From an uncultured Chlorobiaceae bacterium (GTDB lineage Bacteria; Bacteroidota; Chlorobiia; Chlorobiales; Chlorobiaceae), in NCBI GenBank assembly GCA_903895195.1, contig CAITSZ010000005.1:1-64000 (forward strand): 64,000 nt of DNA, in the 5' to 3' direction. The position numbers and the translations under genes were made by a program. Numbering within the stretch: the first letter of the stretch is position 1; each line of letters starts with the position of its first letter. This document shows positions 1 through 64,000 of this stretch, one piece after another. The notes under the pieces were generated by a model. It searched no databases. It was given only the letters and a program-made list of their open reading frames with translations, and was not told the origin of the DNA.

Positions 1-21
1 AAGGAGAAAGTTGTTCTCGTT

Positions 22-321
22 ATGCTCTCTCTGTGGGAGAATGAGATAAAATCTTTACCTTTTCAAAAAGATATACGTATCAATTTCACAGCGGCTGAGA
101 CATTGAAGAAAATTATTATCATTGCCGGACCTAACGGAGCAAGCAAGACTACATTTGCAAGGGACTTTCTTCCGCAGGAAGCTTACCTCCTCATGTTCGC
201 GCAAGGCTTTAATCTCGTTGGCACTGAATGCATGAATCGTTGTCAGGCAAGCTTCGTCAATCTGACGCATTGTCTTTTTTTGGATTCACCCGCCGTTTAT
301 TTTTCCACGTCCAAATCCTGA
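22..321 (+). pseudogene. remnant of zeta-toxin-like P-loop ATPase/kinase
   Basis: Only about 30 residues (bases ~103-186) look like a real protein: a hydrophobic strand followed by a P-loop, AGPNGASKTTFARDFLP, typical of the N-terminus of small zeta-toxin-like ATPases. The Walker A glycine before the Lys is replaced by Ser (GASKTT instead of GAGKTT). After base ~186 the frame reads through sequence that makes better sense on the opposite strand, so the ORF is a junction product and the rest of the kinase (normally ~190 residues) is missing. Family is inferred from the motif only. Confidence 0.4.
55..270 (-). pseudogene. disrupted small gene at the end of the DUF4325 operon
   Basis: The first ~28 residues (MRQIDEACLTTIHAFSANE..) are acidic and helical and look native. 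Past base ~187 the frame runs antisense through the zeta-like P-loop remnant on the other strand and becomes Cys- and Phe-rich nonsense. The start ATG (270-268) overlaps the end of the preceding 51-codon ORF by 14 bases, suggesting translational coupling. It is probably the 5' part of a small gene cut by a rearrangement. No function is recognised. Confidence 0.3.
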
Positions 322-412
322 GCATGATATCGGGTAAGCTCCTTGTTTCATCATCATACCTCACATTTGGCAGATTATTGCGAAACATGAAACCTGTATT
401 TATCCCGATCAT
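257..412 (-). CDS. small conserved-looking hypothetical protein, 51 aa
   Basis: A 51-codon ORF starts at ATG 412-410 and ends at 257. It overlaps the 3' end of the HATPase/DUF4325 gene by 38 bases and the next small ORF by 14 bases, an arrangement typical of coupled small genes. The product is charged: an N-terminal FRNNLPNVRYDDE stretch, then MLRIWTWKNKRR and a Lys-rich tail. There is no signal peptide and no recognised domain. Support is the tight overlap arrangement only. Confidence 0.35.
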   Translation of the reverse strand: MIGINTGFMFRNNLPNVRYDDETRSLPDIMLRIWTWKNKRRVNPKKDNASD

Positions 413-1628
413 TTTGAATCACCAGACCATCATCAATAGCCGATTTCCAAGCTTCTTCAATGTATTCTGTAACTGATGGATGATAGTTCAAGCCACCCAA
501 ATTAATTTCAGGATACTCCACTACCTGTACGTTCGACTGAGAATCAATAATTTGAACTTTCATTTTCTCAAAAAGCCTTCCAGTCCGATTAACCATCTTC
601 GCTACATTTGGCTCCATCTTTACTGGCACCAACACAATGTCAGGATGATTTCTGGCATAAACACGGAATATTTCGTCTGCAAATGCCTGGCCTATAGCTG
701 ACACCCCATCAAAGTCAAAAATCACACGTTTGAACCTCTCTATACGACAGAGCAACCTTTTGGCCTGAGATCGAGATACAAGTTTCTCGTTTTCGTATTG
801 AGCTAACCGAACAGGAATAACTGTTTTGTTAAACAGAAACTCATCCGGTCCGGCATAATCATCAAAAACCGCCTGAATATCGCGAGTAGAATCTCTTTTA
901 AGAAGCATATAGACCGAAGTACCAGCTTCGTTTTCAGAAAATTCAGACTCCACAATAACATCAAATTCGAACTGATCATCATGACGATACCTCACGCCTT
1001 TTGAATCAATTTCGAACTCATCAAATACCCTTGACGTAAAAAATATCCCTTCTCCTGTATGATTATCAGGATCTGTAGTCAATTTCCCTTTAGATAATTC
1101 AAAGAGAGCCTGGCGCTCATCATCGAGATTACACAACCTCCTGATCTTCCTGAAAATGCCCTCTCCATCATCAATCACGGAGATCATGATTTTTTCCTTA
1201 TCTCTTAAAACGGAGATAAAGAGATGTATCCCTCCAGAATGTTCAAGTACGTTATTTACCATTTCGGTAAAACCGTAGTGACATATATCCACAATGTTTT
1301 CAGGCAAACCTTCGAATACAAATGAATATTCATTCCTCCAAACACCATCTTCAGTGATGCTATCTGCGAGAAGAAATTGCGACTTATGCTCCCTCAGGTC
1401 CCCTAAATAATATTTCTTACCCTTTCCTGTCCCTGTTGATTTTAACCGCTCCTCTTTTTCAAGGCGCTGCGTATGGCTATATACTGCCTGAGGAGTTATA
1501 GAGAATATTTTGGCAATATGCTGAGAAATATCAGCAGGATGCAGGCCGACATCCCTGACGATTTGACGCCGTATTTCCTCGCCCCTTTCCCTATTATTAT
1601 TCACTGCATATCCTTTAAGAAACATCAT
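375..1628 (-). CDS. HATPase_c / STAS-like DUF4325 transcriptional regulator
   Basis: A 417-residue protein in three parts. Residues ~10-80 form a winged-helix segment (HIAKIFSITPQAVYSHTQRLEKE). Residues ~110-260 are a GHKL ATPase-like domain with an N-box (TEMVNNVLEHSGG) and a DDGEG G1 box, as in anti-sigma/MutL-type folds. Residues ~300-385 are a STAS-like DUF4325 domain (VIFDFDGVSAIGQAFADEI). Such fusions are predicted regulators that combine DNA binding with a phospho-independent STAS switch. Inverted and direct repeats overlap its own start codon (1612-1680), so it probably controls itself. Two tiny ORFs follow with overlaps. The mechanism of this family is not established. Confidence 0.85.
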   Translation of the reverse strand: MMFLKGYAVNNNRERGEEIRRQIVRDVGLHPADISQHIAKIFSITPQAVYSHTQRLEKEERLKSTGTGKGKKYYLGDLREHKSQFLLADSITEDGVWRNEYSFVFEGLPENIVDICHYGFTEMVNNVLEHSGGIHLFISVLRDKEKIMISVIDDGEGIFRKIRRLCNLDDERQALFELSKGKLTTDPDNHTGEGIFFTSRVFDEFEIDSKGVRYRHDDQFEFDVIVESEFSENEAGTSVYMLLKRDSTRDIQAVFDDYAGPDEFLFNKTVIPVRLAQYENEKLVSRSQAKRLLCRIERFKRVIFDFDGVSAIGQAFADEIFRVYARNHPDIVLVPVKMEPNVAKMVNRTGRLFEKMKVQIIDSQSNVQVVEYPEINLGGLNYHPSVTEYIEEAWKSAIDDGLVIQNDRDKYRFHVSQ

Positions 1629-1680
1629 TTCTTAAAGGATAACTGTTTTTTCTTAAAGGACGAAATATATTTCTTAAAGG
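1612..1680. promoter_or_regulatory. operator-like array: TTTCTTAAAGG repeats at 21-bp spacing
   Basis: TTTCTTAAAGG occurs at 1628-1638, 1649-1659 and 1670-1680, with exactly 21 bp (two helical turns) between starts. An inverted copy, CCTTTAAGAAA, sits at 1612-1622 and forms a palindrome with the first direct copy around the start codon of the leftward regulator gene. The phasing places every copy on the same face of the DNA, as expected for cooperative binding. The most likely ligand is the adjacent winged-helix regulator itself (inference). Confidence 0.6.
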
Positions 1681-1884
1681 GCGGGATGCCATTATTCCGT
1701 CTAAAACAGGCTTTGAAGTGAACTATCCCACTCACTTTGAACTGGCGGAACACAACCGGATGACGAACCTCAGGCCAGCGGGAACCTGCAAGTTATTTTT
1801 TCTATGACCCCGAACTCCTGGGAGGAGTCTATCTTCTCACCTGCTCAACCGTATCGACTTCTCTGGATTTGCCATGTTTCGGAG

Positions 1885-2166
1885 CTACAGCGGAGTCTTT
1901 GCAATTGCTCGCGCGCGGTCTAGTTCAAAGAACAACCAATGATAATATTGCTCCCAACCTTGTGCGGGCAAGAAGTTGTCATTTATCGTTTTGCTCGCTG
2001 CCTCTCTTATGTCCTTTTCGGTACATAGGAAGCCCTCGCGATCAATAAACGCTTGTCTACCAGAAGTATCGTGAAGTGGCAGCTTAATGATTTCATCTGC
2101 GCGTTGCCGAAAAGATGTATCCGAAAATAACTTTTCAATAAATAAGTTTGCTTGATGAGATGACAT
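1885..2166 (-). CDS. Nif11-like small protein, 93 aa
   Basis: Residues ~1-60 fit the Nif11 pattern: an N-terminal helix with FIEKLFSDTSFRQR, then a short connector and REGFLCTEKDI, the usual GF-x-(F/C)-T-xx-(D/E)-(I/L) block. Nif11 domains occur as leaders of ribosomally made peptides and as free-standing proteins of unknown role. Here the C-terminus (WEQYYHWLFFELDRAR) is aromatic and lacks the GG-Cys-rich core expected of a precursor, and no modifying enzyme is nearby. It is a free-standing member of unknown function. Confidence 0.55.
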   Translation of the reverse strand: MSSHQANLFIEKLFSDTSFRQRADEIIKLPLHDTSGRQAFIDREGFLCTEKDIREAASKTINDNFLPAQGWEQYYHWLFFELDRARAIAKTPL

Positions 2167-2680
2167 ACGGGGGCCAGTGAGTTAATTGAATATATATGAT
2201 GTAATTTTTAAACAAAATATACCAAGCCACCAAGCGAGTCAAGGCATTAATTATCATTTTTTTGGCACATTTTCTCTCAAGGCAAAAACTCCATCTTTTT
2301 ATATTTTGGCCAGATAAATTAATTATAGGGCTTCTGTTTTTGAGGTTTACTTCTTGGTTTGTGTCCGCTCAAATTTTTTAGGTTCAGGATTGATAAGAGG
2401 AGGATGCTGCCGCATCAGGGGGCGTTTTTGGAGTTGCCGAATTTTGTGAAGCTGCTGGTTGGCAGTGGGAAAAAAAGTGCTGAGACGCGAGTGCTGAGGG
2501 AAATCGGTTGTTGCAGTTGGAGGTGGGCAGTGAAGAAAGTAACGTGATGAGGAGAAGGAAGGGATTTAGTCATTATTGTAATCTCGCGGAGTAATGAAAC
2601 TCTATTGATGGAAAAACTTATATTTGACGAAAAGATGACCTTTTAACGGAAAGTCTTTATAATTGAGAGTTTAAGTGCTC
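2167..2680. other. gene-poor spacer upstream of modE
   Basis: An AT-rich 5' half with no convincing ORF. Bases ~2455-2540 contain degenerate copies of the GGCAGTT/G heptamer seen in the coding repeats at 10.9, 11.1 and 22.3 kb (GGTTGGCAGTGGG, GCAGTTGGAGGTGGGCAGT). A 62-codon ORF at 2359-2547 is not credible. No promoter or terminator can be supported here. Confidence 0.4.
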
Positions 2681-3493
2681 ATGGCGAAAGGCAAACAAGA
2701 AGAAATAGGGCTTGAGGCCTCGATCTGGTTTCAGAAATCACAGAACAAGTTTCTGGGGGGGGACAGAATTGCCCTGCTTGAAAAAATCGATGAGCTTGGC
2801 TCTATAAACAGCGCTGCGAAAGCCGTGGGAATCAGTTATAAAACTGCATGGCATCTTGTCAATCTGGTCAATAACCTTGCTGAAAAACCTCTTGTGGATC
2901 GAGTTACAGGTGGAAAGGGCGGAGGAGGTACCGTTCTGACAACAGAGGGTAAAAAAGTTATCGAACAGTTTCGGGTTATTCAGGAAGAGCATCGGAAGTT
3001 TCTCCAGAATCTTGAGGGACGTCTCGGAGAAACGAGTAATCTTTATCAATTTCTAAGAAGAATATCAATGAAAATCAGTGCTCGCAACGTCTTTTCAGGA
3101 ACTATTGAAAAAATCACCAAAGGGTCTGTAAACGCTGAAGTCATCCTCAAGATCAGTCCTGAAACCAGCATAGTTTCAATTATTACGAACGGCGCTGTGG
3201 ATAACCTGAGCCTTAAAGAGGGTATGAATGCCTACGCAATCATCAAGTCAAGCTCGATCATTATCGCCCAGGAGCTGCACGATGCCAAATTAAGTGCACG
3301 CAATGTTATCCCGGGAAAAATATGCAAGCTTATTGAAGGTCCTGTAAGCACTGAGGTTGATGTTGAAATAGGTGAAGGTAACGTCATCTCCGCTATTATT
3401 ACCCATGGCAGTTCAGAGAAACTTGGACTGAAAGAGGGTGACACGAGCTGTGTTGTATTCAAAGCGTCGAGCGTTATTCTTGGAGTAAACTAA
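2681..3493 (+). CDS. modE: ModE family molybdate-responsive transcriptional regulator
   Basis: Residues ~10-115 are the ModE-type winged helix (RIALLEKIDELGSINSAAKAVGISYKTAW, then a Gly-rich GGKGGGGTVLT turn). Two tandem Mop/TOBE repeats follow, each opening with SARNVxxG (residues ~130-195 and ~200-268), which bind molybdate at the dimer interface. At ~270 residues it has the size of canonical ModE. In this family the Mo-bound dimer represses molybdate transport genes and adjusts Mo-enzyme genes. No mod operon is adjacent here. The ATG at 2681 is preferred; a GTG two codons upstream is possible. There is no strong ribosome-binding site. Confidence 0.87.
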   Translation: MAKGKQEEIGLEASIWFQKSQNKFLGGDRIALLEKIDELGSINSAAKAVGISYKTAWHLVNLVNNLAEKPLVDRVTGGKGGGGTVLTTEGKKVIEQFRVIQEEHRKFLQNLEGRLGETSNLYQFLRRISMKISARNVFSGTIEKITKGSVNAEVILKISPETSIVSIITNGAVDNLSLKEGMNAYAIIKSSSIIIAQELHDAKLSARNVIPGKICKLIEGPVSTEVDVEIGEGNVISAIITHGSSEKLGLKEGDTSCVVFKASSVILGVN

Positions 3494-3624
3494 GGCTGGT
3501 CGCTAATTCCTTTTTGTCAATTCTGAGATATTTTTCGAATAGATTTCTCATATTCGTTCGAAAGGACCGAGAGGAAATAAATGAACAAAATTGAACTTTT
3601 TTTTGGAAACTTCTGAAAAAAGAG

Positions 3625-3638
3625 TTAACAATTGTTAA
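3625..3638. promoter_or_regulatory. 14-bp perfect palindrome upstream of the cysteine leader
   Basis: TTAACAATTGTTAA is a perfect palindrome 25 bases before the leader ORF start. Its position suits an operator or part of the promoter, but it is AT-rich and could be chance. No protein is identified for it. Confidence 0.3.
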
Positions 3639-3661
3639 TCAAAATTTGAACGATACACGAA

Positions 3662-3778
3662 TCATGAAATCACAGGCCTCGACAATCTTCATAATGTGCT
3701 GCTGCTGTTGCGGATCGCAGAAACATTCTGACAAAAGGATATCGGGGAGCACGACGTAGCACACTCATGATTTCATGA
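3662..3778 (+). repeat. 11-bp inverted repeat bracketing the leader ORF
   Basis: TCATGAAATCA (3662-3672) is perfectly complementary to TGATTTCATGA (3768-3778). The left arm contains the ATG of the leader ORF. In RNA the two arms would close a ~95-nt loop holding the whole ORF and hide its start codon. The right arm ends 16 bases before the terminator stem. Confidence 0.5.
3664..3759 (+). CDS. putative cysteine-sensing leader peptide, 31 aa, five consecutive Cys codons
   Basis: ATG at 3664, stop TAG at 3757-3759. Codons 12-16 (3697-3711) are TGC TGC TGC TGT TGC, directly after a second in-frame ATG at 3694, and are followed by Gly. The ORF ends 35 bases before an intrinsic terminator (3795-3830), which precedes a DUF4395 gene, a tRNA-Cys and cysteine/methionine sulfhydrylation genes. 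Poly-Cys short ORFs acting as cysteine attenuators are known from mycobacteria. By analogy, ribosomes stalled on the Cys codons during cysteine shortage would alter folding downstream. No clear ribosome-binding site is visible, so translation is not certain. Confidence 0.55.
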   Translation: MKSQASTIFIMCCCCCGSQKHSDKRISGSTT

Positions 3779-3794
3779 AGTACGTAAAGTCTTT

Positions 3795-3830
3795 AAAGCC
3801 GGTTCTGAATGTCAGAGCCGGCTTTTTTTA
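3795..3830 (+). terminator. intrinsic terminator, possibly an attenuator
   Basis: AAAGCCGGTTCTGA / ATG loop / TCAGAGCCGGCTTT forms a 14-bp stem with one G-U pair, followed by a T-run. It lies 45 bases before the DUF4395 start and after a short Cys-rich ORF, so it ends a short leader transcript. It fits an attenuator for the sulfur genes downstream. Confidence 0.85.
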
Positions 3831-3874
3831 TTTCGACTAATAATTCATAAAACGATAACCAGAGGATAATAATT

Positions 3875-4345
3875 ATGTCAGCAACACAAACACCGGATAC
3901 ATGCGTGGGTATTCCGATACCGATTGTCAAACTGAACAGGTGGGTACTGCTCGTGGGCATATCGACTGCTATTATCATTCAGCAGCCGATAATAACCACC
4001 GCGCTGTTTTTTATCATTGCGTCTGCTGTAGCGTTTGGCAAAACCGGCAGCCTCATTTACATCATCGGATCACGCATTTTTGCCCGGCAGAATAAAACCG
4101 CTCCCACTGAAGATCCCAGACTGATGCGGTTCAATAACTCCATCGCAGCAATTTTACTTGGAGGTTCACAGATCGCTTTTCTGGCAGGGGCCCCTCTCGC
4201 CGGATGGATACTATCAGGGTTTGTTGCCGTTGCGGCGACAGTTGCTCTCCTGGGATTCTGCTTTGGATGTTTCCTGTTTTACCAGTTTAATCTGCAACGA
4301 TACAAATTCTTCGGCACCCAGCAGGTAAAACAAGAGGGAAACTAA
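3875..4345 (+). CDS. DUF4395 family integral membrane protein
   Basis: 156 residues with about four hydrophobic segments (~28-48, 50-75, 95-118 and 120-142). The DUF4395 pattern is clear: an N-terminal DPR-containing cytoplasmic loop (TEDPRLMRFNNS) and a last helix with a CFGC motif near the end (GFCFGCFLFYQ). Family members are often found beside rhodanese, thioredoxin or sulfur-trafficking genes, and the paired Cys may serve thiol or sulfane-sulfur chemistry; both points are inference. GAGG ~10 bases upstream supports the ATG at 3875. It is the first full gene after the poly-Cys leader and terminator, and the tRNA-Cys starts 13 bases past its stop. Confidence 0.8.
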   Translation: MSATQTPDTCVGIPIPIVKLNRWVLLVGISTAIIIQQPIITTALFFIIASAVAFGKTGSLIYIIGSRIFARQNKTAPTEDPRLMRFNNSIAAILLGGSQIAFLAGAPLAGWILSGFVAVAATVALLGFCFGCFLFYQFNLQRYKFFGTQQVKQEGN

Positions 4346-4358
4346 GTTACATTTTCGA

Positions 4359-4433
4359 GGCGACGTGGGTGAGAGGTTCAAACCGGGGTCTGCAAAACCT
4401 ATATTAATCGCAAGTTCGAATCTTGCCGTCGCC
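4359..4433 (+). tRNA. tRNA-Cys (GCA), aberrant, inside the sulfur gene cluster
   Basis: The acceptor stem GGCGACG/CGTCGCC is perfect. The T arm GCAAG-TTCGAAT-CTTGC is perfect. The anticodon loop is CTGCAAA, with anticodon GCA at 4392-4394 (tRNA positions 34-36). Oddities: the D stem is only 3 bp (GGT/ACC) and shifted by one base; the anticodon stem has an unpaired G27-A43 and a G-U; the variable region is 8 nt instead of 4-5; the base after the acceptor stem (discriminator) is G, not the U normally needed by cysteinyl-tRNA synthetase; and CCA is not encoded (GCAT follows). It lies between DUF4395 and metY on the same strand. It may be a working minor tRNA, a regulatory tRNA mimic or a decaying copy. 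Confidence 0.72.
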
Positions 4434-4492
4434 GCATGTTAGAGTGGATTAACTTTTTGACAAAACAACAAACAAAACAAGGAGTATTACCG

Positions 4493-5824
4493 ATGAGTGA
4501 AAACAATTACCGCTTTGAAACTCTGGCCCTTCATGCCGGCCAGACTATTGATGCAACCCTTTCGCGTGGAGTGCCGGTTTACCGGACAAGTTCCTATCTC
4601 TTCAAGAACACGGAACATGCAGCAAACCTTTTTGCCTTGAAAGAACTTGGCAATATCTATACAAGATTGATGAACCCGACTACCGATGTCCTTGAACAGC
4701 GGGTCACACAGCTTGAAGGCGGCGCAGCTTCGGTTGCACTGGCATCAGGGACTGCAGCAATATTTAATGCCATTATCACACTGGCCGAAGCTGGCGACGA
4801 AATCGTTTCGGCAAACAACCTCTACGGCGGAACCTATACCCAGTTTGATGCCATTCTCCCAAAACTTGGCATTAACGTCAAGTTTGTAGACCCGAAAGAT
4901 CCTGCCAATTTTGAACGTGCAATCACGGACAAGACAAGAGCAATTTTCATTGAAACCATAGGCAACCCTGTACTCGACTACACCGATGTCAAGGCCATTG
5001 CAGAGGTCGCTCACCGCAACGGACTTCCGCTGATTGTTGATGCAACCTTCACTACTCCTTATCTGCTGAAAACAATAGAACTCGGGGCTGATATCGTTAT
5101 CAACTCTCTCACCAAATGGCTTGGAGGTCATGGAGCCGGTATTGGTGGAATCATTACCGATGCGGGACGTTTCAATTGGAAAGGCGGACGTCACCCTCTC
5201 TTTACCGAACCAGACAAAAACTATCACGGACTTCGCTGGGCCATCGACCTTCCTGAACCGCTTGCTCCGATTGCATTTGCCCTTCGGGTTCGTACAGTAC
5301 CGCTAAGAAACCTTGGTGCTGCCATTTCACCTGATAACTCATGGATATTTATTCAGGGAATCGAAACCCTGCCTCTCAGAGTGGCCCGTCATTCAGAAAA
5401 CGCTCTCATAGTTGCCGAACATCTTTCGCAACATCCGGAAGTTGCATGGGTACGCTATCCTGGACTGAAAACTGATCCTTCATACCCGACTGCTTCAAAA
5501 GATCTGAAAAAAGGCTTTGGCGGAGTTGTTGTGTTTGGAGTAAAGGGCGGATATGATGCGGCAGTCAAAATCATTGATAACATCAAGCTCTTCTCGCATC
5601 TGGCCAACGTCGGCGATGCCAAGAGCCTTATTCTCCACCCTGCAAGCACTTCACACAGCCAGCTCTCATCCGAGCAGCAGCTCCAGAGCGGTCTTTCGCC
5701 TGATCTGATTCGCCTGTCTGTCGGACTGGAACATCCGGATGACCTGATTGAGGCTCTTGATGAGGTGCTTCATACAGAGGAGACACAAAAAGCAAGCTGG
5801 TTATCGAAGCTGATCAAGAAGTAG
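4493..5824 (+). CDS. metY: O-acetylhomoserine (thiol)-lyase, PLP-dependent
   Basis: A 443-residue member of the Cys/Met metabolism PLP family. It opens with FETLALHAGQ, carries NLYGGTY, and has the PLP lysine at about residue 208 (SLTKWLGGHG). The longer insertion around the FNWKGGRHPLF segment and the total length (~430-445) match MetY-type sulfhydrylases better than cystathionine gamma-synthases (~380). MetY makes homocysteine from O-acetylhomoserine and sulfide in the cytoplasm. GGAG 8 bases upstream supports the ATG at 4493; an upstream in-frame extension would run into the tRNA. It stands directly behind the tRNA-Cys and ahead of a hairpin at 5856-5919. Confidence 0.92.
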   Translation: MSENNYRFETLALHAGQTIDATLSRGVPVYRTSSYLFKNTEHAANLFALKELGNIYTRLMNPTTDVLEQRVTQLEGGAASVALASGTAAIFNAIITLAEAGDEIVSANNLYGGTYTQFDAILPKLGINVKFVDPKDPANFERAITDKTRAIFIETIGNPVLDYTDVKAIAEVAHRNGLPLIVDATFTTPYLLKTIELGADIVINSLTKWLGGHGAGIGGIITDAGRFNWKGGRHPLFTEPDKNYHGLRWAIDLPEPLAPIAFALRVRTVPLRNLGAAISPDNSWIFIQGIETLPLRVARHSENALIVAEHLSQHPEVAWVRYPGLKTDPSYPTASKDLKKGFGGVVVFGVKGGYDAAVKIIDNIKLFSHLANVGDAKSLILHPASTSHSQLSSEQQLQSGLSPDLIRLSVGLEHPDDLIEALDEVLHTEETQKASWLSKLIKK

Positions 5825-5855
5825 TCGGTTTAATATTTTGTTATCACAATGACAC

Positions 5856-5919
5856 GCAAGCATCTCACCGTAAAGAGAGGAGAAAAAGCCAATTCAGACT
5901 CTTACTTTGAGATGCTTGC
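5856..5919 (+). repeat. long perfect-ended inverted repeat (hairpin) after metY
   Basis: GCAAGCATCTCA (5856-5867) pairs perfectly with TGAGATGCTTGC (5908-5919). Inside it GTAAAGAG and CTCTTAC pair almost completely, so the RNA would form an extended hairpin of ~64 nt. No T-run follows, so it is not a standard terminator. It could be a processing site, an RNA-stability element or an operator for the regulator gene 53 bases downstream. Confidence 0.55.
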
Positions 5920-5971
5920 TCTTTGTGACAATGATTCAAGAAGTTTTTGAAAACGGAGCAGGTATCTGATA

Positions 5972-6625
5972 ATGACTAAAACCATTCGTAACATCTCTGT
6001 TGTACTCGCTGATACGCAGTTTTTAACCAATGAGGCACTGCGGTCTCTTTTGTCCCCGATTTACCAGACATTCTTCAATGTATCGACAAAAGCCGGTCTG
6101 CAACAGTATCTGCAGAAAGAGACGATTTCACTCATCATCACTGATTATACCCTGTTCGATTATGATTCGATAAACGATCTTGAGGAACTTAGGAAAAAAT
6201 ATCCCGAGATTGGGATCGTTATATTGACAAACTCGATAACCAACATAAAAATAAAAGAGTTGCATGATGCCGGCATCAGAAACATTGTGCTGAAAACTGA
6301 TGACCGTGAAGAGATTTTTCACGTCATAGAGGCTGCGCTGAAAGGGAAAAAATACTATTCGGGCGATGTTCTGGATATCCTTCTTAAAAAAGAGGGGCCC
6401 CATGAGGATGCAAGCCTTCTGACCACGTCAGAAATCGAAATCGTGCGCATGATAGCGGCCGGACTCTCGACAAAAGAAATTGCGACCAAAAAACATATCA
6501 GCTTCCATACCGTAATGACGCATAGAAAAAACATTTTCAGGAAGCTTGGGGTTTCAAGCAGTTCTGAACTGTTGATATATGCCATTAAAGCCGGGTTGAT
6601 CGATAACATCGAATATCATATCTGA
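5972..6625 (+). CDS. NarL/FixJ-type response regulator (LuxR HTH), orphan
   Basis: Residues ~8-125 are a receiver domain. Asp58 (ITDYTL) is the likely phosphoacceptor, with Thr in LTNS and Lys in VLKTDD; the acidic pocket is reduced to a single Asp (ADT). Residues ~148-210 are a LuxR-type helix-turn-helix (LTTSEIEIVRMIAAGLSTKEIATKKHIS split around the turn). There is no histidine kinase beside it. It sits between metY and cysK on the same strand, suggesting it controls the sulfur genes, but no site shows this. The nearest kinase (17455) already has its own OmpR-type partner. Confidence 0.87.
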   Translation: MTKTIRNISVVLADTQFLTNEALRSLLSPIYQTFFNVSTKAGLQQYLQKETISLIITDYTLFDYDSINDLEELRKKYPEIGIVILTNSITNIKIKELHDAGIRNIVLKTDDREEIFHVIEAALKGKKYYSGDVLDILLKKEGPHEDASLLTTSEIEIVRMIAAGLSTKEIATKKHISFHTVMTHRKNIFRKLGVSSSSELLIYAIKAGLIDNIEYHI

Positions 6626-6730
6626 CATACCATATTTGCGGTATAAAAGATAACCCTTAGAGGGGATTTCCAGTTATACACTTATTGATGATCTTTAAGC
6701 TTTCCTCAAACTCCAAAACAATCAACAGCT

Positions 6731-7684
6731 ATGGGACGCATTGCAAAAAAACTTACTGACCTTATCGGCAACACACCTTTACTTGAACTTCAGAATTACA
6801 GTAAAGAGCATAACCTGCAGGCAACAATTATTGCCAAGCTTGAATACTTCAACCCCGGTGGAAGTGTAAAAGACCGCATCGGCTTTTCAATGATCGAGGA
6901 TGCTGAACAAAAGGGACTGCTCAATAAAGATACCGTCATTATTGAACCTACAAGCGGCAATACCGGCATTGCACTGGCATTTATTGCTGCCGCTAAAGGA
7001 TACCGTCTTATCCTCACCATGCCTGAAACCATGAGTATTGAGCGCAGAAACCTGCTCAAGGCTCTTGGCGCGGAACTTGTCCTTACTCCCGGCCCTGAAG
7101 GAATGAGTGGAGCAATTAAAAAAGCTGAAGCGCTGCATGAAGAGTATGCAAATTCATTTGTTCCGCAACAGTTCAAGAACCTTGCAAATCCTGAAATCCA
7201 CCGCAAAACAACCGCTGAAGAGATATGGAAGGATACCGATGGCAATGTTGATATTTTTGTCAGCGGCGTTGGTACCGGCGGTACTATAACCGGTGTTGGT
7301 GAGGTGCTCAAACAGCGGAACCCGAATGTTAAAATCGTTGCTGTGGAACCTTTTGATTCGCCGGTTCTTTCAGGTGGAAAACCAGGCCCCCATAAAATTC
7401 AGGGTATCGGTGCCGGATTTGTGCCTGCAATTTTGAACACAGCTGTTATTGATGACATCGTGCTTGTTAAAAATGAAGATGCACTGCGCACCGGCAGGGT
7501 ATTAGCCCGCACCGAGGGTCTTATTGTCGGAATCTCATCAGGAGCAGCTGTCTACGCGGCTTTGCAGCTTGCTGAGCGCGAAGAGAACAAGGGAAAACGT
7601 ATTGTCGTCATTCTGCCGGATACAGGCGAACGCTACCTCTCGACTCTTCTCTACCAGTTTGAGCCAGAGCAGGTCAATATCTGA
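6731..7684 (+). CDS. cysK: cysteine synthase (O-acetylserine sulfhydrylase)
   Basis: 317 residues of the fold-type II PLP family. It has the IGNTPLLEL start, PLP Lys47 in [11 protein letters not shown], the substrate loop PTSGNTGIA, the phosphate-binding GTGGT motif and a C-terminal SSGAA serine that contacts pyridine N1. It condenses O-acetylserine with sulfide to give cysteine. Serine acetyltransferase, which supplies O-acetylserine, lies immediately downstream past a terminator hairpin, so together they form a complete cysteine pathway. The enzyme usually binds the SAT C-terminal Ile; the SAT here ends in GLGI, which fits. No ribosome-binding site stands out. Confidence 0.93.
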
Positions 7685-7732
7685 GCAACTTTACCTCCGT
7701 GCCGAACGTTTAGTATGGAGGTTCGAGAATAT

Positions 7733-7770
7733 CCGGCAAGGGAACTTAACAATGATCTTGCCGGCTTTTC
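7733..7770 (+). terminator. intrinsic terminator after cysK
   Basis: CCGGCAAG (7733-7740) and CTTGCCGG (7757-7764) form a perfect 8-bp GC-rich stem with a 16-nt loop, followed by CTTTTCC. It probably ends or reduces the cysK transcript before the serine acetyltransferase gene. Confidence 0.65.
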
Positions 7771-7839
7771 CTGATAGAGGTATTTTTTAAACGAAGTGCT
7801 TAATAACCGGAAAGATATCCGGCTTGAGGAGTGTACACA

Positions 7840-8751
7840 ATGGAAACAAAAACCGGTAGTATCTTTGAAGAGGCTATACAGCTCTTATCGGGTTCTGAGG
7901 ATTCGGAAAATGACTATTTACCGAACCATGAACATCTGCTGCCATCGATTGAAAAGCTGAAAGAGATTGTTGAACTGATCCGTTCGATAGTCTTTCCGGG
8001 TTATTTCGGAGGGCCTGTACTGCGGCATCAATCTTTATCACACCTCCTTGGCGTAAGGATCGAGAAGCTCTACGGATTGCTTTACGAGCAGATTCTCAGT
8101 GTTCATCATTTTGACACCGTGAACAACGGCAGTGTGGACGAGGCAGAGTATGCTGCTGAAACCGCCAGCCAATTTATCGGGATTCTTCCAGACATCAGAA
8201 AAAAATTGGGCACTGACGTCCACGCTATCTATGATGGGGATCCGGCGGCTAAAAACCATGGTGAAATCATTTTCTGCTATCCCTCCATACGAGCCATGAT
8301 TAATTACCGGACCGCACACACTCTGTTGTCGCTTGGAGTGCCTCTTATTCCAAGAATCATCTCTGAAATGGCTCATTCGGAAACAGGGATTGACATTCAT
8401 CCCGGAGCCCACATCGGCGACTATTTCTGCATCGACCACGGTACAGGAGTGGTCATTGGCGAGACCTGCATTATCGGCAACCATGTACGCCTCTATCAGG
8501 GGGTTACACTTGGTGCGAAAAAGTTTGCTCTCGACCACGACGGCAACCCGGCCAAGGACGTGCCCCGTCACCCGATTATCGAGGACAACGTCGTTATTTA
8601 TTCAAACGCCAATATCCTTGGAAGAATCACCATCGGCAAAAACTCTGTAATCGGCGGCAACGTGTGGCAGACCAAAAGCGTTCCTCCTAATTCGAGGGTT
8701 CTGCAGCAGAAAGCCATTGAAAGCAGTTTTACCGACGGGCTTGGAATTTGA
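7840..8751 (+). CDS. cysE: serine O-acetyltransferase
   Basis: 303 residues. The N-terminal ~150 residues are helical (EpsC/plant-like SAT type) and the C-terminal part is a left-handed beta-helix of hexapeptide repeats (IDIHPGAHIGDYFCIDHGT.., VVIGETCIIGNHVRLYQGV). The catalytic His is in the IDHGTG block. The C-terminus ends in Gly-Ile, the usual anchor for cysteine synthase in the CysE-CysK complex. It acetylates serine with acetyl-CoA, and cysteine usually inhibits it by feedback. GAGGAG 8 bases upstream selects the ATG at 7840 over the GTG at 7831. It lies 38 bases ahead of the encapsulin gene, probably in one transcript. Confidence 0.92.
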   Translation: METKTGSIFEEAIQLLSGSEDSENDYLPNHEHLLPSIEKLKEIVELIRSIVFPGYFGGPVLRHQSLSHLLGVRIEKLYGLLYEQILSVHHFDTVNNGSVDEAEYAAETASQFIGILPDIRKKLGTDVHAIYDGDPAAKNHGEIIFCYPSIRAMINYRTAHTLLSLGVPLIPRIISEMAHSETGIDIHPGAHIGDYFCIDHGTGVVIGETCIIGNHVRLYQGVTLGAKKFALDHDGNPAKDVPRHPIIEDNVVIYSNANILGRITIGKNSVIGGNVWQTKSVPPNSRVLQQKAIESSFTDGLGI

Positions 8752-8789
8752 GCTTTATCACCGAACAACTATAAACTTTTTGACTACCC

Positions 8790-10247
8790 ATGGCAAACCC
8801 ACAACAGGAACCCAGCAGTCTTTTACAGCGCAGTGTAACGACGCATGTCGCAAGAAATCTTGCGAATACGACCAAGACCCCGCCACAGATGATGTCCATA
8901 ACCCCGAGATGGCTGTTGAAGCTGCTTCCGTGGGTTCATGTTTCATCGGGCACCTATAGAGTTAACCGTACTAAAATAGAACTGCAGAAACCCGAACGTA
9001 TCGGGATAGATTTTCATGAAGGGATCGCATCATTCAGGCCTGAAGCTCTGAAAAGCATTCCGCTTTTTGCATCTTTTGAGGATGATATTATTGCCAGAAT
9101 AGCCGGCAAGTTTGTGCTTGAAGAGGCTGAACTCGGCAATACACTGATCCTTGAAGGTGAAGACCGTCATAAGATATTCATCATTGCACACGGTCAGGTT
9201 GAAATTTTAAGCAAGGGTCTGCATGGAGAAGATCTCCGTATCGCCCTGCTTTCTGAAGGTGAGTACTTCGGCGACGAGGATCTTGTTTCCGAAAAGCCAT
9301 CATCGGTCACCATCCGCACCATTACTCCAGGCTCCTTCTTCTCACTATCGAGCCTCGATATTAACAGGCTGCTAAAGGAATCGCCTGCTCTGAAAGAGTC
9401 GTTCCAGAAAAGGGTCGAAGAGTACCTGAAAATACGCTCCACCGTCAACACTCACGGTGAAAAGCACATTGACCTTGTCGCCGGGTTTGCTGAAAATGTT
9501 GAGATTCCTGAGACCTACGTGGATTACTCGAACAAGCCTCGGGAATATTCTCTTCAGGCTATTCAAACTGTTGTCCGTGTTCATACCCGCGTTTCGGACC
9601 TCTACAATGAGCCGTACAACCAGATAGAGCAGCAGATGCGCCTGACTATCGAGGGTATCAAAGAGCGTCAGGAGTGGGAGTTCATCAATAACAGGGAGTT
9701 CGGCCTGCTTCATTCTGCAGATCCCGGGCAGCGTATCAGTACCCGGTACGGGACACCGACACCTGATGACCTTGACGATCTGCTCACCAAAGTGTGGAAA
9801 AAGCCGGCATTCTTTATCGCCCACCCGAAAGCAATTGCTGCTTTTGAGCGTGAATGCACATGGCGAGGTGTTCCACCTGCCACCATCAACCTCTTTGGAA
9901 CTCCTGTTCTCACATGGCGTGGTGTGCCGCTTATTCCGAGCGACAAAATTGAAATCAAGAAGAACAACAAGTCGAGTCATGGTACGACGAGCATTATTCT
10001 CGTTCGTGTAGGCGAAAACGAGCAAGGTGTAGTGGGACTGCATCAGGCGGGAATTCCCGGCGAAATCAGCCCAAGCCTCTCAGCCAGACTGATGGGACTC
10101 GACAAGCTTGGTGTCGCTTCTTATCTTCTGACACTCTATTCTTCACTTGCCGTTCTGACCGATGATGCTCTTGCTGTTCTTGAGAATGTTGAGGTTGGCT
10201 ACTATCACGATTATGAACACCGCAAGTCAGCCTCCAAAACAAAATAG
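8790..10247 (+). CDS. family 2 encapsulin shell protein with inserted cNMP-binding-like domain
   Basis: 485 residues. Residues ~15-62 (SVTTHVARNLANTTKT, WLLKLLPWVHVSSGTYRVNR) and ~240-470 (VVRVHTRVSDLYNEPYNQ, QEWEFINNREFGLLH, PTPDDLDDLL, FFIAHPKAI, CTWRG, GVVGLHQAGIPGEI, SYLLTLY, ALAVLENVEVG) are the HK97-fold of family 2 (SrpI-like) encapsulins, which build ~25-nm icosahedral protein shells. Residues ~88-205 are a CAP-type cyclic-nucleotide-binding-like insert, as in the 2B subtype. Its phosphate-binding cassette (FGDEDLVSEKPSSVTI) lacks the usual Arg, so cAMP binding is doubtful. The gene behind it encodes a SufS-type desulfurase with a disordered N-terminus, the classic cargo of family 2 shells. 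Confidence 0.92.
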   Translation: MANPQQEPSSLLQRSVTTHVARNLANTTKTPPQMMSITPRWLLKLLPWVHVSSGTYRVNRTKIELQKPERIGIDFHEGIASFRPEALKSIPLFASFEDDIIARIAGKFVLEEAELGNTLILEGEDRHKIFIIAHGQVEILSKGLHGEDLRIALLSEGEYFGDEDLVSEKPSSVTIRTITPGSFFSLSSLDINRLLKESPALKESFQKRVEEYLKIRSTVNTHGEKHIDLVAGFAENVEIPETYVDYSNKPREYSLQAIQTVVRVHTRVSDLYNEPYNQIEQQMRLTIEGIKERQEWEFINNREFGLLHSADPGQRISTRYGTPTPDDLDDLLTKVWKKPAFFIAHPKAIAAFERECTWRGVPPATINLFGTPVLTWRGVPLIPSDKIEIKKNNKSSHGTTSIILVRVGENEQGVVGLHQAGIPGEISPSLSARLMGLDKLGVASYLLTLYSSLAVLTDDALAVLENVEVGYYHDYEHRKSASKTK

Positions 10248-10269
10248 AAAGAGACCGAATAACAGCTAT

Positions 10270-10308
10270 AAAGACAACCTTGTCCTGCTTAAGAGGAAGG
10301 TTGTCTTT
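10270..10308 (+). terminator. hairpin between shell and cargo genes
   Basis: AAAGACAACCTT (10270-10281) and AAGGTTGTCTTT (10297-10308) form a perfect 12-bp stem with a 15-nt loop, 23 bases after the encapsulin stop and 21 before the desulfurase ATG. The U-tract is only three bases, so termination is probably partial. It could set the shell-to-cargo ratio or act as an mRNA processing site. Confidence 0.55.
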
Positions 10309-10328
10309 ATGGATTACCATTGTGAGTT

Positions 10329-12545
10329 ATGCCGAGAGAATATGAGCAAGAATACATGCCGGGAATCGAAAGTGAAGCGCTGAACCCGGTACTGATTGCA
10401 CAGATTGCAAGCCGTCTGTTCAATGAAGCCCCAGAAGCGGGCAGTGTTCCGAAATATGAAACTGATGCTCCAGGAGCTCCTTCGGCACTTGCCGAAAGTG
10501 TGCAGGATAAAACGACATTCGGGGGGGAAACAGGGAATCATCTTCCTCTCGAGGAACTGCCTTTACACCCGAATCTGCCTTATTTTGCTGACGAGGTTCC
10601 AGCACAACCGGAACATGATTTTTATTTTCTTCCTGGTACACATGAAAAAAAACAGGAACCGCTGGGGCATCATGCCAATAAATTGACCGAACAGCAGAAC
10701 TATTCTGAAAACACAGACGGTTCTTACGGACTCGACCAGTTCATTAGGCGCAGCCTGCCTCCCAAGCCGGAAACAACTGAAACTTTTGCAGGAAACAATC
10801 CTGAAAACATTGGTCCGTTTTTCACAATATTGAACGCCGGACTTCCAGCTGATGACGATGTTTCTTTCAGGCTGCTCTATTCCGCAGCTCAAAGGCAGTC
10901 GACAGTGGACAGTGGGCAGCCGGGGGTGAGCAGTGGGCAGTCGGCAGTTGGCAGTCGGCAGCCGGAAATAAACCTGCTGGAGCAGCTTCCACAGATACCG
11001 GGTTCGACTGGCGGTACTGAGGAAGGAGAGTGCTATGCACAAAAGCTTTACAGAACCTTTGAGCAGGAGCAGGGCAGCCCGAATCTTGATGCGGTGTTTC
11101 AGATGCTGCGCGGTGGGCAGTCGGCAGTTGGCAGTGAACAGTTGGCAGTTGGCAGTCGGCAGTTGGCAGGTTCAGGAGCGCCTGAGCTTCCGGGGAAGGC
11201 TCCGGCTCCGGTATGGCCTAATGGAATTACGGAGACACTGGGCAGCGGTTCGCTGCCGTTCAGCTTGCCTGATGCTCCCAAGGAGCCTTATTACTTTTTG
11301 CGTGAGCCTAAAGCGCCGATTCATCAGCCTGAAGGGTTTGACGTGCTTACCATTCGTAAGGACTTCCCTGTCCTTCACCAGAAGATTCATGGTAAACAGC
11401 TTGTCTGGTTTGATAATGCGGCAACAACACAGAAGCCGCTCAGCGTTATCAATGCTGTGGCTCAATTTTATGCGAACGATAACTCGAACATTCATCGCGG
11501 GGCACACACCCTTGCAGCCCGTGCCACAGATGCCTATGAAGGTGCTCGAGAGAAAATAAGGCAGTTCATTGGTGCAGGGTCAGCTTCGGAAATTATTTAT
11601 GTAAGAGGGACTACTGAAGGGGTAAACCTTGTTGCCCAGACCTGGGGGCGGAAGTTTATCCAGCCGGGTGATGAGATTGTGCTCTCAATCCTTGAGCACC
11701 ATGCCAATATTGTTCCGTGGCAGATGCTTGCTCAGGAAAAAGGCGCCCGCATCAAGGTTGTGCCGGTGAACGACCGGGGCGAGATCATCATGGAAGAGTA
11801 CACGAAACTGCTCGGACCTCGCACAAAGTTTGTTTCACTGACTCAGGCTTCAAACGGCCTTGGAACCATTTTGCCGGTCAGGGAGATGATACAGCTGGCC
11901 AAGCGGTTCGACGCAAAGGTGCTGGTTGACGGGGCACAGTCGGTCGCGCATATACCGGTTAATGTGCAGGATCTCAATGCCGATTTCTTTGTTTTTTCAG
12001 GTCACAAGATTTTTGGACCGACAGGTATCGGAGTGGTCTACGGAAAGAGGGAACTGCTTGAGATTATGCCTCCATGGCAGGGCGGTGGAAACATGATTCA
12101 GGATGTGCGTTTTGAGGAGACCATCTACAATGAAGCACCCGCCAAGTTTGAAGCTGGAACACCTTCTATCGGCGATGCTATCGGACTTGGAGCTGCGCTT
12201 GACTATGTGCGGAAAATCGGGCTTGACAACATTGCCCGTTATGAGCATGAGCTGACGGAGTATGCCACAGAGAAACTCATCAGGATTCCGGGACTGCGCA
12301 TCATCGGCACTGCCCGCAACAAGGTTGGTGTGGTATCGTTTGTGCTGAACAAGCTGCCCAATGAAGAGGTCGGCAAACTGCTTGACCGCGAGGGCATTGC
12401 TGTCCGAACTGGTCACCATTGCTCGCAGCCATCGTTACGCAGGTTCGGCGTTGAAGGGACCATTCGCCCTTCGCTGGCTTTTTACAATACCAAGGATGAG
12501 ATCGACCGGCTTGCTGAGGTGATCAATCACATCCAGCGGCGATAA
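10329..12545 (+). CDS. SufS-type cysteine desulfurase with long N-terminal encapsulation region
   Basis: 738 residues, against ~405 for SufS. Residues ~337-738 are the full class V aminotransferase fold: FDNAATTQKP, the EHHANIVPW substrate motif, PLP Lys560 (SGHKIFGPTG) and the persulfide Cys698 (TGHHCSQP). The first ~335 residues are low-complexity, Pro/Glu/Gln-rich and presumably disordered, with recurring aromatic motifs (FYFLP, YYFLREP) and two heptamer-encoded tracts (residues ~189-212 and ~263-281). Such N-terminal extensions carry desulfurases into family 2 encapsulins. It removes sulfur from cysteine to give alanine and a protein persulfide. A start four codons later than an alternative Met is possible; the ATG at 10329 is kept. 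Confidence 0.92.
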   Translation: MPREYEQEYMPGIESEALNPVLIAQIASRLFNEAPEAGSVPKYETDAPGAPSALAESVQDKTTFGGETGNHLPLEELPLHPNLPYFADEVPAQPEHDFYFLPGTHEKKQEPLGHHANKLTEQQNYSENTDGSYGLDQFIRRSLPPKPETTETFAGNNPENIGPFFTILNAGLPADDDVSFRLLYSAAQRQSTVDSGQPGVSSGQSAVGSRQPEINLLEQLPQIPGSTGGTEEGECYAQKLYRTFEQEQGSPNLDAVFQMLRGGQSAVGSEQLAVGSRQLAGSGAPELPGKAPAPVWPNGITETLGSGSLPFSLPDAPKEPYYFLREPKAPIHQPEGFDVLTIRKDFPVLHQKIHGKQLVWFDNAATTQKPLSVINAVAQFYANDNSNIHRGAHTLAARATDAYEGAREKIRQFIGAGSASEIIYVRGTTEGVNLVAQTWGRKFIQPGDEIVLSILEHHANIVPWQMLAQEKGARIKVVPVNDRGEIIMEEYTKLLGPRTKFVSLTQASNGLGTILPVREMIQLAKRFDAKVLVDGAQSVAHIPVNVQDLNADFFVFSGHKIFGPTGIGVVYGKRELLEIMPPWQGGGNMIQDVRFEETIYNEAPAKFEAGTPSIGDAIGLGAALDYVRKIGLDNIARYEHELTEYATEKLIRIPGLRIIGTARNKVGVVSFVLNKLPNEEVGKLLDREGIAVRTGHHCSQPSLRRFGVEGTIRPSLAFYNTKDEIDRLAEVINHIQRR
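10894..10963 (+). repeat. heptanucleotide tandem repeat, 10 units, inside the desulfurase gene
   Basis: Ten consecutive 7-bp units of the type GGCAGTC/G/T (10894-10963); seven fit N-G/A-CAGT-N closely and three are degenerate. Because 7 and 3 are coprime the peptide repeats every 21 bases, reading ..SSGQSAVGSRQP... It lies in the disordered N-terminal part, where length changes would be tolerated. Confidence 0.85.
11116..11171 (+). repeat. heptanucleotide tandem repeat, 8 units, second tract in the desulfurase gene
   Basis: Eight 7-bp units (GGCAGTC, GGCAGTT, GGCAGTG, AACAGTT, GGCAGTT, GGCAGTC, GGCAGTT and a degenerate last unit) encode [18 protein letters not shown]. Reading phase is the same as in the first tract and in the sucB tract at 22249-22311. 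Confidence 0.88.
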
Positions 12546-12654
12546 TGCGCGACTGTACTGCTATAATGAAAGAGTTTATGTTATTACAATAAAAAGAAAA
12601 ATATCGCTTATCTTTGCCACCGATACCATCAACATCTGTAACGATAATCAATAG

Positions 12655-13797
12655 ATGCAGTTTGAAACTCTTGCCATTCATGACGGCCAGGCTCCTGACC
12701 CCCAGACTGGATCTGTAACCGTTCCAGTTTACCAGACCTCCACCTTTGAACGTGAAGATCTTGAACATCGCGGTGAGTTCTTTTACTCGAGAATCGGCAA
12801 TCCTACAAGAAAAGCTCTTGAGTCAACCCTCGCTCTGCTTGAAAACGGTCGTTTCGGCCTTGCTTTCGCCTCGGGAGTTGCCGCCTCGCTGGCTGCGCTT
12901 CAGGTACTGAAGCCCGGAGACCATATTGTTGCAGGACTCGATATCTACGGCGGCAGCTACCGTACCTTTGAGCAGCTCATGCGTCCATGGGGAGTCAACA
13001 CAAGCTATGCTGAAAGCGAATCCACTGAGAGTTATGAAGCGTGCATCAGACCCGAAACAAAACTGATATGGCTCGAGACGCCAAGCAATCCCCTGCTTCA
13101 GCTCACTGATATCCGGGCTATTTCCAAACTGGCTAAAGAGCGAGGCATTCTTGTTGCAGTGGACAACACTTTTTCAAGCCCGTATTTTCAGAGACCACTT
13201 GATCTTGGTGCTGATATAGTCGTGCACAGCACCACCAAATATCTCGGTGGTCACAGCGATGTCATCGGCGGAGCCGTCGTCACCTCTGACCCTCTGCTGC
13301 ATACAAAAATAAAAAACTATCAGGGCGCCGCAGGAGCAATACCGGCACCTTGGGACAGCTGGCTAATTCTTCGAGGTCTGAAAACTCTGAAAATCAGAAT
13401 GAAGGAGCATGAGGCAAGCGCGCTTTACCTTGCAACATTCCTTGAACAGCACCCGGCAGTAGAACAGGTTTTCTATCCAGGCCTTGCCTCCCATCCACAA
13501 CATGAACTGGCAAAACAGCAGATGAGCGGATTCGGTGGGATGCTGACGTTTGCCTTGAAAGGAGGACTGCCTGCAGTAGAAAAACTCATTGGCCGCATCA
13601 AACTGTTTGTGCTTGCCGACAGTCTCGGGGGTGTTGAGTCGCTGATAGCCTCCCCTGCTAAAATGACTCTTGGACCACTTTCTGACGAAGAAAAACGGCG
13701 AAGGAAGTGCACTGATAACCTTGTGCGTCTCTCTATCGGTCTGGAAAATGCCGGTGACCTTGAAGCAGACCTTCGAAATGCTCTTGAGGAATGTTAG
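12655..13797 (+). CDS. cystathionine gamma-lyase / gamma-synthase family PLP enzyme
   Basis: 380 residues, the typical length for MetB/MccB/CTH. It has FETLAIHDGQ at the start, FYSRIGNPTR (phosphate-binding Tyr/Arg), DIYGGSYR and PLP Lys195 (HSTTKYLGGHSD). The C-terminal SLGGVESLIASPAKMT block has Glu (GVESL), as in gamma-lyases and many gamma-synthases, so the reaction (cystathionine cleavage, gamma-replacement on acylated homoserine, or cysteine desulfhydration) cannot be fixed from sequence alone. With metY at the other end it encloses the cysteine-encapsulin genes. A bidirectional terminator at 13962-14002 closes the cluster. Confidence 0.85.
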   Translation: MQFETLAIHDGQAPDPQTGSVTVPVYQTSTFEREDLEHRGEFFYSRIGNPTRKALESTLALLENGRFGLAFASGVAASLAALQVLKPGDHIVAGLDIYGGSYRTFEQLMRPWGVNTSYAESESTESYEACIRPETKLIWLETPSNPLLQLTDIRAISKLAKERGILVAVDNTFSSPYFQRPLDLGADIVVHSTTKYLGGHSDVIGGAVVTSDPLLHTKIKNYQGAAGAIPAPWDSWLILRGLKTLKIRMKEHEASALYLATFLEQHPAVEQVFYPGLASHPQHELAKQQMSGFGGMLTFALKGGLPAVEKLIGRIKLFVLADSLGGVESLIASPAKMTLGPLSDEEKRRRKCTDNLVRLSIGLENAGDLEADLRNALEEC

Positions 13798-13880
13798 AGA
13801 ACAAAGAAATCGCGAAAAAACACCGCTACCCGACCAAGCCAAGCAGGTTATCTTTTGAGTGCAACTATGTTTATGAAGGA

Positions 13881-13937
13881 ATTGCCTGGAAGCTGTCGGG
13901 TTTCTACTTTCATATCAAATAAGCGTCTCCAGGCAAT
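13881..13937 (+). repeat. 10-bp perfect inverted repeat
   Basis: ATTGCCTGGA (13881-13890) and TCCAGGCAAT (13928-13937) with a 37-nt loop, between the lyase gene and the terminator at 13962. There is no T-run. It may protect the 3' end of the transcript. Confidence 0.4.
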
Positions 13938-13961
13938 ATTTCTGCCAAGAGATGTAACCAC

Positions 13962-14002
13962 AAAAAAAGGCCGTCTCATACATTACGATGGGGCGGCCTT
14001 TT
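13962..14002. terminator. bidirectional intrinsic terminator
   Basis: AAAAGGCCG (13965-13973) pairs with CGGCCTTTT (13994-14002), with partial inner pairing CAT/ATG. A-runs and T-runs flank the stem, so it works in both directions. It lies between the convergent lyase (+) and outer-membrane protein (-) genes. Confidence 0.8.
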
Positions 14003-14022
14003 ATGAATTGCTCCGCTATTGA

Positions 14023-14739
14023 TCAGATGCCCACTCTCAGACCGAGTACAATACTGTTGCTGATGAGGCTGAAATCGTTAAGAGTAACCTGACTTGTTGT
14101 GATACTTCCGACTTTACCTGTTGCAAAATAGCGGTACCGGGCATCAAGCTTGACGTTTTTACAGAGAGGAATCGCAACACCTGCTCCAATTTGATAAGCT
14201 ATTGCGGTTGCCTGTGCATTTGCATAAGAACCGGAGTACTGCAGACTACTCGCCGGAGCATTGATATCATTAAAGCTGATAGAGGCGCCTCCTACTCCAG
14301 CGGTAATATATGGATCAATACCGCCAGCATGTATATCGTAGTAGCCATTGGCAAGAATTGATGTCACAGACACATTTCCTGCTAATTCAGTCACGGTTGA
14401 TGATGGCGGAAATGAGCCTGCGGATGAAATACCTTTTGTAAGATTACTGACACTGTTACGCTGATAGCCAAGCTCACCTTCAATGCGATAGTGTCCAAAA
14501 TCGGAACCAATAGCTCCATGCAGTGTGATGCCTGAACCAGCAAAAGCTAATCGGTTATCGTTTGTTGTTCTAAAAAGCATCGGAAAGACGTAGTTCGATG
14601 TGGAATAGGTGTCTGTCAGATTATTCAGCCATACAATACCGATATCTCCACTTACGTAATTCTTAGCTGCTGATGCCGGTGTGACTTCGACCAGAAATCC
14701 TGCAACCAACAACGCCATGACCACCATTGTTTTTTTCAT
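14023..14739 (-). CDS. outer-membrane beta-barrel protein (OmpA/opacity-like)
   Basis: 238 residues from ATG 14739-14737 (GGAG just upstream); the longer ORF upstream is not needed. Residues 1-~25 are a signal peptide (MKKTMVVMALLVAGFL.. ASA-A). The rest is alternating hydrophobic/polar beta-strands with the family signature GVAIPLCKNVKLDARYRYF and a C-terminal strand ending SIVLGLRVGI, as in 8-strand opacity-type barrels. The role is structural or surface-exposed; no ligand is predicted. Confidence 0.75.
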   Translation of the reverse strand: MKKTMVVMALLVAGFLVEVTPASAAKNYVSGDIGIVWLNNLTDTYSTSNYVFPMLFRTTNDNRLAFAGSGITLHGAIGSDFGHYRIEGELGYQRNSVSNLTKGISSAGSFPPSSTVTELAGNVSVTSILANGYYDIHAGGIDPYITAGVGGASISFNDINAPASSLQYSGSYANAQATAIAYQIGAGVAIPLCKNVKLDARYRYFATGKVGSITTSQVTLNDFSLISNSIVLGLRVGI

Positions 14740-14961
14740 TTCATCTCCACTATGATTTGTTGTTGCAAAGACAAAAATGTTATTTCGCGAACATACTTTT
14801 AAATTTAACAAATTGTCAGTCCATACGTATCAATAACCCTGTCATACCGTCACTTTTGCCCATTCAATCTGCATGAGCTACGAAAATGACTTTCTGGCGA
14901 AGAAGCTTATGAGGTATATTATTGGCAGATCAATATTTTGAACCCTTTTAAACGGAAAGAA

Positions 14962-15687
14962 ATGCATGCTAAAATCATATTCAAAAGCGACTTAGAAGAT
15001 GAATCTCTCATTATAATTCTTAAAGGGAATCAATGGTGGCCAACGTTTGACCAAGAATCGGGTGATGCAGAAAAAATTGTTACCGAGATGAAGGATTCTG
15101 TCAAAGAGAGCGACATCCCGCTTTTTCTCGGAAGTAAAAAATTTGTCCTTTTAAGTGCTGTAACTGAGACTCGTGGAACGTTATCATTTGAGAATAAAGC
15201 ATGGGTGCTCCGACTTCTTAACCCTAACCTCTCTCTCCTGCAACTTGATTGCCAGGTTTTTGTGCATAAGTGCATTAAGCACGCGGGCCAGATGCAGAAA
15301 AAGATCACCTTTTATGAAACGCCTGTCCAGCTTGTTGAACGAAACCGAAAAGATCCTATCATTGAAGGAAAAATACTTGCCTCTAAAAAAGAGAGGCTTT
15401 CCTATGCCAGAAAACAGAAACAGGTAGAGTATGCTATCGGTGTTATCGGCTTTGCCGTCTTTATTGCGTTACTGCTTGTAACGTATCCCTGGCCATTCAG
15501 AGATCCCGGGAACCAGGTAGAGATATGGTTATTCACTATTTTTGAAAAGCTTATCGGTTCTGTTGCGATAACAGCCCTGATTTCATATGCACAATTTTAC
15601 GCGTTTTACTCATCGCTGCATGAAGATGCAATAAAATGGTCAATTGCGGGTGAACCGGAAAAGAAGGCAATTAAAACCCTTATTTAA
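14962..15687 (+). CDS. hypothetical membrane-anchored protein, two C-terminal TM segments
   Basis: About 241 residues from ATG 14962, chosen because AACGGAAAG lies just before it (a TTG at 14938 is also in frame). The N-terminal ~150 residues look soluble and cytoplasmic, with beta-rich segments (IIFKSDLEDESLIIILKG) and a basic linker (SKKERLSYARKQK). Two hydrophobic helices follow at ~157-178 and ~195-220, separated by a Pro/Trp-rich turn (TYPWPFRDPG). No family is recognised and no operon partner is present. Confidence 0.6.
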   Translation: MHAKIIFKSDLEDESLIIILKGNQWWPTFDQESGDAEKIVTEMKDSVKESDIPLFLGSKKFVLLSAVTETRGTLSFENKAWVLRLLNPNLSLLQLDCQVFVHKCIKHAGQMQKKITFYETPVQLVERNRKDPIIEGKILASKKERLSYARKQKQVEYAIGVIGFAVFIALLLVTYPWPFRDPGNQVEIWLFTIFEKLIGSVAITALISYAQFYAFYSSLHEDAIKWSIAGEPEKKAIKTLI

Positions 15688-15826
15688 GCGAAGCGACACG
15701 CCCCGATTATTGACAATCCCCGGCTTGTCTTTACCCGTTCAAGGCAACTTTTAATCTCTTATTTTCATTGAAATTACTGCAGTATCACTCTTCCTGTTCT
15801 GTTAACAGCCAAGAAAAAGTTTGACC

Positions 15827-16438
15827 ATGAAAAACTATTTTTTAACCGCAGTTGGCTTCGCTGCAATGCTTCTTTGGAGCGTCCCAGGTATTACCTATGC
15901 AGAACTCAACGGATCTTTTCTCGCTCTTGGAAACAGGCCCTCATTTTATATAGATGCACCGCCAACATTTATCTATGTCCCGGAGCTTGGATACTCAGTA
16001 GCAGTTGAGAGCCCTTATGATTTCATTTCTTACGACGATTACTACTACGTCTACGATAACGGCTACTGGTACAGCTCGTCGTTTTATAATGGTCCATGGA
16101 TAGCCATCATCGGGGAGGGCCTTCCTCCCTTGCTGAGAGGACATCGTATTGCGGATATAAGAAGATTCCGTGATATCGAGTATGGAAAGCATGACCGGCA
16201 GTACTGGCAGAATAGTGATCAACACGATCGCAGAAACCAAAAAGAGTTTCGCATCAATAGTAGCTTGAGGTCGTTTGATGGTCGCAGACCGAACGACGGT
16301 CAAGGTCGAAATGACAATGACGGCAGAAATCGCGGAGAGGCAAGAAGCGGTGGAGATAACCGCGCTCCAGGGAACATTCGCGGTGCTGGCGACACTCATC
16401 CCTCCAGGGATCGACTGGGTGGTGATCGCAACCGCTGA
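15827..16438 (+). CDS. secreted Tyr-rich / Arg-Gly-Asn-rich protein
   Basis: 203 residues from ATG 15827. A signal peptide (MKNYFLTAVGFAAMLLWS..ITYA) is followed by a Tyr/Trp-rich globular segment (~residues 45-105: YDDYYYVYDNGYWYSSSFYNGPW, here split at its middle, then LPPLLRGHRI) like that of periplasmic proteins with YxxGxWY repeats. The last ~75 residues are low-complexity Arg/Gly/Asn/Asp and probably disordered. No enzyme motif is seen. It probably belongs to the cell envelope or is exported. Confidence 0.65.
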   Translation: MKNYFLTAVGFAAMLLWSVPGITYAELNGSFLALGNRPSFYIDAPPTFIYVPELGYSVAVESPYDFISYDDYYYVYDNGYWYSSSFYNGPWIAIIGEGLPPLLRGHRIADIRRFRDIEYGKHDRQYWQNSDQHDRRNQKEFRINSSLRSFDGRRPNDGQGRNDNDGRNRGEARSGGDNRAPGNIRGAGDTHPSRDRLGGDRNR

Positions 16439-16771
16439 TACTCTGGCAGCAACTGATAGCTTCCGGAATCTTACTTCTGAAACTTGTGTTGAGGCCTAAG
16501 TGCTAATGATTCGACACTGCCTGCTCTGTTGTTAAAGCTCTTCATGTCAGTTAGCTGGCCGTAGCGATTATTAATGTCTTTTTGCTTTTGGTCTTGCTCG
16601 CCTTTCCTGTTTCTCCGTTTGTTAACATGCGGGCGATAACCCTATCTTTAAACATTACTTAAGACTTTTGAAAGAATCCGTTAATTATTACAAGGCCTTA
16701 TTGATTATATTTAGAGCCGATATTAATGGATACAATTCAGAAACCAACACCTATTGAACAATCGACCTCTT
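16439..16771. other. intergenic region before the two-component system
   Basis: About 330 bases with stop codons in all frames. It is AT-rich toward the response-regulator gene, where a promoter is expected. No hairpin, repeat or RNA gene can be supported. Confidence 0.4.
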
Positions 16772-17458
16772 ATGAAAAACATGAAGCTGCTCATCGTTGA
16801 TGACGAACCAGGGATAACGAGTTTTCTCAAAGAAGGACTCGAAGAGGCATCATACTCGGTTGATATAGCCAGTGACGGGAAAAGCGGACTTGATCTGGCT
16901 CTGAGCAATACCTATGACCTGATCATTCTGGACTGGATGATTCCAGTTATGAGTGGTATTGAAGTATGTAATCAGATTCGAAAGAACGGAAATATAGTTC
17001 CGATCATCTTTCTTACGGCAAAAAAAACTCTGGACGACCTTCTCCTGGGGTTCGAAGCAGGCGCGAATGACTACATCAAAAAACCTTTTGAATTTGAAGA
17101 GCTGCTGGTTCGAATTAATGCGCAGCTCAAAAAAAGTCTGAAAGAGGAGAATACTCTCAATGCTGGAAAACTCACCATTAATACCCTGCGCCATCAGGTA
17201 TTTTTCGATTCGAAAGAAATTGTGCTGACACCAAAGGAATTTGCCTTGCTCGCGTACCTTGTTCACAATATGAACAGTGTTTGCACGAGAAATCGCATTC
17301 TTAAAGATGTTTGGGAAATCGAGCCTGAATCCGACACTTCAGTGGTCGACGTCTTTATAACCTTTCTACGTAGAAAATTAGAAAAAGCGGGGGGAAGAAA
17401 GATTATTCAAACCATTTATGGCATAGGCTACGTTGTGCGTGAACAAGACCTGTTATGA
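16772..17458 (+). CDS. OmpR-family response regulator
   Basis: 228 residues from ATG 16772. The receiver domain (~1-120) has an acidic pair in IVDDEPG, phosphoacceptor Asp54 (LDWMIP), Thr in LTAKK and Lys in IKKPFE. The C-terminal winged helix (~130-225; LTPKEFALLAYLV, VDVFITFLRRKLE, IQTIYGIGYV) is of OmpR/PhoB type. Its stop overlaps the kinase ATG by four bases (ATGA), so the pair is translationally coupled. It resembles metal- or envelope-stress responders such as CusR, but the signal is unknown. Confidence 0.93.
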   Translation: MKNMKLLIVDDEPGITSFLKEGLEEASYSVDIASDGKSGLDLALSNTYDLIILDWMIPVMSGIEVCNQIRKNGNIVPIIFLTAKKTLDDLLLGFEAGANDYIKKPFEFEELLVRINAQLKKSLKEENTLNAGKLTINTLRHQVFFDSKEIVLTPKEFALLAYLVHNMNSVCTRNRILKDVWEIEPESDTSVVDVFITFLRRKLEKAGGRKIIQTIYGIGYVVREQDLL

Positions 17459-18927
17459 GCGTTCAGCCAACAGACTTTCCAAGAAACAATAGACTTTTTC
17501 GGAATAAGTTTCCCCGAATGAGTTTGCGTAATCGTATTGCGATTTATTATACCATCGCAACATCATTGTTGATTGTCCTCATTTTCGGCGGGATTTTATT
17601 TCTGGTTGACAGGGCCGTTTCGAGTCACAACGATGTCGCAATGATGTACGAGGTGACCGAGGAGATATCGAACCTGAAACTGAAAGACCAATTTTTTAAT
17701 GATCTTGCTCATGCAAATAAATTTGATGATGACGGCGATGATTATAAAGAAAAAAAAAGAAAACAGATGAATTTTGATATCGATCTTGAATTTATTCAAC
17801 TGGTCGACAATCAAGGAAACGTTCTTAAGAAATCAGAAAATCTCTCCGGCAGAACACTGATTTTCAAAGGCAGCAGCTCAGATACAATATACTTCAATGG
17901 AAGTATTGAAGGTTCAATGTTACGCCACATACAAGTTCCCCTTGTAAGTCCTGATGGCATCACGAAAGGATATCTTATTGTCGCTCATTCTCTTATGAAT
18001 GCCTTGTCGTTCTTACAGGAATTACAGATCATCTTTCTCTTTTCATTTCCCGTTATTGTCATAACCATTTTTGTTCTAACGCGCTTTATTGCTGGAGAAA
18101 GCATTAAGCCAATTGATGATGTTATCACGACGGCTGAAAAAATCACCAAGAGAAATCTTAATCAGCGTATACCTCTTCCGATCCATCAGGATGAATTACA
18201 TCGCTTGTCAGTAACCATCAATGATTTGCTTGACCGTCTGCAGGAGGCATTTCAGCGAGAGCAGCAGTTTACGGCTGATGCATCACACGAGCTGAACACA
18301 CCGCTTTCAGTCGTTAAAGGAACACTTGAAGTTCTGATACGCAAACCAAGGGCTATAGAGCACTATGAGGCAAGAGTCCATTTCTGCCTTATCGAGTTAA
18401 ACCGGATGAGGAGAATAATCGATAAGCTTCTTGTTCTTGCCCTTTATGAAGGGAACAAAATCAGTCCAAATATTCAGGATATAATGCTGCCTCAGCTTAT
18501 TGAAGATGTTGTCGCAAGAATGCAGGCTGCCGCATTTGAAAAAGAGATTGCAATTACGCTGAAGGGGGCAGAAAACGTAAAGGTTGCTGCGGACCACGCA
18601 ATGCTTGAAATGATTTTTGAGAATCTTCTTTCGAATGCAATCAAATATTCTCCGGCCAGCTCAGCAATAACAATAGCCATTGAGCATAATGGGGGTGACA
18701 TTACCTGCTGTATTGCTGATCAGGGTATCGGAATACCGGAAAAAAATATACCGAAGATTTTTGACAGGTTTTATCGTGTTGATGAGTCGAGAAACTCTCA
18801 AACCGGAGGGGTTGGAGTCGGTCTCTCTATTGTAAAAAAACTTGCCGATATTCAGCAGATAGCGATAGCAGTGCAAAGCACTCCGAACATTGGAACAACT
18901 TTTATGCTGACTTTTTTGTCTGCCTGA
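17455..18927 (+). CDS. sensor histidine kinase
   Basis: 490 residues. TM1 is at ~28-52. The periplasmic sensor region (~53-185) is acidic and Lys-rich around DDDGDDYKEKKRK. TM2 is at ~188-212, followed by HAMP (~213-265). HisKA has His278 (DASHELNTPLS). HATPase carries the N-box ENLLSNAIKYSP, the G1 box DQGIGIP and the F/G2 boxes FDRFYRVDES..GVGVGLSIV. It phosphorylates the regulator encoded immediately upstream. The ligand is unknown; the acidic periplasmic stretch could bind cations (inference). Confidence 0.92.
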   Translation: MSVQPTDFPRNNRLFRNKFPRMSLRNRIAIYYTIATSLLIVLIFGGILFLVDRAVSSHNDVAMMYEVTEEISNLKLKDQFFNDLAHANKFDDDGDDYKEKKRKQMNFDIDLEFIQLVDNQGNVLKKSENLSGRTLIFKGSSSDTIYFNGSIEGSMLRHIQVPLVSPDGITKGYLIVAHSLMNALSFLQELQIIFLFSFPVIVITIFVLTRFIAGESIKPIDDVITTAEKITKRNLNQRIPLPIHQDELHRLSVTINDLLDRLQEAFQREQQFTADASHELNTPLSVVKGTLEVLIRKPRAIEHYEARVHFCLIELNRMRRIIDKLLVLALYEGNKISPNIQDIMLPQLIEDVVARMQAAAFEKEIAITLKGAENVKVAADHAMLEMIFENLLSNAIKYSPASSAITIAIEHNGGDITCCIADQGIGIPEKNIPKIFDRFYRVDESRNSQTGGVGVGLSIVKKLADIQQIAIAVQSTPNIGTTFMLTFLSA

Positions 18928-19159
18928 GTCCTAAGGCTGAGGAGAAGGTGTTTCTCTTTATTTTCTGATATTTCTACGAAATAAACGGCTGATATGTCTT
19001 ATACTTCATATTGATTCACAGGCTCAGCGCAAAGCACGTACATGAGAATGGTTAACACCGTTATCCCTTTTTGCTCCAACTCACCCCGCATTCCGCGCAT
19101 GGGACTCTTCGCTCTCTCATCCTGTCCCGCAAACCCTATCGAAAAAAGCACGTCATATC

Positions 19160-21991
19160 ATGATGCAGCAGTATAGCAGCAGTTCCTACCTTTTCGGAGG
19201 CAATGCCCCCTACATTGAAGATCTTTACGAAGACTATCTTGACAATCCGGGTTCCGTCCCCGAAAACTGGCGAGCGTACTTTGACGCGATGCAAAACGTT
19301 CCGGGATCAAACGGCACCGACAGTCGAGATATTGCCCATTCACCGGTTCAGGCTTCTTTTGCTGAACGAGCCCGCATGGGCCCGATATGCCGCGTCGTGG
19401 CGAGTCCCGATGCCGACCTTGGACGCAAAAGGGTTTCGGTGCAAAAGCTCATCGCCGCATACCGCAACATCGGATCACGCTGGGCAGATCTTGACCCTCT
19501 AAAACGTCAGGAACGCCCGGCACTGCCCGATCTTGAGCCCTCGTTCTACGGCTTTACCGACACCGACATGGATATTGTTTTCAACACAAGCAATACCTAT
19601 TTCGGACGCGAAACCATGCCGCTTCGAGAGCTGCTGCAGAACCTGCGCGAAACCTACTGCGGAACACTGAGTATAGAGTTCATGTACATCACCGACCAGA
19701 CCGAAAAGCGCTGGTGGCAGGCAAAGCTCGAAACCATCCGTTCAAAGCCTGATTTCACTGAGGTCAAGAAAAAACATATTCTCGAACGACTTACCGCAGC
19801 CGAAGGCTTTGAACGCTATCTGCATACCCGTTTTATAGGTCAGAAGCGTTTTTCTCTTGAAGGAGGAGAAAGTTTTATTGCATCCATGGATGAGCTTATT
19901 CAACGTGCAGGCAAAGCCGGCGTTCAGGAGATTGTCATCGGGATGGCTCACAGGGGCCGACTCAATGTGCTGGTCAACATCATGGGCAAAAATCCCCTCG
20001 ACCTCTTTGCCGAATTCGAAGGGAAACATGACGAAGAGCTTCCTTCGGGAGATGTGAAGTACCATCAGGGATTTACAAGCGATATTTCGACTCCGGGCGG
20101 CCCGATCAATCTCTCACTCGCTTTCAACCCATCGCATCTTGAAATCGTCAATCCGGTCGTTGAGGGTGCCGTTAAGGCCCGTCAGGTTCGCCGGGGGGAC
20201 AGGGATGGCTCACAGGTGCTGCCCATACTGGTTCATGGTGATGCTGCGTTTGCAGGACAGGGCGTTATCATGGAGACCCTGAACCTCGCTTTAACCCGCG
20301 GTTACGGCACCGGAGGAACGGTTCACATCGTCATCAACAACCAGATCGGCTTCACCACATCTGATCCCCGCGACAGCCGCTCAACAACCTACTGCACCGA
20401 CGTAGTCAAAATGATCGAGGCTCCGGTACTTCACGTTAACGGTGACGACCCCGATGCGGTAGTACTGGCAACGCAGATGGCTCTGGATTACCGGCAGGCG
20501 TTCAAACGGGATGTAGTGATCGATATCATCTGTTTCCGCAAGCTTGGCCATAATGAGCAGGATACACCTGCCATGACCCAGCCTCTGATGTACAAGAAGA
20601 TCGACCGGCACCCAGGCACCCGTAAACTTTATTCAGAGAGGCTTCAGTCTCAGGGCGTCATTTCTGACACCTATGCCGACGCCCTCAGCAAACAGTTCCG
20701 CAAGGATCTTGACGAGGGTAAATACAGTGCCAATCCAATTCTGGTCAATAAAACCATCTTTACCTCTGAACCGGCTTCAGGTCGCAACGAGATATCTGAA
20801 ACCGGGGTTCCACTTGCTGAGTTAAAACGGATTGCAGAACGGATTACCAAAGTCCCCGATCAGTTCAAGCTTCACCCGCTCGTAGAAAAAGTCATCAACG
20901 ACCGGGCAAGAATGGGCAGGGGTGAGCAGTCCCTCGACTGGGGTATGGGCGAACACCTCGCCTTCGGCTCACTCGTTACCGGCGGCTACCCCATACGCAT
21001 TACCGGCCAGGACAGCGGAAGGGCAACATTTTCGCACCGTCACGCGGTGCTGCACGACCAGAACCGTGAAAAATGGGATTCCGGCAGTTACATCCCCCTT
21101 CAGAACGTCACCGATAATCAGGCACCATTTACCGTTATAGATTCGGTGCTATCTGAAGAGGCAGTGCTTGGATTCGAGTATGGCTACTCCATCTCCGCGC
21201 CTGATACCCTTGTCATCTGGGAAGCCCAGTTCGGAGACTTTGCAAACGGAGCGCAGGTACTTATAGACCAGTTCATCACCTCCGGAGAGGTAAAATGGGG
21301 CCTTGCATCCGGACTTACGCTTATGCTGCCTCACGGTTATGAGGGCCAGGGCCCTGAGCACTCCTCCGCCAGACCGGAACGATTCCTGCAGCTTTGTGCG
21401 GAAAACAATATCCAGGTTTGTCAGCCAACAAATCCTGCACAGATTTTCCACCTTCTCCGGCGCCAGATCACTTCGATGCTTCGTAAACCGCTGATCATTC
21501 TCACACCGAAATCGCTGCTGCGAAACAAGGAGGCGGTCTCACCGCTTGCCGATCTCTCTGCAGGAAATTTCCAGAACATTATCGGTGACACAACGGCCAA
21601 GGCAAAGAAAGTCAAGCGCCTTATCGCCTGCTCCGGCAAGGTCTATTATGATCTTATCAACCGTCGGCGCGAAAACACAGCTGAAAATGTTGCCATTATC
21701 CGCATTGAACAGCTCTACCCGTTCCCGGCGGAAGAGTTCACAGCTCAACTCGAGCACTATCCTGCACTTAAAGAGATAGTCTGGTGTCAGGATGAACCTA
21801 AAAATCAAGGGTACTGGCGTTTTCTTCAGCACTATATCATGAAAGCCATGACACCCGGCCAGCAGTTCGGCTATGCAGGTCGTCTTGCCTCGGCGTCGAC
21901 AGCATGCGGGTACGCTGCAACTCATGCCCTGCAGCAGAAAGCGCTGCTGGATCAGGCATTCGGTGAATTCAGCGTTTTTTTCAACAAATAA
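19160..21991 (+). CDS. sucA: 2-oxoglutarate dehydrogenase E1 component
   Basis: 943 residues, full length. N-terminal E2-binding segment (YIEDLYEDYLDNPGSVPENWRAYF), then the thiamine-diphosphate domain (GMAHRGRLNVLVNIMGK, FNPSHLEIVNPVVEG, VHGDAAFAGQGV, and the GTGGTVHIVINNQIGFTT metal/TPP site, given here in parts) and the transketolase-like C-terminus (QDSGRATFSHRHAVLHDQ, LPHGYEGQGPEHSS, RPERFLQLC). It decarboxylates 2-oxoglutarate and passes the succinyl group to the E2 lipoyl arm. sucB starts 12 bases after its stop and lpd follows, giving a complete complex. Confidence 0.95.
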   Translation: MMQQYSSSSYLFGGNAPYIEDLYEDYLDNPGSVPENWRAYFDAMQNVPGSNGTDSRDIAHSPVQASFAERARMGPICRVVASPDADLGRKRVSVQKLIAAYRNIGSRWADLDPLKRQERPALPDLEPSFYGFTDTDMDIVFNTSNTYFGRETMPLRELLQNLRETYCGTLSIEFMYITDQTEKRWWQAKLETIRSKPDFTEVKKKHILERLTAAEGFERYLHTRFIGQKRFSLEGGESFIASMDELIQRAGKAGVQEIVIGMAHRGRLNVLVNIMGKNPLDLFAEFEGKHDEELPSGDVKYHQGFTSDISTPGGPINLSLAFNPSHLEIVNPVVEGAVKARQVRRGDRDGSQVLPILVHGDAAFAGQGVIMETLNLALTRGYGTGGTVHIVINNQIGFTTSDPRDSRSTTYCTDVVKMIEAPVLHVNGDDPDAVVLATQMALDYRQAFKRDVVIDIICFRKLGHNEQDTPAMTQPLMYKKIDRHPGTRKLYSERLQSQGVISDTYADALSKQFRKDLDEGKYSANPILVNKTIFTSEPASGRNEISETGVPLAELKRIAERITKVPDQFKLHPLVEKVINDRARMGRGEQSLDWGMGEHLAFGSLVTGGYPIRITGQDSGRATFSHRHAVLHDQNREKWDSGSYIPLQNVTDNQAPFTVIDSVLSEEAVLGFEYGYSISAPDTLVIWEAQFGDFANGAQVLIDQFITSGEVKWGLASGLTLMLPHGYEGQGPEHSSARPERFLQLCAENNIQVCQPTNPAQIFHLLRRQITSMLRKPLIILTPKSLLRNKEAVSPLADLSAGNFQNIIGDTTAKAKKVKRLIACSGKVYYDLINRRRENTAENVAIIRIEQLYPFPAEEFTAQLEHYPALKEIVWCQDEPKNQGYWRFLQHYIMKAMTPGQQFGYAGRLASASTACGYAATHALQQKALLDQAFGEFSVFFNK

Positions 21992-22003
21992 TATCCTTTT
22001 CGA

Positions 22004-23239
22004 ATGGCAATCATAGATGTCACCATATCCCAGTTATCGGAATCCGTTGCAGAGGCAACGCTGCTCAACTGGAAAAAGAAACCAGGCGATGCAGTTGCTG
22101 AAGATGAAATCCTGTTCGAAATCGAAACCGACAAGGTAGTCTTCGATGTTCCATCCCCTTCAGCGGGTATCCTTTTTGAAATCCTTGTCAGTGACGGTGG
22201 AACGGTAGTGGCCAATCAGGTTCTGGCTCGCATCGACACTGAAGGAAAAGCAGTTGGCAGTGGGCCGTTGGCAGTCAGCAGTGAGCAGTTGGCAGTGGGC
22301 AGTGGGCAGTCAGCACATCCAGGCATCGCCATGCCGGCAGCAGCGAAACTTATGGCTGAAACAGGATTGACAGCTTCACAGGTTGAGGGAACCGGAAGAG
22401 AGGGCAGAATCACAAAAGCCGACGTTCTTGCTGCGGTGGCAAGCGGTACAGAAGCGCCTGCTCCAAGCGCCCCTCCTCCACCAAAGCTCAGTCCGGCCAT
22501 GCCAATAGAAGCGCACCTCGAGAGTCCTCTCATAACCGAGCGTCCCGAACAGCGCGTTCCAATGACCCGCCTTCGCGCACGCATTGCCGAACGCCTGCTG
22601 CACTCCCAGGCGACCAATGCCATTCTAACGACCTTCAACGAGGTCAATATGCAGGCAGTCATCGACTTGCGCAACCGCTACAAGGCAACCTTTGAAAAAG
22701 AACACGGCGTCAAACTCGGATTTACGTCCTTCTTTGTCAAAGCCACAGTTCACGCACTGCGCAAATACCCGGTACTCAACGCCTCCGTTGAAGGCAAGGA
22801 TATCATTTACCACGGCTATTTTGATATAGGTATTGCCGTCAGCTCCCCGAGGGGTCTTGTTGTCCCGATCCTGCGAAATGCCGACCAGATGAGCATTGCT
22901 GAAATTGAACGCAAAATCACCGATTTCTCCACCAAGGCAAAACTGGGCAACCTTTCGCTCGAAGAGCTGACCGGCGGCACGTTCTCCATCTCAAACGGAG
23001 GTGTGTTCGGCTCCATGCTTTCAACGCCGATTATCAATCCGCCCCAGTCGGCCATTCTCGGCATTCACGCCACAACGGACAGGCCAGTTGCTGAAAACGG
23101 GCAGATTGTCATACGGCCAATGAACTATCTGGCCATGTCTTACGACCACCGCATTATCGACGGGCGCGAAGCTGTTCTCGGCCTGGTAGCCATAAAGGAT
23201 GCACTGGAAGATCCGGCGCGACTGTTACTTGATATCTAA
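22004..23239 (+). CDS. sucB: dihydrolipoyl succinyltransferase (E2), with heptamer-encoded linker
   Basis: 411 residues. Lipoyl domain at ~1-76 with the lipoyl-lysine in [12 protein letters not shown] linker of about 25 residues (~80-105) is encoded by the heptanucleotide repeat ([19 protein letters not shown]..). The E3/E1-binding domain is at ~105-145 ([28 protein letters not shown], in two parts). The catalytic core is at ~185-411, with the active-site HRIIDGREA near the end. The usual linker here is Ala/Pro-rich and flexible, so the repeat has replaced or extended a tolerant segment. It moves succinyl groups to CoA. Confidence 0.94.
22249..22311 (+). repeat. heptanucleotide tandem repeat, 9 units, inside sucB
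   Basis: Nine 7-bp units (63 bp): AGCAGTT, GGCAGTG, GGCCGTT, GGCAGTC, AGCAGTG, AGCAGTT, GGCAGTG, GGCAGTG, GGCAGTC. It is the same family and the same codon phase (AVGSxQL) as the two tracts in the desulfurase gene 11 kb away. Confidence 0.88.
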
Positions 23240-23263
23240 GAGATAAAATGAGAAAACAACATT

Positions 23264-24700
23264 ATGAATAAACAATTTGACGTTCTTGTTATCGGTGCCG
23301 GACCCGGCGGCTATATCGCAGCAATCAGGGCTGCACAACTTGGCTTTTCGGTAGCCTGCTGCGAGTTCAGCGCTTATGACGACCCTACAGGCGAACCCCG
23401 CCTCGGCGGCACCTGCCTCAACGCGGGATGCATTCCCCTCAAGGCGCTCGTTGCATCATCGGAGGTTTATGAAAAGATGTCTCATCACCTTCTGGACCAT
23501 GGCATCACCGTCAGCGGAGTCAGCATGGATGTTGGACAAATGCAGAAACGCAAAGAGGCGATTGTCACCAAAATGACTTCAGGCATTCAGTTTCTCTTCC
23601 GCAAAAATAAAATCACCTTCCTCAAAGGCCGTGGCTCGTTTGCAGGAAAAACAGATACCGGGTACCGCATCACCATCACCGGTAAAGAGGGAAATGAAGA
23701 GGTTCTGGCTCAAAAAGTCATCATCGCTACCGGTTCAAAAGCCCGCCATATCCCTAACGTCAAGGTCGACAACGTCACCATCTGCGACAACGAAGGCGCA
23801 CTCAAATTCAGTGAAGCTCCAAAAAAACTCGGGGTTATCGGTGCGGGAGTCATCGGCCTCGAAGTAGGATCGGTCTGGCGCAGACTCGGTGCAGAAGTGA
23901 CCGTGCTGGAAGTTATGCCATCATTCCTCGGTGCCGCTGATGAAAGCGTTTCGAGGGAAGCTTCAAAACTCTTTTTAAAGCAGGGCCTGCATATCAAGCT
24001 CGGTGTAAGGATCGGCCAGGCAAAACAAACGGCAACAGGCACCAGCATTGACTATACTGACGCCGACGGCTCGGAACATACCCTCGAATGCGACAAGCTT
24101 ATTGTATCTGTAGGGCGCACTCCCAATGCTGAGAACCTCAACCTTGAAACAATCGGCCTGCAGATCGATGAACGGGGCTTTATTCCCGTCAACGACCACT
24201 GCGCAACAGCAGCTCCCGGAGTTTATGCTATCGGTGACGTCGTGCGCGGCCCAATGCTGGCCCACAAGGCGGAAGATGAAGGTGTCATGGTCGCAGAACT
24301 GATTGCCGGACAGAAACCTCACCTCGACTACAACAGCATGCCCTGGGTTATCTACACCACGCCTGAAATTGCCTGGGTTGGTAAAACCGAACAGCAGCTT
24401 CGCGCAGAAGGTCGGGACTATAAGACCGGGCAGTTCCCCTTTGCTGCCAACGGCCGGGCACTTGGCCTCGGCGATGCAGAAGGGTTTGTTAAAATGCTTG
24501 CCGATGCGAAAACGGATGAGATACTCGGCGTACACATCATCGGAGCGAGTGCATCAGACCTCATAGCGGAAGCGGCGCTTGCCATGGAGTTCAGGGCATC
24601 ATCCGAAGACATTGCCCGTACCTGCCACCCGCACCCGAGCCTTTCCGAAGTAGTCCGTGAGGCAGCCTTAGCAATTGAAAAACGTGCCCTGAACATGTAG
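23264..24700 (+). CDS. lpdA: dihydrolipoamide dehydrogenase (E3)
   Basis: 478 residues. FAD-binding GAGPGGYIAAIRAAQLG at the start, redox-active disulfide GGTCLNAGCIPLKAL (~48-54), NAD-binding GAGVIGLEVGSVW (~190), second FAD site YAIGDVV (~325), and the dimer-interface catalytic His-Glu in CHPHPSLSEVV (~455). It reoxidises dihydrolipoate of the E2 encoded upstream. The 24-base gap after sucB and the shared strand show one operon. Its 3' end faces the leftward hypE with only 5 bases between stops. Confidence 0.95.
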   Translation: MNKQFDVLVIGAGPGGYIAAIRAAQLGFSVACCEFSAYDDPTGEPRLGGTCLNAGCIPLKALVASSEVYEKMSHHLLDHGITVSGVSMDVGQMQKRKEAIVTKMTSGIQFLFRKNKITFLKGRGSFAGKTDTGYRITITGKEGNEEVLAQKVIIATGSKARHIPNVKVDNVTICDNEGALKFSEAPKKLGVIGAGVIGLEVGSVWRRLGAEVTVLEVMPSFLGAADESVSREASKLFLKQGLHIKLGVRIGQAKQTATGTSIDYTDADGSEHTLECDKLIVSVGRTPNAENLNLETIGLQIDERGFIPVNDHCATAAPGVYAIGDVVRGPMLAHKAEDEGVMVAELIAGQKPHLDYNSMPWVIYTTPEIAWVGKTEQQLRAEGRDYKTGQFPFAANGRALGLGDAEGFVKMLADAKTDEILGVHIIGASASDLIAEAALAMEFRASSEDIARTCHPHPSLSEVVREAALAIEKRALNM

Positions 24701-24705
24701 AAGAA

Positions 24706-25749
24706 TCAGCAGATCCTCGGCAGCTGTTCGCCAAGCGGCAGATCAATAATACGACGGCTGCCGAATGCTGTACGCATCACAACCATACCGGGATGATCGT
24801 CAACAACCGATCCAATGATAATGGCATCCCGGCCGGGTTCAAAAGAGCGCAGTACCTCAACTACCTTCCCCGCATCATCAGACGCAACAGCAAGTACCAG
24901 CTTGCCTTCGTTAGCTACGTTAAGAGGATCAATTCCGAGCAGTTCGCAAGCCCCCCTGACATCCGGCTTTACAGGAATAGCTGTTTCATCTATTTCAATC
25001 CCTACGGAAGAAGAGCCAGCCAGTTCGTTCAAGGTGGCAGCCACCCCACCCCTTGTCGGATCGCGCATGGCATGAACCGCGGGCACAACATCGAGCACAG
25101 CTGCAATCATGGAGTTCAACGCAGCACAGTCACTTGCTATCGTGGACTGAAAGGAGAGCCCTTCGCGCGAGGTCATGATAGCCATACCATGATCTCCCAC
25201 CGTGCCTGAAAGGATAATGCTGTCACCCGGTTTCAGGTTGCGGCAGGAAAGAGTGGTCCCCTCCCTGACAGTGCCGACCCCGGAGGTATTGATAAAAATT
25301 TTGTCGCATTGCCCTTTGCCAACCACCTTGGTATCACCGGTCACAATCATGACCCCGGCATGGCGGGCAGCCTCGGCCATACTTTTGACGATGGTTTCGA
25401 GCTCGACTAAAGAGAAGCCTTCTTCAAGCACAAAGCCGGCACTCAAATACATCGGTTTTGCTCCGCCGACAGCCAGGTCGTTGACAGTTCCGTTTACGGC
25501 AAGCTCGCCTATATTACCGCCAGGGAAAAAAACCGGACTCACCACATAGGTGTCGGTAGTAAAGGCTGTTCGTCCTGCGGGCATGTCAAGCTTTGCCTGA
25601 TCGTCAAGAAGATCGAGAAAGGTGTTGTGAAGATGCGGCATAAATACCCGCTGCATGAGAGTCTGTGATAACCGTCCTCCGGCACCATGCGCCATCTGAA
25701 CAGTTTCATGCTGCAAAATCGGGGAGGGACATACCGGGGCAATCGTCAT
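24706..25749 (-). CDS. hypE: hydrogenase maturation protein HypE
   Basis: 347 residues of the PurM/AIR-synthase fold: [12 protein letters not shown] near the start, the [16 protein letters not shown] substrate loop, GDTKVV, and the invariant C-terminus PRIC whose Cys takes up the carbamoyl group from HypF and dehydrates it to thiocyanate. This supplies the CN ligands of the NiFe active site. Its start overlaps the hypD stop by four bases. No hydrogenase structural gene is in the window. Confidence 0.95.
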
Positions 25750-26843
25750 AGGGGATAAACATTACGGTGATAGTTATAATAGGCTGCACAGGCACCTTCG
25801 GAAGAAACCATAGTCGCTCCAAGCGGGTGCTCCGGAGTACACTCTCTTGCAAATGCAGGGCAGCCATCCGGTTTCAGCATACCCTGAAGCACACTGCCGC
25901 TCATGCAGAGCGGCGACTCTGCGGTGCATATATGAGTGACATTAAACTTTTTTTCCGCATCGTACTGCGAGAATTCGTCCCTGAGACCGAGGCCGCTGCC
26001 TGGAATAAGACCAATCCCCCGCCACTGGCGGTCAGTCACCTCAAAAACCTTACTGATCGTCTCCTGAGCCACAAGGTTGCCTTCACGGCTTACAACCCGC
26101 CCGTAACGGTTCACAACCTCTGCCCTGCCCTCCTCAAGCAGCTCAACAGTTTTCAGAATACCGGCGAGCAGATCGACGGGCTCGAAACCTGTGGGTACAA
26201 TGGGAACATGGAAATCAAGGGCAACCGGCTCATATTCGGCATAACCCATGATAGCACAGACATGCCCGGCGGCGAGAAATCCCTGAACCAGGTTATCGGG
26301 CGATGAGAGAATAGCCCGCATGGCCGGCGGAACCATGACCTGGCTCACTATGACACTGAAATTCCGGATACCTTCGCGTGCGGCCTGATAGACGGCCATG
26401 GCGTTGGCAGGGGCTGTGGTCTCAAAACCTACTGCAAAAAACACCACCTCCTTGAGCGGATTGTCACGGGCTATCTGCAGGGCATCGAGCGGGGAAAAGA
26501 CGATGCGTACATCTCCGCCTTCACTGCGTATCATAAAAAGATCTTTGGAACTGCCGGGGACACGCAGCATATCACCGAAACTGGTAAAAATAACATCTTT
26601 TCGTGAGGCAATTATGAGCGCTCTCTCGATCGATTCAAGCGGCGTCACGCAGACAGGACAACCAGGGCCGTGAACCAGCTCTATGGTATCAGGAAGCAGT
26701 TGATCTATACCGTTACGAAGAATGGAGTGGGTCTGACCGCCGCAGATCTCCATGATGGTCCAGTGGCGGGTTGTTGTCTGCCTTATTTTGTCAAGGAGGT
26801 TCCGGGCAAGCTGCGGATTGCGATATTCGTCAATATATTTCAT
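25746..26843 (-). CDS. hypD: hydrogenase maturation protein HypD
   Basis: 365 residues from ATG 26843, which matches the family start [14 protein letters not shown] at 26858, overlapping the hypC stop, is also in frame. It has the conserved CGGQTH motif (~residue 38), [11 protein letters not shown] (~66), [10 protein letters not shown] and a C-terminal Cys-rich region binding the [4Fe-4S] cluster ([32 protein letters not shown]). HypD and HypC form the scaffold on which Fe(CN)2CO is assembled. Confidence 0.95.
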
Positions 26844-26854
26844 TGGCGCGGGCC

Positions 26855-27127
26855 TCACAGAGATAGAGGTGAAGGTGGCTCTTCATCGGGCAGAAACGCG
26901 CCACTCTCGAAAAGCTCTTCCCATAGCTTCAGGCTTTCGGCAGCCTCCTCTTCGTCAATAATTTTCAGGGCAAACCCTGCATGGATGATGGTGTACTGCC
27001 CAAGCTGAATGTCGGGCACATATTCAAGGCACGCCCTTGTTTTTGAGCCGTTGACATCAACAGTTCCCATTTTCAGACCGTTTTCATCAAATATTTCAAG
27101 AAGTTTTCCGGGTATGGCAAGGCACAT
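26855..27127 (-). CDS. hypC: hydrogenase assembly chaperone HypC/HupF
   Basis: 90 residues beginning MCLAIPGKL. The N-terminal Met-Cys motif (MCLAIPG) carries the iron-binding Cys2, and the body is an OB-fold with [22 protein letters not shown] and a C-terminal helix. It delivers the Fe(CN)2CO unit from HypD to the large hydrogenase subunit. It sits between hypF and hypD in the leftward operon. Confidence 0.93.
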
Positions 27128-27207
27128 TGATGAGTATGGTTTATTGATTGAGGAGAATCAGAGGAAATATAATCAAACTACATTGCAATGAGATCATCGC
27201 GTTATGG

Positions 27208-29460
27208 CTAATAAACACCTTGGTACCGACCGGCGAGATAGCTGCGACCGATGACTGCCTGACCGAGAGAGAGGCCTCCGTCGTTTGATGGAACAAGGGA
27301 GTGGGTAAGAACCCTGTATCCAGCTTCTTCGAGCTCAAAAACAAGGGCTTCAAACAGAAGAGCATTCTGGAAAACTCCGCCACTCAAGGCAACTCTCTTG
27401 ATGCCTGTTGCTTGAGAGGCCTTTTTGATAACATCCGTAAAACAACAGACCAGGGTTCGATGAAAACGCCGGCTGATGTCAGCAACCGAAACCCCATTCT
27501 CGACTGCAGCGACAACATCCCGAATAACAGGTGACACGTTCATGATCCATCGACCGCTATGTTCCTCAATGGCATACCGGAATGACGAACTACCCATGAT
27601 CCCGCCTGCCGCCAGCATCAATTGAATAGCGGCCTCTCCCTCATAGGTTACCACGCCCTGCAATCCGCAAAGAGCGGCTACAGCGTCAAAAAGTCTGCCG
27701 CAACTTGATGTTTCATAGAGACTGACTCTCTTTTGAAGCAGTTCAATAACAGGCTCAACCGTCCTCCCTTTCATAAACGGCAGATCGGGTATGGTGGAAA
27801 AACTTCGGGAAAGGTAACCAAGTGCGGCTCGCCAGGGCTGCTCGACTGCTGCATCACCACCCGGAAGCGGCATGGGCTCAAACGAGGCAAACCGATGCAC
27901 TCCGTCAGCATCGCCAATCAGCACCTCTCCTCCCCATATCGTTCCTTCTGTTCCGTAACCCGTACCATCAAGGATAAGACCTATTGCCTGCCCTTCAACC
28001 TTGTTTTCAGCAAGGCATGAAGCAAGATGCGCATGATGATGCTGCACACCAAGCAGAGGAAGTTGCTGCTTCAGTGCCCACCCGGTTGTCATGTACCCCG
28101 GGTGAAGGTCATGAACCAGAAGTTCCGGCGTGGCCTGAAAAAGATGCTGAAGATGAGCTGCAGCATGCTCAAAATGCCGGTATGCCTCGTAGTTTTTCAT
28201 ATCGCCGATATGCTGGCTTATCAAGGCATGAGTGCCCTTCAACAGAGCAAATGTATTTTTAAGCTCACCTCCTGTACCAAGCACAACCGGCCCATCCTGT
28301 TTCAGGTAAACCGGCGCCGGCACATAGCCCCTGCTGCGCCTGATCTGGCGGAGCGAACGGGAAAGATGGATGGTTACTGAATCGTCGCATTTCAGGTGGA
28401 TCGGCCTGTTATGCATGAGAAACGCGTCAGCAATACCCTTGAGCCACAAGAGCGCTTCATCATTTTCATTGACAATAGGCTCCTCGCTGAAATTTGCACT
28501 GGTCATTACGAGCACATCAATCCCGTTATCGAAGAGCAGGATATGCAATGGTGCATAAGGAAGCATAACACCAAGCCTGTCGTGGAGCGGCGCAACTGAT
28601 GGGGAGAGCCCGTCATGTGTTTTCTTTTTCAGCAGCACAATCGGGGCTTCAGGAGAACTCAGTGCTGCACATTCGGCATCACTGAGTTCACAACAATCCC
28701 GGACAACCGCCATATCTCGCATCATAACAGCGAAAGGCTTTGCTTCACGACCCTTCCTCTCTCTCAATCTGCGAACCGCTTCTTCATTACGTGCATCAAC
28801 CGAAAGATGAAACCCGCCAACTCCTTTCAAGGCAACAATACGCCCCTGTTTCAGAAGCGCTGAGGTTACAGCGGCGGCATCCGTTACACTGCAGGGATTG
28901 CCGGAAGAGTCAAGCAGAGAGAGTACCGGGCCGCACACAGGGCAAGCATTGGGCTGGGCGTGAAAACGACGGTCAAGAGGATCGTGGTACTCCTCGGCAC
29001 ATTCGTCGCACATTGTAAATCCATGCATCGATGTAAACGGGCGGTCATAGGGAAGGCGCTCTACAATAGTGTAGCGAGGGCCGCAATTGGTGCAGTTGAT
29101 AAACGGATAGCGAAACCGACGGTTCAGAGGATCCAAAAGTTCACGACGGCAGTCGCTGCAGAGCGCAATATCAGGAGGAATGAGAGTCTCGACTTCAGTG
29201 CCTGCGCTTGAGTCGCCGATGATAAAAGCATCTTCGGATATAGAGTCAATGGCGCTCTCCTCGATTGCTTCTATTCGGGCAAGCGGCGGCGCATCACGCT
29301 TGAGTGTTTCACAAAATTTTTCGAGGAGAGAAGATGAGCCTTGAACCTCAATCAAAACGCCTGATGAGGTATTGAGGATAAAACCTGTTAAAGCGTATAG
29401 CGTAGCAACCCGATAGACAAACGGCCGAAATCCAACTCCCTGCACAATACCATTGATCAG
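27208..29460 (-). CDS. hypF: carbamoyltransferase HypF, probable CTG start
   Basis: About 750 residues. Acylphosphatase domain (INGIVQGVGFRPFVYRV), two zinc fingers with CxxC pairs (CSDCRREL.. CTNCGPR; CDECAEEY.. CPVCGP), a YrdC-like domain (VALKGVGGFHLSVDA) and a Kae1-like C-terminal carbamoyltransferase (VQHHHAHLASCLAE, ILDGTGYGTEG, LSGGVFQN). It activates carbamoyl phosphate and carbamoylates HypE. There is no in-frame ATG/GTG/TTG at the expected N-terminus: the first GTG (29445) would remove part of the acylphosphatase motif. A CTG at 29460 has GGAGG six bases upstream and gives an N-terminus LINGIVQG. The start is an inference. Confidence 0.9.
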   Translation of the reverse strand: MINGIVQGVGFRPFVYRVATLYALTGFILNTSSGVLIEVQGSSSLLEKFCETLKRDAPPLARIEAIEESAIDSISEDAFIIGDSSAGTEVETLIPPDIALCSDCRRELLDPLNRRFRYPFINCTNCGPRYTIVERLPYDRPFTSMHGFTMCDECAEEYHDPLDRRFHAQPNACPVCGPVLSLLDSSGNPCSVTDAAAVTSALLKQGRIVALKGVGGFHLSVDARNEEAVRRLRERKGREAKPFAVMMRDMAVVRDCCELSDAECAALSSPEAPIVLLKKKTHDGLSPSVAPLHDRLGVMLPYAPLHILLFDNGIDVLVMTSANFSEEPIVNENDEALLWLKGIADAFLMHNRPIHLKCDDSVTIHLSRSLRQIRRSRGYVPAPVYLKQDGPVVLGTGGELKNTFALLKGTHALISQHIGDMKNYEAYRHFEHAAAHLQHLFQATPELLVHDLHPGYMTTGWALKQQLPLLGVQHHHAHLASCLAENKVEGQAIGLILDGTGYGTEGTIWGGEVLIGDADGVHRFASFEPMPLPGGDAAVEQPWRAALGYLSRSFSTIPDLPFMKGRTVEPVIELLQKRVSLYETSSCGRLFDAVAALCGLQGVVTYEGEAAIQLMLAAGGIMGSSSFRYAIEEHSGRWIMNVSPVIRDVVAAVENGVSVADISRRFHRTLVCCFTDVIKKASQATGIKRVALSGGVFQNALLFEALVFELEEAGYRVLTHSLVPSNDGGLSLGQAVIGRSYLAGRYQGVY

Positions 29461-29498
29461 CAGTCGCCTCCGCTCTACAGCGGTTTGATCCTGGACAA

Positions 29499-30311
29499 TC
29501 AGCGCGCTTTCAGTTTATTTTCAATCCACTCCTGCAAAACAGGAAGACCCTCGCCGGTTTTCGCCGATACTTCAAACCATTCCAGGGTGTGATTAACCCG
29601 CAGGGCATTCTCCCTGCACTTCAGGGCATCAAAGTCAACGTAAGGGAGAAGATCAATTTTGTTGAGAATGCAAATGTCTGCCTCATGAAACATTGTCGGG
29701 TACTTCAGAGGCTTGTCGTCACCTTCAGTCACACTGATTATAACCACTTTAAGGGCTTCACCCAGATCAAACATTGCCGGACAGACTAAATTGCCGACAT
29801 TTTCGATACAGAGCAGCGAGTTATCCTGAAGCTCAAGCTCCCTGACTGCAGTGTGAACCATTAAAGCATCAAGATGACATCCGGAACCGGTATTAATCTG
29901 GATAACGGGCACACCGAGAGCATGAATTCGATCGGCATCGTTGGTGGTCTGTTGATCGCCTTCTATAACAGCAACAGGAATATGCCGCTGAAGTGACGGA
30001 ATGATTTTTTCAAGCAACGAGGTTTTTCCTGAACCGGGAGAACTCAGAAAATTAAGCGCAAAAATATTGCGTGCCTCAAAATATCCACGATTTCTTTCGG
30101 CAAGAAAATTGTTTTTTTGAAGGACATCCTGTTCCAGAGCAATAGTGCGGCTCTTTGTTTCATGATGATGACTGTGTTGATGATCATGACCGGGCTCATG
30201 ATGATGATCTCCATGACCACCACTCTCACTTACATGGACATGATAATCGCTTTCGCCTGGCTTGCGGAGCACCGCACCGCCATCCGCTGAACAACCGCAG
30301 GTATCGCACAT
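29499..30311 (-). CDS. hypB: hydrogenase nickel-insertion GTPase HypB
   Basis: 270 residues. N-terminal CxxCGC nickel site (MCDTCGCS), then a His-rich nickel-storage tract (~30-52, HGDHHHEPGHDHQHSHHH), and a SIMIBI GTPase domain with P-loop SSPGSGKTSL, GDQQT, CIENVGNLVCPA and NKIDLLPY. It inserts nickel with HypA after iron-ligand assembly. hypA lies 4 bases upstream and hypF follows. Confidence 0.95.
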   Translation of the reverse strand: MCDTCGCSADGGAVLRKPGESDYHVHVSESGGHGDHHHEPGHDHQHSHHHETKSRTIALEQDVLQKNNFLAERNRGYFEARNIFALNFLSSPGSGKTSLLEKIIPSLQRHIPVAVIEGDQQTTNDADRIHALGVPVIQINTGSGCHLDALMVHTAVRELELQDNSLLCIENVGNLVCPAMFDLGEALKVVIISVTEGDDKPLKYPTMFHEADICILNKIDLLPYVDFDALKCRENALRVNHTLEWFEVSAKTGEGLPVLQEWIENKLKAR

Positions 30312-30315
30312 TCTC

Positions 30316-30660
30316 TTATTCTTCTATAGTTATTGACTGAATCAAAAATTCTTCTCCCGACACAATCTTTATCCGCAGGGAACGACAATCGGGACACTCT
30401 GCATAATAAAAAGAAACGGGAAATATTTTTCCACACTCTCCGCACTCGCCTATCCCTTCCGGTTCCTCAACATTAAGCAATGCCTCTTCAGCAAGCGTTC
30501 CTTTAGCGGCAGCTGAAAAACAAAATTTCAATGACTCCGGCTCAATTCCGGCCAGTTTTCCTATAACAAGATCAATTCCGGAAATGCTTGCGGCTCCTTC
30601 AGCTCGCGCTTTGGCATCGACTGCTTCTACAATGGAAAGCGCTATACTCATTTCATGCAT
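30316..30660 (-). CDS. hypA: hydrogenase nickel-insertion protein HypA
   Basis: 114 residues, first gene of the leftward hyp operon. MHEMSIALSIVE is the family start, with His2 as nickel ligand; a zinc site is formed by CGECGK and CPDCRS. It passes nickel to HypB and the hydrogenase large subunit. Confidence 0.94.
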   Translation of the reverse strand: MHEMSIALSIVEAVDAKARAEGAASISGIDLVIGKLAGIEPESLKFCFSAAAKGTLAEEALLNVEEPEGIGECGECGKIFPVSFYYAECPDCRSLRIKIVSGEEFLIQSITIEE

Positions 30661-30717
30661 AACAGCCTATATTAGATATAGTTGGCATCAATTCTACCTG
30701 TTTTTTTACCCGGATCA

Positions 30718-30742
30718 GATTCCTCACTTCGTTCGGAATGAC
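30718..30742. repeat. dispersed GATTCCTCACTTCGTTCGGAATGAC-type element
   Basis: ATTCC...GGAAT arms around TCACTTCGTTC give a short imperfect hairpin between the divergent hypA and pyrB genes. Near-identical elements are familiar as dispersed intergenic repeats in many bacterial genomes (recollection). Only one copy is seen in this window. Confidence 0.4.
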
Positions 30743-30848
30743 TATTGCAGCGTTGATGATAAGCTCATGTAAGGTAGTTTTTGATCGTCAATTTTTTTGT
30801 ACCTTTGATGAAAATATTTTTCTGAAAAAAGACAAATAAAGGTCGAAT

Positions 30849-31775
30849 TTGAAGCACCTTACTGGATTATGCAATGTTCCGGCCAGTGATATCACCCGCA
30901 TACTCGACATGGCCGCCGGCTTTAAAAAAGAGTTGACAACCGCCAACCCCTCTTTTAAACCCACCCTATCCAACAAACGCATTGCCCTGGTTTTTTTTGA
31001 AAACTCAACCCGTACACGTTTTTCTTTTGAGTTAGCTGCACGGCATCTTGGTGCCGGAACGCTGAACTTCAGCGCAGCGTCAAGCAGCGTCAGCAAAGGG
31101 GAGACGCTGAGCGATACGATCAAAAATCTTGAAGCAATGCAGGTTGATGGCTTTGTGCTGCGCCACCCCTCTTCCGGAGCTGCGGATCTTATAACCGGAA
31201 TAACATCGAAACCGGTTGTCAATGCGGGTGACGGATCTCATGAGCACCCGACACAGGCTCTGCTCGACATGTTTACGCTTCGCGAATATTTCGGAAAAAT
31301 TGAAGGACTCAAGGTGATCATTATCGGAGATGTTCTCCACAGCCGGGTGGCACGTTCTAACATATACGGGCTTCTTACCGCCGGTGCAGAGGTTGGAGTG
31401 TGCGCTCCTGTAACCCTTATTCCGCCTGATGCTTCCGAACTGGGTGTGCAGCTGTTCACCGACCTTGATCAGGCCATTGCCTGGGCTGATACGGCCATTG
31501 TGCTTCGTCTGCAGCTTGAACGCGCTACAGGAGGATACCTGCCCTCACTGGAGGAGTACTCAGTTTATTACGGCCTCACTGACGAACGCCTTGAAAGAAT
31601 TCAAAAACATCTTCTGGTACTGCATCCCGGACCGATAAACCGTGAAATTGAAATATCAAACAATGTTGCCGACCGCATCCAGCCCCCAGGTTACTCGAAA
31701 AGCATGCTGCTTGAACAGGTGACCAATGGTGTTGCTGTCCGCATGGCGGTGCTCGACACTCTCCTTGCACTATAA
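30849..31775 (+). CDS. pyrB: aspartate carbamoyltransferase catalytic subunit
   Basis: 308 residues with the carbamoyl-phosphate motif FFENSTRTRFSFE (~52-64), the HPTQALLDMFTL aspartate/CP site and HPGPINREIEI near the C-terminus. The 80s-loop is SSVSKGETLSDT. It makes carbamoyl-aspartate for pyrimidine synthesis. The start is TTG at 30849, with AAAGG six bases upstream; no ATG exists in frame near it. No pyrI is adjacent. Confidence 0.94.
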   Translation: MKHLTGLCNVPASDITRILDMAAGFKKELTTANPSFKPTLSNKRIALVFFENSTRTRFSFELAARHLGAGTLNFSAASSSVSKGETLSDTIKNLEAMQVDGFVLRHPSSGAADLITGITSKPVVNAGDGSHEHPTQALLDMFTLREYFGKIEGLKVIIIGDVLHSRVARSNIYGLLTAGAEVGVCAPVTLIPPDASELGVQLFTDLDQAIAWADTAIVLRLQLERATGGYLPSLEEYSVYYGLTDERLERIQKHLLVLHPGPINREIEISNNVADRIQPPGYSKSMLLEQVTNGVAVRMAVLDTLLAL

Positions 31776-31813
31776 AAAAACAGTGAACCCCTTAACCGCT
31801 TTATTATTTAACC

Positions 31814-32689
31814 ATGAACAACACCTGTCGAATCTGCAGAATCGCATTTATCTTTACTGCACTGCTCCTGATCTCAATGAACAACGCCCCGGCGGATCAA
31901 CTTCTGAACCCTGCGACCAAAACAATATTCACACCACTCATGGCCGACCCTATGGAACCGCAGGTTTCTGTAATGCCATGGGCTGGCCAGCGTTTTCTGA
32001 ATCTAAATATCGGAACATCGGCTGATCTCTACCAGAACGAAAGTAAAACCTTTGCCATTGGCGTTGATTTTGGAACCTGGTCACTTTTGAGGGAAGGTGA
32101 CAATTTCAAATTTCCGGTGGATGCTGTCAGTTATCTTTTTGGCATCAATTCAAGCTGGAAAGAAAAGATAAGCAGCCAAACAATACCCTTTGATGAATTC
32201 AGCGGAAGAGTTCGTCTTAGCCACATCTCTGCACATTTTGAAGACGGACACTATGAACCAGATGGCAGCGGATGGATTGCCGAACCGGCTGGACCTGCTA
32301 TTCCCTTCACCTTCAGCCGGGAGTTTCTGGATTTTGTTCTGGCGCTGAGTGCCCCCGGGCACCGGGTCTACGCTGGTTACCAGTATATGTATCACACCTT
32401 GCCGAGCGGTATTAATCCAAGCTCTTTCCATGCAGGTGGCGAAATGTCCACTCCAGGCAACACATATCTTGCCGCGGATTTCAAACTTCTGCCTGTCTGG
32501 CAGTCCTCAGTCAGGGAAACAAGGGGGTACAGGGGAACATGGAACCTCCAGGCTGGGATGCGCCTCAAAGCCATAGGTCTTGAAAAGGTTAGAGTGGCAT
32601 GCAGCTATTTTTCGGGAATGAGCACGCAGGGAATGTACTTTTACCGCCCCGAAAGCTTTACAACTCTCGGGATGATTATTGATATCTGA
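31814..32689 (+). CDS. DUF1207 family exported protein
   Basis: 291 residues. Signal peptide at ~1-27 (IAFIFTALLLISMNNAPA-D). The DUF1207 signature FTPLMADPMEPQVSV follows at ~40-55, then beta-rich sequence with many aromatic strands (YAGYQYMYHTLP, LAADFKLLPVWQSS) ending in FTTLGMIIDI, consistent with an outer-membrane or periplasmic beta protein. Function of the family is unknown. It starts 38 bases after pyrB but is probably unrelated to it. Confidence 0.75.
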   Translation: MNNTCRICRIAFIFTALLLISMNNAPADQLLNPATKTIFTPLMADPMEPQVSVMPWAGQRFLNLNIGTSADLYQNESKTFAIGVDFGTWSLLREGDNFKFPVDAVSYLFGINSSWKEKISSQTIPFDEFSGRVRLSHISAHFEDGHYEPDGSGWIAEPAGPAIPFTFSREFLDFVLALSAPGHRVYAGYQYMYHTLPSGINPSSFHAGGEMSTPGNTYLAADFKLLPVWQSSVRETRGYRGTWNLQAGMRLKAIGLEKVRVACSYFSGMSTQGMYFYRPESFTTLGMIIDI

Positions 32690-32743
32690 ACCATGAGTAT
32701 TGCCCGTCACTCCAGCACAACAGATTACATGCAGGAGGGAGGC

Positions 32744-33250
32744 TTATTGCATAGCACTGAAAAACTCTGGTACGGCATTTTGAACCTCTTCAGGCTTTTG
32801 GGCAAGAATGTAGTGGTGAAGAAAGGGCGGATAAAGGTCATATTGATCAAGATCGGTTAACGGAAGCCAACTTACCTTAATAATTACCTGCTGGTCATCG
32901 GCATATTCAGGGTCTTTACCCGTTATCATCTCACCTCCAGTCACTGTACAGAAAAAACCAAGCGATACAGAGTGATGAATACATCCCTGTTCCTCTATGC
33001 CGGGATGTGGATAGAGGAGCTCCTTGATAAAAAGCAGAGTCCCTACCTCACACTCAAGCCCCGTCTCCTCCATCATCTCCCTCTTTACAGCTTCGTCAAG
33101 AGTTTCACCCCGTTCGACGACACCACCAGGAAGAATCCAGTAACTTTGGGGAAGCTCGGGATCTTCGGGAGCAAAACTTTTATGTTCAATAAGAAGAACT
33201 CGACCATCCTTTATGCATAATGCACTGGCCCTTAACTTGACCTGAGGCAT
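32744..33250 (-). CDS. NUDIX hydrolase
   Basis: 168 residues with a complete Nudix box (GGVVERGETLDEAVKREMMEETGLE, of the form GX5EX7REUXEEXGU; given here only as evidence) at ~43-67. The fold hydrolyses nucleoside diphosphates linked to another group; the substrate cannot be predicted. It stands alone and converges on the DUF1207 gene. Confidence 0.88.
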   Translation of the reverse strand: MPQVKLRASALCIKDGRVLLIEHKSFAPEDPELPQSYWILPGGVVERGETLDEAVKREMMEETGLECEVGTLLFIKELLYPHPGIEEQGCIHHSVSLGFFCTVTGGEMITGKDPEYADDQQVIIKVSWLPLTDLDQYDLYPPFLHHYILAQKPEEVQNAVPEFFSAMQ

Positions 33251-33521
33251 AGTAGATTAAGTGTAAAATTGAAAAAAGTGTACTTTTACATAGTAAAACA
33301 GTATTCCGCTAAAGTCTATATTTAACAGTAGGATAACGAAAAAAGCATAACACTGGAATAAAGGTACAAACTGGTCATATTTGGTCGTTTCATTTTATTT
33401 TTATTACATTTAACAATATTGTAACAATGTACGTTCTTTTGCAACCGGTTCCGAGCCATGCCACAAAGGCCAGGGACTTTTGTTTCTTGTTAACACACAC
33501 ACAACCTAACGGAGAACACAC

Positions 33522-34661
33522 ATGAAAAAAATGATATCGCTTGCTGCAATGTTTGCAGCACTATCATACGCATCACCGGCATCGGCCGCACTGAATATCA
33601 GCGGCGACGCCTCAACCCGCTTGAGAGGTGAATTCAATAACACCGAAACCGCTGCGGGCGTCAAAACCACATTAAATGATGACCTTAAGTATCAGTACAA
33701 AGTACGTCTTAAAGCTGCAGCAGACCTTGGCGACGGATACTTCTTCAAGGCTTTGATAGCAAATGAAGGCTACGTTGCCGGATCATCTCCAGGATGGGCA
33801 ACGGTTAATCTTAATAATAGTGAAACATTCGCCCTTCAGGTTTCGAATTTCTACTTCGGACATGCAACGGCAGACTGTCACTATTCGATAGGTCGCCTTC
33901 CCCTCAACAGCTTCAACAACCCTATTTTTGATATAACACTGTACCCTATTCCAGGCCCAAATGGTTTTGGAGTCAAGACATATGCTGTTGATGTACCAGT
34001 CACACAGTGGAACTTCGACCGTATCTACGGGGCAAACTATGGCACAAAAGTAGGCAATGGTGACCTCAATGCCACACTTATTGTTCTGGACAACCACTCT
34101 GTAACTGAAAACACAGCAGCCCTTGCCGATGGACTCTTCAACGATGGCTATGGCCTTCATGTCTCTTACAAAACAAACATCGGTGATGTAACAATTGATC
34201 CTCAGGCAATAATTATCCTGACGGATGCTCTTGGTGGAACCTATTCAAGAATCACTCCTTACTCCTTCGGCACAAACGTCAGCATCCCTGCTGGCAAATC
34301 GAAAATCGGCCTGAGTGGTTTCTATACCGGATGTAAAGACAGCAATGGACTTTCTTCAGCCACTGGAGCAGATGCCAAAGTTGACTACAGCGGCTACCTT
34401 GTCAGACTTAAGGGCGAGTCAGGAGCAGCTATGGCATGGGTTGATTACAACCATACCACAGACAAGACTGCAGCTACTGAAGTGAAATATAATAACCTTT
34501 TTGTCTGGGCACAGTACACCTTTAAACTGCATGAATCCTCAAACGGCACCTTCAACGTAGTCCCGACTATCCGTTACCGTGCAAGTGGACAGGATGATGC
34601 TACCGGAACAGCCAGAAACAACCAGCTTCGCACAGAGCTCTATGCGAATGTGACCTTCTAA
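33522..34661 (+). CDS. outer-membrane porin-like protein
   Basis: 379 residues. Signal peptide MKKMISLAAMFAALSYASPASA, then a 16-strand-like beta pattern (NISGDASTRLRGEF, YQYKVRLKAAADLGDGYFFKALI, split, and FYFGHATADCHYSIGRLPLNSFNNP) ending in the aromatic RTELYANVTF typical of the last porin strand. Length and composition match Chlorobi porins. An ~270-base AT-rich upstream region probably holds the promoter, and a strong terminator follows. Confidence 0.85.
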   Translation: MKKMISLAAMFAALSYASPASAALNISGDASTRLRGEFNNTETAAGVKTTLNDDLKYQYKVRLKAAADLGDGYFFKALIANEGYVAGSSPGWATVNLNNSETFALQVSNFYFGHATADCHYSIGRLPLNSFNNPIFDITLYPIPGPNGFGVKTYAVDVPVTQWNFDRIYGANYGTKVGNGDLNATLIVLDNHSVTENTAALADGLFNDGYGLHVSYKTNIGDVTIDPQAIIILTDALGGTYSRITPYSFGTNVSIPAGKSKIGLSGFYTGCKDSNGLSSATGADAKVDYSGYLVRLKGESGAAMAWVDYNHTTDKTAATEVKYNNLFVWAQYTFKLHESSNGTFNVVPTIRYRASGQDDATGTARNNQLRTELYANVTF

Positions 34662-34683
34662 ATTGCTGTTTATTTATTAAGGA

Positions 34684-34712
34684 AAAGCCGCAGGCAACTG
34701 CGGCTTTTTTTT
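34684..34712 (+). terminator. intrinsic terminator of the porin gene
   Basis: AAAGCCGCAG / GCAA / CTGCGGCTTT: a perfect 10-bp stem closed by a GNRA-type tetraloop and followed by a T-run. Confidence 0.92.
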
Positions 34713-35101
34713 CTCTTACTCTATTTTCGTCCATTGTATGTCGTTATAGGCGGTTTTTCCAGAAAGAAACAATTGTTACTTCAGGAATTTTAACGATATT
34801 GCGGGATAGCCATTCGTGTCAGCATGACAAAGCAACCATGAACAGACGACACGGAACGGCTTGTTTACATTTTCCATCACATTTTTCTTTTCGACATACA
34901 GTAATCGCCTGAGTAGAAGGCTTTTGTTTCTGTAGTATTGAAAGATTCTGCGCTTTTTTCCATCAAAGTGCAGGCTTTTTTGTTGAATTCAGTTTTGCTA
35001 CACCTTATAGCGTAGCTTCTTACACTGTTTTTTTCTCTTTTTTCGCGATCAAAAAACATTCAACCGCATTATTTCAATAACTAAAACACAACAGCGGTAC
35101 T
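34713..35101. other. AT-rich intergenic region
   Basis: About 390 bases between the porin terminator and the universal stress protein gene. It has poly-T tracts and no credible ORF; a 60-codon minus-strand ORF here has no features of a gene. No RNA fold or repeat can be supported by eye. Confidence 0.4.
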
Positions 35102-35539
35102 ATGATTACCATTAAAAAAATCATTTGCCCGGTTGATTTCTCGGGTTTGTCGCGCAAAGCGCTGCAATACGCCAACGAATTTGCGAGACTCTCCGGCGGA
35201 GAGGTCTTTCTTGTCGGTGTTATCGAGAATGATCCAACCATCAATTATTCGCACGGACTTGAAAAAGAACGCGCTGAAGCTGAGAAGCAACTTGCCTCTT
35301 TAATTGAAGAGGAGAAGATGGCCGGCATTGTTTCTGATTATGTGATTTATGAAGGATTCGCTGAAGAGTGTATCCTCGATTATGCCAAACGTCAGGACGC
35401 TGATATCATTATTATGGGATCACACGGTCGCCGCGGGCTGAAACGCATGATCCTCGGCAGTGTTGCCGAGCATGTGATACGCCGCGCTCCCTGCCCGGTG
35501 CTTGTAATCAAGGAGAATGAGCACGAGTTTATCAAGTAA
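35102..35539 (+). CDS. universal stress protein (UspA family)
   Basis: 145 residues with KKIICPVDFSGLSRKAL at the start and the ATP-binding motif GSHGRRGLKRMILGSVAEHV (G-2x-G-9x-G-S) near the C-terminus, so it is an ATP-binding type. It lies 66 bases upstream of an MHS transporter on the same strand and may regulate or accompany it. Confidence 0.9.
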   Translation: MITIKKIICPVDFSGLSRKALQYANEFARLSGGEVFLVGVIENDPTINYSHGLEKERAEAEKQLASLIEEEKMAGIVSDYVIYEGFAEECILDYAKRQDADIIIMGSHGRRGLKRMILGSVAEHVIRRAPCPVLVIKENEHEFIK

Positions 35540-35605
35540 CATTCTCTTCCGTATTGAAGGACAAGAAGTTCAACGTATTTTTTTAAACAATCAAAGCAAA
35601 CCTTT

Positions 35606-37180
35606 ATGGCACAAAATGTCAGAGACGTTTCCACTAACGAAGAGGTGACCAGTACACGGAGGGTTATCGCCGCGTCATCGGTCGGTACGCTCATCGAGTG
35701 GTATGACTTTTATATTTTCGGTACTCTTGCAAAAATCATTTCTGAACAGTTTTTCCCGAAAGACAACCCGACAGCCGCTCTGCTTGCGACACTGGCAACT
35801 TTCGCCGCCGGTTTTGTTATCCGGCCGTTCGGTGCACTTTTCTTCGGACGCCTTGGCGATCTTATCGGAAGGAAGTACACATTCCTTGTTACCCTGGTGA
35901 TCATGGGCGGATCAACATTCGCTATCGGTCTTGTTCCCGGCTATAAAACCATTGGATTTTTTGCACCGGCTATTGTTTTCATTTTAAGGCTACTTCAAGG
36001 ACTTGCTCTTGGAGGTGAGTACGGCGGCGCTGCAACCTATGTCGCGGAACACTCTCCTGCCGGGAAGAGGGGCTTCTGGACCAGCTTTATCCAGACAACA
36101 GCAACCCTGGGTCTCTTCCTTGCGCTTGGCGTTATTCTTATTGTACGCCAGACACTCGGTGTTGAAACCTTCAGTGACTGGGGATGGCGCATTCCGTTCA
36201 TTCTGTCAGCTTTCCTTGTAGCAGTTTCGATCTTTATCCGTATGAGAATGTCGGAGTCTCCTCTCTTTGTTAAAATGAAGAAAGAAGGCAAAACCTCCGC
36301 CAACCCTCTTGCAGAGAGCTTCAAGGAGAAAGGTAACCTGAAGATGGTGCTGATTGCACTGCTTGGTGCAACGGCCGGTCAGGGTGTTGTATGGTATACA
36401 GGGCAGTTCTATGCACTCTCATTCCTTCAGAACGCCTGTAACGTCGAGTTTGTACAGAGCAACTTTATCATTTCGATAGCCTTGCTTATCGGTACACCAT
36501 TCTTTATTGTTTTCGGCTCGCTTTCCGATAAAATCGGACGCAAGTACATCATGATGGCCGGTATGCTGATCGCGGTTGTCGCCTATCGCCCTATCTACAC
36601 CATCATGTACAGTGATGCCAACCTCAAGAATAAAGTTGAGGTCGTCGAAAAGAAGGTTGTAACGGTAAAAAATGCGGTTAAAGGCGCAGACTCCCTGATT
36701 ACGACAATCACTACCAAGGCGTTTACTGATGGGACAACCTACAAGGAAACGGTAAAAGCGAAGTTCCCTGCAGATCCAGCTCTTAAAGCCGCCCTGCCTA
36801 AAGACAAATTAAAACCTGAAACAAAGAAGGAAGTAACCCTTCCTCAAGACCTCTACTACAAAATGATCGGTCTTGTCCTTATTCAGGTGATTTTTGTCAC
36901 GATGGTTTATGGACCGATTGCCGCGTTCCTGGTTGAAATTTTCCCGACCCGTATCCGCTACACGTCGATGTCTTTGCCTTATCACATCGGTAACGGCGTC
37001 TTCGGTGGTCTGGTACCGCTTATTTCAACCCGTCTTGTTGAAGCTACCCGTCCGGGCCCCGGCCTGCCTCCTGCCGATCCGCTTGCAGGTCTCTGGTACC
37101 CGATATTGATTGCCGGTGTAAGTTTTGTCATCGGATCACTATACATATCCAACAAGACCAACAACATGGACGTCGATTAA
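35606..37180 (+). CDS. MFS transporter, metabolite:H+ symporter (MHS) family, with a large loop insertion
   Basis: 524 residues, about 12 membrane segments. MHS signatures: GTLIEWYDFYIFGT in TM1, GRLGDLIGRKYTF between TM2 and TM3, LLQGLALGGEYGGAATYVAEHSP in TM4-5 (given in part) and SDKIGRKY in the TM8-9 loop. KgtP/ProP relatives carry organic acids, osmolytes or similar solutes with protons. An extra ~75 residues (~335-415, Lys/Val/Thr-rich) interrupt the protein after TM9, where the family normally has a short loop. The substrate is unknown; a 76-aa membrane protein follows. Confidence 0.88.
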   Translation: MAQNVRDVSTNEEVTSTRRVIAASSVGTLIEWYDFYIFGTLAKIISEQFFPKDNPTAALLATLATFAAGFVIRPFGALFFGRLGDLIGRKYTFLVTLVIMGGSTFAIGLVPGYKTIGFFAPAIVFILRLLQGLALGGEYGGAATYVAEHSPAGKRGFWTSFIQTTATLGLFLALGVILIVRQTLGVETFSDWGWRIPFILSAFLVAVSIFIRMRMSESPLFVKMKKEGKTSANPLAESFKEKGNLKMVLIALLGATAGQGVVWYTGQFYALSFLQNACNVEFVQSNFIISIALLIGTPFFIVFGSLSDKIGRKYIMMAGMLIAVVAYRPIYTIMYSDANLKNKVEVVEKKVVTVKNAVKGADSLITTITTKAFTDGTTYKETVKAKFPADPALKAALPKDKLKPETKKEVTLPQDLYYKMIGLVLIQVIFVTMVYGPIAAFLVEIFPTRIRYTSMSLPYHIGNGVFGGLVPLISTRLVEATRPGPGLPPADPLAGLWYPILIAGVSFVIGSLYISNKTNNMDVD

Positions 37181-37208
37181 CTAAGAACCTTTTAAATCAA
37201 TTTGAATT

Positions 37209-37439
37209 ATGTCAGCAATAAAAAGGATTTTCGGGCTTGTCTGGGCTCTCTTGGGAGTCGGGATAGTCCCTCTGGTTATAAAGCAGGCAATGAAGGAGAT
37301 CGCAGCAAAACCCAGTGAAGAGAACTGGATTTTCTGGTCTATTGTTATTGTCGTGCTTATGCCGATTATCGCATTCAGTCTTATAACCTTCGGGGTATTT
37401 GCACTGAAAGGCGAATACGATACTCTTGAAGATGTTTAA
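37209..37439 (+). CDS. small two-TM membrane protein, 76 aa
   Basis: Two hydrophobic helices (~8-25 and ~42-68) separated by a charged segment (KQAMKEIAAKPSEENW), ending in acidic YDTLEDV. It lies 28 bases behind the MHS transporter and in front of a terminator, so it is probably a co-expressed accessory subunit. No family is recognised. Confidence 0.65.
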   Translation: MSAIKRIFGLVWALLGVGIVPLVIKQAMKEIAAKPSEENWIFWSIVIVVLMPIIAFSLITFGVFALKGEYDTLEDV

Positions 37440-37462
37440 ATAACTTCTTCCTGTTCTTTGTT

Positions 37463-37505
37463 AAAGGGAAAGCCGCATTAGTTATATGCGGCTTTCCCTT
37501 TTTTT
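37463..37505 (+). terminator. strong intrinsic terminator
   Basis: AAAGGGAAAGCCGCAT (37463-37478) and ATGCGGCTTTCCCTTT (37486-37501) form a perfect 16-bp stem with a 7-nt loop and a following T-run. It ends the usp-transporter operon. Confidence 0.93.
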
Positions 37506-37566
37506 GTTTAATGTTTTTCGGTACCCTGAAGGAACAGGTACGTAACTAAGCCAATTGCAACGACCG

Positions 37567-39450
37567 ATGGATAATCAGGATGCTCTCTCGTCACATCGGG
37601 GATTAATAAAAGCTCTTGATGAAAAACTTGCCACACTGCCGACTAATCCCGGGATTTATCAATTCAGAAACGCTGCGGGAAAAATTATTTATGTCGGGAA
37701 GGCAAAAAATCTTCGTAACCGGGTTCGATCATATTTCAGAAATCAGCAGCAGCACTATGGTAAAACGCTGGTACTGGTCTCTCACATAACCGATTTCGAA
37801 GTCATTATAACCTCCTCGGAGGTTGAAGCACTTATATTAGAGAACAATCTGATAAAGGAGCTGAAACCACGCTACAATGTGAACCTGAAGGATGACAAAA
37901 CCTATCCTTATCTGGTTATCACCAATGAGCCTTTCCCCCGGATATTCTTTACCCGCCAGCTGAAAAAAGACGGGTCACAATGGTTCGGCCCCTATACGGA
38001 AGCTCGTCAACTTCGCCTTATTCTTGATCTTATCGGATCAATATTCCCTCTACGGAGCTGTAAATACCGTCTCAGTGAGGAAAATATTGCATCAAAAAAA
38101 TACAAGGTCTGCCTTGACTACCACATCCATAAATGCAAAGGTCCATGTGAAGGACTTGTAGCTGAGGAGGAGTATCTCAGAATGATCAGTGAGATTAAAC
38201 GTCTGCTGAAAGGAAAAACCTCAAGCATGATACGCTCACTCACTGAGTCAATGCAGACAATGGCCCGAGAGCTGAAGTTCGAACAGGCTGCTGAAATAAA
38301 AGCTCAGCTTGAGAGCTTGAAGCGCTATGCGGAACGGCAGAAAATGGTTGCCGGGGATGGACTTGACCGGGATGTTTTTGCTGTTGCATCAGGGGAAAAC
38401 GAAGGGTGCGGAGTGGTTTTTAAAATACGCGAGGGGAAGCTGCTGGGATCGCAACACATGTATATAAATAATACCAATGGGGAAACAGAGGGCGAACTCC
38501 AGGCAAGAGTTGTTGAGAAGTACTATCTGGAAACACTGGAGCTGATTCCTGATGAAATCCTTCTGCAGGAAGAGCTTGCTGTGGATGAGGAGGATGCATT
38601 GAGGGCATTTATTGCGGAAAAACAAAAAGAGGAAAATCAAGAGAAAAAAAATATCAGATTCCTTGTTCCTCAGATCGGTGAAAAAGCGCATCTGGTGGAA
38701 ATGTGCCGGCAAAATGCGCGACATCACCTTGAGGAGTTCCTTATCCAGAAACAGAAGCGGGGTGAGATCGCCCGGGAGCACTATGGCATTACCGCCCTCA
38801 AGCAGTTGCTGCACCTTCCTAAAATCCCTCAGCGAATAGAGTGTTTTGACAATTCTCATCTTCAAGGCACTGATTACGTAAGTTCAATGGTTTGTTTTGA
38901 GAAAGGAAAACCAAAAAAATCTGATTACAGAAAATTTAAACTGCATACGTTTGAGGGGTCAGATGATTATGCTGCCATGAAGGAGGTAATTCTGCGTCGT
39001 TTCGGCGGCTCACTTTCAAAAGAACTTCCTCTGCCTGATCTTATTGTCGTTGACGGAGGAAAAGGTCAGGTAAACACTGCTTTTCATACCCTTAATACCC
39101 TTGGTTTATCGATTTCCATAATCGGCCTGGCAAAACGTATTGAAGAAATATTTTTACCTGAAACCGCTGATGCATTCAACCTGCCGAAAACTTCGCCGGC
39201 GCTAAAACTGCTCCAGCAGCTTCGCGATGAAGCCCACCGTTTTGCCATTACCTATCACAGGAAACTGAGGACAAAGAGAACCTTGCAGACCGAACTCACG
39301 ACCATTGCTGGAGTTGGAGAAAAAACTGCATTCAAACTGCTCCAGCACTTCGGCTCCGTTAATGCTATTTCTCAAGCTACAATCGAAGAACTCTGTGCTG
39401 CAACAGGAGGAAAAATTGCCGAAACTGTATACCGTTTTTATAACCCATGA
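37567..39450 (+). CDS. uvrC: excinuclease ABC subunit C
   Basis: 627 residues from ATG 37567. GIY-YIG nuclease domain (~22-100: PGIYQFRNAAGKIIYVGKAKNLRNRV, in part), Cys-containing linker with CLDYHIHKCKGPCEG, UVR motif (~205-240), RNase H-like 5' nuclease domain (IECFDNSHLQGTDYVSSMV, LIVVDGGKGQV) and a C-terminal helix-hairpin-helix pair (TIAGVGEKTAFKLLQHFGS). It makes both incisions in nucleotide excision repair with UvrAB. Confidence 0.95.
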   Translation: MDNQDALSSHRGLIKALDEKLATLPTNPGIYQFRNAAGKIIYVGKAKNLRNRVRSYFRNQQQHYGKTLVLVSHITDFEVIITSSEVEALILENNLIKELKPRYNVNLKDDKTYPYLVITNEPFPRIFFTRQLKKDGSQWFGPYTEARQLRLILDLIGSIFPLRSCKYRLSEENIASKKYKVCLDYHIHKCKGPCEGLVAEEEYLRMISEIKRLLKGKTSSMIRSLTESMQTMARELKFEQAAEIKAQLESLKRYAERQKMVAGDGLDRDVFAVASGENEGCGVVFKIREGKLLGSQHMYINNTNGETEGELQARVVEKYYLETLELIPDEILLQEELAVDEEDALRAFIAEKQKEENQEKKNIRFLVPQIGEKAHLVEMCRQNARHHLEEFLIQKQKRGEIAREHYGITALKQLLHLPKIPQRIECFDNSHLQGTDYVSSMVCFEKGKPKKSDYRKFKLHTFEGSDDYAAMKEVILRRFGGSLSKELPLPDLIVVDGGKGQVNTAFHTLNTLGLSISIIGLAKRIEEIFLPETADAFNLPKTSPALKLLQQLRDEAHRFAITYHRKLRTKRTLQTELTTIAGVGEKTAFKLLQHFGSVNAISQATIEELCAATGGKIAETVYRFYNP

Positions 39451-39561
39451 ATGTTTATGCTCCTCCTCTGGCCGAGCTGACAGAATGTTTCTTAATAAAA
39501 TTCTGTTATATTTGTGGAACGAGAATATGACCGCCGATAGAGAAACTCTTTACGATTGTTT

Positions 39562-40959
39562 ATGAACGCACCTGATTTTTTTGACGATAATCACCACTAC
39601 CCTGCAGGGTCGTCAGGAAAAGAACCGCCTGATCTTGAGGGCCTTGATTCCATGTTTGATTCGGATGATCTTCTTGACCGGGTCAGCCAATATAATGAGG
39701 ATGGATTTCTGCTTGAGGCGCTTGCAGTAGCTCACCGTCTTGAAGATATCGCGCCATTCAATACAGAAACCTGGTTCCACCTCGGCAACTGCCTGACCCT
39801 GAACGGCTGCTTTGATGACGCTCTTAAAGCGTTTCAGAAAGCAGTTGTATTCAGTCCCTCAGACAGCGAAATGAAACTGAATCTTGCGCTGGCATACTTT
39901 AATACCGGCAGTCTTGATGAGGCACTTGATGAGCTGAGTGAGATAATTGTAGACTCCTCTATTGAAAAGGAGTACCATTACTATCATGGGATAATTCTGC
40001 AGAGGCTTGAACGCTTCACTGAGGCTGAATCGAATTTTGAGCGTTCCCTGGAAATTGATCCTGATTTTGCTGATGCATGGTATGAACTTGCCTACTGCAA
40101 GGATATTCTTGGAAATCTTGATGCAAGCACCTCCTGCTACCGCAAAACTCTTGATCAGGACCCGTACAATATTAATGCGTGGTACAACAATGGTCTTGTG
40201 CTGAGCAAAATGAAGCGCTATGACGAGGCACTTGACTCGTACGACATGGCTTTGGCTATTTCTGATGATTTCAGTTCGGCCTGGTATAACAGGGCAAACG
40301 TCCTTGCCATTACAGGACGTATCGAGGAAGCTGCTGAAAGCTACCTTAAAACTCTGGAGTATGAACCGGATGATATGAATGCGCTTTATAATCTCGGCAT
40401 AGCGTATGAAGAACTTGAGGAGTATGGCGAAGCAATACACTGCTACAGTCGCTGTATAGAGGGAAACGATGATTTTGCTGATGCATGGTTTGCTCTTGCA
40501 TGCTGTCATGAAGCTCTCGAAGAGTACGAAGAGGCATATACCGCAACTGAGGAGGCTCTGAAAACAGTACCGGACAGTATTGAGTTCCTGTTACTTAAAG
40601 CGGAGATTGAGTACAATCTCAATCATCTTGAGAACTCCATAGCGACCTATCGTGATATTATAAAGCTTGATGCTGAAAGTCCACAGATATGGGTTGATTT
40701 TGCAATCGTTCTCAGAGAGGCCGGCCAGATAAATGAGTCTATCGATGCGCTCCAGCAATCTCTCAAGCTTCAGCCACTTTCAGCTGATGCTCATTTTGAA
40801 ATTGCTGCAGCTTATTTTGCCATGGGCGATAAACTCAGTACACTGAAGGCATTAAGTAAAGCGTTCAAGATTGATCCGGATAAGAAACAGCTTTTTCAGA
40901 GCACTTTTCCAGAACTTTATCAGCAGGATTCGGTCAGGCTGATGCTCGGTATTTCATGA
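39562..40959 (+). CDS. tetratricopeptide repeat protein
   Basis: 465 residues composed almost wholly of ~34-residue TPR units (e.g. [57 protein letters not shown]), about 11-12 in a row, with an acidic N-terminal ~40 residues. There is no signal peptide or enzyme domain. It is a cytoplasmic protein-interaction scaffold, with no partner suggested by context. An ATG at 39562 is used; GAAACTC upstream gives no clear ribosome-binding site. Confidence 0.9.
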
Positions 40960-40985
40960 TCATATAGCGACTGCGAAACTCCTGC

Positions 40986-41861
40986 ATGACGAAAGCAATA
41001 AAAATACTCGGCCTTATCGGCCGTGCAGTGGATTATTCATATTCCCCTCTTATCCATAATACGGCATGCAAAATACTCGGCATCCCCTATTATTATACCG
41101 TCTTCAACATTGCTGATCCTGATCTGATACCTGATGCCCTTCGGGGAGCAAAAGCACTCGGCATCGCCGGATTTAATGTTACCATCCCCTACAAAAAAAA
41201 CGTCGTACCTTTTCTTGATGAACTTTCAGAGGAAGCGTCATCTATAAAGGCAGTCAATACCATTGTTAATCAAGATGGCAGACTTATAGGACATAACACC
41301 GATATTGCAGGTTTTGCAACACCTCTCCTTGGCTATAAAGAACGCATAACGGGTAACAAAGTCGGCATTTTCGGTGGAGGCGGAGCTGCTCTGGCAGCCA
41401 TTGAGGCATTTAAACGATTTTTTTTGCCAAAAGAGATTCTGCTTTTTGTCCGCGACCCAAAAAAAGCCAGGGAACTCCTCAATGAAACCGGCTGTGAAGC
41501 CGCTTTTCCTGTCACAATAGTCATGCAGGATCAACTGGAAAAAATCAGGGAGTGCACTGTTATCGTCAACGCTACACCTATCGGAACCAGAGGTCGGGAC
41601 AATCATGGCATCACAAGCATTATCCCTTTGGACAGCCGGTTGATCACCCAGACCCAGATTGTTTATGACATGGTATACAACCCTCTTATGACTCCTCTTT
41701 TGCAGGCAGCTGAGCGGGCAGGCGCCATAACCATATCAGGTATAGAAATGCTTATCGGGCAGGCTGAACGGTCATTTACACTATGGACCGGAAAGCAGAT
41801 GCCGGTATCTTCTGTCAGAAAGGCTCTTCTTGATGAAATTCAACAGAACACTGCCGAGTGA
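40986..41861 (+). CDS. aroE: shikimate dehydrogenase
   Basis: 291 residues. Substrate site [33 protein letters not shown] with catalytic Lys, NTDIAGF, NADP-binding [17 protein letters not shown] and [14 protein letters not shown], then [18 protein letters not shown]. It reduces 3-dehydroshikimate in aromatic amino-acid synthesis. It starts 27 bases after the TPR gene. Confidence 0.94.
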
Positions 41862-41904
41862 GACCTCGTCTTCACAACAATAAACATGCTTTTAAGTCGC
41901 ACTC

Positions 41905-42414
41905 ATGAAATTGTTTTTCACGATTATTCTTTTTGTTGTCGCTGTTGATCAACTGACAAAAAAACTTGCCATAAAGGCTCTCAGGGATGCCGCTCAAAGC
42001 ATCTCCATAATTCCTGACCTGCTTTCGCTTACCTATACTGAAAACAAAGGGATGGCTTTCGGGATGGAGTTTGCATCACCAGCAGTTCTCCTTCTTCTGA
42101 CAGGAGTTATCACTGTCGTTGTTCTGTTGTATGTCATACTCTCAAAAAACCGGACGAATCTTTTCCTTATCCCTTTTGCGCTCATCGTCGGCGGCGGCGC
42201 CGGCAATATGATTGACAGGGTGATCATAGGCCGTGTTGTTGATTTCATTTATTTTGACCTTTATCACGGAAATATTTTTGGCACCTACCTCTCATTATGG
42301 CCTATTTTCAATGTGGCGGACTCGGCTATTTCAATAGGCGCCTGCATGCTGATTCTTTTTCATAACAAAATCTTTCCTGAGAGTATTCCAACAGAGAGGA
42401 AAAATGTTCGTTGA
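41905..42414 (+). CDS. lspA: lipoprotein signal peptidase (signal peptidase II)
   Basis: 169 residues with four TM helices and the two catalytic aspartates in [23 protein letters not shown] (NxxDR) and [11 protein letters not shown] (FNxAD). DQLTKKLA and ENKGMAF are also typical. It cleaves prolipoproteins ahead of the lipidated Cys. tatD overlaps its 3' end by 11 bases. Confidence 0.95.
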
Positions 42415-43177
42415 TGTTCACTGTCACCTGTCATTCCCCGAGTTTGACCTTGACAGGAAAGAAGTTATTGCGCGTTTGACTGAAGAGCAGGTCACGGTGC
42501 TCATTGATCCGGGCATTAATGTGGCGACCAGCAGAAAATCAATTGAACTTGCCGGTGAGTACGATTTTATTTTTGCAAATGTCGGCCTCCACCCCCACGA
42601 AGCATCAGCCGCGATTCATGAGAGCGTTTTTGGAGAACTTGAAGCTCTTGCAAAGTCACCGAAAGTTGTCGCCATCGGCGAAATAGGACTCGACTACCAC
42701 TATCCTGACTATAATCGGCAGGCACAGCAGGATGCGTTTCGCCAGATGCTGAGAGTTGCGCGCACTCTTGATATGGCGGTAGTTATCCATTGCCGTGATG
42801 CATGGGAAGATATGCTGCAGATCCTTACTGAAGAGAGCCATTCAGCCATGCGCGGAGTGATGCACTGCTTTTCGGGGGATACCGCTATAGCTCAGGAGTG
42901 CATCAGGAAGGGGTTCAAGCTCTCAATACCCGGCACGGTGACCTACAAAAACTCTCAACTGCCGGAGGTTATCAGAAATGTTGCACTTGCTGATATACTT
43001 ACGGAAACCGATGCACCTTACCTTTCGCCTGCTCCCTACAGGGGAAAAAGAAACGAGCCCTCCTTTGTTCCCATTGTCACTGCTAAGATTGCTCTTATCA
43101 GGGGGATACCCCTGATGGAAGCCGCGAAAGTCATTGCACAGAATACCTTTGAATTGTTTAGATTATCAGCACCATAA
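42404..43177 (+). CDS. tatD: TatD family DNase / metal-dependent hydrolase
   Basis: 257 residues: metal ligands [14 protein letters not shown] at the start, GEIGLDYHY (~90), [12 protein letters not shown] (~128), GVMHCFSGD (~151) and [22 protein letters not shown] (in part) at the C-terminus. It overlaps lspA and is therefore co-translated. Confidence 0.93.
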
Positions 43178-43313
43178 CACCTCGGGATGTTTACCAGGCT
43201 TCACTACGCAATTATTTTGAAATTCAGGCAAACTTGCTTAGGTTTGAGGCCGGAATACCGGGCAAGAAGCTTCCGGTAACCCACAACTGATTAGAGCAAC
43301 CAGAAAATAAATT

Positions 43314-43997
43314 ATGAAAGAAATAGAATCAGGCGCTCCCGTTCAACAGCAGGCGAAACCATCGGCAGAGGACAATTTGCTCTATGTTGCCATTAAATAT
43401 AAAGCCGTAATTATTGCTGCCATTGTATTGCTCCTGTGTGCCGGCGGGGGAACATTCTTCTGGATGCAGCATCAGAAAACCAGTGAAGAGGAAGCTGCAC
43501 TGCAACTGTCAAGGATAGCTCCAGTTCTTGACCGCGGAGAGTATAAAACGGCCATTAACGGAGCAGCAAAGATTTCCGGACTGAAAAAGATTTCCGATGA
43601 CTATAGCGGGACTCCAAGCGGAAATATGGCCACGTTACTGCTTGCCAATGCCTATTATTCAATCAAGGATTTTGATTCAGCCTTAAAGGTTTTCAAATCC
43701 GTTTCGATTGAAAACAAAGACCTTGCCGCTGCCGCTCTGGCTGGCACCGCAGACTCATACGTCGGAAAAAATCAGTTGAGTCTTGCTGCCGAGTCTTATC
43801 AGGAGGCTTCAAAAAAGGCTGAAAACACGGTACTCAAAGCACAATATCTTGCTCATGCCGCCGACAGTTATCAAGCTTTAAACCAGCTTCAGAAAGCATC
43901 GGAGCTTTATACAAGAATTATAGCCGACTACCCGGGGTCAACCGGTGCAGCTTTGGCACAGCGATCGCTCTGGAAAATTTCCGGAAAACTGAAATAA
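43314..43997 (+). CDS. TM-anchored tetratricopeptide protein (YfgM-like)
   Basis: 227 residues. A cytoplasmic N-terminus of ~28, one TM (~29-50, AVIIAAIVLLLCAGGGTFFW), then TPR-like helices (LLLANAYYSIKDFDSALKVFK, AALAGTADSYVGKNQLSLAAESY, ADSYQALNQLQKASELYTRII, each in part). This is the layout of YfgM, a membrane chaperone partner. The cyclophilin gene 52 bases downstream fits a folding-related role (inference). Confidence 0.7.
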   Translation: MKEIESGAPVQQQAKPSAEDNLLYVAIKYKAVIIAAIVLLLCAGGGTFFWMQHQKTSEEEAALQLSRIAPVLDRGEYKTAINGAAKISGLKKISDDYSGTPSGNMATLLLANAYYSIKDFDSALKVFKSVSIENKDLAAAALAGTADSYVGKNQLSLAAESYQEASKKAENTVLKAQYLAHAADSYQALNQLQKASELYTRIIADYPGSTGAALAQRSLWKISGKLK

Positions 43998-44049
43998 CGT
44001 TCTTTAACTCTTATTCGTACTTATCCCATCAGGTTTAAATAAGCTTATT

Positions 44050-44541
44050 ATGCCAGAACAGTTCATTATCAAAACAACTCTTGGTGACATCACCATCTCT
44101 CTGTATGACGACACTCCTCTTCACAGGGATAACTTTGCCAAACTGGTTGGGGAAAACTACTACGATGGTATCCGGTTTCACCGGGTTATCGAGGGATTCA
44201 TGATCCAGACTGGAGATCCACTGTCGCGACATGAGGAAAAGCGCTCCCTGCATGGCACAGGCGGACCCTCAACCCGAATACCTGCTGAGATAAAGCATCC
44301 AAACAAAAAAGGGACACTTGCTGCTGCAAGAGACAATAACCCGCAGAAGGCTTCATCAGGCAGCCAGTTCTATATTAATCACAACGACAATGGCTTTCTT
44401 GACGGTCAGTATACTGTATTCGGTGTGGTAGAATCAGGAATGGATATTGTGGAACAAGTTGCGGCAGTCAAGACCGATCCCAATGACAACCCTCTTGTAC
44501 CTGTCATTATAACCACCATTGTACCTGTGGTAAAGTCCTGA
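44050..44541 (+). CDS. peptidyl-prolyl cis-trans isomerase, cyclophilin type
   Basis: 163 residues with no signal peptide, so cytoplasmic. Active-site block NYYDGIRFHRVIEGFMIQTGDP, then ASSGSQFYINHNDNGFLDGQYTVFGVV, in parts. It catalyses proline isomerisation. It is followed 10 bases later by a YggS-family gene. Confidence 0.93.
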   Translation: MPEQFIIKTTLGDITISLYDDTPLHRDNFAKLVGENYYDGIRFHRVIEGFMIQTGDPLSRHEEKRSLHGTGGPSTRIPAEIKHPNKKGTLAAARDNNPQKASSGSQFYINHNDNGFLDGQYTVFGVVESGMDIVEQVAAVKTDPNDNPLVPVIITTIVPVVKS

Positions 44542-44551
44542 CGACCAAACC

Positions 44552-45241
44552 ATGGCAAGTATTGCTGTTAACATTCATGATATTCAGGAGCAGATAAAAG
44601 CTGCCTGCCTCTCGGCAGGCAGACCGCTTGAATCTGTCCGCTTGATTGCTGTTTCCAAAACCAAACCTGCGTCGCTGATTAAAGAGGCTTTTCTTGCAGG
44701 GCAGATTGAATTTGGAGAGAGCTATGTTCAGGAGTTTCTGGAAAAGTACGAGGATCCAATACTCGAAAAGATTCCTGTCAAATGGCATTTTATAGGCCAT
44801 CTGCAATCAAACAAGGTGCGCTTTATTATCGATAAAGTGACTCTTGTGCACGGTATCGACAAGCTTTCGACTGCTGAAGAACTTTCAAAACGGGCAGTTC
44901 AGCACAATCTGCATGTTGACTATCTGCTTGAAGTCAACACTTCCGGCGAGACATCAAAGTACGGAATGCAGCATGATGAGGTTCTGGCATCAGCGGAAAC
45001 TCTCTTCCGTATGCCGAATATCAACCTTCGTGGTCTTATGACCATAGCATCTCCAGAGATAAAAAAAGCACGGCAGGAGTTCCGTAACCTTCGCATACTG
45101 CTGGGGGAGTTAAAAAAGATATCTCCTGACCCGCTGAAGCTTACTGAACTTTCCATGGGAATGAGTGGCGATTTTGAAGCGGCTATTGAAGAAGGGGCAA
45201 CCATGATTCGCGTCGGATCAGCAATTTTCGGCTGGCGATGA
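44552..45241 (+). CDS. YggS/PROSC family PLP-homeostasis protein
   Basis: 229 residues. PLP Lys in IAVSKTKPA (~36), GESYVQEFLEKY, WHFIGHLQSNKVRFI, VNTSGETSKYGM, LRGLMTIASP, and ELSMGMSGDFEAAIEEGATMIRVGSAIFG near the C-terminus, in part. Members bind PLP and buffer its supply without a known catalytic role. Confidence 0.93.
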   Translation: MASIAVNIHDIQEQIKAACLSAGRPLESVRLIAVSKTKPASLIKEAFLAGQIEFGESYVQEFLEKYEDPILEKIPVKWHFIGHLQSNKVRFIIDKVTLVHGIDKLSTAEELSKRAVQHNLHVDYLLEVNTSGETSKYGMQHDEVLASAETLFRMPNINLRGLMTIASPEIKKARQEFRNLRILLGELKKISPDPLKLTELSMGMSGDFEAAIEEGATMIRVGSAIFGWR

Positions 45242-45356
45242 AGAATAATGCCCTGACGCTAACGAATCCATACCTGTAGATGGTTCTTACTATGACAATA
45301 TCATTTACTTTAACACCCTTTAACGTAAGTTATTAACCTATAAAAACCACCGTATC

Positions 45357-46178
45357 ATGATCTCACAACAGGCAAAAATCCAGGAAGCGGTCGCCTTTAT
45401 CAGAAAAAAAACAGCGGGTGAATACCCGATAGGGATTGTTTTAGGGACAGGTCTCGGGGGGCTGGCTAAAGAGATAGAGATCGAGTTATCGCTCGACTAC
45501 AGTGATATCCCGAACTTCCCTGTCTCTACGGTGGAAACACACCACGGTAAACTGATTTTTGGGACACTTGCCGGTAAGAAAGTAGTTGCAATGCAGGGCC
45601 GCTTCCATTTTTATGAGGGCTACAGCATGCATCAGATTGTTTTTCCGATAAGGGTCATGAAGTATCTCGGTGTTAAAACCCTCGGCATCACCAATGCTTG
45701 TGGCGGCCTGAACCCATCGTACAGAAAAGGTGATATCATGCTGATTGACGACCATATCAACCTGCTTGGAGGAAATCCTCTGATCGGGCCTAACGACGCT
45801 CAAATCGGATCGCGCTTCCCTGACTTGTGCGCCCCTTACTCGCCCCGTATCCTTGAGCTTGCTGAAAAGGTTGCTCTTGATCACAAAATAAAGCTTCAGC
45901 GTGGTGTCTATATTGCTCTTTCAGGTCCATGTCTTGAAACAAGGGCAGAATACCGTATGCTTAGAGCGCTTGGAGCTGATGTGGTAGGCATGTCTACGGT
46001 TCCTGAAGTGATTGCGGCAGTGCATCAGGGAACAGAAGTTTTCGGCATGTCCATCATTACCGATGAATGCTTCCCTGACAACCTTAAAGCTGTCAGTATT
46101 GAAGAGATCATTGAGGTATCTAATCATGCGGAACCAAAAATGACAACCATCTTCAAAGCAGTTGTTGCTAACCTTTAA
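45357..46178 (+). CDS. purine nucleoside phosphorylase
   Basis: 273 residues, the trimeric PNP/MTAP type (~270-290). IGIVLGTGLGGLA phosphate loop, VETHHGKLIFG, MQGRFHFYEG, TNACGGLNPSY, GPCLETRAEYRMLRALGADVVGMSTVPEV (in part). It splits purine nucleosides with phosphate. Located directly ahead of mtnA, it could also act on methylthioadenosine in methionine salvage; the active-site GMSTVPE block is PNP-like. Confidence 0.9.
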   Translation: MISQQAKIQEAVAFIRKKTAGEYPIGIVLGTGLGGLAKEIEIELSLDYSDIPNFPVSTVETHHGKLIFGTLAGKKVVAMQGRFHFYEGYSMHQIVFPIRVMKYLGVKTLGITNACGGLNPSYRKGDIMLIDDHINLLGGNPLIGPNDAQIGSRFPDLCAPYSPRILELAEKVALDHKIKLQRGVYIALSGPCLETRAEYRMLRALGADVVGMSTVPEVIAAVHQGTEVFGMSIITDECFPDNLKAVSIEEIIEVSNHAEPKMTTIFKAVVANL

Positions 46179-46193
46179 CTTTCATTAAAAAGT

Positions 46194-47252
46194 ATGATAG
46201 ACGCCATTTCGTTCAATGACAAGACCCTTCGCTATCTGGACCAGCGTTATCTGCCTCTGAGAGAGGAATATGTGTCAACCAGAAGCCATCAGGAGGCGAT
46301 AGAGGCTATTAAAACGCTTGCTGTACGTGGCGCACCTCTTATCGGTGTAGCTGCAGCCTATACGGTCATACTCGGGATCAACAGCTTTCAGGGAAGCAAA
46401 GAGGAGTTCCCCCGGTTTTTCGGAACACTTATCGCTGACGTGGAGGCCTCGCGCCCGACTGCAGTCAATCTCTTTTTTGCAACTGCACGCCTGAAACGGG
46501 TCTATGACGAGCATTTTCAGAGCGATACAATCGAGGCTCTGTTTGCTAAAATGATGGCAGCAGCCCGGAAAATCCATGATGATGAAATCGCCAACTGCGA
46601 TGCCATGTCGCGGCACGGCGTTGATTTGATCAAGAGTGACCTTGCTGAAATTCTGAAGACACGTAAACTCAACGTTCTGACCCACTGCAACACCGGCACT
46701 CTTGCAACCGGAGGTTCCGGCACAGCACTCGGTGTTATAAAACTTGCGTGGCAGGAAGGATTGATTGAACGAGTCATTACGGCCGAAAGCCGCCCGCTCT
46801 TGCAGGGGCTTCGTCTGACAGCATGGGAGCTTGAGCAGGAAAAAATACCCTTCATCTCCATTTCAGATTCATCTTCGGCATTTCTGATGCAGAAAGGGAT
46901 GATTGATTTCGGTATCGCAGGAGCTGACAGAATTGCTGCGAACGGCGACACCGCAAACAAAATCGGCACCTGTGCTCATGCCATAAGCGCCTGGCACCAT
47001 AATCTTCCGTTCTACATTGCAGCACCGGTATCCACAATAGATATCACGCTCACTGATGGCACACAGATTCCGATTGAAGAGCGTAATGCTGATGAACTGA
47101 GAACTATTTTCGGAACTCAGGTTGCCACTGCGACCACTCCTGTGCTTAACTATGCCTTTGATGTCACTCCGGGAAAATACCTCAGAGGTATCATCACCGA
47201 TAAGAAGGCTGTTGTAGGAAACTATGAGAGTGAACTGAAACTTATCGTTTAG
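46194..47252 (+). CDS. mtnA: S-methyl-5-thioribose-1-phosphate isomerase
   Basis: 352 residues. RGAPLIGVAAAYTVILG (~46), NVLTHCNTGTLATGGSGTALGVI with catalytic Cys (~160), ESRPLLQGLRLTAWEL and the catalytic Asp region GADRIAANGDTANKIGT (~240). It isomerises methylthioribose-1-phosphate to the ribulose form in methionine salvage. It is 15 bases behind the phosphorylase gene, which may feed it. Confidence 0.94.
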   Translation: MIDAISFNDKTLRYLDQRYLPLREEYVSTRSHQEAIEAIKTLAVRGAPLIGVAAAYTVILGINSFQGSKEEFPRFFGTLIADVEASRPTAVNLFFATARLKRVYDEHFQSDTIEALFAKMMAAARKIHDDEIANCDAMSRHGVDLIKSDLAEILKTRKLNVLTHCNTGTLATGGSGTALGVIKLAWQEGLIERVITAESRPLLQGLRLTAWELEQEKIPFISISDSSSAFLMQKGMIDFGIAGADRIAANGDTANKIGTCAHAISAWHHNLPFYIAAPVSTIDITLTDGTQIPIEERNADELRTIFGTQVATATTPVLNYAFDVTPGKYLRGIITDKKAVVGNYESELKLIV

Positions 47253-47300
47253 AAACGATAACCGGAAGGTGAAACAAACGGCTGATCATTTTTATTTTTT

Positions 47301-47327
47301 AAACCGGGTACATACTACCCGGTTTTA
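47301..47327 (+). terminator. intrinsic terminator after mtnA
   Basis: AACCGGGTA / CATAC loop region / TACCCGGTT form a 9-bp stem (47302-47310 with 47315-47323), followed by TTATTATTT. The T-run is interrupted. Confidence 0.75.
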
Positions 47328-47460
47328 TTATTTCAGCCCTGATTAAGTTGTATTATGAGTTTCAGGGATTCTTATAGCACAACCAGAAATAACCGTTCAT
47401 TTTGATTCATTTGCAATTCGACATTCCCTTTTTTTGCTTCCAAAAGAACCGGAGGATGGC

Positions 47461-48861
47461 ATGAACGAAACGGGTAGTGAAAAATACAATTTTGCAATTG
47501 TACGTGGTTTTGCTTTTTCTGCACTCTTCTGGCTTGTCGTTGGACTCCTTGTCGGCCTCTGGATTGCCTTTGAAATGTTCAATCCAGCCTTAAACCTCAC
47601 TCCTTGGCTCAGTTTCGGGCGTCTTCGAGTGGTTCATACCAATGGCCTGGGACTCGGCTTCGGACTGGCGGCAATTTTTGCGACATCCTATTATATTCTG
47701 CAACGCCTTACACGAATACCCTTACTCTTTCCCCGTCTTGCTCAAGCTCATCTTTACCTCTTCAATACCGTCATAGCCCTGGGGGCCCTGAGTCTCTTTG
47801 CCGGAATGAATACCACAAAAGAGTATGCTGAACTTGAATGGCCTCTTGATATAGGCGTCGTGGTGTTCTGGGTCATGTTTGCCATCAATGTCTTCGGCAC
47901 GCTGATCAAACGGAAGGAAAAGCAGATGTACATCTCACTATGGTACATTATTTCCATGACGGTGGCCATTGCCATTCTTTATATTGTCAACAACCTTGAA
48001 ATCCCTGTAACCCTCTTCAAATCCTACACTGTCTATGCAGGGGCAAACGACGCCAATGTGGAATGGTGGTATGGGCACAACGTTGTCGGGTTTATCTTTA
48101 CCGTTCCGATACTTGCAATGTTCTATTATTTCCTGCCGAAATCGACAGGACTGCCTATCTTCAGTCACAGGCTTTCCATAGTCTCCTTCTGGGCACTTAA
48201 CTTTGCCTATCTCTGGACAGGAGCACACCACCTTATGCTGACCCCCCTTCCTGAATGGATCCAGACAGTTGCGATTGCCTTCAGCATATTTCTGATTGCC
48301 CCCTCATGGGGTTCGGTGGTCAATGGCTATTACACACTCCAGGGGAACTGGGATCAGATGCGCACAAATTATCTGGTCAAGTTCTTTATTGCAGGCATCA
48401 CCTTTTACGGTCTCCAGACACTTCAGGGACCATTGCAGGGACTGAGAACCCTCAATGCATTTTTTCACTATACCGACTGGGTTGTCGGCCATGTTCACAT
48501 GGGAACAATGGGATGGGTAACCATGGTCATTTCGGCTTCATTTTACTACATGATTCCACGCATTACCAATACGGAGATATACAGCGTTAAACTTGCCAAC
48601 ACCCATTTCTGGCTGATTCTGGTTGGCCAGTTCACCTGGACCATCACCATGTGGATCGCAGGTATCCAGCAAGGGGCCATGTGGAAAGCCACCAACCCGG
48701 ATGGTTCGCTGATGTATAATTTTCTTGATACAGTAACATCTCTTTACCCCTATTACAAGTTGCGGTTTGGTGCAGGGGTCGTCTACTTTATCGGCATACT
48801 GGTGTTTGTCTGGAATCTGATTATGACCGTCAGGAAACAGCCGAACCAGGCAGAAGCATAA
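47461..48861 (+). CDS. ccoN: cytochrome c oxidase cbb3-type, subunit I
   Basis: 466 residues, 12 TM. It has the heme-copper ligands: HTNGLGLGFGLA (low-spin heme His), WWYGHNVVGFIFTVPIL (CuB His; His-Tyr region), HHLMLTPLPEWIQ (CuB His pair) and VVGHVHMGTMGWV (heme ligands). It reduces O2 with high affinity and pumps protons. GGAGG 6 bases before the ATG at 47461 sets the start. First gene of the ccoNOQPGH-x-IS cluster. Confidence 0.95.
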   Translation: MNETGSEKYNFAIVRGFAFSALFWLVVGLLVGLWIAFEMFNPALNLTPWLSFGRLRVVHTNGLGLGFGLAAIFATSYYILQRLTRIPLLFPRLAQAHLYLFNTVIALGALSLFAGMNTTKEYAELEWPLDIGVVVFWVMFAINVFGTLIKRKEKQMYISLWYIISMTVAIAILYIVNNLEIPVTLFKSYTVYAGANDANVEWWYGHNVVGFIFTVPILAMFYYFLPKSTGLPIFSHRLSIVSFWALNFAYLWTGAHHLMLTPLPEWIQTVAIAFSIFLIAPSWGSVVNGYYTLQGNWDQMRTNYLVKFFIAGITFYGLQTLQGPLQGLRTLNAFFHYTDWVVGHVHMGTMGWVTMVISASFYYMIPRITNTEIYSVKLANTHFWLILVGQFTWTITMWIAGIQQGAMWKATNPDGSLMYNFLDTVTSLYPYYKLRFGAGVVYFIGILVFVWNLIMTVRKQPNQAEA

Positions 48862-48891
48862 CCGATACATCAACAAACAGGAGCTGGCATC

Positions 48892-49563
48892 ATGGGAATC
48901 ACTTCAAAACCGGTTGTTTTTGCTGTGCTTGCAGCCGTTGTCATCCTGATCGGTACTACAGTGACCGTTTTTATTCCTCTTTTCATGCCTTCGACACAAC
49001 CGGTCAGCGCCTACATAAAGCCATACACTGCCGTAGAACAGGAGGGACGCGACATTTATATGCGTGAGGGGTGCAACAACTGCCACACACAGACCGTTCG
49101 ACCGCTGAGAACAGAGGTGCTCCGGTATGGAGAATACTCAAAACCAGAGGAGTTCGCTTACGACAGACCATTCCTCTGGGGCTCCCGCCGCACAGGGCCT
49201 GATTTGAACAGAGTGGGAGGGAAATATCCTGATTCCTGGCATTACAAACATCTCGACAGCCCTCAAAGCATGTTTGAAAAGTCCAACATGCCACCTTACG
49301 GCTGGCTTGCCAAAAACCGGCTCGACACCGGGTATTCGTTCAAAAAAACTTCCATCTTAGGCTATGGCTACTCTGAAAGCGATGTTCGCCAACAGATCGA
49401 CCAATACCGCTTGACTGTCACTGATGAAAGGTATCCATCAAAAGATAGCCGTGAGAAAATAACACCGGTGGAGCTGCGTAAGCAACTTACCGAGATGGAC
49501 GCCCTGATTGCCTATCTTCAGAAACTTGGACGGGATGTCAAAAAGATGGAGGCTGCAAAATGA
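48892..49563 (+). CDS. ccoO: cytochrome c oxidase cbb3-type, subunit II (monoheme)
   Basis: 223 residues. One N-terminal TM (~9-30), YMREGCNNCHTQTVRPLR heme c site (~61-65) and the conserved LWGSRRTGPDLNRVGGKY loop, then SNMPPYGWL with the axial Met. It passes electrons from CcoP to CcoN. It overlaps ccoQ by four bases. Confidence 0.95.
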   Translation: MGITSKPVVFAVLAAVVILIGTTVTVFIPLFMPSTQPVSAYIKPYTAVEQEGRDIYMREGCNNCHTQTVRPLRTEVLRYGEYSKPEEFAYDRPFLWGSRRTGPDLNRVGGKYPDSWHYKHLDSPQSMFEKSNMPPYGWLAKNRLDTGYSFKKTSILGYGYSESDVRQQIDQYRLTVTDERYPSKDSREKITPVELRKQLTEMDALIAYLQKLGRDVKKMEAAK

Positions 49564-49703
49564 ATGTTTCAGGTCTGGCTTATGTGCTGTTCACCGTGTT
49601 TCTCGCCATTATTTCAGGAGGAATCATAGCGTATTACTACAATCCAAAACGGAAAGAGAAGATTGAGGATCCAAAACACAGAATGCTTGATGACGATAAC
49701 TGA
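49560..49703 (+). CDS. ccoQ: CcoQ/FixQ-like small subunit, 47 aa
   Basis: ATG 49560 overlaps the ccoO stop (ATGA). One TM helix (~5-26, LAYVLFTVFLAIISGGIIAYY in part), then a basic-acidic tail (KRKEKIEDPKHRMLDDDN) like CcoQ. It stabilises the ccoNOP complex. Too short for most gene callers. Confidence 0.88.
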   Translation: MNVSGLAYVLFTVFLAIISGGIIAYYYNPKRKEKIEDPKHRMLDDDN

Positions 49704-49728
49704 AAACATTGAATAGAGTGAAAAGGAT

Positions 49729-50196
49729 ATGACCATGCATGAAGCCGGAGAACCGCAGGAAAGCCATAACAAGATCCCCAAAGGATGGCTGCTGGTTTTT
49801 ATTGGAGGAATTATTTTTCTTCTGGGATATATCGTTTCCTATACACCGGCTATTTCCGGATGGTCATTCTACAAGGAGTTTGACAAGGAGATGGCATCTG
49901 CAGCCAAAACAACGCACTCTGTTGCCGTCAAACAGTATTCCGGTGATAAAGAGGCCATCAAGGAGGGTAAAGAGCTCTTTGCCAACACCTGTGCACCCTG
50001 TCATAACAGTGATGCAACAGGCGGAATCGGCCCGAATCTGACCTTAACAACACTGAAGTTCGGAGCAACCTGGAAGGATATCTATGAATCCATTGCCAAT
50101 GGGCGCCCGAACGGAATGCCCCCATTTCTTCAGCAGATCGGCTCAGAAAAAGTCAGCAAGACAATAGCATTTCTGGAGTCACTGAGAAAAAAATAA
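49729..50196 (+). CDS. ccoP: cytochrome c oxidase cbb3-type, subunit III, monoheme form
   Basis: 155 residues with one TM (~20-40, WLLVFIGGIIFLLGYIV) and a single heme c motif CAPCHN (~88), axial Met in NGMPPF. Canonical CcoP is ~290 residues with two CxxCH motifs; the second cytochrome domain is absent and no second CxxCH exists before the stop. It still can accept electrons and pass them to CcoO. GGATATG upstream supports the start. Confidence 0.9.
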   Translation: MTMHEAGEPQESHNKIPKGWLLVFIGGIIFLLGYIVSYTPAISGWSFYKEFDKEMASAAKTTHSVAVKQYSGDKEAIKEGKELFANTCAPCHNSDATGGIGPNLTLTTLKFGATWKDIYESIANGRPNGMPPFLQQIGSEKVSKTIAFLESLRKK

Positions 50197-50223
50197 TGTG
50201 CGCCAAGTCAGGAGCTTGCCATT

Positions 50224-51327
50224 TTGTGGAAACAATACAGAAGAGCTATCGAGACACTACAGGCCGTCATCCTTACCGGTCTGCCGTTTCTTTCAATCAG
50301 GGGCCAAAGTGCACTCCGGTTTGACATTCCAACACTCAAGCTCTATGTTTTCGGTTCGGTCATCTGGATAAGGGAGTTCTATCTTATTGTCGGGGTTGTA
50401 TTGTTTTTTCTCCTGTTCATTGCATTTGTGACTGTGATTTTCGGCAGAATCTGGTGCGGCTGGCTCTGCCCCCAGACGGTACTGCTCGATATAAGCCAAA
50501 GCATTGCAAAGCTGTTCGGCAGAAAAAGCCTGAAAAAAGTTCAGATTTTTCTTCTTGTCCCCCTTTCCGCTCTTGTATCGCTCACCATGGTCTGGTACTT
50601 TGTGCCGCCTCTTGAAACGATAAATAGTCTCTTTGTTTCATCAACCATTACCTCATTTTTTCTTGTTCTATGGCTGGCTGTCTACCTTGAACTTGCGTTT
50701 TTTGGAAGAAGATTCTGTACCTCAATCTGCCCCTACGCCATGCTGCAGAATGCTCTTTTCGACAAGGATACCCTTGTCATTGAGTATGATGTTTCTCGTG
50801 ATGCTACCTGCATGAAGTGTAATGAGTGCGTCCGGGTATGCCCGGTGGGTATCGATATCAAACAAGGGTTGAACTCTGCATGCATTGCCTGCGCTGAGTG
50901 TATTGACGCCTGCAGGGTACTCAGTGAAGAAAGAGGTATGCCGCCCTTCCCGAACTATAAAGGGAAAGTAGTTCGGCCGAAAACTTTCTGGCTTGGGGGC
51001 GCAACAGCCTTTGCGGCAATCGTTCTTATCCTGCTTCTCTTGAACCGTCCACCCGTTGACTTTTTCATTATCCGCGACAATGCTCTCCTTCCATCGGGAT
51101 TGAACAGATACTCATACACCATTTATAACAATGGAGGACAAGAGCTTACACTTGAACTCTCCTCGCCGGATAACGTCATGCTTCTTGGTGAGCATTCACT
51201 CAGGCTGGAGCCATTTTCTGCCACGAACGGAGGTATATTGGTCAAATCAAAAGGCAAGCTGGAGCTCTTGCATCTCAAGATCTCCGGTGGAGAAATTTCA
51301 ATCAGCAGGGAGACCGGTTTTCCATGA
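50224..51327 (+). CDS. ccoG: cbb3 assembly protein CcoG (polyferredoxin-like)
   Basis: 367 residues, start TTG 50224. About five TM helices; WCGWLCPQTVLLDI and FCTSICPYAMLQ Cys pairs; two [4Fe-4S] motifs CMKCNECVRVCPVGIDI and CIACAECIDACRVL; a C-terminal periplasmic Ig-like domain (NRYSYTIYNNGGQELTLEL). In other bacteria CcoG/RdxA reduces Cu(II) for CuB insertion. Confidence 0.92.
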   Translation: MWKQYRRAIETLQAVILTGLPFLSIRGQSALRFDIPTLKLYVFGSVIWIREFYLIVGVVLFFLLFIAFVTVIFGRIWCGWLCPQTVLLDISQSIAKLFGRKSLKKVQIFLLVPLSALVSLTMVWYFVPPLETINSLFVSSTITSFFLVLWLAVYLELAFFGRRFCTSICPYAMLQNALFDKDTLVIEYDVSRDATCMKCNECVRVCPVGIDIKQGLNSACIACAECIDACRVLSEERGMPPFPNYKGKVVRPKTFWLGGATAFAAIVLILLLLNRPPVDFFIIRDNALLPSGLNRYSYTIYNNGGQELTLELSSPDNVMLLGEHSLRLEPFSATNGGILVKSKGKLELLHLKISGGEISISRETGFP

Positions 51328-51764
51328 AGCTCTTTTTCTACATCGTTTACCCGATTTTTTTCTTTGCCATGGGATGCGGCATCTATATCGCCTACAAAAG
51401 TGCTGACGGATTGGTAGATAACAACTATTACGAAAACAGCAGCCGCTATTTTCAGGCAAAAGCTACTGAAGAAAAACTTGGAATAGCTTTAAGCCTGCCC
51501 GACACGCTGAAACCGGGAGATAATGTCATTCGGGTGAACGCAACATCGCACGGCAAACCGCTTGGGAATGTTGCACTCTCACTTTTCATCGGCAACCTTT
51601 CCAGCACCCTTTACGACTCGACAATGATTATGCAAAAACTCTCTCCGGGCATCTACCAGACAACCGCAACCATTCCCTTCAAGGGTGTGTGGTTTGCAAG
51701 AGTTGACCTCAAGCAGCAGCAGCAACTTATCGCCAGTAAAAAATGGTTTTTCGACGTCAAATAA
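51324..51764 (+). CDS. ccoH: CcoH/FixH-like oxidase assembly protein
   Basis: 146 residues. N-terminal TM (~1-22), DNNYYENSSRYFQAK and a periplasmic FixH-type beta domain (VIRVNATSHGKPLGNVALSL, GVWFARVDLKQQQQLIASKKWFF, in parts). It overlaps ccoG by four bases and the next ORF by 22 bases. It is needed for cbb3 assembly in Rhizobiales. Confidence 0.85.
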   Translation: MKLFFYIVYPIFFFAMGCGIYIAYKSADGLVDNNYYENSSRYFQAKATEEKLGIALSLPDTLKPGDNVIRVNATSHGKPLGNVALSLFIGNLSSTLYDSTMIMQKLSPGIYQTTATIPFKGVWFARVDLKQQQQLIASKKWFFDVK

Positions 51765-52151
51765 ATGCATTGCGCGCTTTTTTCCTCTCAGCTCTATTCC
51801 TTATTTCAGGAAGCAGGCTCATGGCAAAAGAGAGTAATATGCACGAGGGGGCCTGCACTATCAAGGCAGGCAATCACACCATAACGCTCAACATGGAACC
51901 GAAACCGGTCAAAGCTATGAAAGAGATTACTTTCAGCTTGACGGTAATACCGTGCGACAAACTCCCGGACAAACTGATGCTCGATCTTTCAATGCCTGGG
52001 ATGCAGATGGGTAAAAATCAGGTCCTGCTTGAAAAAAAAGGCGCTTGTTTCTATGAAGGAAAGGGAATTATTGTCCGGTGCATGAGCAGGCGGACACTCC
52101 GGCAGGTGACTATTCTCTCCGATGAACTTAAAAATCCGTCACTTTCCTTTA

Positions 52152-52165
<14 letters not shown>
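51743..52165 (+). CDS. exported FixH/YtkA-like protein between ccoH and ccoI
   Basis: 140 residues. N-terminal basic segment and hydrophobic stretch (~9-24, ALRAFFLSALFLISGS) ending LMA-K, so exported. The periplasmic domain has KAMKEITFSLTVIPCDKLP and MPGMQMGKNQVLL, a Met/His-poor form of the YtkA-like pattern (..MPGMxMG..) known in copper- or oxidase-linked proteins. It overlaps both neighbours, so it is translated with the oxidase assembly genes. It may handle copper for CuB (inference). Confidence 0.7.
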
Positions 52166-54578
<2,413 letters not shown>

Positions 54579-54589
54579 CAAAGCTAATA

Positions 54590-54772
54590 ATGAGCTCCAC
54601 CTTTTACCTGATCGGCATAGGTCTTTTTGTTGGATTCGCCGCATGGCTTCTCTTTATCTGGGCAGTCAAAAGCGGTCAGTTCGACGACGCGGAAGCGCCT
54701 AAATACCGAATGCTTGACGATGACGACGAACCGGCAAAACAGGCAAAGCCCACCGAGAAAAAAAGCCCATGA
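54590..54772 (+). CDS. ccoS: CcoS-type cbb3 maturation protein
   Basis: 60 residues. One TM (~5-27, FYLIGIGLFVGFAAWLLFIW), then GQFDDAEAPKYRMLDDDD, a typical CcoS tail, with a Lys-rich end. It overlaps the next gene by four bases. Involved in heme/copper assembly of cbb3. Confidence 0.9.
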   Translation: MSSTFYLIGIGLFVGFAAWLLFIWAVKSGQFDDAEAPKYRMLDDDDEPAKQAKPTEKKSP

Positions 54773-55443
54773 GCAGCGCACCCTTTCTCGCCATGCTCCT
54801 TGCCGGATTAGCCGGAGGGTTCGGCCACTGCATCAGCATGTGCGGCCCGGTTGTTGCAACACTCACTTTTGGTGAAACGCGTCAAGGATTACGCCATCAC
54901 ATCCTTTACAATCTGGGGCGAGTCACCACGTATACAATCCTGGGTGGAGCAGCAGGACTCTCCGGATCATTTCTTGTCCTTGCAGCCTCTATCGAGCAAC
55001 TCCAGCATACCATTATGATCATAGCGGGACTCTCAATAATCCTCATGGGACTTTCTACAGCAGAGTGGCTGCCACTCCCTCAAAAAAATAGCTGCAACCC
55101 CGGCAGCTCAGTCATGCAAAAGATTATGGCGCTCTTCAAGGTCCCTCGATCCATTGGTTCCTATTACCCGATGGGAGTCGTCCTCGGTTTTCTTCCTTGT
55201 GGCCTTACCTATACAGCCCTGCTGGCCGCTGCGAGAAGCGGCATGGAGTCAGAGTATCCCTTTGCCGGAATGATTCAAGGTGCCATAATGATGATGTTCT
55301 TCGGCACAGGAACGACCCCGGCGCTCATTCTTGTGGGAAAGGCAGTTAATACTGTCAGCAACAAAATGAGGAAACGATTTTACAGAATGGCAAGTATTAT
55401 TATGATTATGACTGGTGTGTGGTTTATGGTGAAGGGGTGGTGA
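54769..55443 (+). CDS. TauE/SafE-like (urease-accessory UreH-type) membrane protein
   Basis: 224 residues, six to seven TM. It begins LAGLAGGFGHCISMCGPVVATL, the HCxxMCGP motif (~20-26) of the CcoA-adjacent SafE/UreH-like group that follows ccoS in many genomes; the ASP/CGLTYTALL and GTTPALI blocks also match. The role in oxidase assembly is inferred from context; members are thought to move small anions or metals. Confidence 0.82.
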   Translation: MSSAPFLAMLLAGLAGGFGHCISMCGPVVATLTFGETRQGLRHHILYNLGRVTTYTILGGAAGLSGSFLVLAASIEQLQHTIMIIAGLSIILMGLSTAEWLPLPQKNSCNPGSSVMQKIMALFKVPRSIGSYYPMGVVLGFLPCGLTYTALLAAARSGMESEYPFAGMIQGAIMMMFFGTGTTPALILVGKAVNTVSNKMRKRFYRMASIIMIMTGVWFMVKGW

Positions 55444-55539
55444 GGAAGTTTTAGACGATTTAAAATTTGCGTATTATATCACGAAGAGATTCAACTCATA
55501 CAATACAAAACGCATGGCATCAGCACTTCCCTTGTTGAA

Positions 55540-55767
55540 GTGACAAATATTTCTACTTATGGCTTCTGGATTTTGATTGGAGAAGAAGAGCTATTTTTAC
55601 CATACGCAGAGTTCCCCTGGTTTAAAGAGGCTCCTGTTGGCAAAATCTGCAATGTAGAACTCCATCACTCAGAGCATTTATATTGGCCATTTTTAGATAT
55701 TGAACTTCCCATTGAATCAATTCGCAACCCTGATGCTTTTCCTCTCGTCAGCCGAGCGAAACCTTGA
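55540..55767 (+). CDS. DUF2442-like small protein, N-terminus uncertain
   Basis: 75 residues from GTG 55540. NISTYGFWILIGEEELFLPYAEFPWFKEAPVGKI (in part) and HLYWPFLDIELPIESIRNPDAFPL are the DUF2442 pattern. The in-frame sequence keeps family-like residues upstream (..THGISTSLVEV), but no ATG/GTG/TTG lies before them without a stop, so the real start is lost or non-standard. No ribosome-binding site. Confidence 0.6.
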   Translation: MTNISTYGFWILIGEEELFLPYAEFPWFKEAPVGKICNVELHHSEHLYWPFLDIELPIESIRNPDAFPLVSRAKP

Positions 55768-55830
55768 CTCATTTCCGCACAATAATTGTTCCACAAAAAA
55801 TCACATGTAGAAGAAGCTTTTTCCTACAAT

Positions 55831-55932
55831 ATGACGGAGAGAGATAACAGGCAAGTAAGAAAAATTATTTACGATCATTTTGAGTACATCGAGACACAAT
55901 GGGATGATTTTCAAAGGAGACGTCAGCAATGA
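55831..55932 (+). CDS. 33-aa ORF resembling the C-terminus of a DUF4160-type protein
   Basis: ATG 55831, stop TGA 55930-55932, overlapping the ATG of the next gene by four bases (ATGA), as in coupled pairs. The peptide (QVRKIIYDHFEYIETQWDDF) looks like the C-terminal helix of DUF4160 proteins, whose genes often precede DUF2442 genes. The N-terminal part is missing, so it is probably a truncated relic. Confidence 0.4.
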   Translation: MTERDNRQVRKIIYDHFEYIETQWDDFQRRRQQ

Positions 55933-56192
55933 ACAAACATCATGATATTGGGAACATAGAGTTTGATGGAGACTTTTTTGAGATAACTATTGATGGAGCA
56001 ACCAAGAGATTTGAACTGAAAAAGATTTCTCCTCTGCTGCATCAATCTTCTGAAACAGAAAGAAAATCATTTGAGATTTCGCCATCGGGGTATTGGATAC
56101 ATTGGCCTCTTTTGGATGAAGATATCTTCATTGATGCGCTTTTGGGCATAGTCAGTGCACCTGCAAGGAACAGAGAAACGGCTACGCGGTGA
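55929..56192 (+). CDS. DUF2442-like small protein, 87 aa
   Basis: A second DUF2442-type protein, more divergent than the one at 55540: EFDGDFFEITIDGATKRFELKKISP and SPSGYWIHWPLLDEDIFIDALLGI (in parts). AAGGAGA just before the ATG gives a good ribosome-binding site. Function unknown; DUF2442 proteins occur in small toxin-antitoxin-like and phage-linked gene pairs. Confidence 0.65.
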   Translation: MNKHHDIGNIEFDGDFFEITIDGATKRFELKKISPLLHQSSETERKSFEISPSGYWIHWPLLDEDIFIDALLGIVSAPARNRETATR

Positions 56193-56596
56193 ATGCATGG
56201 GAGGTTATGAATACATCAATCCGGATGTATTCGCTCACCAAGAGTTTGTAGGGTGGTTTGCAGGAAATGGAGCACTTCAAATAACATCCAATAGCTGATT
56301 TCTCCAGCTAAGCAAGTCCAGCGATACAATAAAAAAAGACCGGCTCAACAAAGTCCGGTCTTTTTTTTACATTGAGCCTCAGTTCAAACCATTCAGTTTA
56401 TTCCAGTCAGAACGTTTACTATTTTGGTTTGACAATTAAACGGACTATTTTAAACCTATTTTATGCGTACAGTGTTATAGTTACTCATACTTTAACACAT
56501 TTTCTTAGCCTTTACATTTGCGGCTACCTCTGGTTCTCGTTTTTTTCTTTATTCCAGAGCAGGCAGACTGAATACGCAAGTAACTATATATGAAAT
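56193..56596. other. intergenic region upstream of cydDC
   Basis: About 400 bases. A terminator sits at 56331-56368; the rest is AT-rich and probably holds the cydDC promoter. A 73-codon ORF at 56372 is hydrophobic by chance and has no ribosome-binding site. No RNA gene is recognised. Confidence 0.4.
56331..56368 (+). terminator. intrinsic terminator
   Basis: AAAAAAAGACCGG / CTCAACAAAGT region / CCGGTCTTTTTTTT: a 13-bp stem with an A-run on one side and a T-run on the other, able to work in both directions. Confidence 0.88.
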
Positions 56597-58336
56597 ATGA
56601 ACATAGACAGGCGCCTTTTTCAACTCCTTAAAGAAGAGAGAGCGCCATTTATTTTTTCTTTGATTTCAGGAGTTATCGCATCGGGCTTACTGATAGCTCA
56701 GGCTTTTTATCTCAGCAGAGTCATTGACAGCGCTTTCATACAAAAAACCGGTTTAGAGAAGCTTTTGCCTCTTCTGGGCTTTTTTGCGCTTTTCAGCCTG
56801 CTTCGCATGGTTTTCAACTGGGCATCCAACAGTGAAGCCAACCGCGGAACGATTGCAATCCGTGAAAAAATATTCATCAGACTTATAGAGAGGGTAGGTT
56901 CTCTCGGACCGATCTACACTCGTTCGGTGCAAAGCGGAAGGCTCAGCACAACACTGCTTAAGGGCGTTGAAGCCCTCGATGCATATTATAGCCAGTATAT
57001 CCCCCAGATCTTTTTTGCGCTTTTTACCCCTCTCCTGATTGTCTGTACCATCTTTCCCGCTGATCCGGTCTCCGGCTGGATTCTGCTTGCTTCAGCGCCA
57101 CTTATTCCTTTTTTCATGGTAGTGATCGGAAAATCGGCAAGTGCAATGACGGAAAAGCAGTGGAAAACCATGAGCAGAATGAGCGGGTTCTTCCTCGATG
57201 TGCTGCAGGGGCTCCCGACTCTGAAACTCTTTGCTCAGAGCAGATCGCAGCGAGATACGATTGAAAAGACAGGGGAAACGTTCCGCCATGCAACCATGAG
57301 GGTGTTGAAAATCGCATTTCTCTCTTCGCTTACCCTTGAACTTGTAGGAACGATCGGCATTGCAATCATTGCTGTGGGCATTGGAATGCGTATGATGGAT
57401 GGCAAGCTAACCTTTCAACATGCGCTCTTCGTGTTACTGCTCACGCCGGATTTTTATCTTCCTCTGCGACAGCTCGGCACAAAATTTCATGCCGGTATGG
57501 AGGGCGTGAGTGCTTCAAAAGAGATTTTTGCCATCCTTGACAGGAGCACCCCTGCCGGCGGGGATACAACCGGTTTCTTAAAGCAGGATAGTGCTGGGAC
57601 GTGCCCTATTGTCTGCAGCAACCTGTCATACACCTATCCAGGAGCAACTCTTCAGGCAATTAATGGCATAACCTTTATCATCCCGGAAAGCAAGACCACT
57701 GCAATAATAGGACCAAGCGGTTCTGGAAAAAGCACAATGATCAACCTGCTTTTACGCTTTCTTGAACCAGGTGCAGGCAGTATTACCATTAACAACTGTC
57801 CAATTCATGATATTCCTCTTGAGAAGTGGCATCGCCAGATATCCTGGGTTCCACAACACCCTTACCTGTTCAACGCCAGCCTGAAAGAAAATATTCTTCT
57901 GGCACGTCCGAATGCATCGGAAGAGGAAATGAATGCAGCACTTACTAAAACAGGCCTTGCTTCTTTTGTTACCTCTCTTCCGGACGGACTTAACACAATG
58001 ATAGGTGAACAAGGGTCGAGATTAAGCGGAGGAGAAGCGCAAAGGGTCGCTCTTGCGAGAGCATTTCTTAAAAACGCTCCCCTTCTGATACTCGATGAGC
58101 CGACATCACATACCGACCCTGAGCTGGAAGCTGCGCTGCGAAACTCCATGGAAGAACTGATGGAAGGGCGAACGACTATAATTATTGCACACCGCCTGGA
58201 AACAATACGCTCTGCTGACCAGATAGTGGTGTTGAGTCATGGAAAAATCACCCAGTGCGGAACACACGATGAACTCTTCACGGCAGGTGGCTTTTACCGT
58301 GATGCCTTGCTGCTTCAACAGGAGAGTTCACTATGA
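56597..58336 (+). CDS. cydD: ABC transporter CydD (cysteine/glutathione exporter half)
   Basis: 579 residues: six TM helices (~18-305) and an ATPase domain with Walker A GPSGSGKST (~375), signature LSGGEAQRVALARA and Walker B LLILDEPTS. The TMD sequence (SRVIDSAFIQKTGLEKLLPLLG, in part; YYSQYIPQIFFALFTPL) matches CydD. With CydC it exports cysteine and glutathione to the periplasm and is needed for bd oxidase and c-type cytochrome maturation. It overlaps cydC by four bases. No cydAB is in the window. Confidence 0.92.
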   Translation: MNIDRRLFQLLKEERAPFIFSLISGVIASGLLIAQAFYLSRVIDSAFIQKTGLEKLLPLLGFFALFSLLRMVFNWASNSEANRGTIAIREKIFIRLIERVGSLGPIYTRSVQSGRLSTTLLKGVEALDAYYSQYIPQIFFALFTPLLIVCTIFPADPVSGWILLASAPLIPFFMVVIGKSASAMTEKQWKTMSRMSGFFLDVLQGLPTLKLFAQSRSQRDTIEKTGETFRHATMRVLKIAFLSSLTLELVGTIGIAIIAVGIGMRMMDGKLTFQHALFVLLLTPDFYLPLRQLGTKFHAGMEGVSASKEIFAILDRSTPAGGDTTGFLKQDSAGTCPIVCSNLSYTYPGATLQAINGITFIIPESKTTAIIGPSGSGKSTMINLLLRFLEPGAGSITINNCPIHDIPLEKWHRQISWVPQHPYLFNASLKENILLARPNASEEEMNAALTKTGLASFVTSLPDGLNTMIGEQGSRLSGGEAQRVALARAFLKNAPLLILDEPTSHTDPELEAALRNSMEELMEGRTTIIIAHRLETIRSADQIVVLSHGKITQCGTHDELFTAGGFYRDALLLQQESSL

Positions 58337-60060
58337 AAATATTTTTCAGATTGACGGCACTCGTCAAGCCATATTTCTGGTGGATGGCGCTTGCTGCTCT
58401 TATTGGATTTGCCACAACCGGAAGCGGTATTGGACTGCTGATGACTTCAGCTTATATCCTCGCAAAAGCGGCTTCACAGCCGACTATGGCAGCTCTGGAG
58501 CTCAGCATTGCAGGAGTTAGATTGTTCGGTCTTGCTCGTGGCGTGCTCCGTTATGCTGAACGACTGATCTCACATAACATCACGTTCAAGATTCTTACAA
58601 AATTGCGCTTATGGTTTTATGATGCCATAGAACCGCTCGCACCCGCAAGGCTCATGCACTTCAAAAGCGGTGACCTCCTGCAGCGTATTGTTGATGACAT
58701 TCAAAGCCTTGAAAATATATATACAAGAGTTCTCGCTCCACCATTGACAGCAATACTTGTTGCTGCACTGATGTGGTTTCTTCTTGGAGTATACTCTATA
58801 CAGGCAGCGCTACTCATCCTGCTTTTCCATCTTCTTGCCGGCATCGGCGTACCACTTTTCAGCGCCTGGTTGAGCCGTGGCGTACAGATAGGAATCATGA
58901 AGCATAAAACCGTGCAGCAGGTTCTTGCTCTCGATCTTTTTCAGGGCATCGGTGAACTTCAGGTGTACGGAAAACTCCCTGAACACCTTGAACAGTTGCA
59001 CTCTGCCGAAAAAAGCAAACTTGAGCTCCAAAGAAAAAATGCTTTGATAGAGGGTATGCACGACTCACTCACCGGGCTTCTTATGAACGCGGCTGTCATA
59101 TCCATCTTATGGGCACTTATTCCTGCCGTTTCAACAGGAGGCATAAGCGGAATTTCACTGGCTGTCATAACACTGGCTGTCATAGCATCGTTTGAACCTT
59201 TTCTCCCACTGCCAGCCACAGTCAAACACCTCGAAGCAGACAAACATGCCGGGGAACGACTTTTTGAAATACTCGATGCAAAGCCGGAAACAGAAGCACC
59301 TGCCACTCCACTTCCCTTTCCGTCGAACCATGACATCAGTGTAGACAGACTGAGTTTCTCATACCCTGAGAGCATGACGAAAACACTCGACAGCATTTCT
59401 TTTTCCATACATACCGGCCAACACATTGCTATAGTTGGGCCAAGCGGTGCAGGTAAATCAACGTTAACAGCACTCTTCATGCGCTTCTGGAACTGTTCGG
59501 AGGGAGAGATTTCAGTCGGTGGTTACAACATTTCACTGTTAGACCCGGAAGTGCTTCGGCGCAATATGTCACTGGTCTCGCAGCGAACATACCTTTTCGC
59601 AGAAACAATCAGGGAAAACCTTATTCTTGCTAAACCCGGTGCATCGGATGATGAACTTAAAACAGCTCTGTCTGCAGCGGGCCTGCCGCACTTCACCTCA
59701 AAACTTGATGAGTGGACAGGCCAGCATGGTATGAAACTCAGTGGAGGAGAGAGGCAGCGAATAGCCATTGCACGTATTCTTCTGCAAAACGCTCCGATAA
59801 TAATACTTGATGAGGCTACAGCAAACCTTGACGGACTAACAGAAAAAGAGGTTACCGAAACCCTTAAGGCCATTACCTCCGGCAAAACCCTTATTACAAT
59901 TACACACCGGTTGAAAGCAATGGAGCAGTATGACAAGATCCTTGTGCTCGACAAGGGGGCTATAACAGAAGAGGGCAAGCACCATGAGCTGATGGAAAAG
60001 GACGGCCTCTATAAAAGAATGTGGTCACTCCAGCATGAGGTGTCGGCAACTCTGATTTAA
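58333..60060 (+). CDS. cydC: ABC transporter CydC
   Basis: 575 residues. TM domain (WWMALAALIGFATTGSGIGL, LARGVLRYAERLISHNITFK), ATPase with Walker A GPSGAGKSTL, signature KLSGGERQRIAIARI and Walker B IIILDEATA. RYAERLISHN is typical of CydC. Forms the heterodimer with CydD. Confidence 0.92.
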   Translation: MKIFFRLTALVKPYFWWMALAALIGFATTGSGIGLLMTSAYILAKAASQPTMAALELSIAGVRLFGLARGVLRYAERLISHNITFKILTKLRLWFYDAIEPLAPARLMHFKSGDLLQRIVDDIQSLENIYTRVLAPPLTAILVAALMWFLLGVYSIQAALLILLFHLLAGIGVPLFSAWLSRGVQIGIMKHKTVQQVLALDLFQGIGELQVYGKLPEHLEQLHSAEKSKLELQRKNALIEGMHDSLTGLLMNAAVISILWALIPAVSTGGISGISLAVITLAVIASFEPFLPLPATVKHLEADKHAGERLFEILDAKPETEAPATPLPFPSNHDISVDRLSFSYPESMTKTLDSISFSIHTGQHIAIVGPSGAGKSTLTALFMRFWNCSEGEISVGGYNISLLDPEVLRRNMSLVSQRTYLFAETIRENLILAKPGASDDELKTALSAAGLPHFTSKLDEWTGQHGMKLSGGERQRIAIARILLQNAPIIILDEATANLDGLTEKEVTETLKAITSGKTLITITHRLKAMEQYDKILVLDKGAITEEGKHHELMEKDGLYKRMWSLQHEVSATLI

Positions 60061-60085
60061 ATCCGCCTCCATACAACAATCCGGC

Positions 60086-60604
60086 TCAAGGATTTTTTCC
60101 AAAATAGTGCAGACGCTCAGTATCAAAGCCTAATGATTTCGCACGTATAACCAATTCCTTCAAAAGCTTTGGTTCCATTTGAGGATCTTTGGACAAAATC
60201 CAGAAATATGCGGGATCACGGCCACAGACCATCGCCCAGCGGTAGCCAACCTTATCGAGCGCAATGATGTTGTAACTGGCATAAAAAGGACCGAAAAACG
60301 ATACTTTCAAAGCTCCTTTGCGGGTATCCCCGACAAAAACACCACGGCCTTCAATTGTCTGCACCTCTCTTTTTTTTCTGTCATATCCTTTATTCAATAC
60401 TTTAAGACTCCCGTCTTCAGAGGGTGTATATAACGCTGATACCTGCTCGAGATCCTTTTCAAACGAATTATCAATGCGGGCAACTTCATACCATGTCCCG
60501 AGAAAACGATCAATAGCAAAATTATCAACTACCGTAACCCCACGCGGAATACCCATACATCCGGCAAGAAGCAGTAGTAAAAGCACACACAGTTTTTTTA
60601 TCAT
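60086..60604 (-). CDS. blc: outer-membrane lipocalin (Blc family)
   Basis: 172 residues. Lipoprotein signal with lipobox LLAGC (~15). Lipocalin motif GTWYEVARIDNSFEK near the start; YNIIALDKVGYRWAMVCGRDPAYFWILSKDP in the barrel, in part. Bacterial lipocalins bind fatty acids or lysophospholipids at the envelope. Confidence 0.92.
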   Translation of the reverse strand: MIKKLCVLLLLLLAGCMGIPRGVTVVDNFAIDRFLGTWYEVARIDNSFEKDLEQVSALYTPSEDGSLKVLNKGYDRKKREVQTIEGRGVFVGDTRKGALKVSFFGPFYASYNIIALDKVGYRWAMVCGRDPAYFWILSKDPQMEPKLLKELVIRAKSLGFDTERLHYFGKNP

Positions 60605-60618
60605 GGCTTTTCATGTTT

Positions 60619-61533
60619 TTATGATTCAGAAATTCGATTTCTACAAGCTTCTCCGGGATACTCTATTTCAACTGTTGAGTGAAAAAGCCCATAACGCTCC
60701 ACAAGCATTCGGATCTCTTCTTTGAGCTTCATATAGGCTTCAACGTCAAGTTGAATATTGAGTTCCAAGTGCGCAGTAAACACTGAATGCTCGCCATCAA
60801 GCGACCATATATGAGCATGATGCACCGCATGAATATGCTGCAGCTGCTCAATCTCGCGGGTAATAACGGCAAGATCAAGTTCAGGCGGAACTGCCTGGAG
60901 AAAAACAGGCAGCATTGCCTTGAGATTTTTGATGACGCCTACAAGAATATAGAGGGTAATCAAAACGGCAAGAACGGGATCAAGCACAGGAAGATCCCAG
61001 AAGTAGAGAATAATGGCAACAACAAGTACTGCAACCCATCCAAGCACATCTTCCAGCAGGTGCAGGGCAACAACCCGTGAATTCATGCCCTTATCTTTTG
61101 ACAGCTTTGTCATCGCGAAACCGTTGACGCTGACACCGACAAGAGCAAGCAGAATCATTCCGCCGGCATCCGGGTGATGCGCTGCAAAAATACGGGGTAT
61201 GGCCTGAGCAAGAATAACAAGGGAGCTGGTGAGCAGCACCACGGTACTGATAAGCGCACCGAGAAGAGAGAACCGTTTATAGCCGTAAGAATATCGAGGG
61301 TTGCTTTTGCCATGAGAAACCTGTTCAAAATACCATGCCTGGCCCAAAGCAAACGAATCTCCAAGATCATGCACAGCATTGGCGAGAATTGCAGTACTCC
61401 CGGTTAACACTCCTCCAATAATTTCAACAGCAGCAAATCCAAGATTAAGAAAAAATGCAAGCTTTATGTTACCTGAGGCATGATGATGATCATGTCGATC
61501 ATGGGGACAAGACCCTGAGGCTGTATTACTCAT
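60619..61533 (-). CDS. cation diffusion facilitator family transporter
   Basis: 304 residues. A His-rich N-terminus (HDRHDHHHASG), then six TM helices with zinc-site signatures NAVHDLGDSFALGQA (TM2) and HLLEDVLGWVAVLV (TM5), and a cytoplasmic C-terminal domain (HAVHHAHIWSLDGEHSVFTAH). Exports Zn2+ or related divalent metals by proton antiport. It follows the blc gene on the same strand. Confidence 0.92.
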   Translation of the reverse strand: MSNTASGSCPHDRHDHHHASGNIKLAFFLNLGFAAVEIIGGVLTGSTAILANAVHDLGDSFALGQAWYFEQVSHGKSNPRYSYGYKRFSLLGALISTVVLLTSSLVILAQAIPRIFAAHHPDAGGMILLALVGVSVNGFAMTKLSKDKGMNSRVVALHLLEDVLGWVAVLVVAIILYFWDLPVLDPVLAVLITLYILVGVIKNLKAMLPVFLQAVPPELDLAVITREIEQLQHIHAVHHAHIWSLDGEHSVFTAHLELNIQLDVEAYMKLKEEIRMLVERYGLFHSTVEIEYPGEACRNRISES

Positions 61534-61640
61534 AAGATAGGGCGTGTAAAACCCGGGTTGCCGTTATTACAACTGACTGCATTCGGGTAAGACTCATACT
61601 GTAAAAATAGACCTTTCTTTTTAAACATAACAACAACCTT

Positions 61641-62537
61641 TCAATCAAATACTACAGTTTTTTTGCCATTTACAAGAATTCGGTGTTCGGCATGAAAACG
61701 AAGAGCTTTAGCAAGAACAAGACGTTCAAGATCGCGCCCTTTGCGGACAAGGTCGTCAAGAGAATCCTTATGGCTCACCCTTATGATGTCCTGAGCAATT
61801 ATTGGTCCCTGATCGAGCTCTTCAGTAACATAATGGCTTGTCGCTCCGATGATCTTCACTCCGCGTTCATAAGCCTGCCGGTAGGGACTGCTGCCGACAA
61901 ATGCAGGGAGAAATGAGTGGTGAATATTAATAATTCGGCTTTGATAACTCTTAACAAAGCGCGGCGAAAGAATCTGCATATAACGGGCAAGCACAATGGT
62001 ATCAATTGCATTGTCTTCAAGAAGGGCAACTTCCTGACACTCGATCGTCTCCTTATTCGCACTGTTGAGTGGAAAAACATGGAAAGGAATGCCATAGTGC
62101 GCTGCAAGCGGAGCAAGATCGTTATGATTTGATATGATCAATGGAATATCAACGGCAAACTCGCCGATACTGTTTCTCCATAGAATTTCAAGAAGACAGT
62201 GGTCGTATCGGGAAACAAATATTGCTATCCGGGTTTTAAGTCCGGTAAACCTGATTTTCCATTCAGCATCAAACTCTGTCGCCAGGGGTCTGAAGGCTTC
62301 CTCCAGTTCTGATAACGGCGTTGAATCACTTTCGGGGCTCCACAGTATCCTTACAAAAAAAATCTTTTCGACCGGATCCACATGCTCATCCAGATCAAGA
62401 ATATTTCCGCCACACTGATAAACAAAGTTTGAAATACGATAAACAAGACCGGCCCGATCAGGACAAGATAAAAGTAAAATAACATTCCGGGAGCTTTGAT
62501 CGGACGTAACCGTTGTTTCAGGGTTCATTATTATCAT
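61641..62537 (-). CDS. purU: formyltetrahydrofolate deformylase
   Basis: 298 residues. N-terminal ACT domain (~18-90; LLLSCPDRAGLVYRISNFVY, in part), then a formyltransferase domain with ISNHNDLAPLA, LARYMQILSPRFVKSY, NIHHSFLPAFVGSSPYRQAYERGVKIIGATSHYV (in part) and DQGPII. Catalytic Asn-His-Asp are in IISNHN, NIHHSF and the DQGPI block. It frees formate from 10-formyl-THF. ATG 62528 is an equally good start. Confidence 0.93.
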   Translation of the reverse strand: MIIMNPETTVTSDQSSRNVILLLSCPDRAGLVYRISNFVYQCGGNILDLDEHVDPVEKIFFVRILWSPESDSTPLSELEEAFRPLATEFDAEWKIRFTGLKTRIAIFVSRYDHCLLEILWRNSIGEFAVDIPLIISNHNDLAPLAAHYGIPFHVFPLNSANKETIECQEVALLEDNAIDTIVLARYMQILSPRFVKSYQSRIINIHHSFLPAFVGSSPYRQAYERGVKIIGATSHYVTEELDQGPIIAQDIIRVSHKDSLDDLVRKGRDLERLVLAKALRFHAEHRILVNGKKTVVFD

Positions 62538-62625
62538 GTTTTTTTATATGCATATACGCTGATTCAAAATTTAATGTATTATTATAATCGATCGATCACT
62601 GAGTGAAAATAAGTATTATTACCTC

Positions 62626-63249
62626 ATGAACAGATCTTTTACGTGGAGTCTGACCTTTACAGCCGTTATTCTGCTCTGCATCCTCAGTTATATCTTTATT
62701 GATATTCAAGTCGCATTATGGTTTCATACTCATAATAACAGATTGGCTAATGAGGTGTTCAACGTCATCACAGATTTTGGTGAATCACAGTGGTATCTTA
62801 TTGCAGGCTTGCTGGTATTTGCAGCTTTTCGAACTTCAAATCCCGCCAGAGCATATTCAGGCCTTTTTCTCTCCGTTTCCGTGGCAGTTTCGGGAATAGT
62901 TGCCGATATTATCAAGTATATCGCAGGTCGAGCAAGGCCGACCATCTATTTCAGTGAACATCTCTATGGATTCAGCTCTTTCCATTATGAGTTTGAATGG
63001 ACATCATTTCCCTCCGGCCATGCAGCAACAGCTTTCAGTGCTGCAATTGTACTGAGCACTCTCTACCCCCGATGGCGCCTCCTCTTCCTTTTTTCAGGAG
63101 CACTGATTGCATTCAGCCGCATTCTTCTCGCACAACACTATATCAGTGATGTCATTGCCGGTTCATTGTTAGGGATCATCTCCTCAATGGTGCTCTATAA
63201 CCTTTATTTTAAAACAAAACTTGATGTCTCAGCATCCCGGAAAATCTGA
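62626..63249 (+). CDS. PAP2-type membrane phosphatase
   Basis: 207 residues, about six TM helices. The three PAP2 motifs are present: KYIAGRARP (KX6RP), PSGHAAT (PSGH) and SRILLAQHYISDVIAG (SRX5HX3D). Probably dephosphorylates a lipid such as undecaprenyl diphosphate or phosphatidylglycerol phosphate. Its 3' end overlaps the next gene by 26 bases. Confidence 0.9.
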   Translation: MNRSFTWSLTFTAVILLCILSYIFIDIQVALWFHTHNNRLANEVFNVITDFGESQWYLIAGLLVFAAFRTSNPARAYSGLFLSVSVAVSGIVADIIKYIAGRARPTIYFSEHLYGFSSFHYEFEWTSFPSGHAATAFSAAIVLSTLYPRWRLLFLFSGALIAFSRILLAQHYISDVIAGSLLGIISSMVLYNLYFKTKLDVSASRKI

Positions 63250-64000
63250 AACTGCATGGTTTCTTGCTGCACTCGGATTTCTTATCCTTATCAGCTTCTT
63301 TTTAGGTCTGGGATCTGCACCGCTTTTTGATGTAGACGAAGGAGCGTTCAGCGAAGCGACGCGGGAAATGATGATCAGTAAAAATTATCTGACACCCTAC
63401 CTGAATGGCGCACCCCGTTTTGATAAACCAATTCTTTTTTACTGGGTTCAGCTTCTATGCGTCAAACTGTTCGGCATTAATGAGTTTGCATTCAGGCTTC
63501 CCTCTGCGCTGGCAGGAACAGCCTGGGCAACTTCGATTTTTCTTTTTGTGCGCAAAGAATCCGGCAACCGTCAGGCATTATTAGCCTCGGCCATAATGGT
63601 GCTGTCGCTGCAGGTAGTTGTAATCACTAAAGCAGCCATAGCCGATGGAGTGCTGAACTGCTTCCTTGCAATAACAATGTTTTCCCTGCTCAACCATTTC
63701 AAAACAGGCTCAAAACGTTCACTTTATATAACATTTGCTACTGCTGGTTTCGGGATGCTCACCAAGGGACCGATAGCGATACTTATACCCGCTGCAGTTT
63801 CTTTTTTGTTCGCTATTGAGGAGGGATCATTTAAAAAATGGATCAGGATGATCTTTAATCCTATAGGATTATTGCTTTTTATCTGCATTGCACTTCCATG
63901 GTATCTGCTTGAATACAGGGATCAGGGGATGGCTTTTATTGAAGGCTTTTTTGTAAGAGAAAACCTGAGCCGCTTCAACACCTCATTTGAAGGCCACTCA
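63224..64000 (+). CDS. ArnT-like glycosyltransferase (GT83/PMT family), truncated by the window end
   Basis: First 259 codons of a larger gene, starting at ATG 63224 inside the PAP2 gene. A TM helix (~12-30), then APLFDVDEGAFSEATREMM with the DE motif of the GT-C fold, NGAPRFDKPILFYWVQ, and at least four further TM helices. Such enzymes move a sugar from undecaprenyl phosphate to lipid A or another acceptor in the periplasm. The pairing with a PAP2 phosphatase, which recycles the carrier, supports this. Confidence 0.9.
   Translation, partial: MSQHPGKSETAWFLAALGFLILISFFLGLGSAPLFDVDEGAFSEATREMMISKNYLTPYLNGAPRFDKPILFYWVQLLCVKLFGINEFAFRLPSALAGTAWATSIFLFVRKESGNRQALLASAIMVLSLQVVVITKAAIADGVLNCFLAITMFSLLNHFKTGSKRSLYITFATAGFGMLTKGPIAILIPAAVSFLFAIEEGSFKKWIRMIFNPIGLLLFICIALPWYLLEYRDQGMAFIEGFFVRENLSRFNTSFEGHS

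Follow-up and report, generated by a model that had tools for sequence, protein, structure and literature searches.

The leader that precedes a DUF4395 gene in the window (i.e., the whole 64,000-nt stretch of DNA analysed here, from an uncultured Chlorobiaceae bacterium) is very probably a ribosome-mediated transcription attenuator that senses charged tRNA-Cys, with a run of five Cys codons serving as its sensor, a reading built on sequence comparison and modelled RNA folds. Since like devices lie ahead of other sulfur-acquisition operons, the window attenuator would be one member of a probable multi-operon, ribosome-mediated cysteine-sensing regulon in Chlorobiaceae. The features referred to throughout are as follows.

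3602-3638, + strand: putative promoter/operator block, TTTGGAAA at about 3602-3609 and then the 14-bp palindrome TTAACAATTGTTAA at 3625-3638; conserved in nearly all relatives
3662-3672, + strand: segment A, the start-codon region, predicted to pair with 3768-3778 (11/11 complementary; own-vs-cross p=0.04, weak)
3664-3759 (stop included), + strand: leader ORF of 31 codons, MKSQASTIFIMCCCCCGSQKHSDKRISGSTT, from ORF translation; length and stop position kept in relatives
3678-3689, + strand: segment 1 (B), the predicted protector, immediately 5' of the Cys run, pairing with segment 2 if ribosome-free (own-vs-cross p=0.004)
3697-3711, + strand: proposed sensor, five Cys codons in a row (TGC TGC TGC TGT TGC)
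3736-3746, + strand: segment 2 (D2), predicted 5' strand of the antiterminator, in the last third of the ORF (duplex, fold and alignment tests)
3765-3780, + strand: linker with conserved CATGATTTCATGAAGTAC, forming a small CATG-ATTT-CATG hairpin between segments 2 and 3 or pairing with the start region
3795-3808, + strand: segment 3, terminator 5' arm, of which 3799-3806 may alternatively pair with segment 2
3812-3831, + strand: segment 4, terminator 3' arm (3812-3825) and U-tract (changes on both sides of the stem; terminator scan)
3875-4345, + strand: DUF4395 membrane protein (PF14340, by Pfam), the first gene under the proposed control
4359-4435, + strand: divergent tRNA-Cys(GCA) within the operon (ARAGORN, Rfam)
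4493-5824, + strand: metY-like O-acetylhomoserine/serine sulfhydrylase (PF01053, Cys_Met_Meta_PP, by Pfam), found 3' of DUF4395 at most leader-bearing loci

The original prediction described a 31-codon ORF with five Cys codons at 3697-3711 and a 14-bp terminator stem 35 nt past its stop codon, and both descriptions stand: the ORF's coordinates and codons are as claimed, and the stem is present, 93% complementary and followed by a U-tract. The downstream genes that it named (DUF4395, tRNA-Cys, metY, cysK, cysE and a desulfurase-encapsulin pair) were borne out by Pfam and ARAGORN; beyond metY, Pfam identifies a LuxR-type response regulator, PALP (cysK), a cysE-like hexapeptide transferase, a SrpI-type encapsulin and an aminotransferase-V desulfurase. 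Among the genes after the leader, metY, cysK, the cysE-like gene and tRNA-Cys fit the metabolism of the amino acid proposed to be sensed, and a sulfate-binding protein and other genes at further loci are in keeping with this. The 15-mer consisting of five TGY codons occurs only three times in the 2.49-Mb genome, and no other short ORF in the 64-kb window combines a terminator with at least three consecutive Cys codons. Compared with shuffled sequence, the leader as a whole has the better fold (z -3.8), and no Shine-Dalgarno sequence is visible ahead of its ATG. In Rfam, the leader region had no family match, its weak matches all lying far below the gathering score, and the tRNA alone matched a family; a plasmid search gave no match. 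Two neighbors of the leader may be described in passing. At 2675-3493 lies a ModE-like regulator (an HTH and two TOBE domains), which is found immediately 5' of the attenuator at many loci, and at 8790-12545 a SrpI-type (family 2A) encapsulin with a cNMP-binding domain adjoins a cysteine desulfurase whose long N-terminal extension contains near-repeats.

The arrangement is widely kept among relatives. DUF4395 was found in 57 of 61 Chlorobiaceae genomes, with most copies preceded by a short Cys-codon ORF and a terminator. The Cys run comprises three to seven consecutive codons in most relatives, both TGC and TGT being used (the leader of C. ferrooxidans DSM 13031, loci L021/L215, is MKAMTSNIICTSCCCCGMQSNSDTGIYRRRL), and loci with leader and terminator have two to seven in-frame Cys codons, the exception being the distant paralog L053 with one. 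Distant members carry two to five scattered Cys codons in ORFs of similar length, and in these leaders TGY stands in frame at 35/380, relative to 20/367 and 11/367 in the other two frames. The geometry is fixed: leaders run to 28-33 codons at 33 of 35 loci, the distance from the last Cys codon to the stop is mostly 45-48 nt, and the stop lies 26-37 nt from the terminator in 34 of the 35. Outside the Cys run, differences at codon positions 1/2/3 number 86/116/93 and 69/106/102. Flanking codon positions thus drift about equally, and therefore the frame and the Cys codons are conserved while the peptide itself is not, as the leader alignment proposed in the original prediction was meant to reveal. 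As evidence against a cysteine attenuator, that prediction also named close relatives that have lost the Cys codons but kept the downstream genes intact; on examination, no such loss was seen. The leader observation is far beyond chance. DUF4395 genes without a leader occur in several g2 genomes and at L058-L060; leaderless loci mostly also lack metY beside DUF4395, yet L058, L059 and L060 have a metY-like gene.

The original prediction reported no clear antiterminator, and on this point it is corrected by the present analysis, as one exists between 3736-3746 and 3799-3806, albeit short and bulged in the window species. There, the 2:3 helix joins GGA.AUCGG (3737-3745) to CCGGUUCU (3799-3806), and it is predicted to be mutually exclusive both with the terminator and with the segment 1:2 protector. 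Column-wise covariation in the full leader alignment (APC-corrected G-test) was dominated by phylogeny, gave no clear helix and was replaced by duplex tests, in which each species' own pairings were compared with between-species pairings across 26 non-redundant leaders, with segments set by the ORF and terminator. Own-vs-cross energies gave p=1.6e-4 for terminator 3:4, p=0.004 for segments 1:2 and p=0.012 for segments 2:3. These values are uncorrected for the 28 segment pairs tested, and the support for 2:3 therefore comes mainly from a separate stalled-ribosome folding test. When the downstream edge of the modelled ribosome was positioned to mimic a stall at the first Cys codons, the mean probability that segment 2 captures the terminator arm was 0.56, relative to 0.22 in dinucleotide shuffles (z=7.5, p=6e-7), and the linker hairpin appears in this fold. 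Swapping the arms between species gave 0.50 (own 0.56; p=0.006), and the pairing therefore derives mostly from conserved sequence, with modest covariation. The same pairing falls to 0.14 without a ribosome and is impossible with a ribosome at the stop codon, where segment 2 is covered. Little of it is seen in four of the 26 leaders (L015, L025, L027 and L036).

In a 22-sequence alignment, the terminator is paired at 93.8%, and in four of its pairs both sides have changed; the antiterminator is 88% paired, relative to 21-57% when slid, with a covariation score reached by 3 of 500 shuffles. In the window species, the antiterminator has eight pairs with a bulge and a duplex energy of -7.5 kcal/mol, relative to -22.5 kcal/mol for the terminator; given this greater stability of the terminator, the antiterminator would have to act kinetically, by forming first. 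Two other pairings were rejected. The complementarity noted earlier between TGTGCT (3695-3700) and AGCACA (3758-3763) is real, but its proposed role in the fold found no support, with every pair involving the Cys-run segment at p>0.5 in the own-vs-cross-species duplex test. TCTGACA (3727-3733) with the terminator loop or 3' arm (D1:T3) reached a weak p=0.06, and a helix with the 3' arm could only form too late.

By prediction and comparison, then, the leader has the parts of a classical attenuator: an ORF with a run of Cys codons, a terminator between this ORF and the first gene, and an exclusive antiterminator freed by stalling. Under low cysteine, a ribosome would stall at the five Cys codons and mask segment 1 (3678-3689), leaving segment 2 (3736-3746) free to pair with the terminator 5' arm (3799-3806); with the terminator blocked, RNA polymerase would read on into DUF4395, tRNA-Cys and metY. 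With ample cysteine, the ribosome would reach the stop codon and hide segment 2, allowing the terminator to form. Without translation, segments 1 and 2 would pair, together with the start region and linker, and the terminator would again form, as segment 2 would be unavailable. The sequence, its conservation, its geometry, the exclusive pairings and their recurrence were all computed; we infer translation of the ORF, stalling at its Cys codons, antitermination and cysteine control of the genes listed above. With the Cys codons kept in relatives and an antiterminator found with statistical support, the original reading of the leader as a cysteine attenuator is upheld.

Similar leaders are found elsewhere in the same genomes, including before other sulfur operons, which the original prediction had not anticipated. 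A covariance model built from 22 leaders (R1) retrieved additional loci; of those fetched, nearly all showed an in-frame Cys-rich ORF and a terminator, with a gene start close behind. As R1 included 12 nt of the Cys run, a second model (R2) was made that left this run out; at E<=0.001, R2 gave about 11 matches away from DUF4395, of which nine are poly-Cys leaders and one (C42) is a plain terminator. Fewer loci are thus picked up by R2 than by R1. Matches in contigs C42 and C46 of genome G000 (E ~0.001-0.002) and several weaker ones, which lack a Cys leader, were set down as ordinary terminators or chance. Poly-Cys leaders number at least three in the genome of the window itself. For example, contig C37 carries MNSLSSLNNAFINSSSSCCCPLMEADRIPD ahead of a porin-like protein, and contig C32 carries a third leader, MSTLYERNALSAGSCCCQIMECVTIRKSGSC, which scored only E=0.7 with R1 and was recognised by its ORF. 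The protein downstream of the C32 leader resembles, in its N-terminal sequence, the sulfate-binding protein of L288; the no-ribosome fold of this leader retains the antiterminator, leaving its basal state less clear-cut. The genes at second loci encode Porin_O_P-like proteins followed by apparent sulfonate-type binding proteins, BcrAD/BadFG activase, an ABC ATPase near the taurine/sulfonate types, an RND adaptor, radical SAM proteins, a sulfate-binding protein and a NifH-like protein; sulfur roles for the radical SAM, NifH-like, activase and RND adaptor genes are guesses from context. At L268 and L272, the activase and a partner of 400-475 aa stand behind a Cys leader, sometimes as two tandem copies, and may possibly form an enzyme of the double-cubane-cluster type. 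In 25 second-locus leaders, stalled-state pairing was 0.49, relative to 0.24 when shuffled (p=3e-7), a value that is optimistic since the set includes near-relatives, and the last Cys codon usually lies 42-45 nt from the stop.

The arrangement also extends beyond the family, with two non-Chlorobiaceae Bacteroidota genomes carrying a poly-Cys leader, terminator and DUF4395 in the same order. In the MAG 'Bacteroidota bacterium BIN5' (L118/L185/L249), a metY-like gene lies downstream, and a 10-bp antiterminator is predicted in the stalled fold (-29 kcal/mol); L254, from a genome of another family, likewise has a poly-Cys leader, terminator and DUF4395. An Anaerolineae locus (L186), with a short ORF containing CLC and no clear leader architecture, was set aside.

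Three other explanations of the leader were considered. The ribosome stalled on the poly-Cys stretch might instead open the ribosome-binding site of the next gene, that is, act by translational attenuation in the mycobacterial style. The mycobacterial poly-Cys short ORF is indeed a translational sensor according to Canestrari 2020, as cited in PMC13236596, but the leader loci examined have a strong intrinsic terminator, a U-tract and compensatory changes between leader and gene, and the partner of the antiterminator is the terminator arm rather than the DUF4395 start region; this explanation is accordingly judged improbable. It is less probable still that the product of the ORF is itself functional, as a Cys-rich peptide of a metal- or redox-binding kind like the copper-responsive CruR-type leaders, with any effect of the Cys codons exerted through the peptide. 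Contiguous Cys residues could bind metals or become oxidised; however, the flanking residues drift without codon-position bias, the number of Cys varies from three to seven with the run scattered in distant relatives, and the regulated genes serve to take up sulfur and to make Cys and Met rather than to handle metals.

The least likely of the three is that the terminator merely closes an upstream transcript, such as that of the modE-like gene, and that the Cys run is a chance ORF. Intergenic intrinsic terminators are common and a modE-like gene does lie upstream at many loci, but a chance ORF would hardly have its run, frame, length and spacing conserved across a family, and the same architecture recurs at unrelated, modE-free loci and in other Bacteroidota.

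Upstream of the leader, the block at 3602-3638 ends about 25 nt before the ATG; it would overlap the promoter and perhaps bind a regulator. Its palindrome, TTAACAATTGTTAA, is the only copy in the genome and looks like a candidate promoter-level sulfur operator: it persists before DUF4395 even at leaderless loci, as TTAACGATTGTTAA, and palindrome-like sites (no more than one mismatch) lie ahead of the Cys leaders of the porin, the sulfate-binding protein and the HPr/cysK side. Other Cys leaders (sulfonate, radical SAM, activase and NifH-like) have a different upstream motif resembling TTTATGGTAT...TTTAAACGGGATTTAC, which was seen at L268, L273, L275, L281, L284 and L293.

In the window's genome, two Cys-attenuated operons, those of DUF4395 and the porin, are each followed by a divergent tRNA-Cys(GCA) gene. 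The operonic tRNA-Cys as the sole one of the genome was ruled out, as three are present, the third being an ordinary copy on contig C22. Besides the window, divergent tRNA-Cys genes occur at L247 (3155-3229), L266, L267, L270, L277 and L291. The porin locus of relatives has two tRNA-Cys copies, or an intact copy and one with an odd anticodon by ARAGORN, and at L006 the DUF4395-associated copy lacks its middle. We suggest, tentatively, that dispersed Cys-codon attenuators may govern much of the sulfur acquisition of Chlorobiaceae, from sulfate and sulfonate uptake and a porin to metY and the radical SAM, NifH-like and activase genes, with two such operons carrying divergent tRNA-Cys genes. If this were true, the sensor would have partial control over how much of its own signal molecule, tRNA-Cys, is available, or over a specialised tRNA-Cys used only in starvation.

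Several mycobacterial sulfur operons are reportedly under the same kind of poly-Cys sensor. A 2005 study of Actinobacteria predicted Cys leaders that have no obvious terminators (PMC1262725), and mycobacterial poly-Cys leaders act on translation (Canestrari 2020, as cited in PMC13236596). The Chlorobiaceae device shares with these leaderless mycobacterial ORFs and actinobacterial cys leaders a poly-Cys leader ORF as cysteine sensor, but they affect how the next gene is translated or have no obvious terminators, whereas its output is an intrinsic terminator; rather than an absent terminator and a sequestered ribosome-binding site, it has a conserved strong terminator. In Rhodobacterales, uORFC-8-2, a tandem-Cys short ORF with an intrinsic terminator before cysS, has been predicted to act by ribosome-mediated attenuation (PMC8632094). 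Both leaders place tandem Cys codons in a short ORF ahead of an intrinsic terminator; however, uORFC-8-2 has two Cys codons and is found only before cysS in alphaproteobacteria, with no sequence relation to the Chlorobiaceae leader shown, and the latter precedes DUF4395/metY, with no cysS among the regulated genes examined.

The closest resemblance in design is to attenuators of the trp/his/ilv type (e.g., mycobacterial ilvB1; PMC13236596), which likewise have a short ORF enriched in codons for the regulated amino acid, alternative 1:2, 2:3 and 3:4 pairings with an intrinsic terminator, and a stop codon at which a terminating ribosome masks segment 2. Unlike these, the Chlorobiaceae/Bacteroidota device would sense cysteine, and it recurs before many unrelated operons. 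On a stricter view, the Chlorobiaceae leader could be regarded as another leader-peptide attenuator; what is novel is the joining of mycobacterial-style poly-Cys sensing across many operons to a trp-type terminator/antiterminator output. No description of Cys attenuators in Chlorobi was found in the literature searched, which was mostly open-access.

A broad sulfur response assembled from many small attenuators that ribosomes read would parallel, in a distant phylum and through transcription termination, the mycobacterial poly-Cys system. The finding draws attention to the unusual tRNA-Cys genes within the regulated operons, and it provides the green sulfur bacteria with a testable route from cysteine status to the uptake of sulfate and organosulfur compounds.
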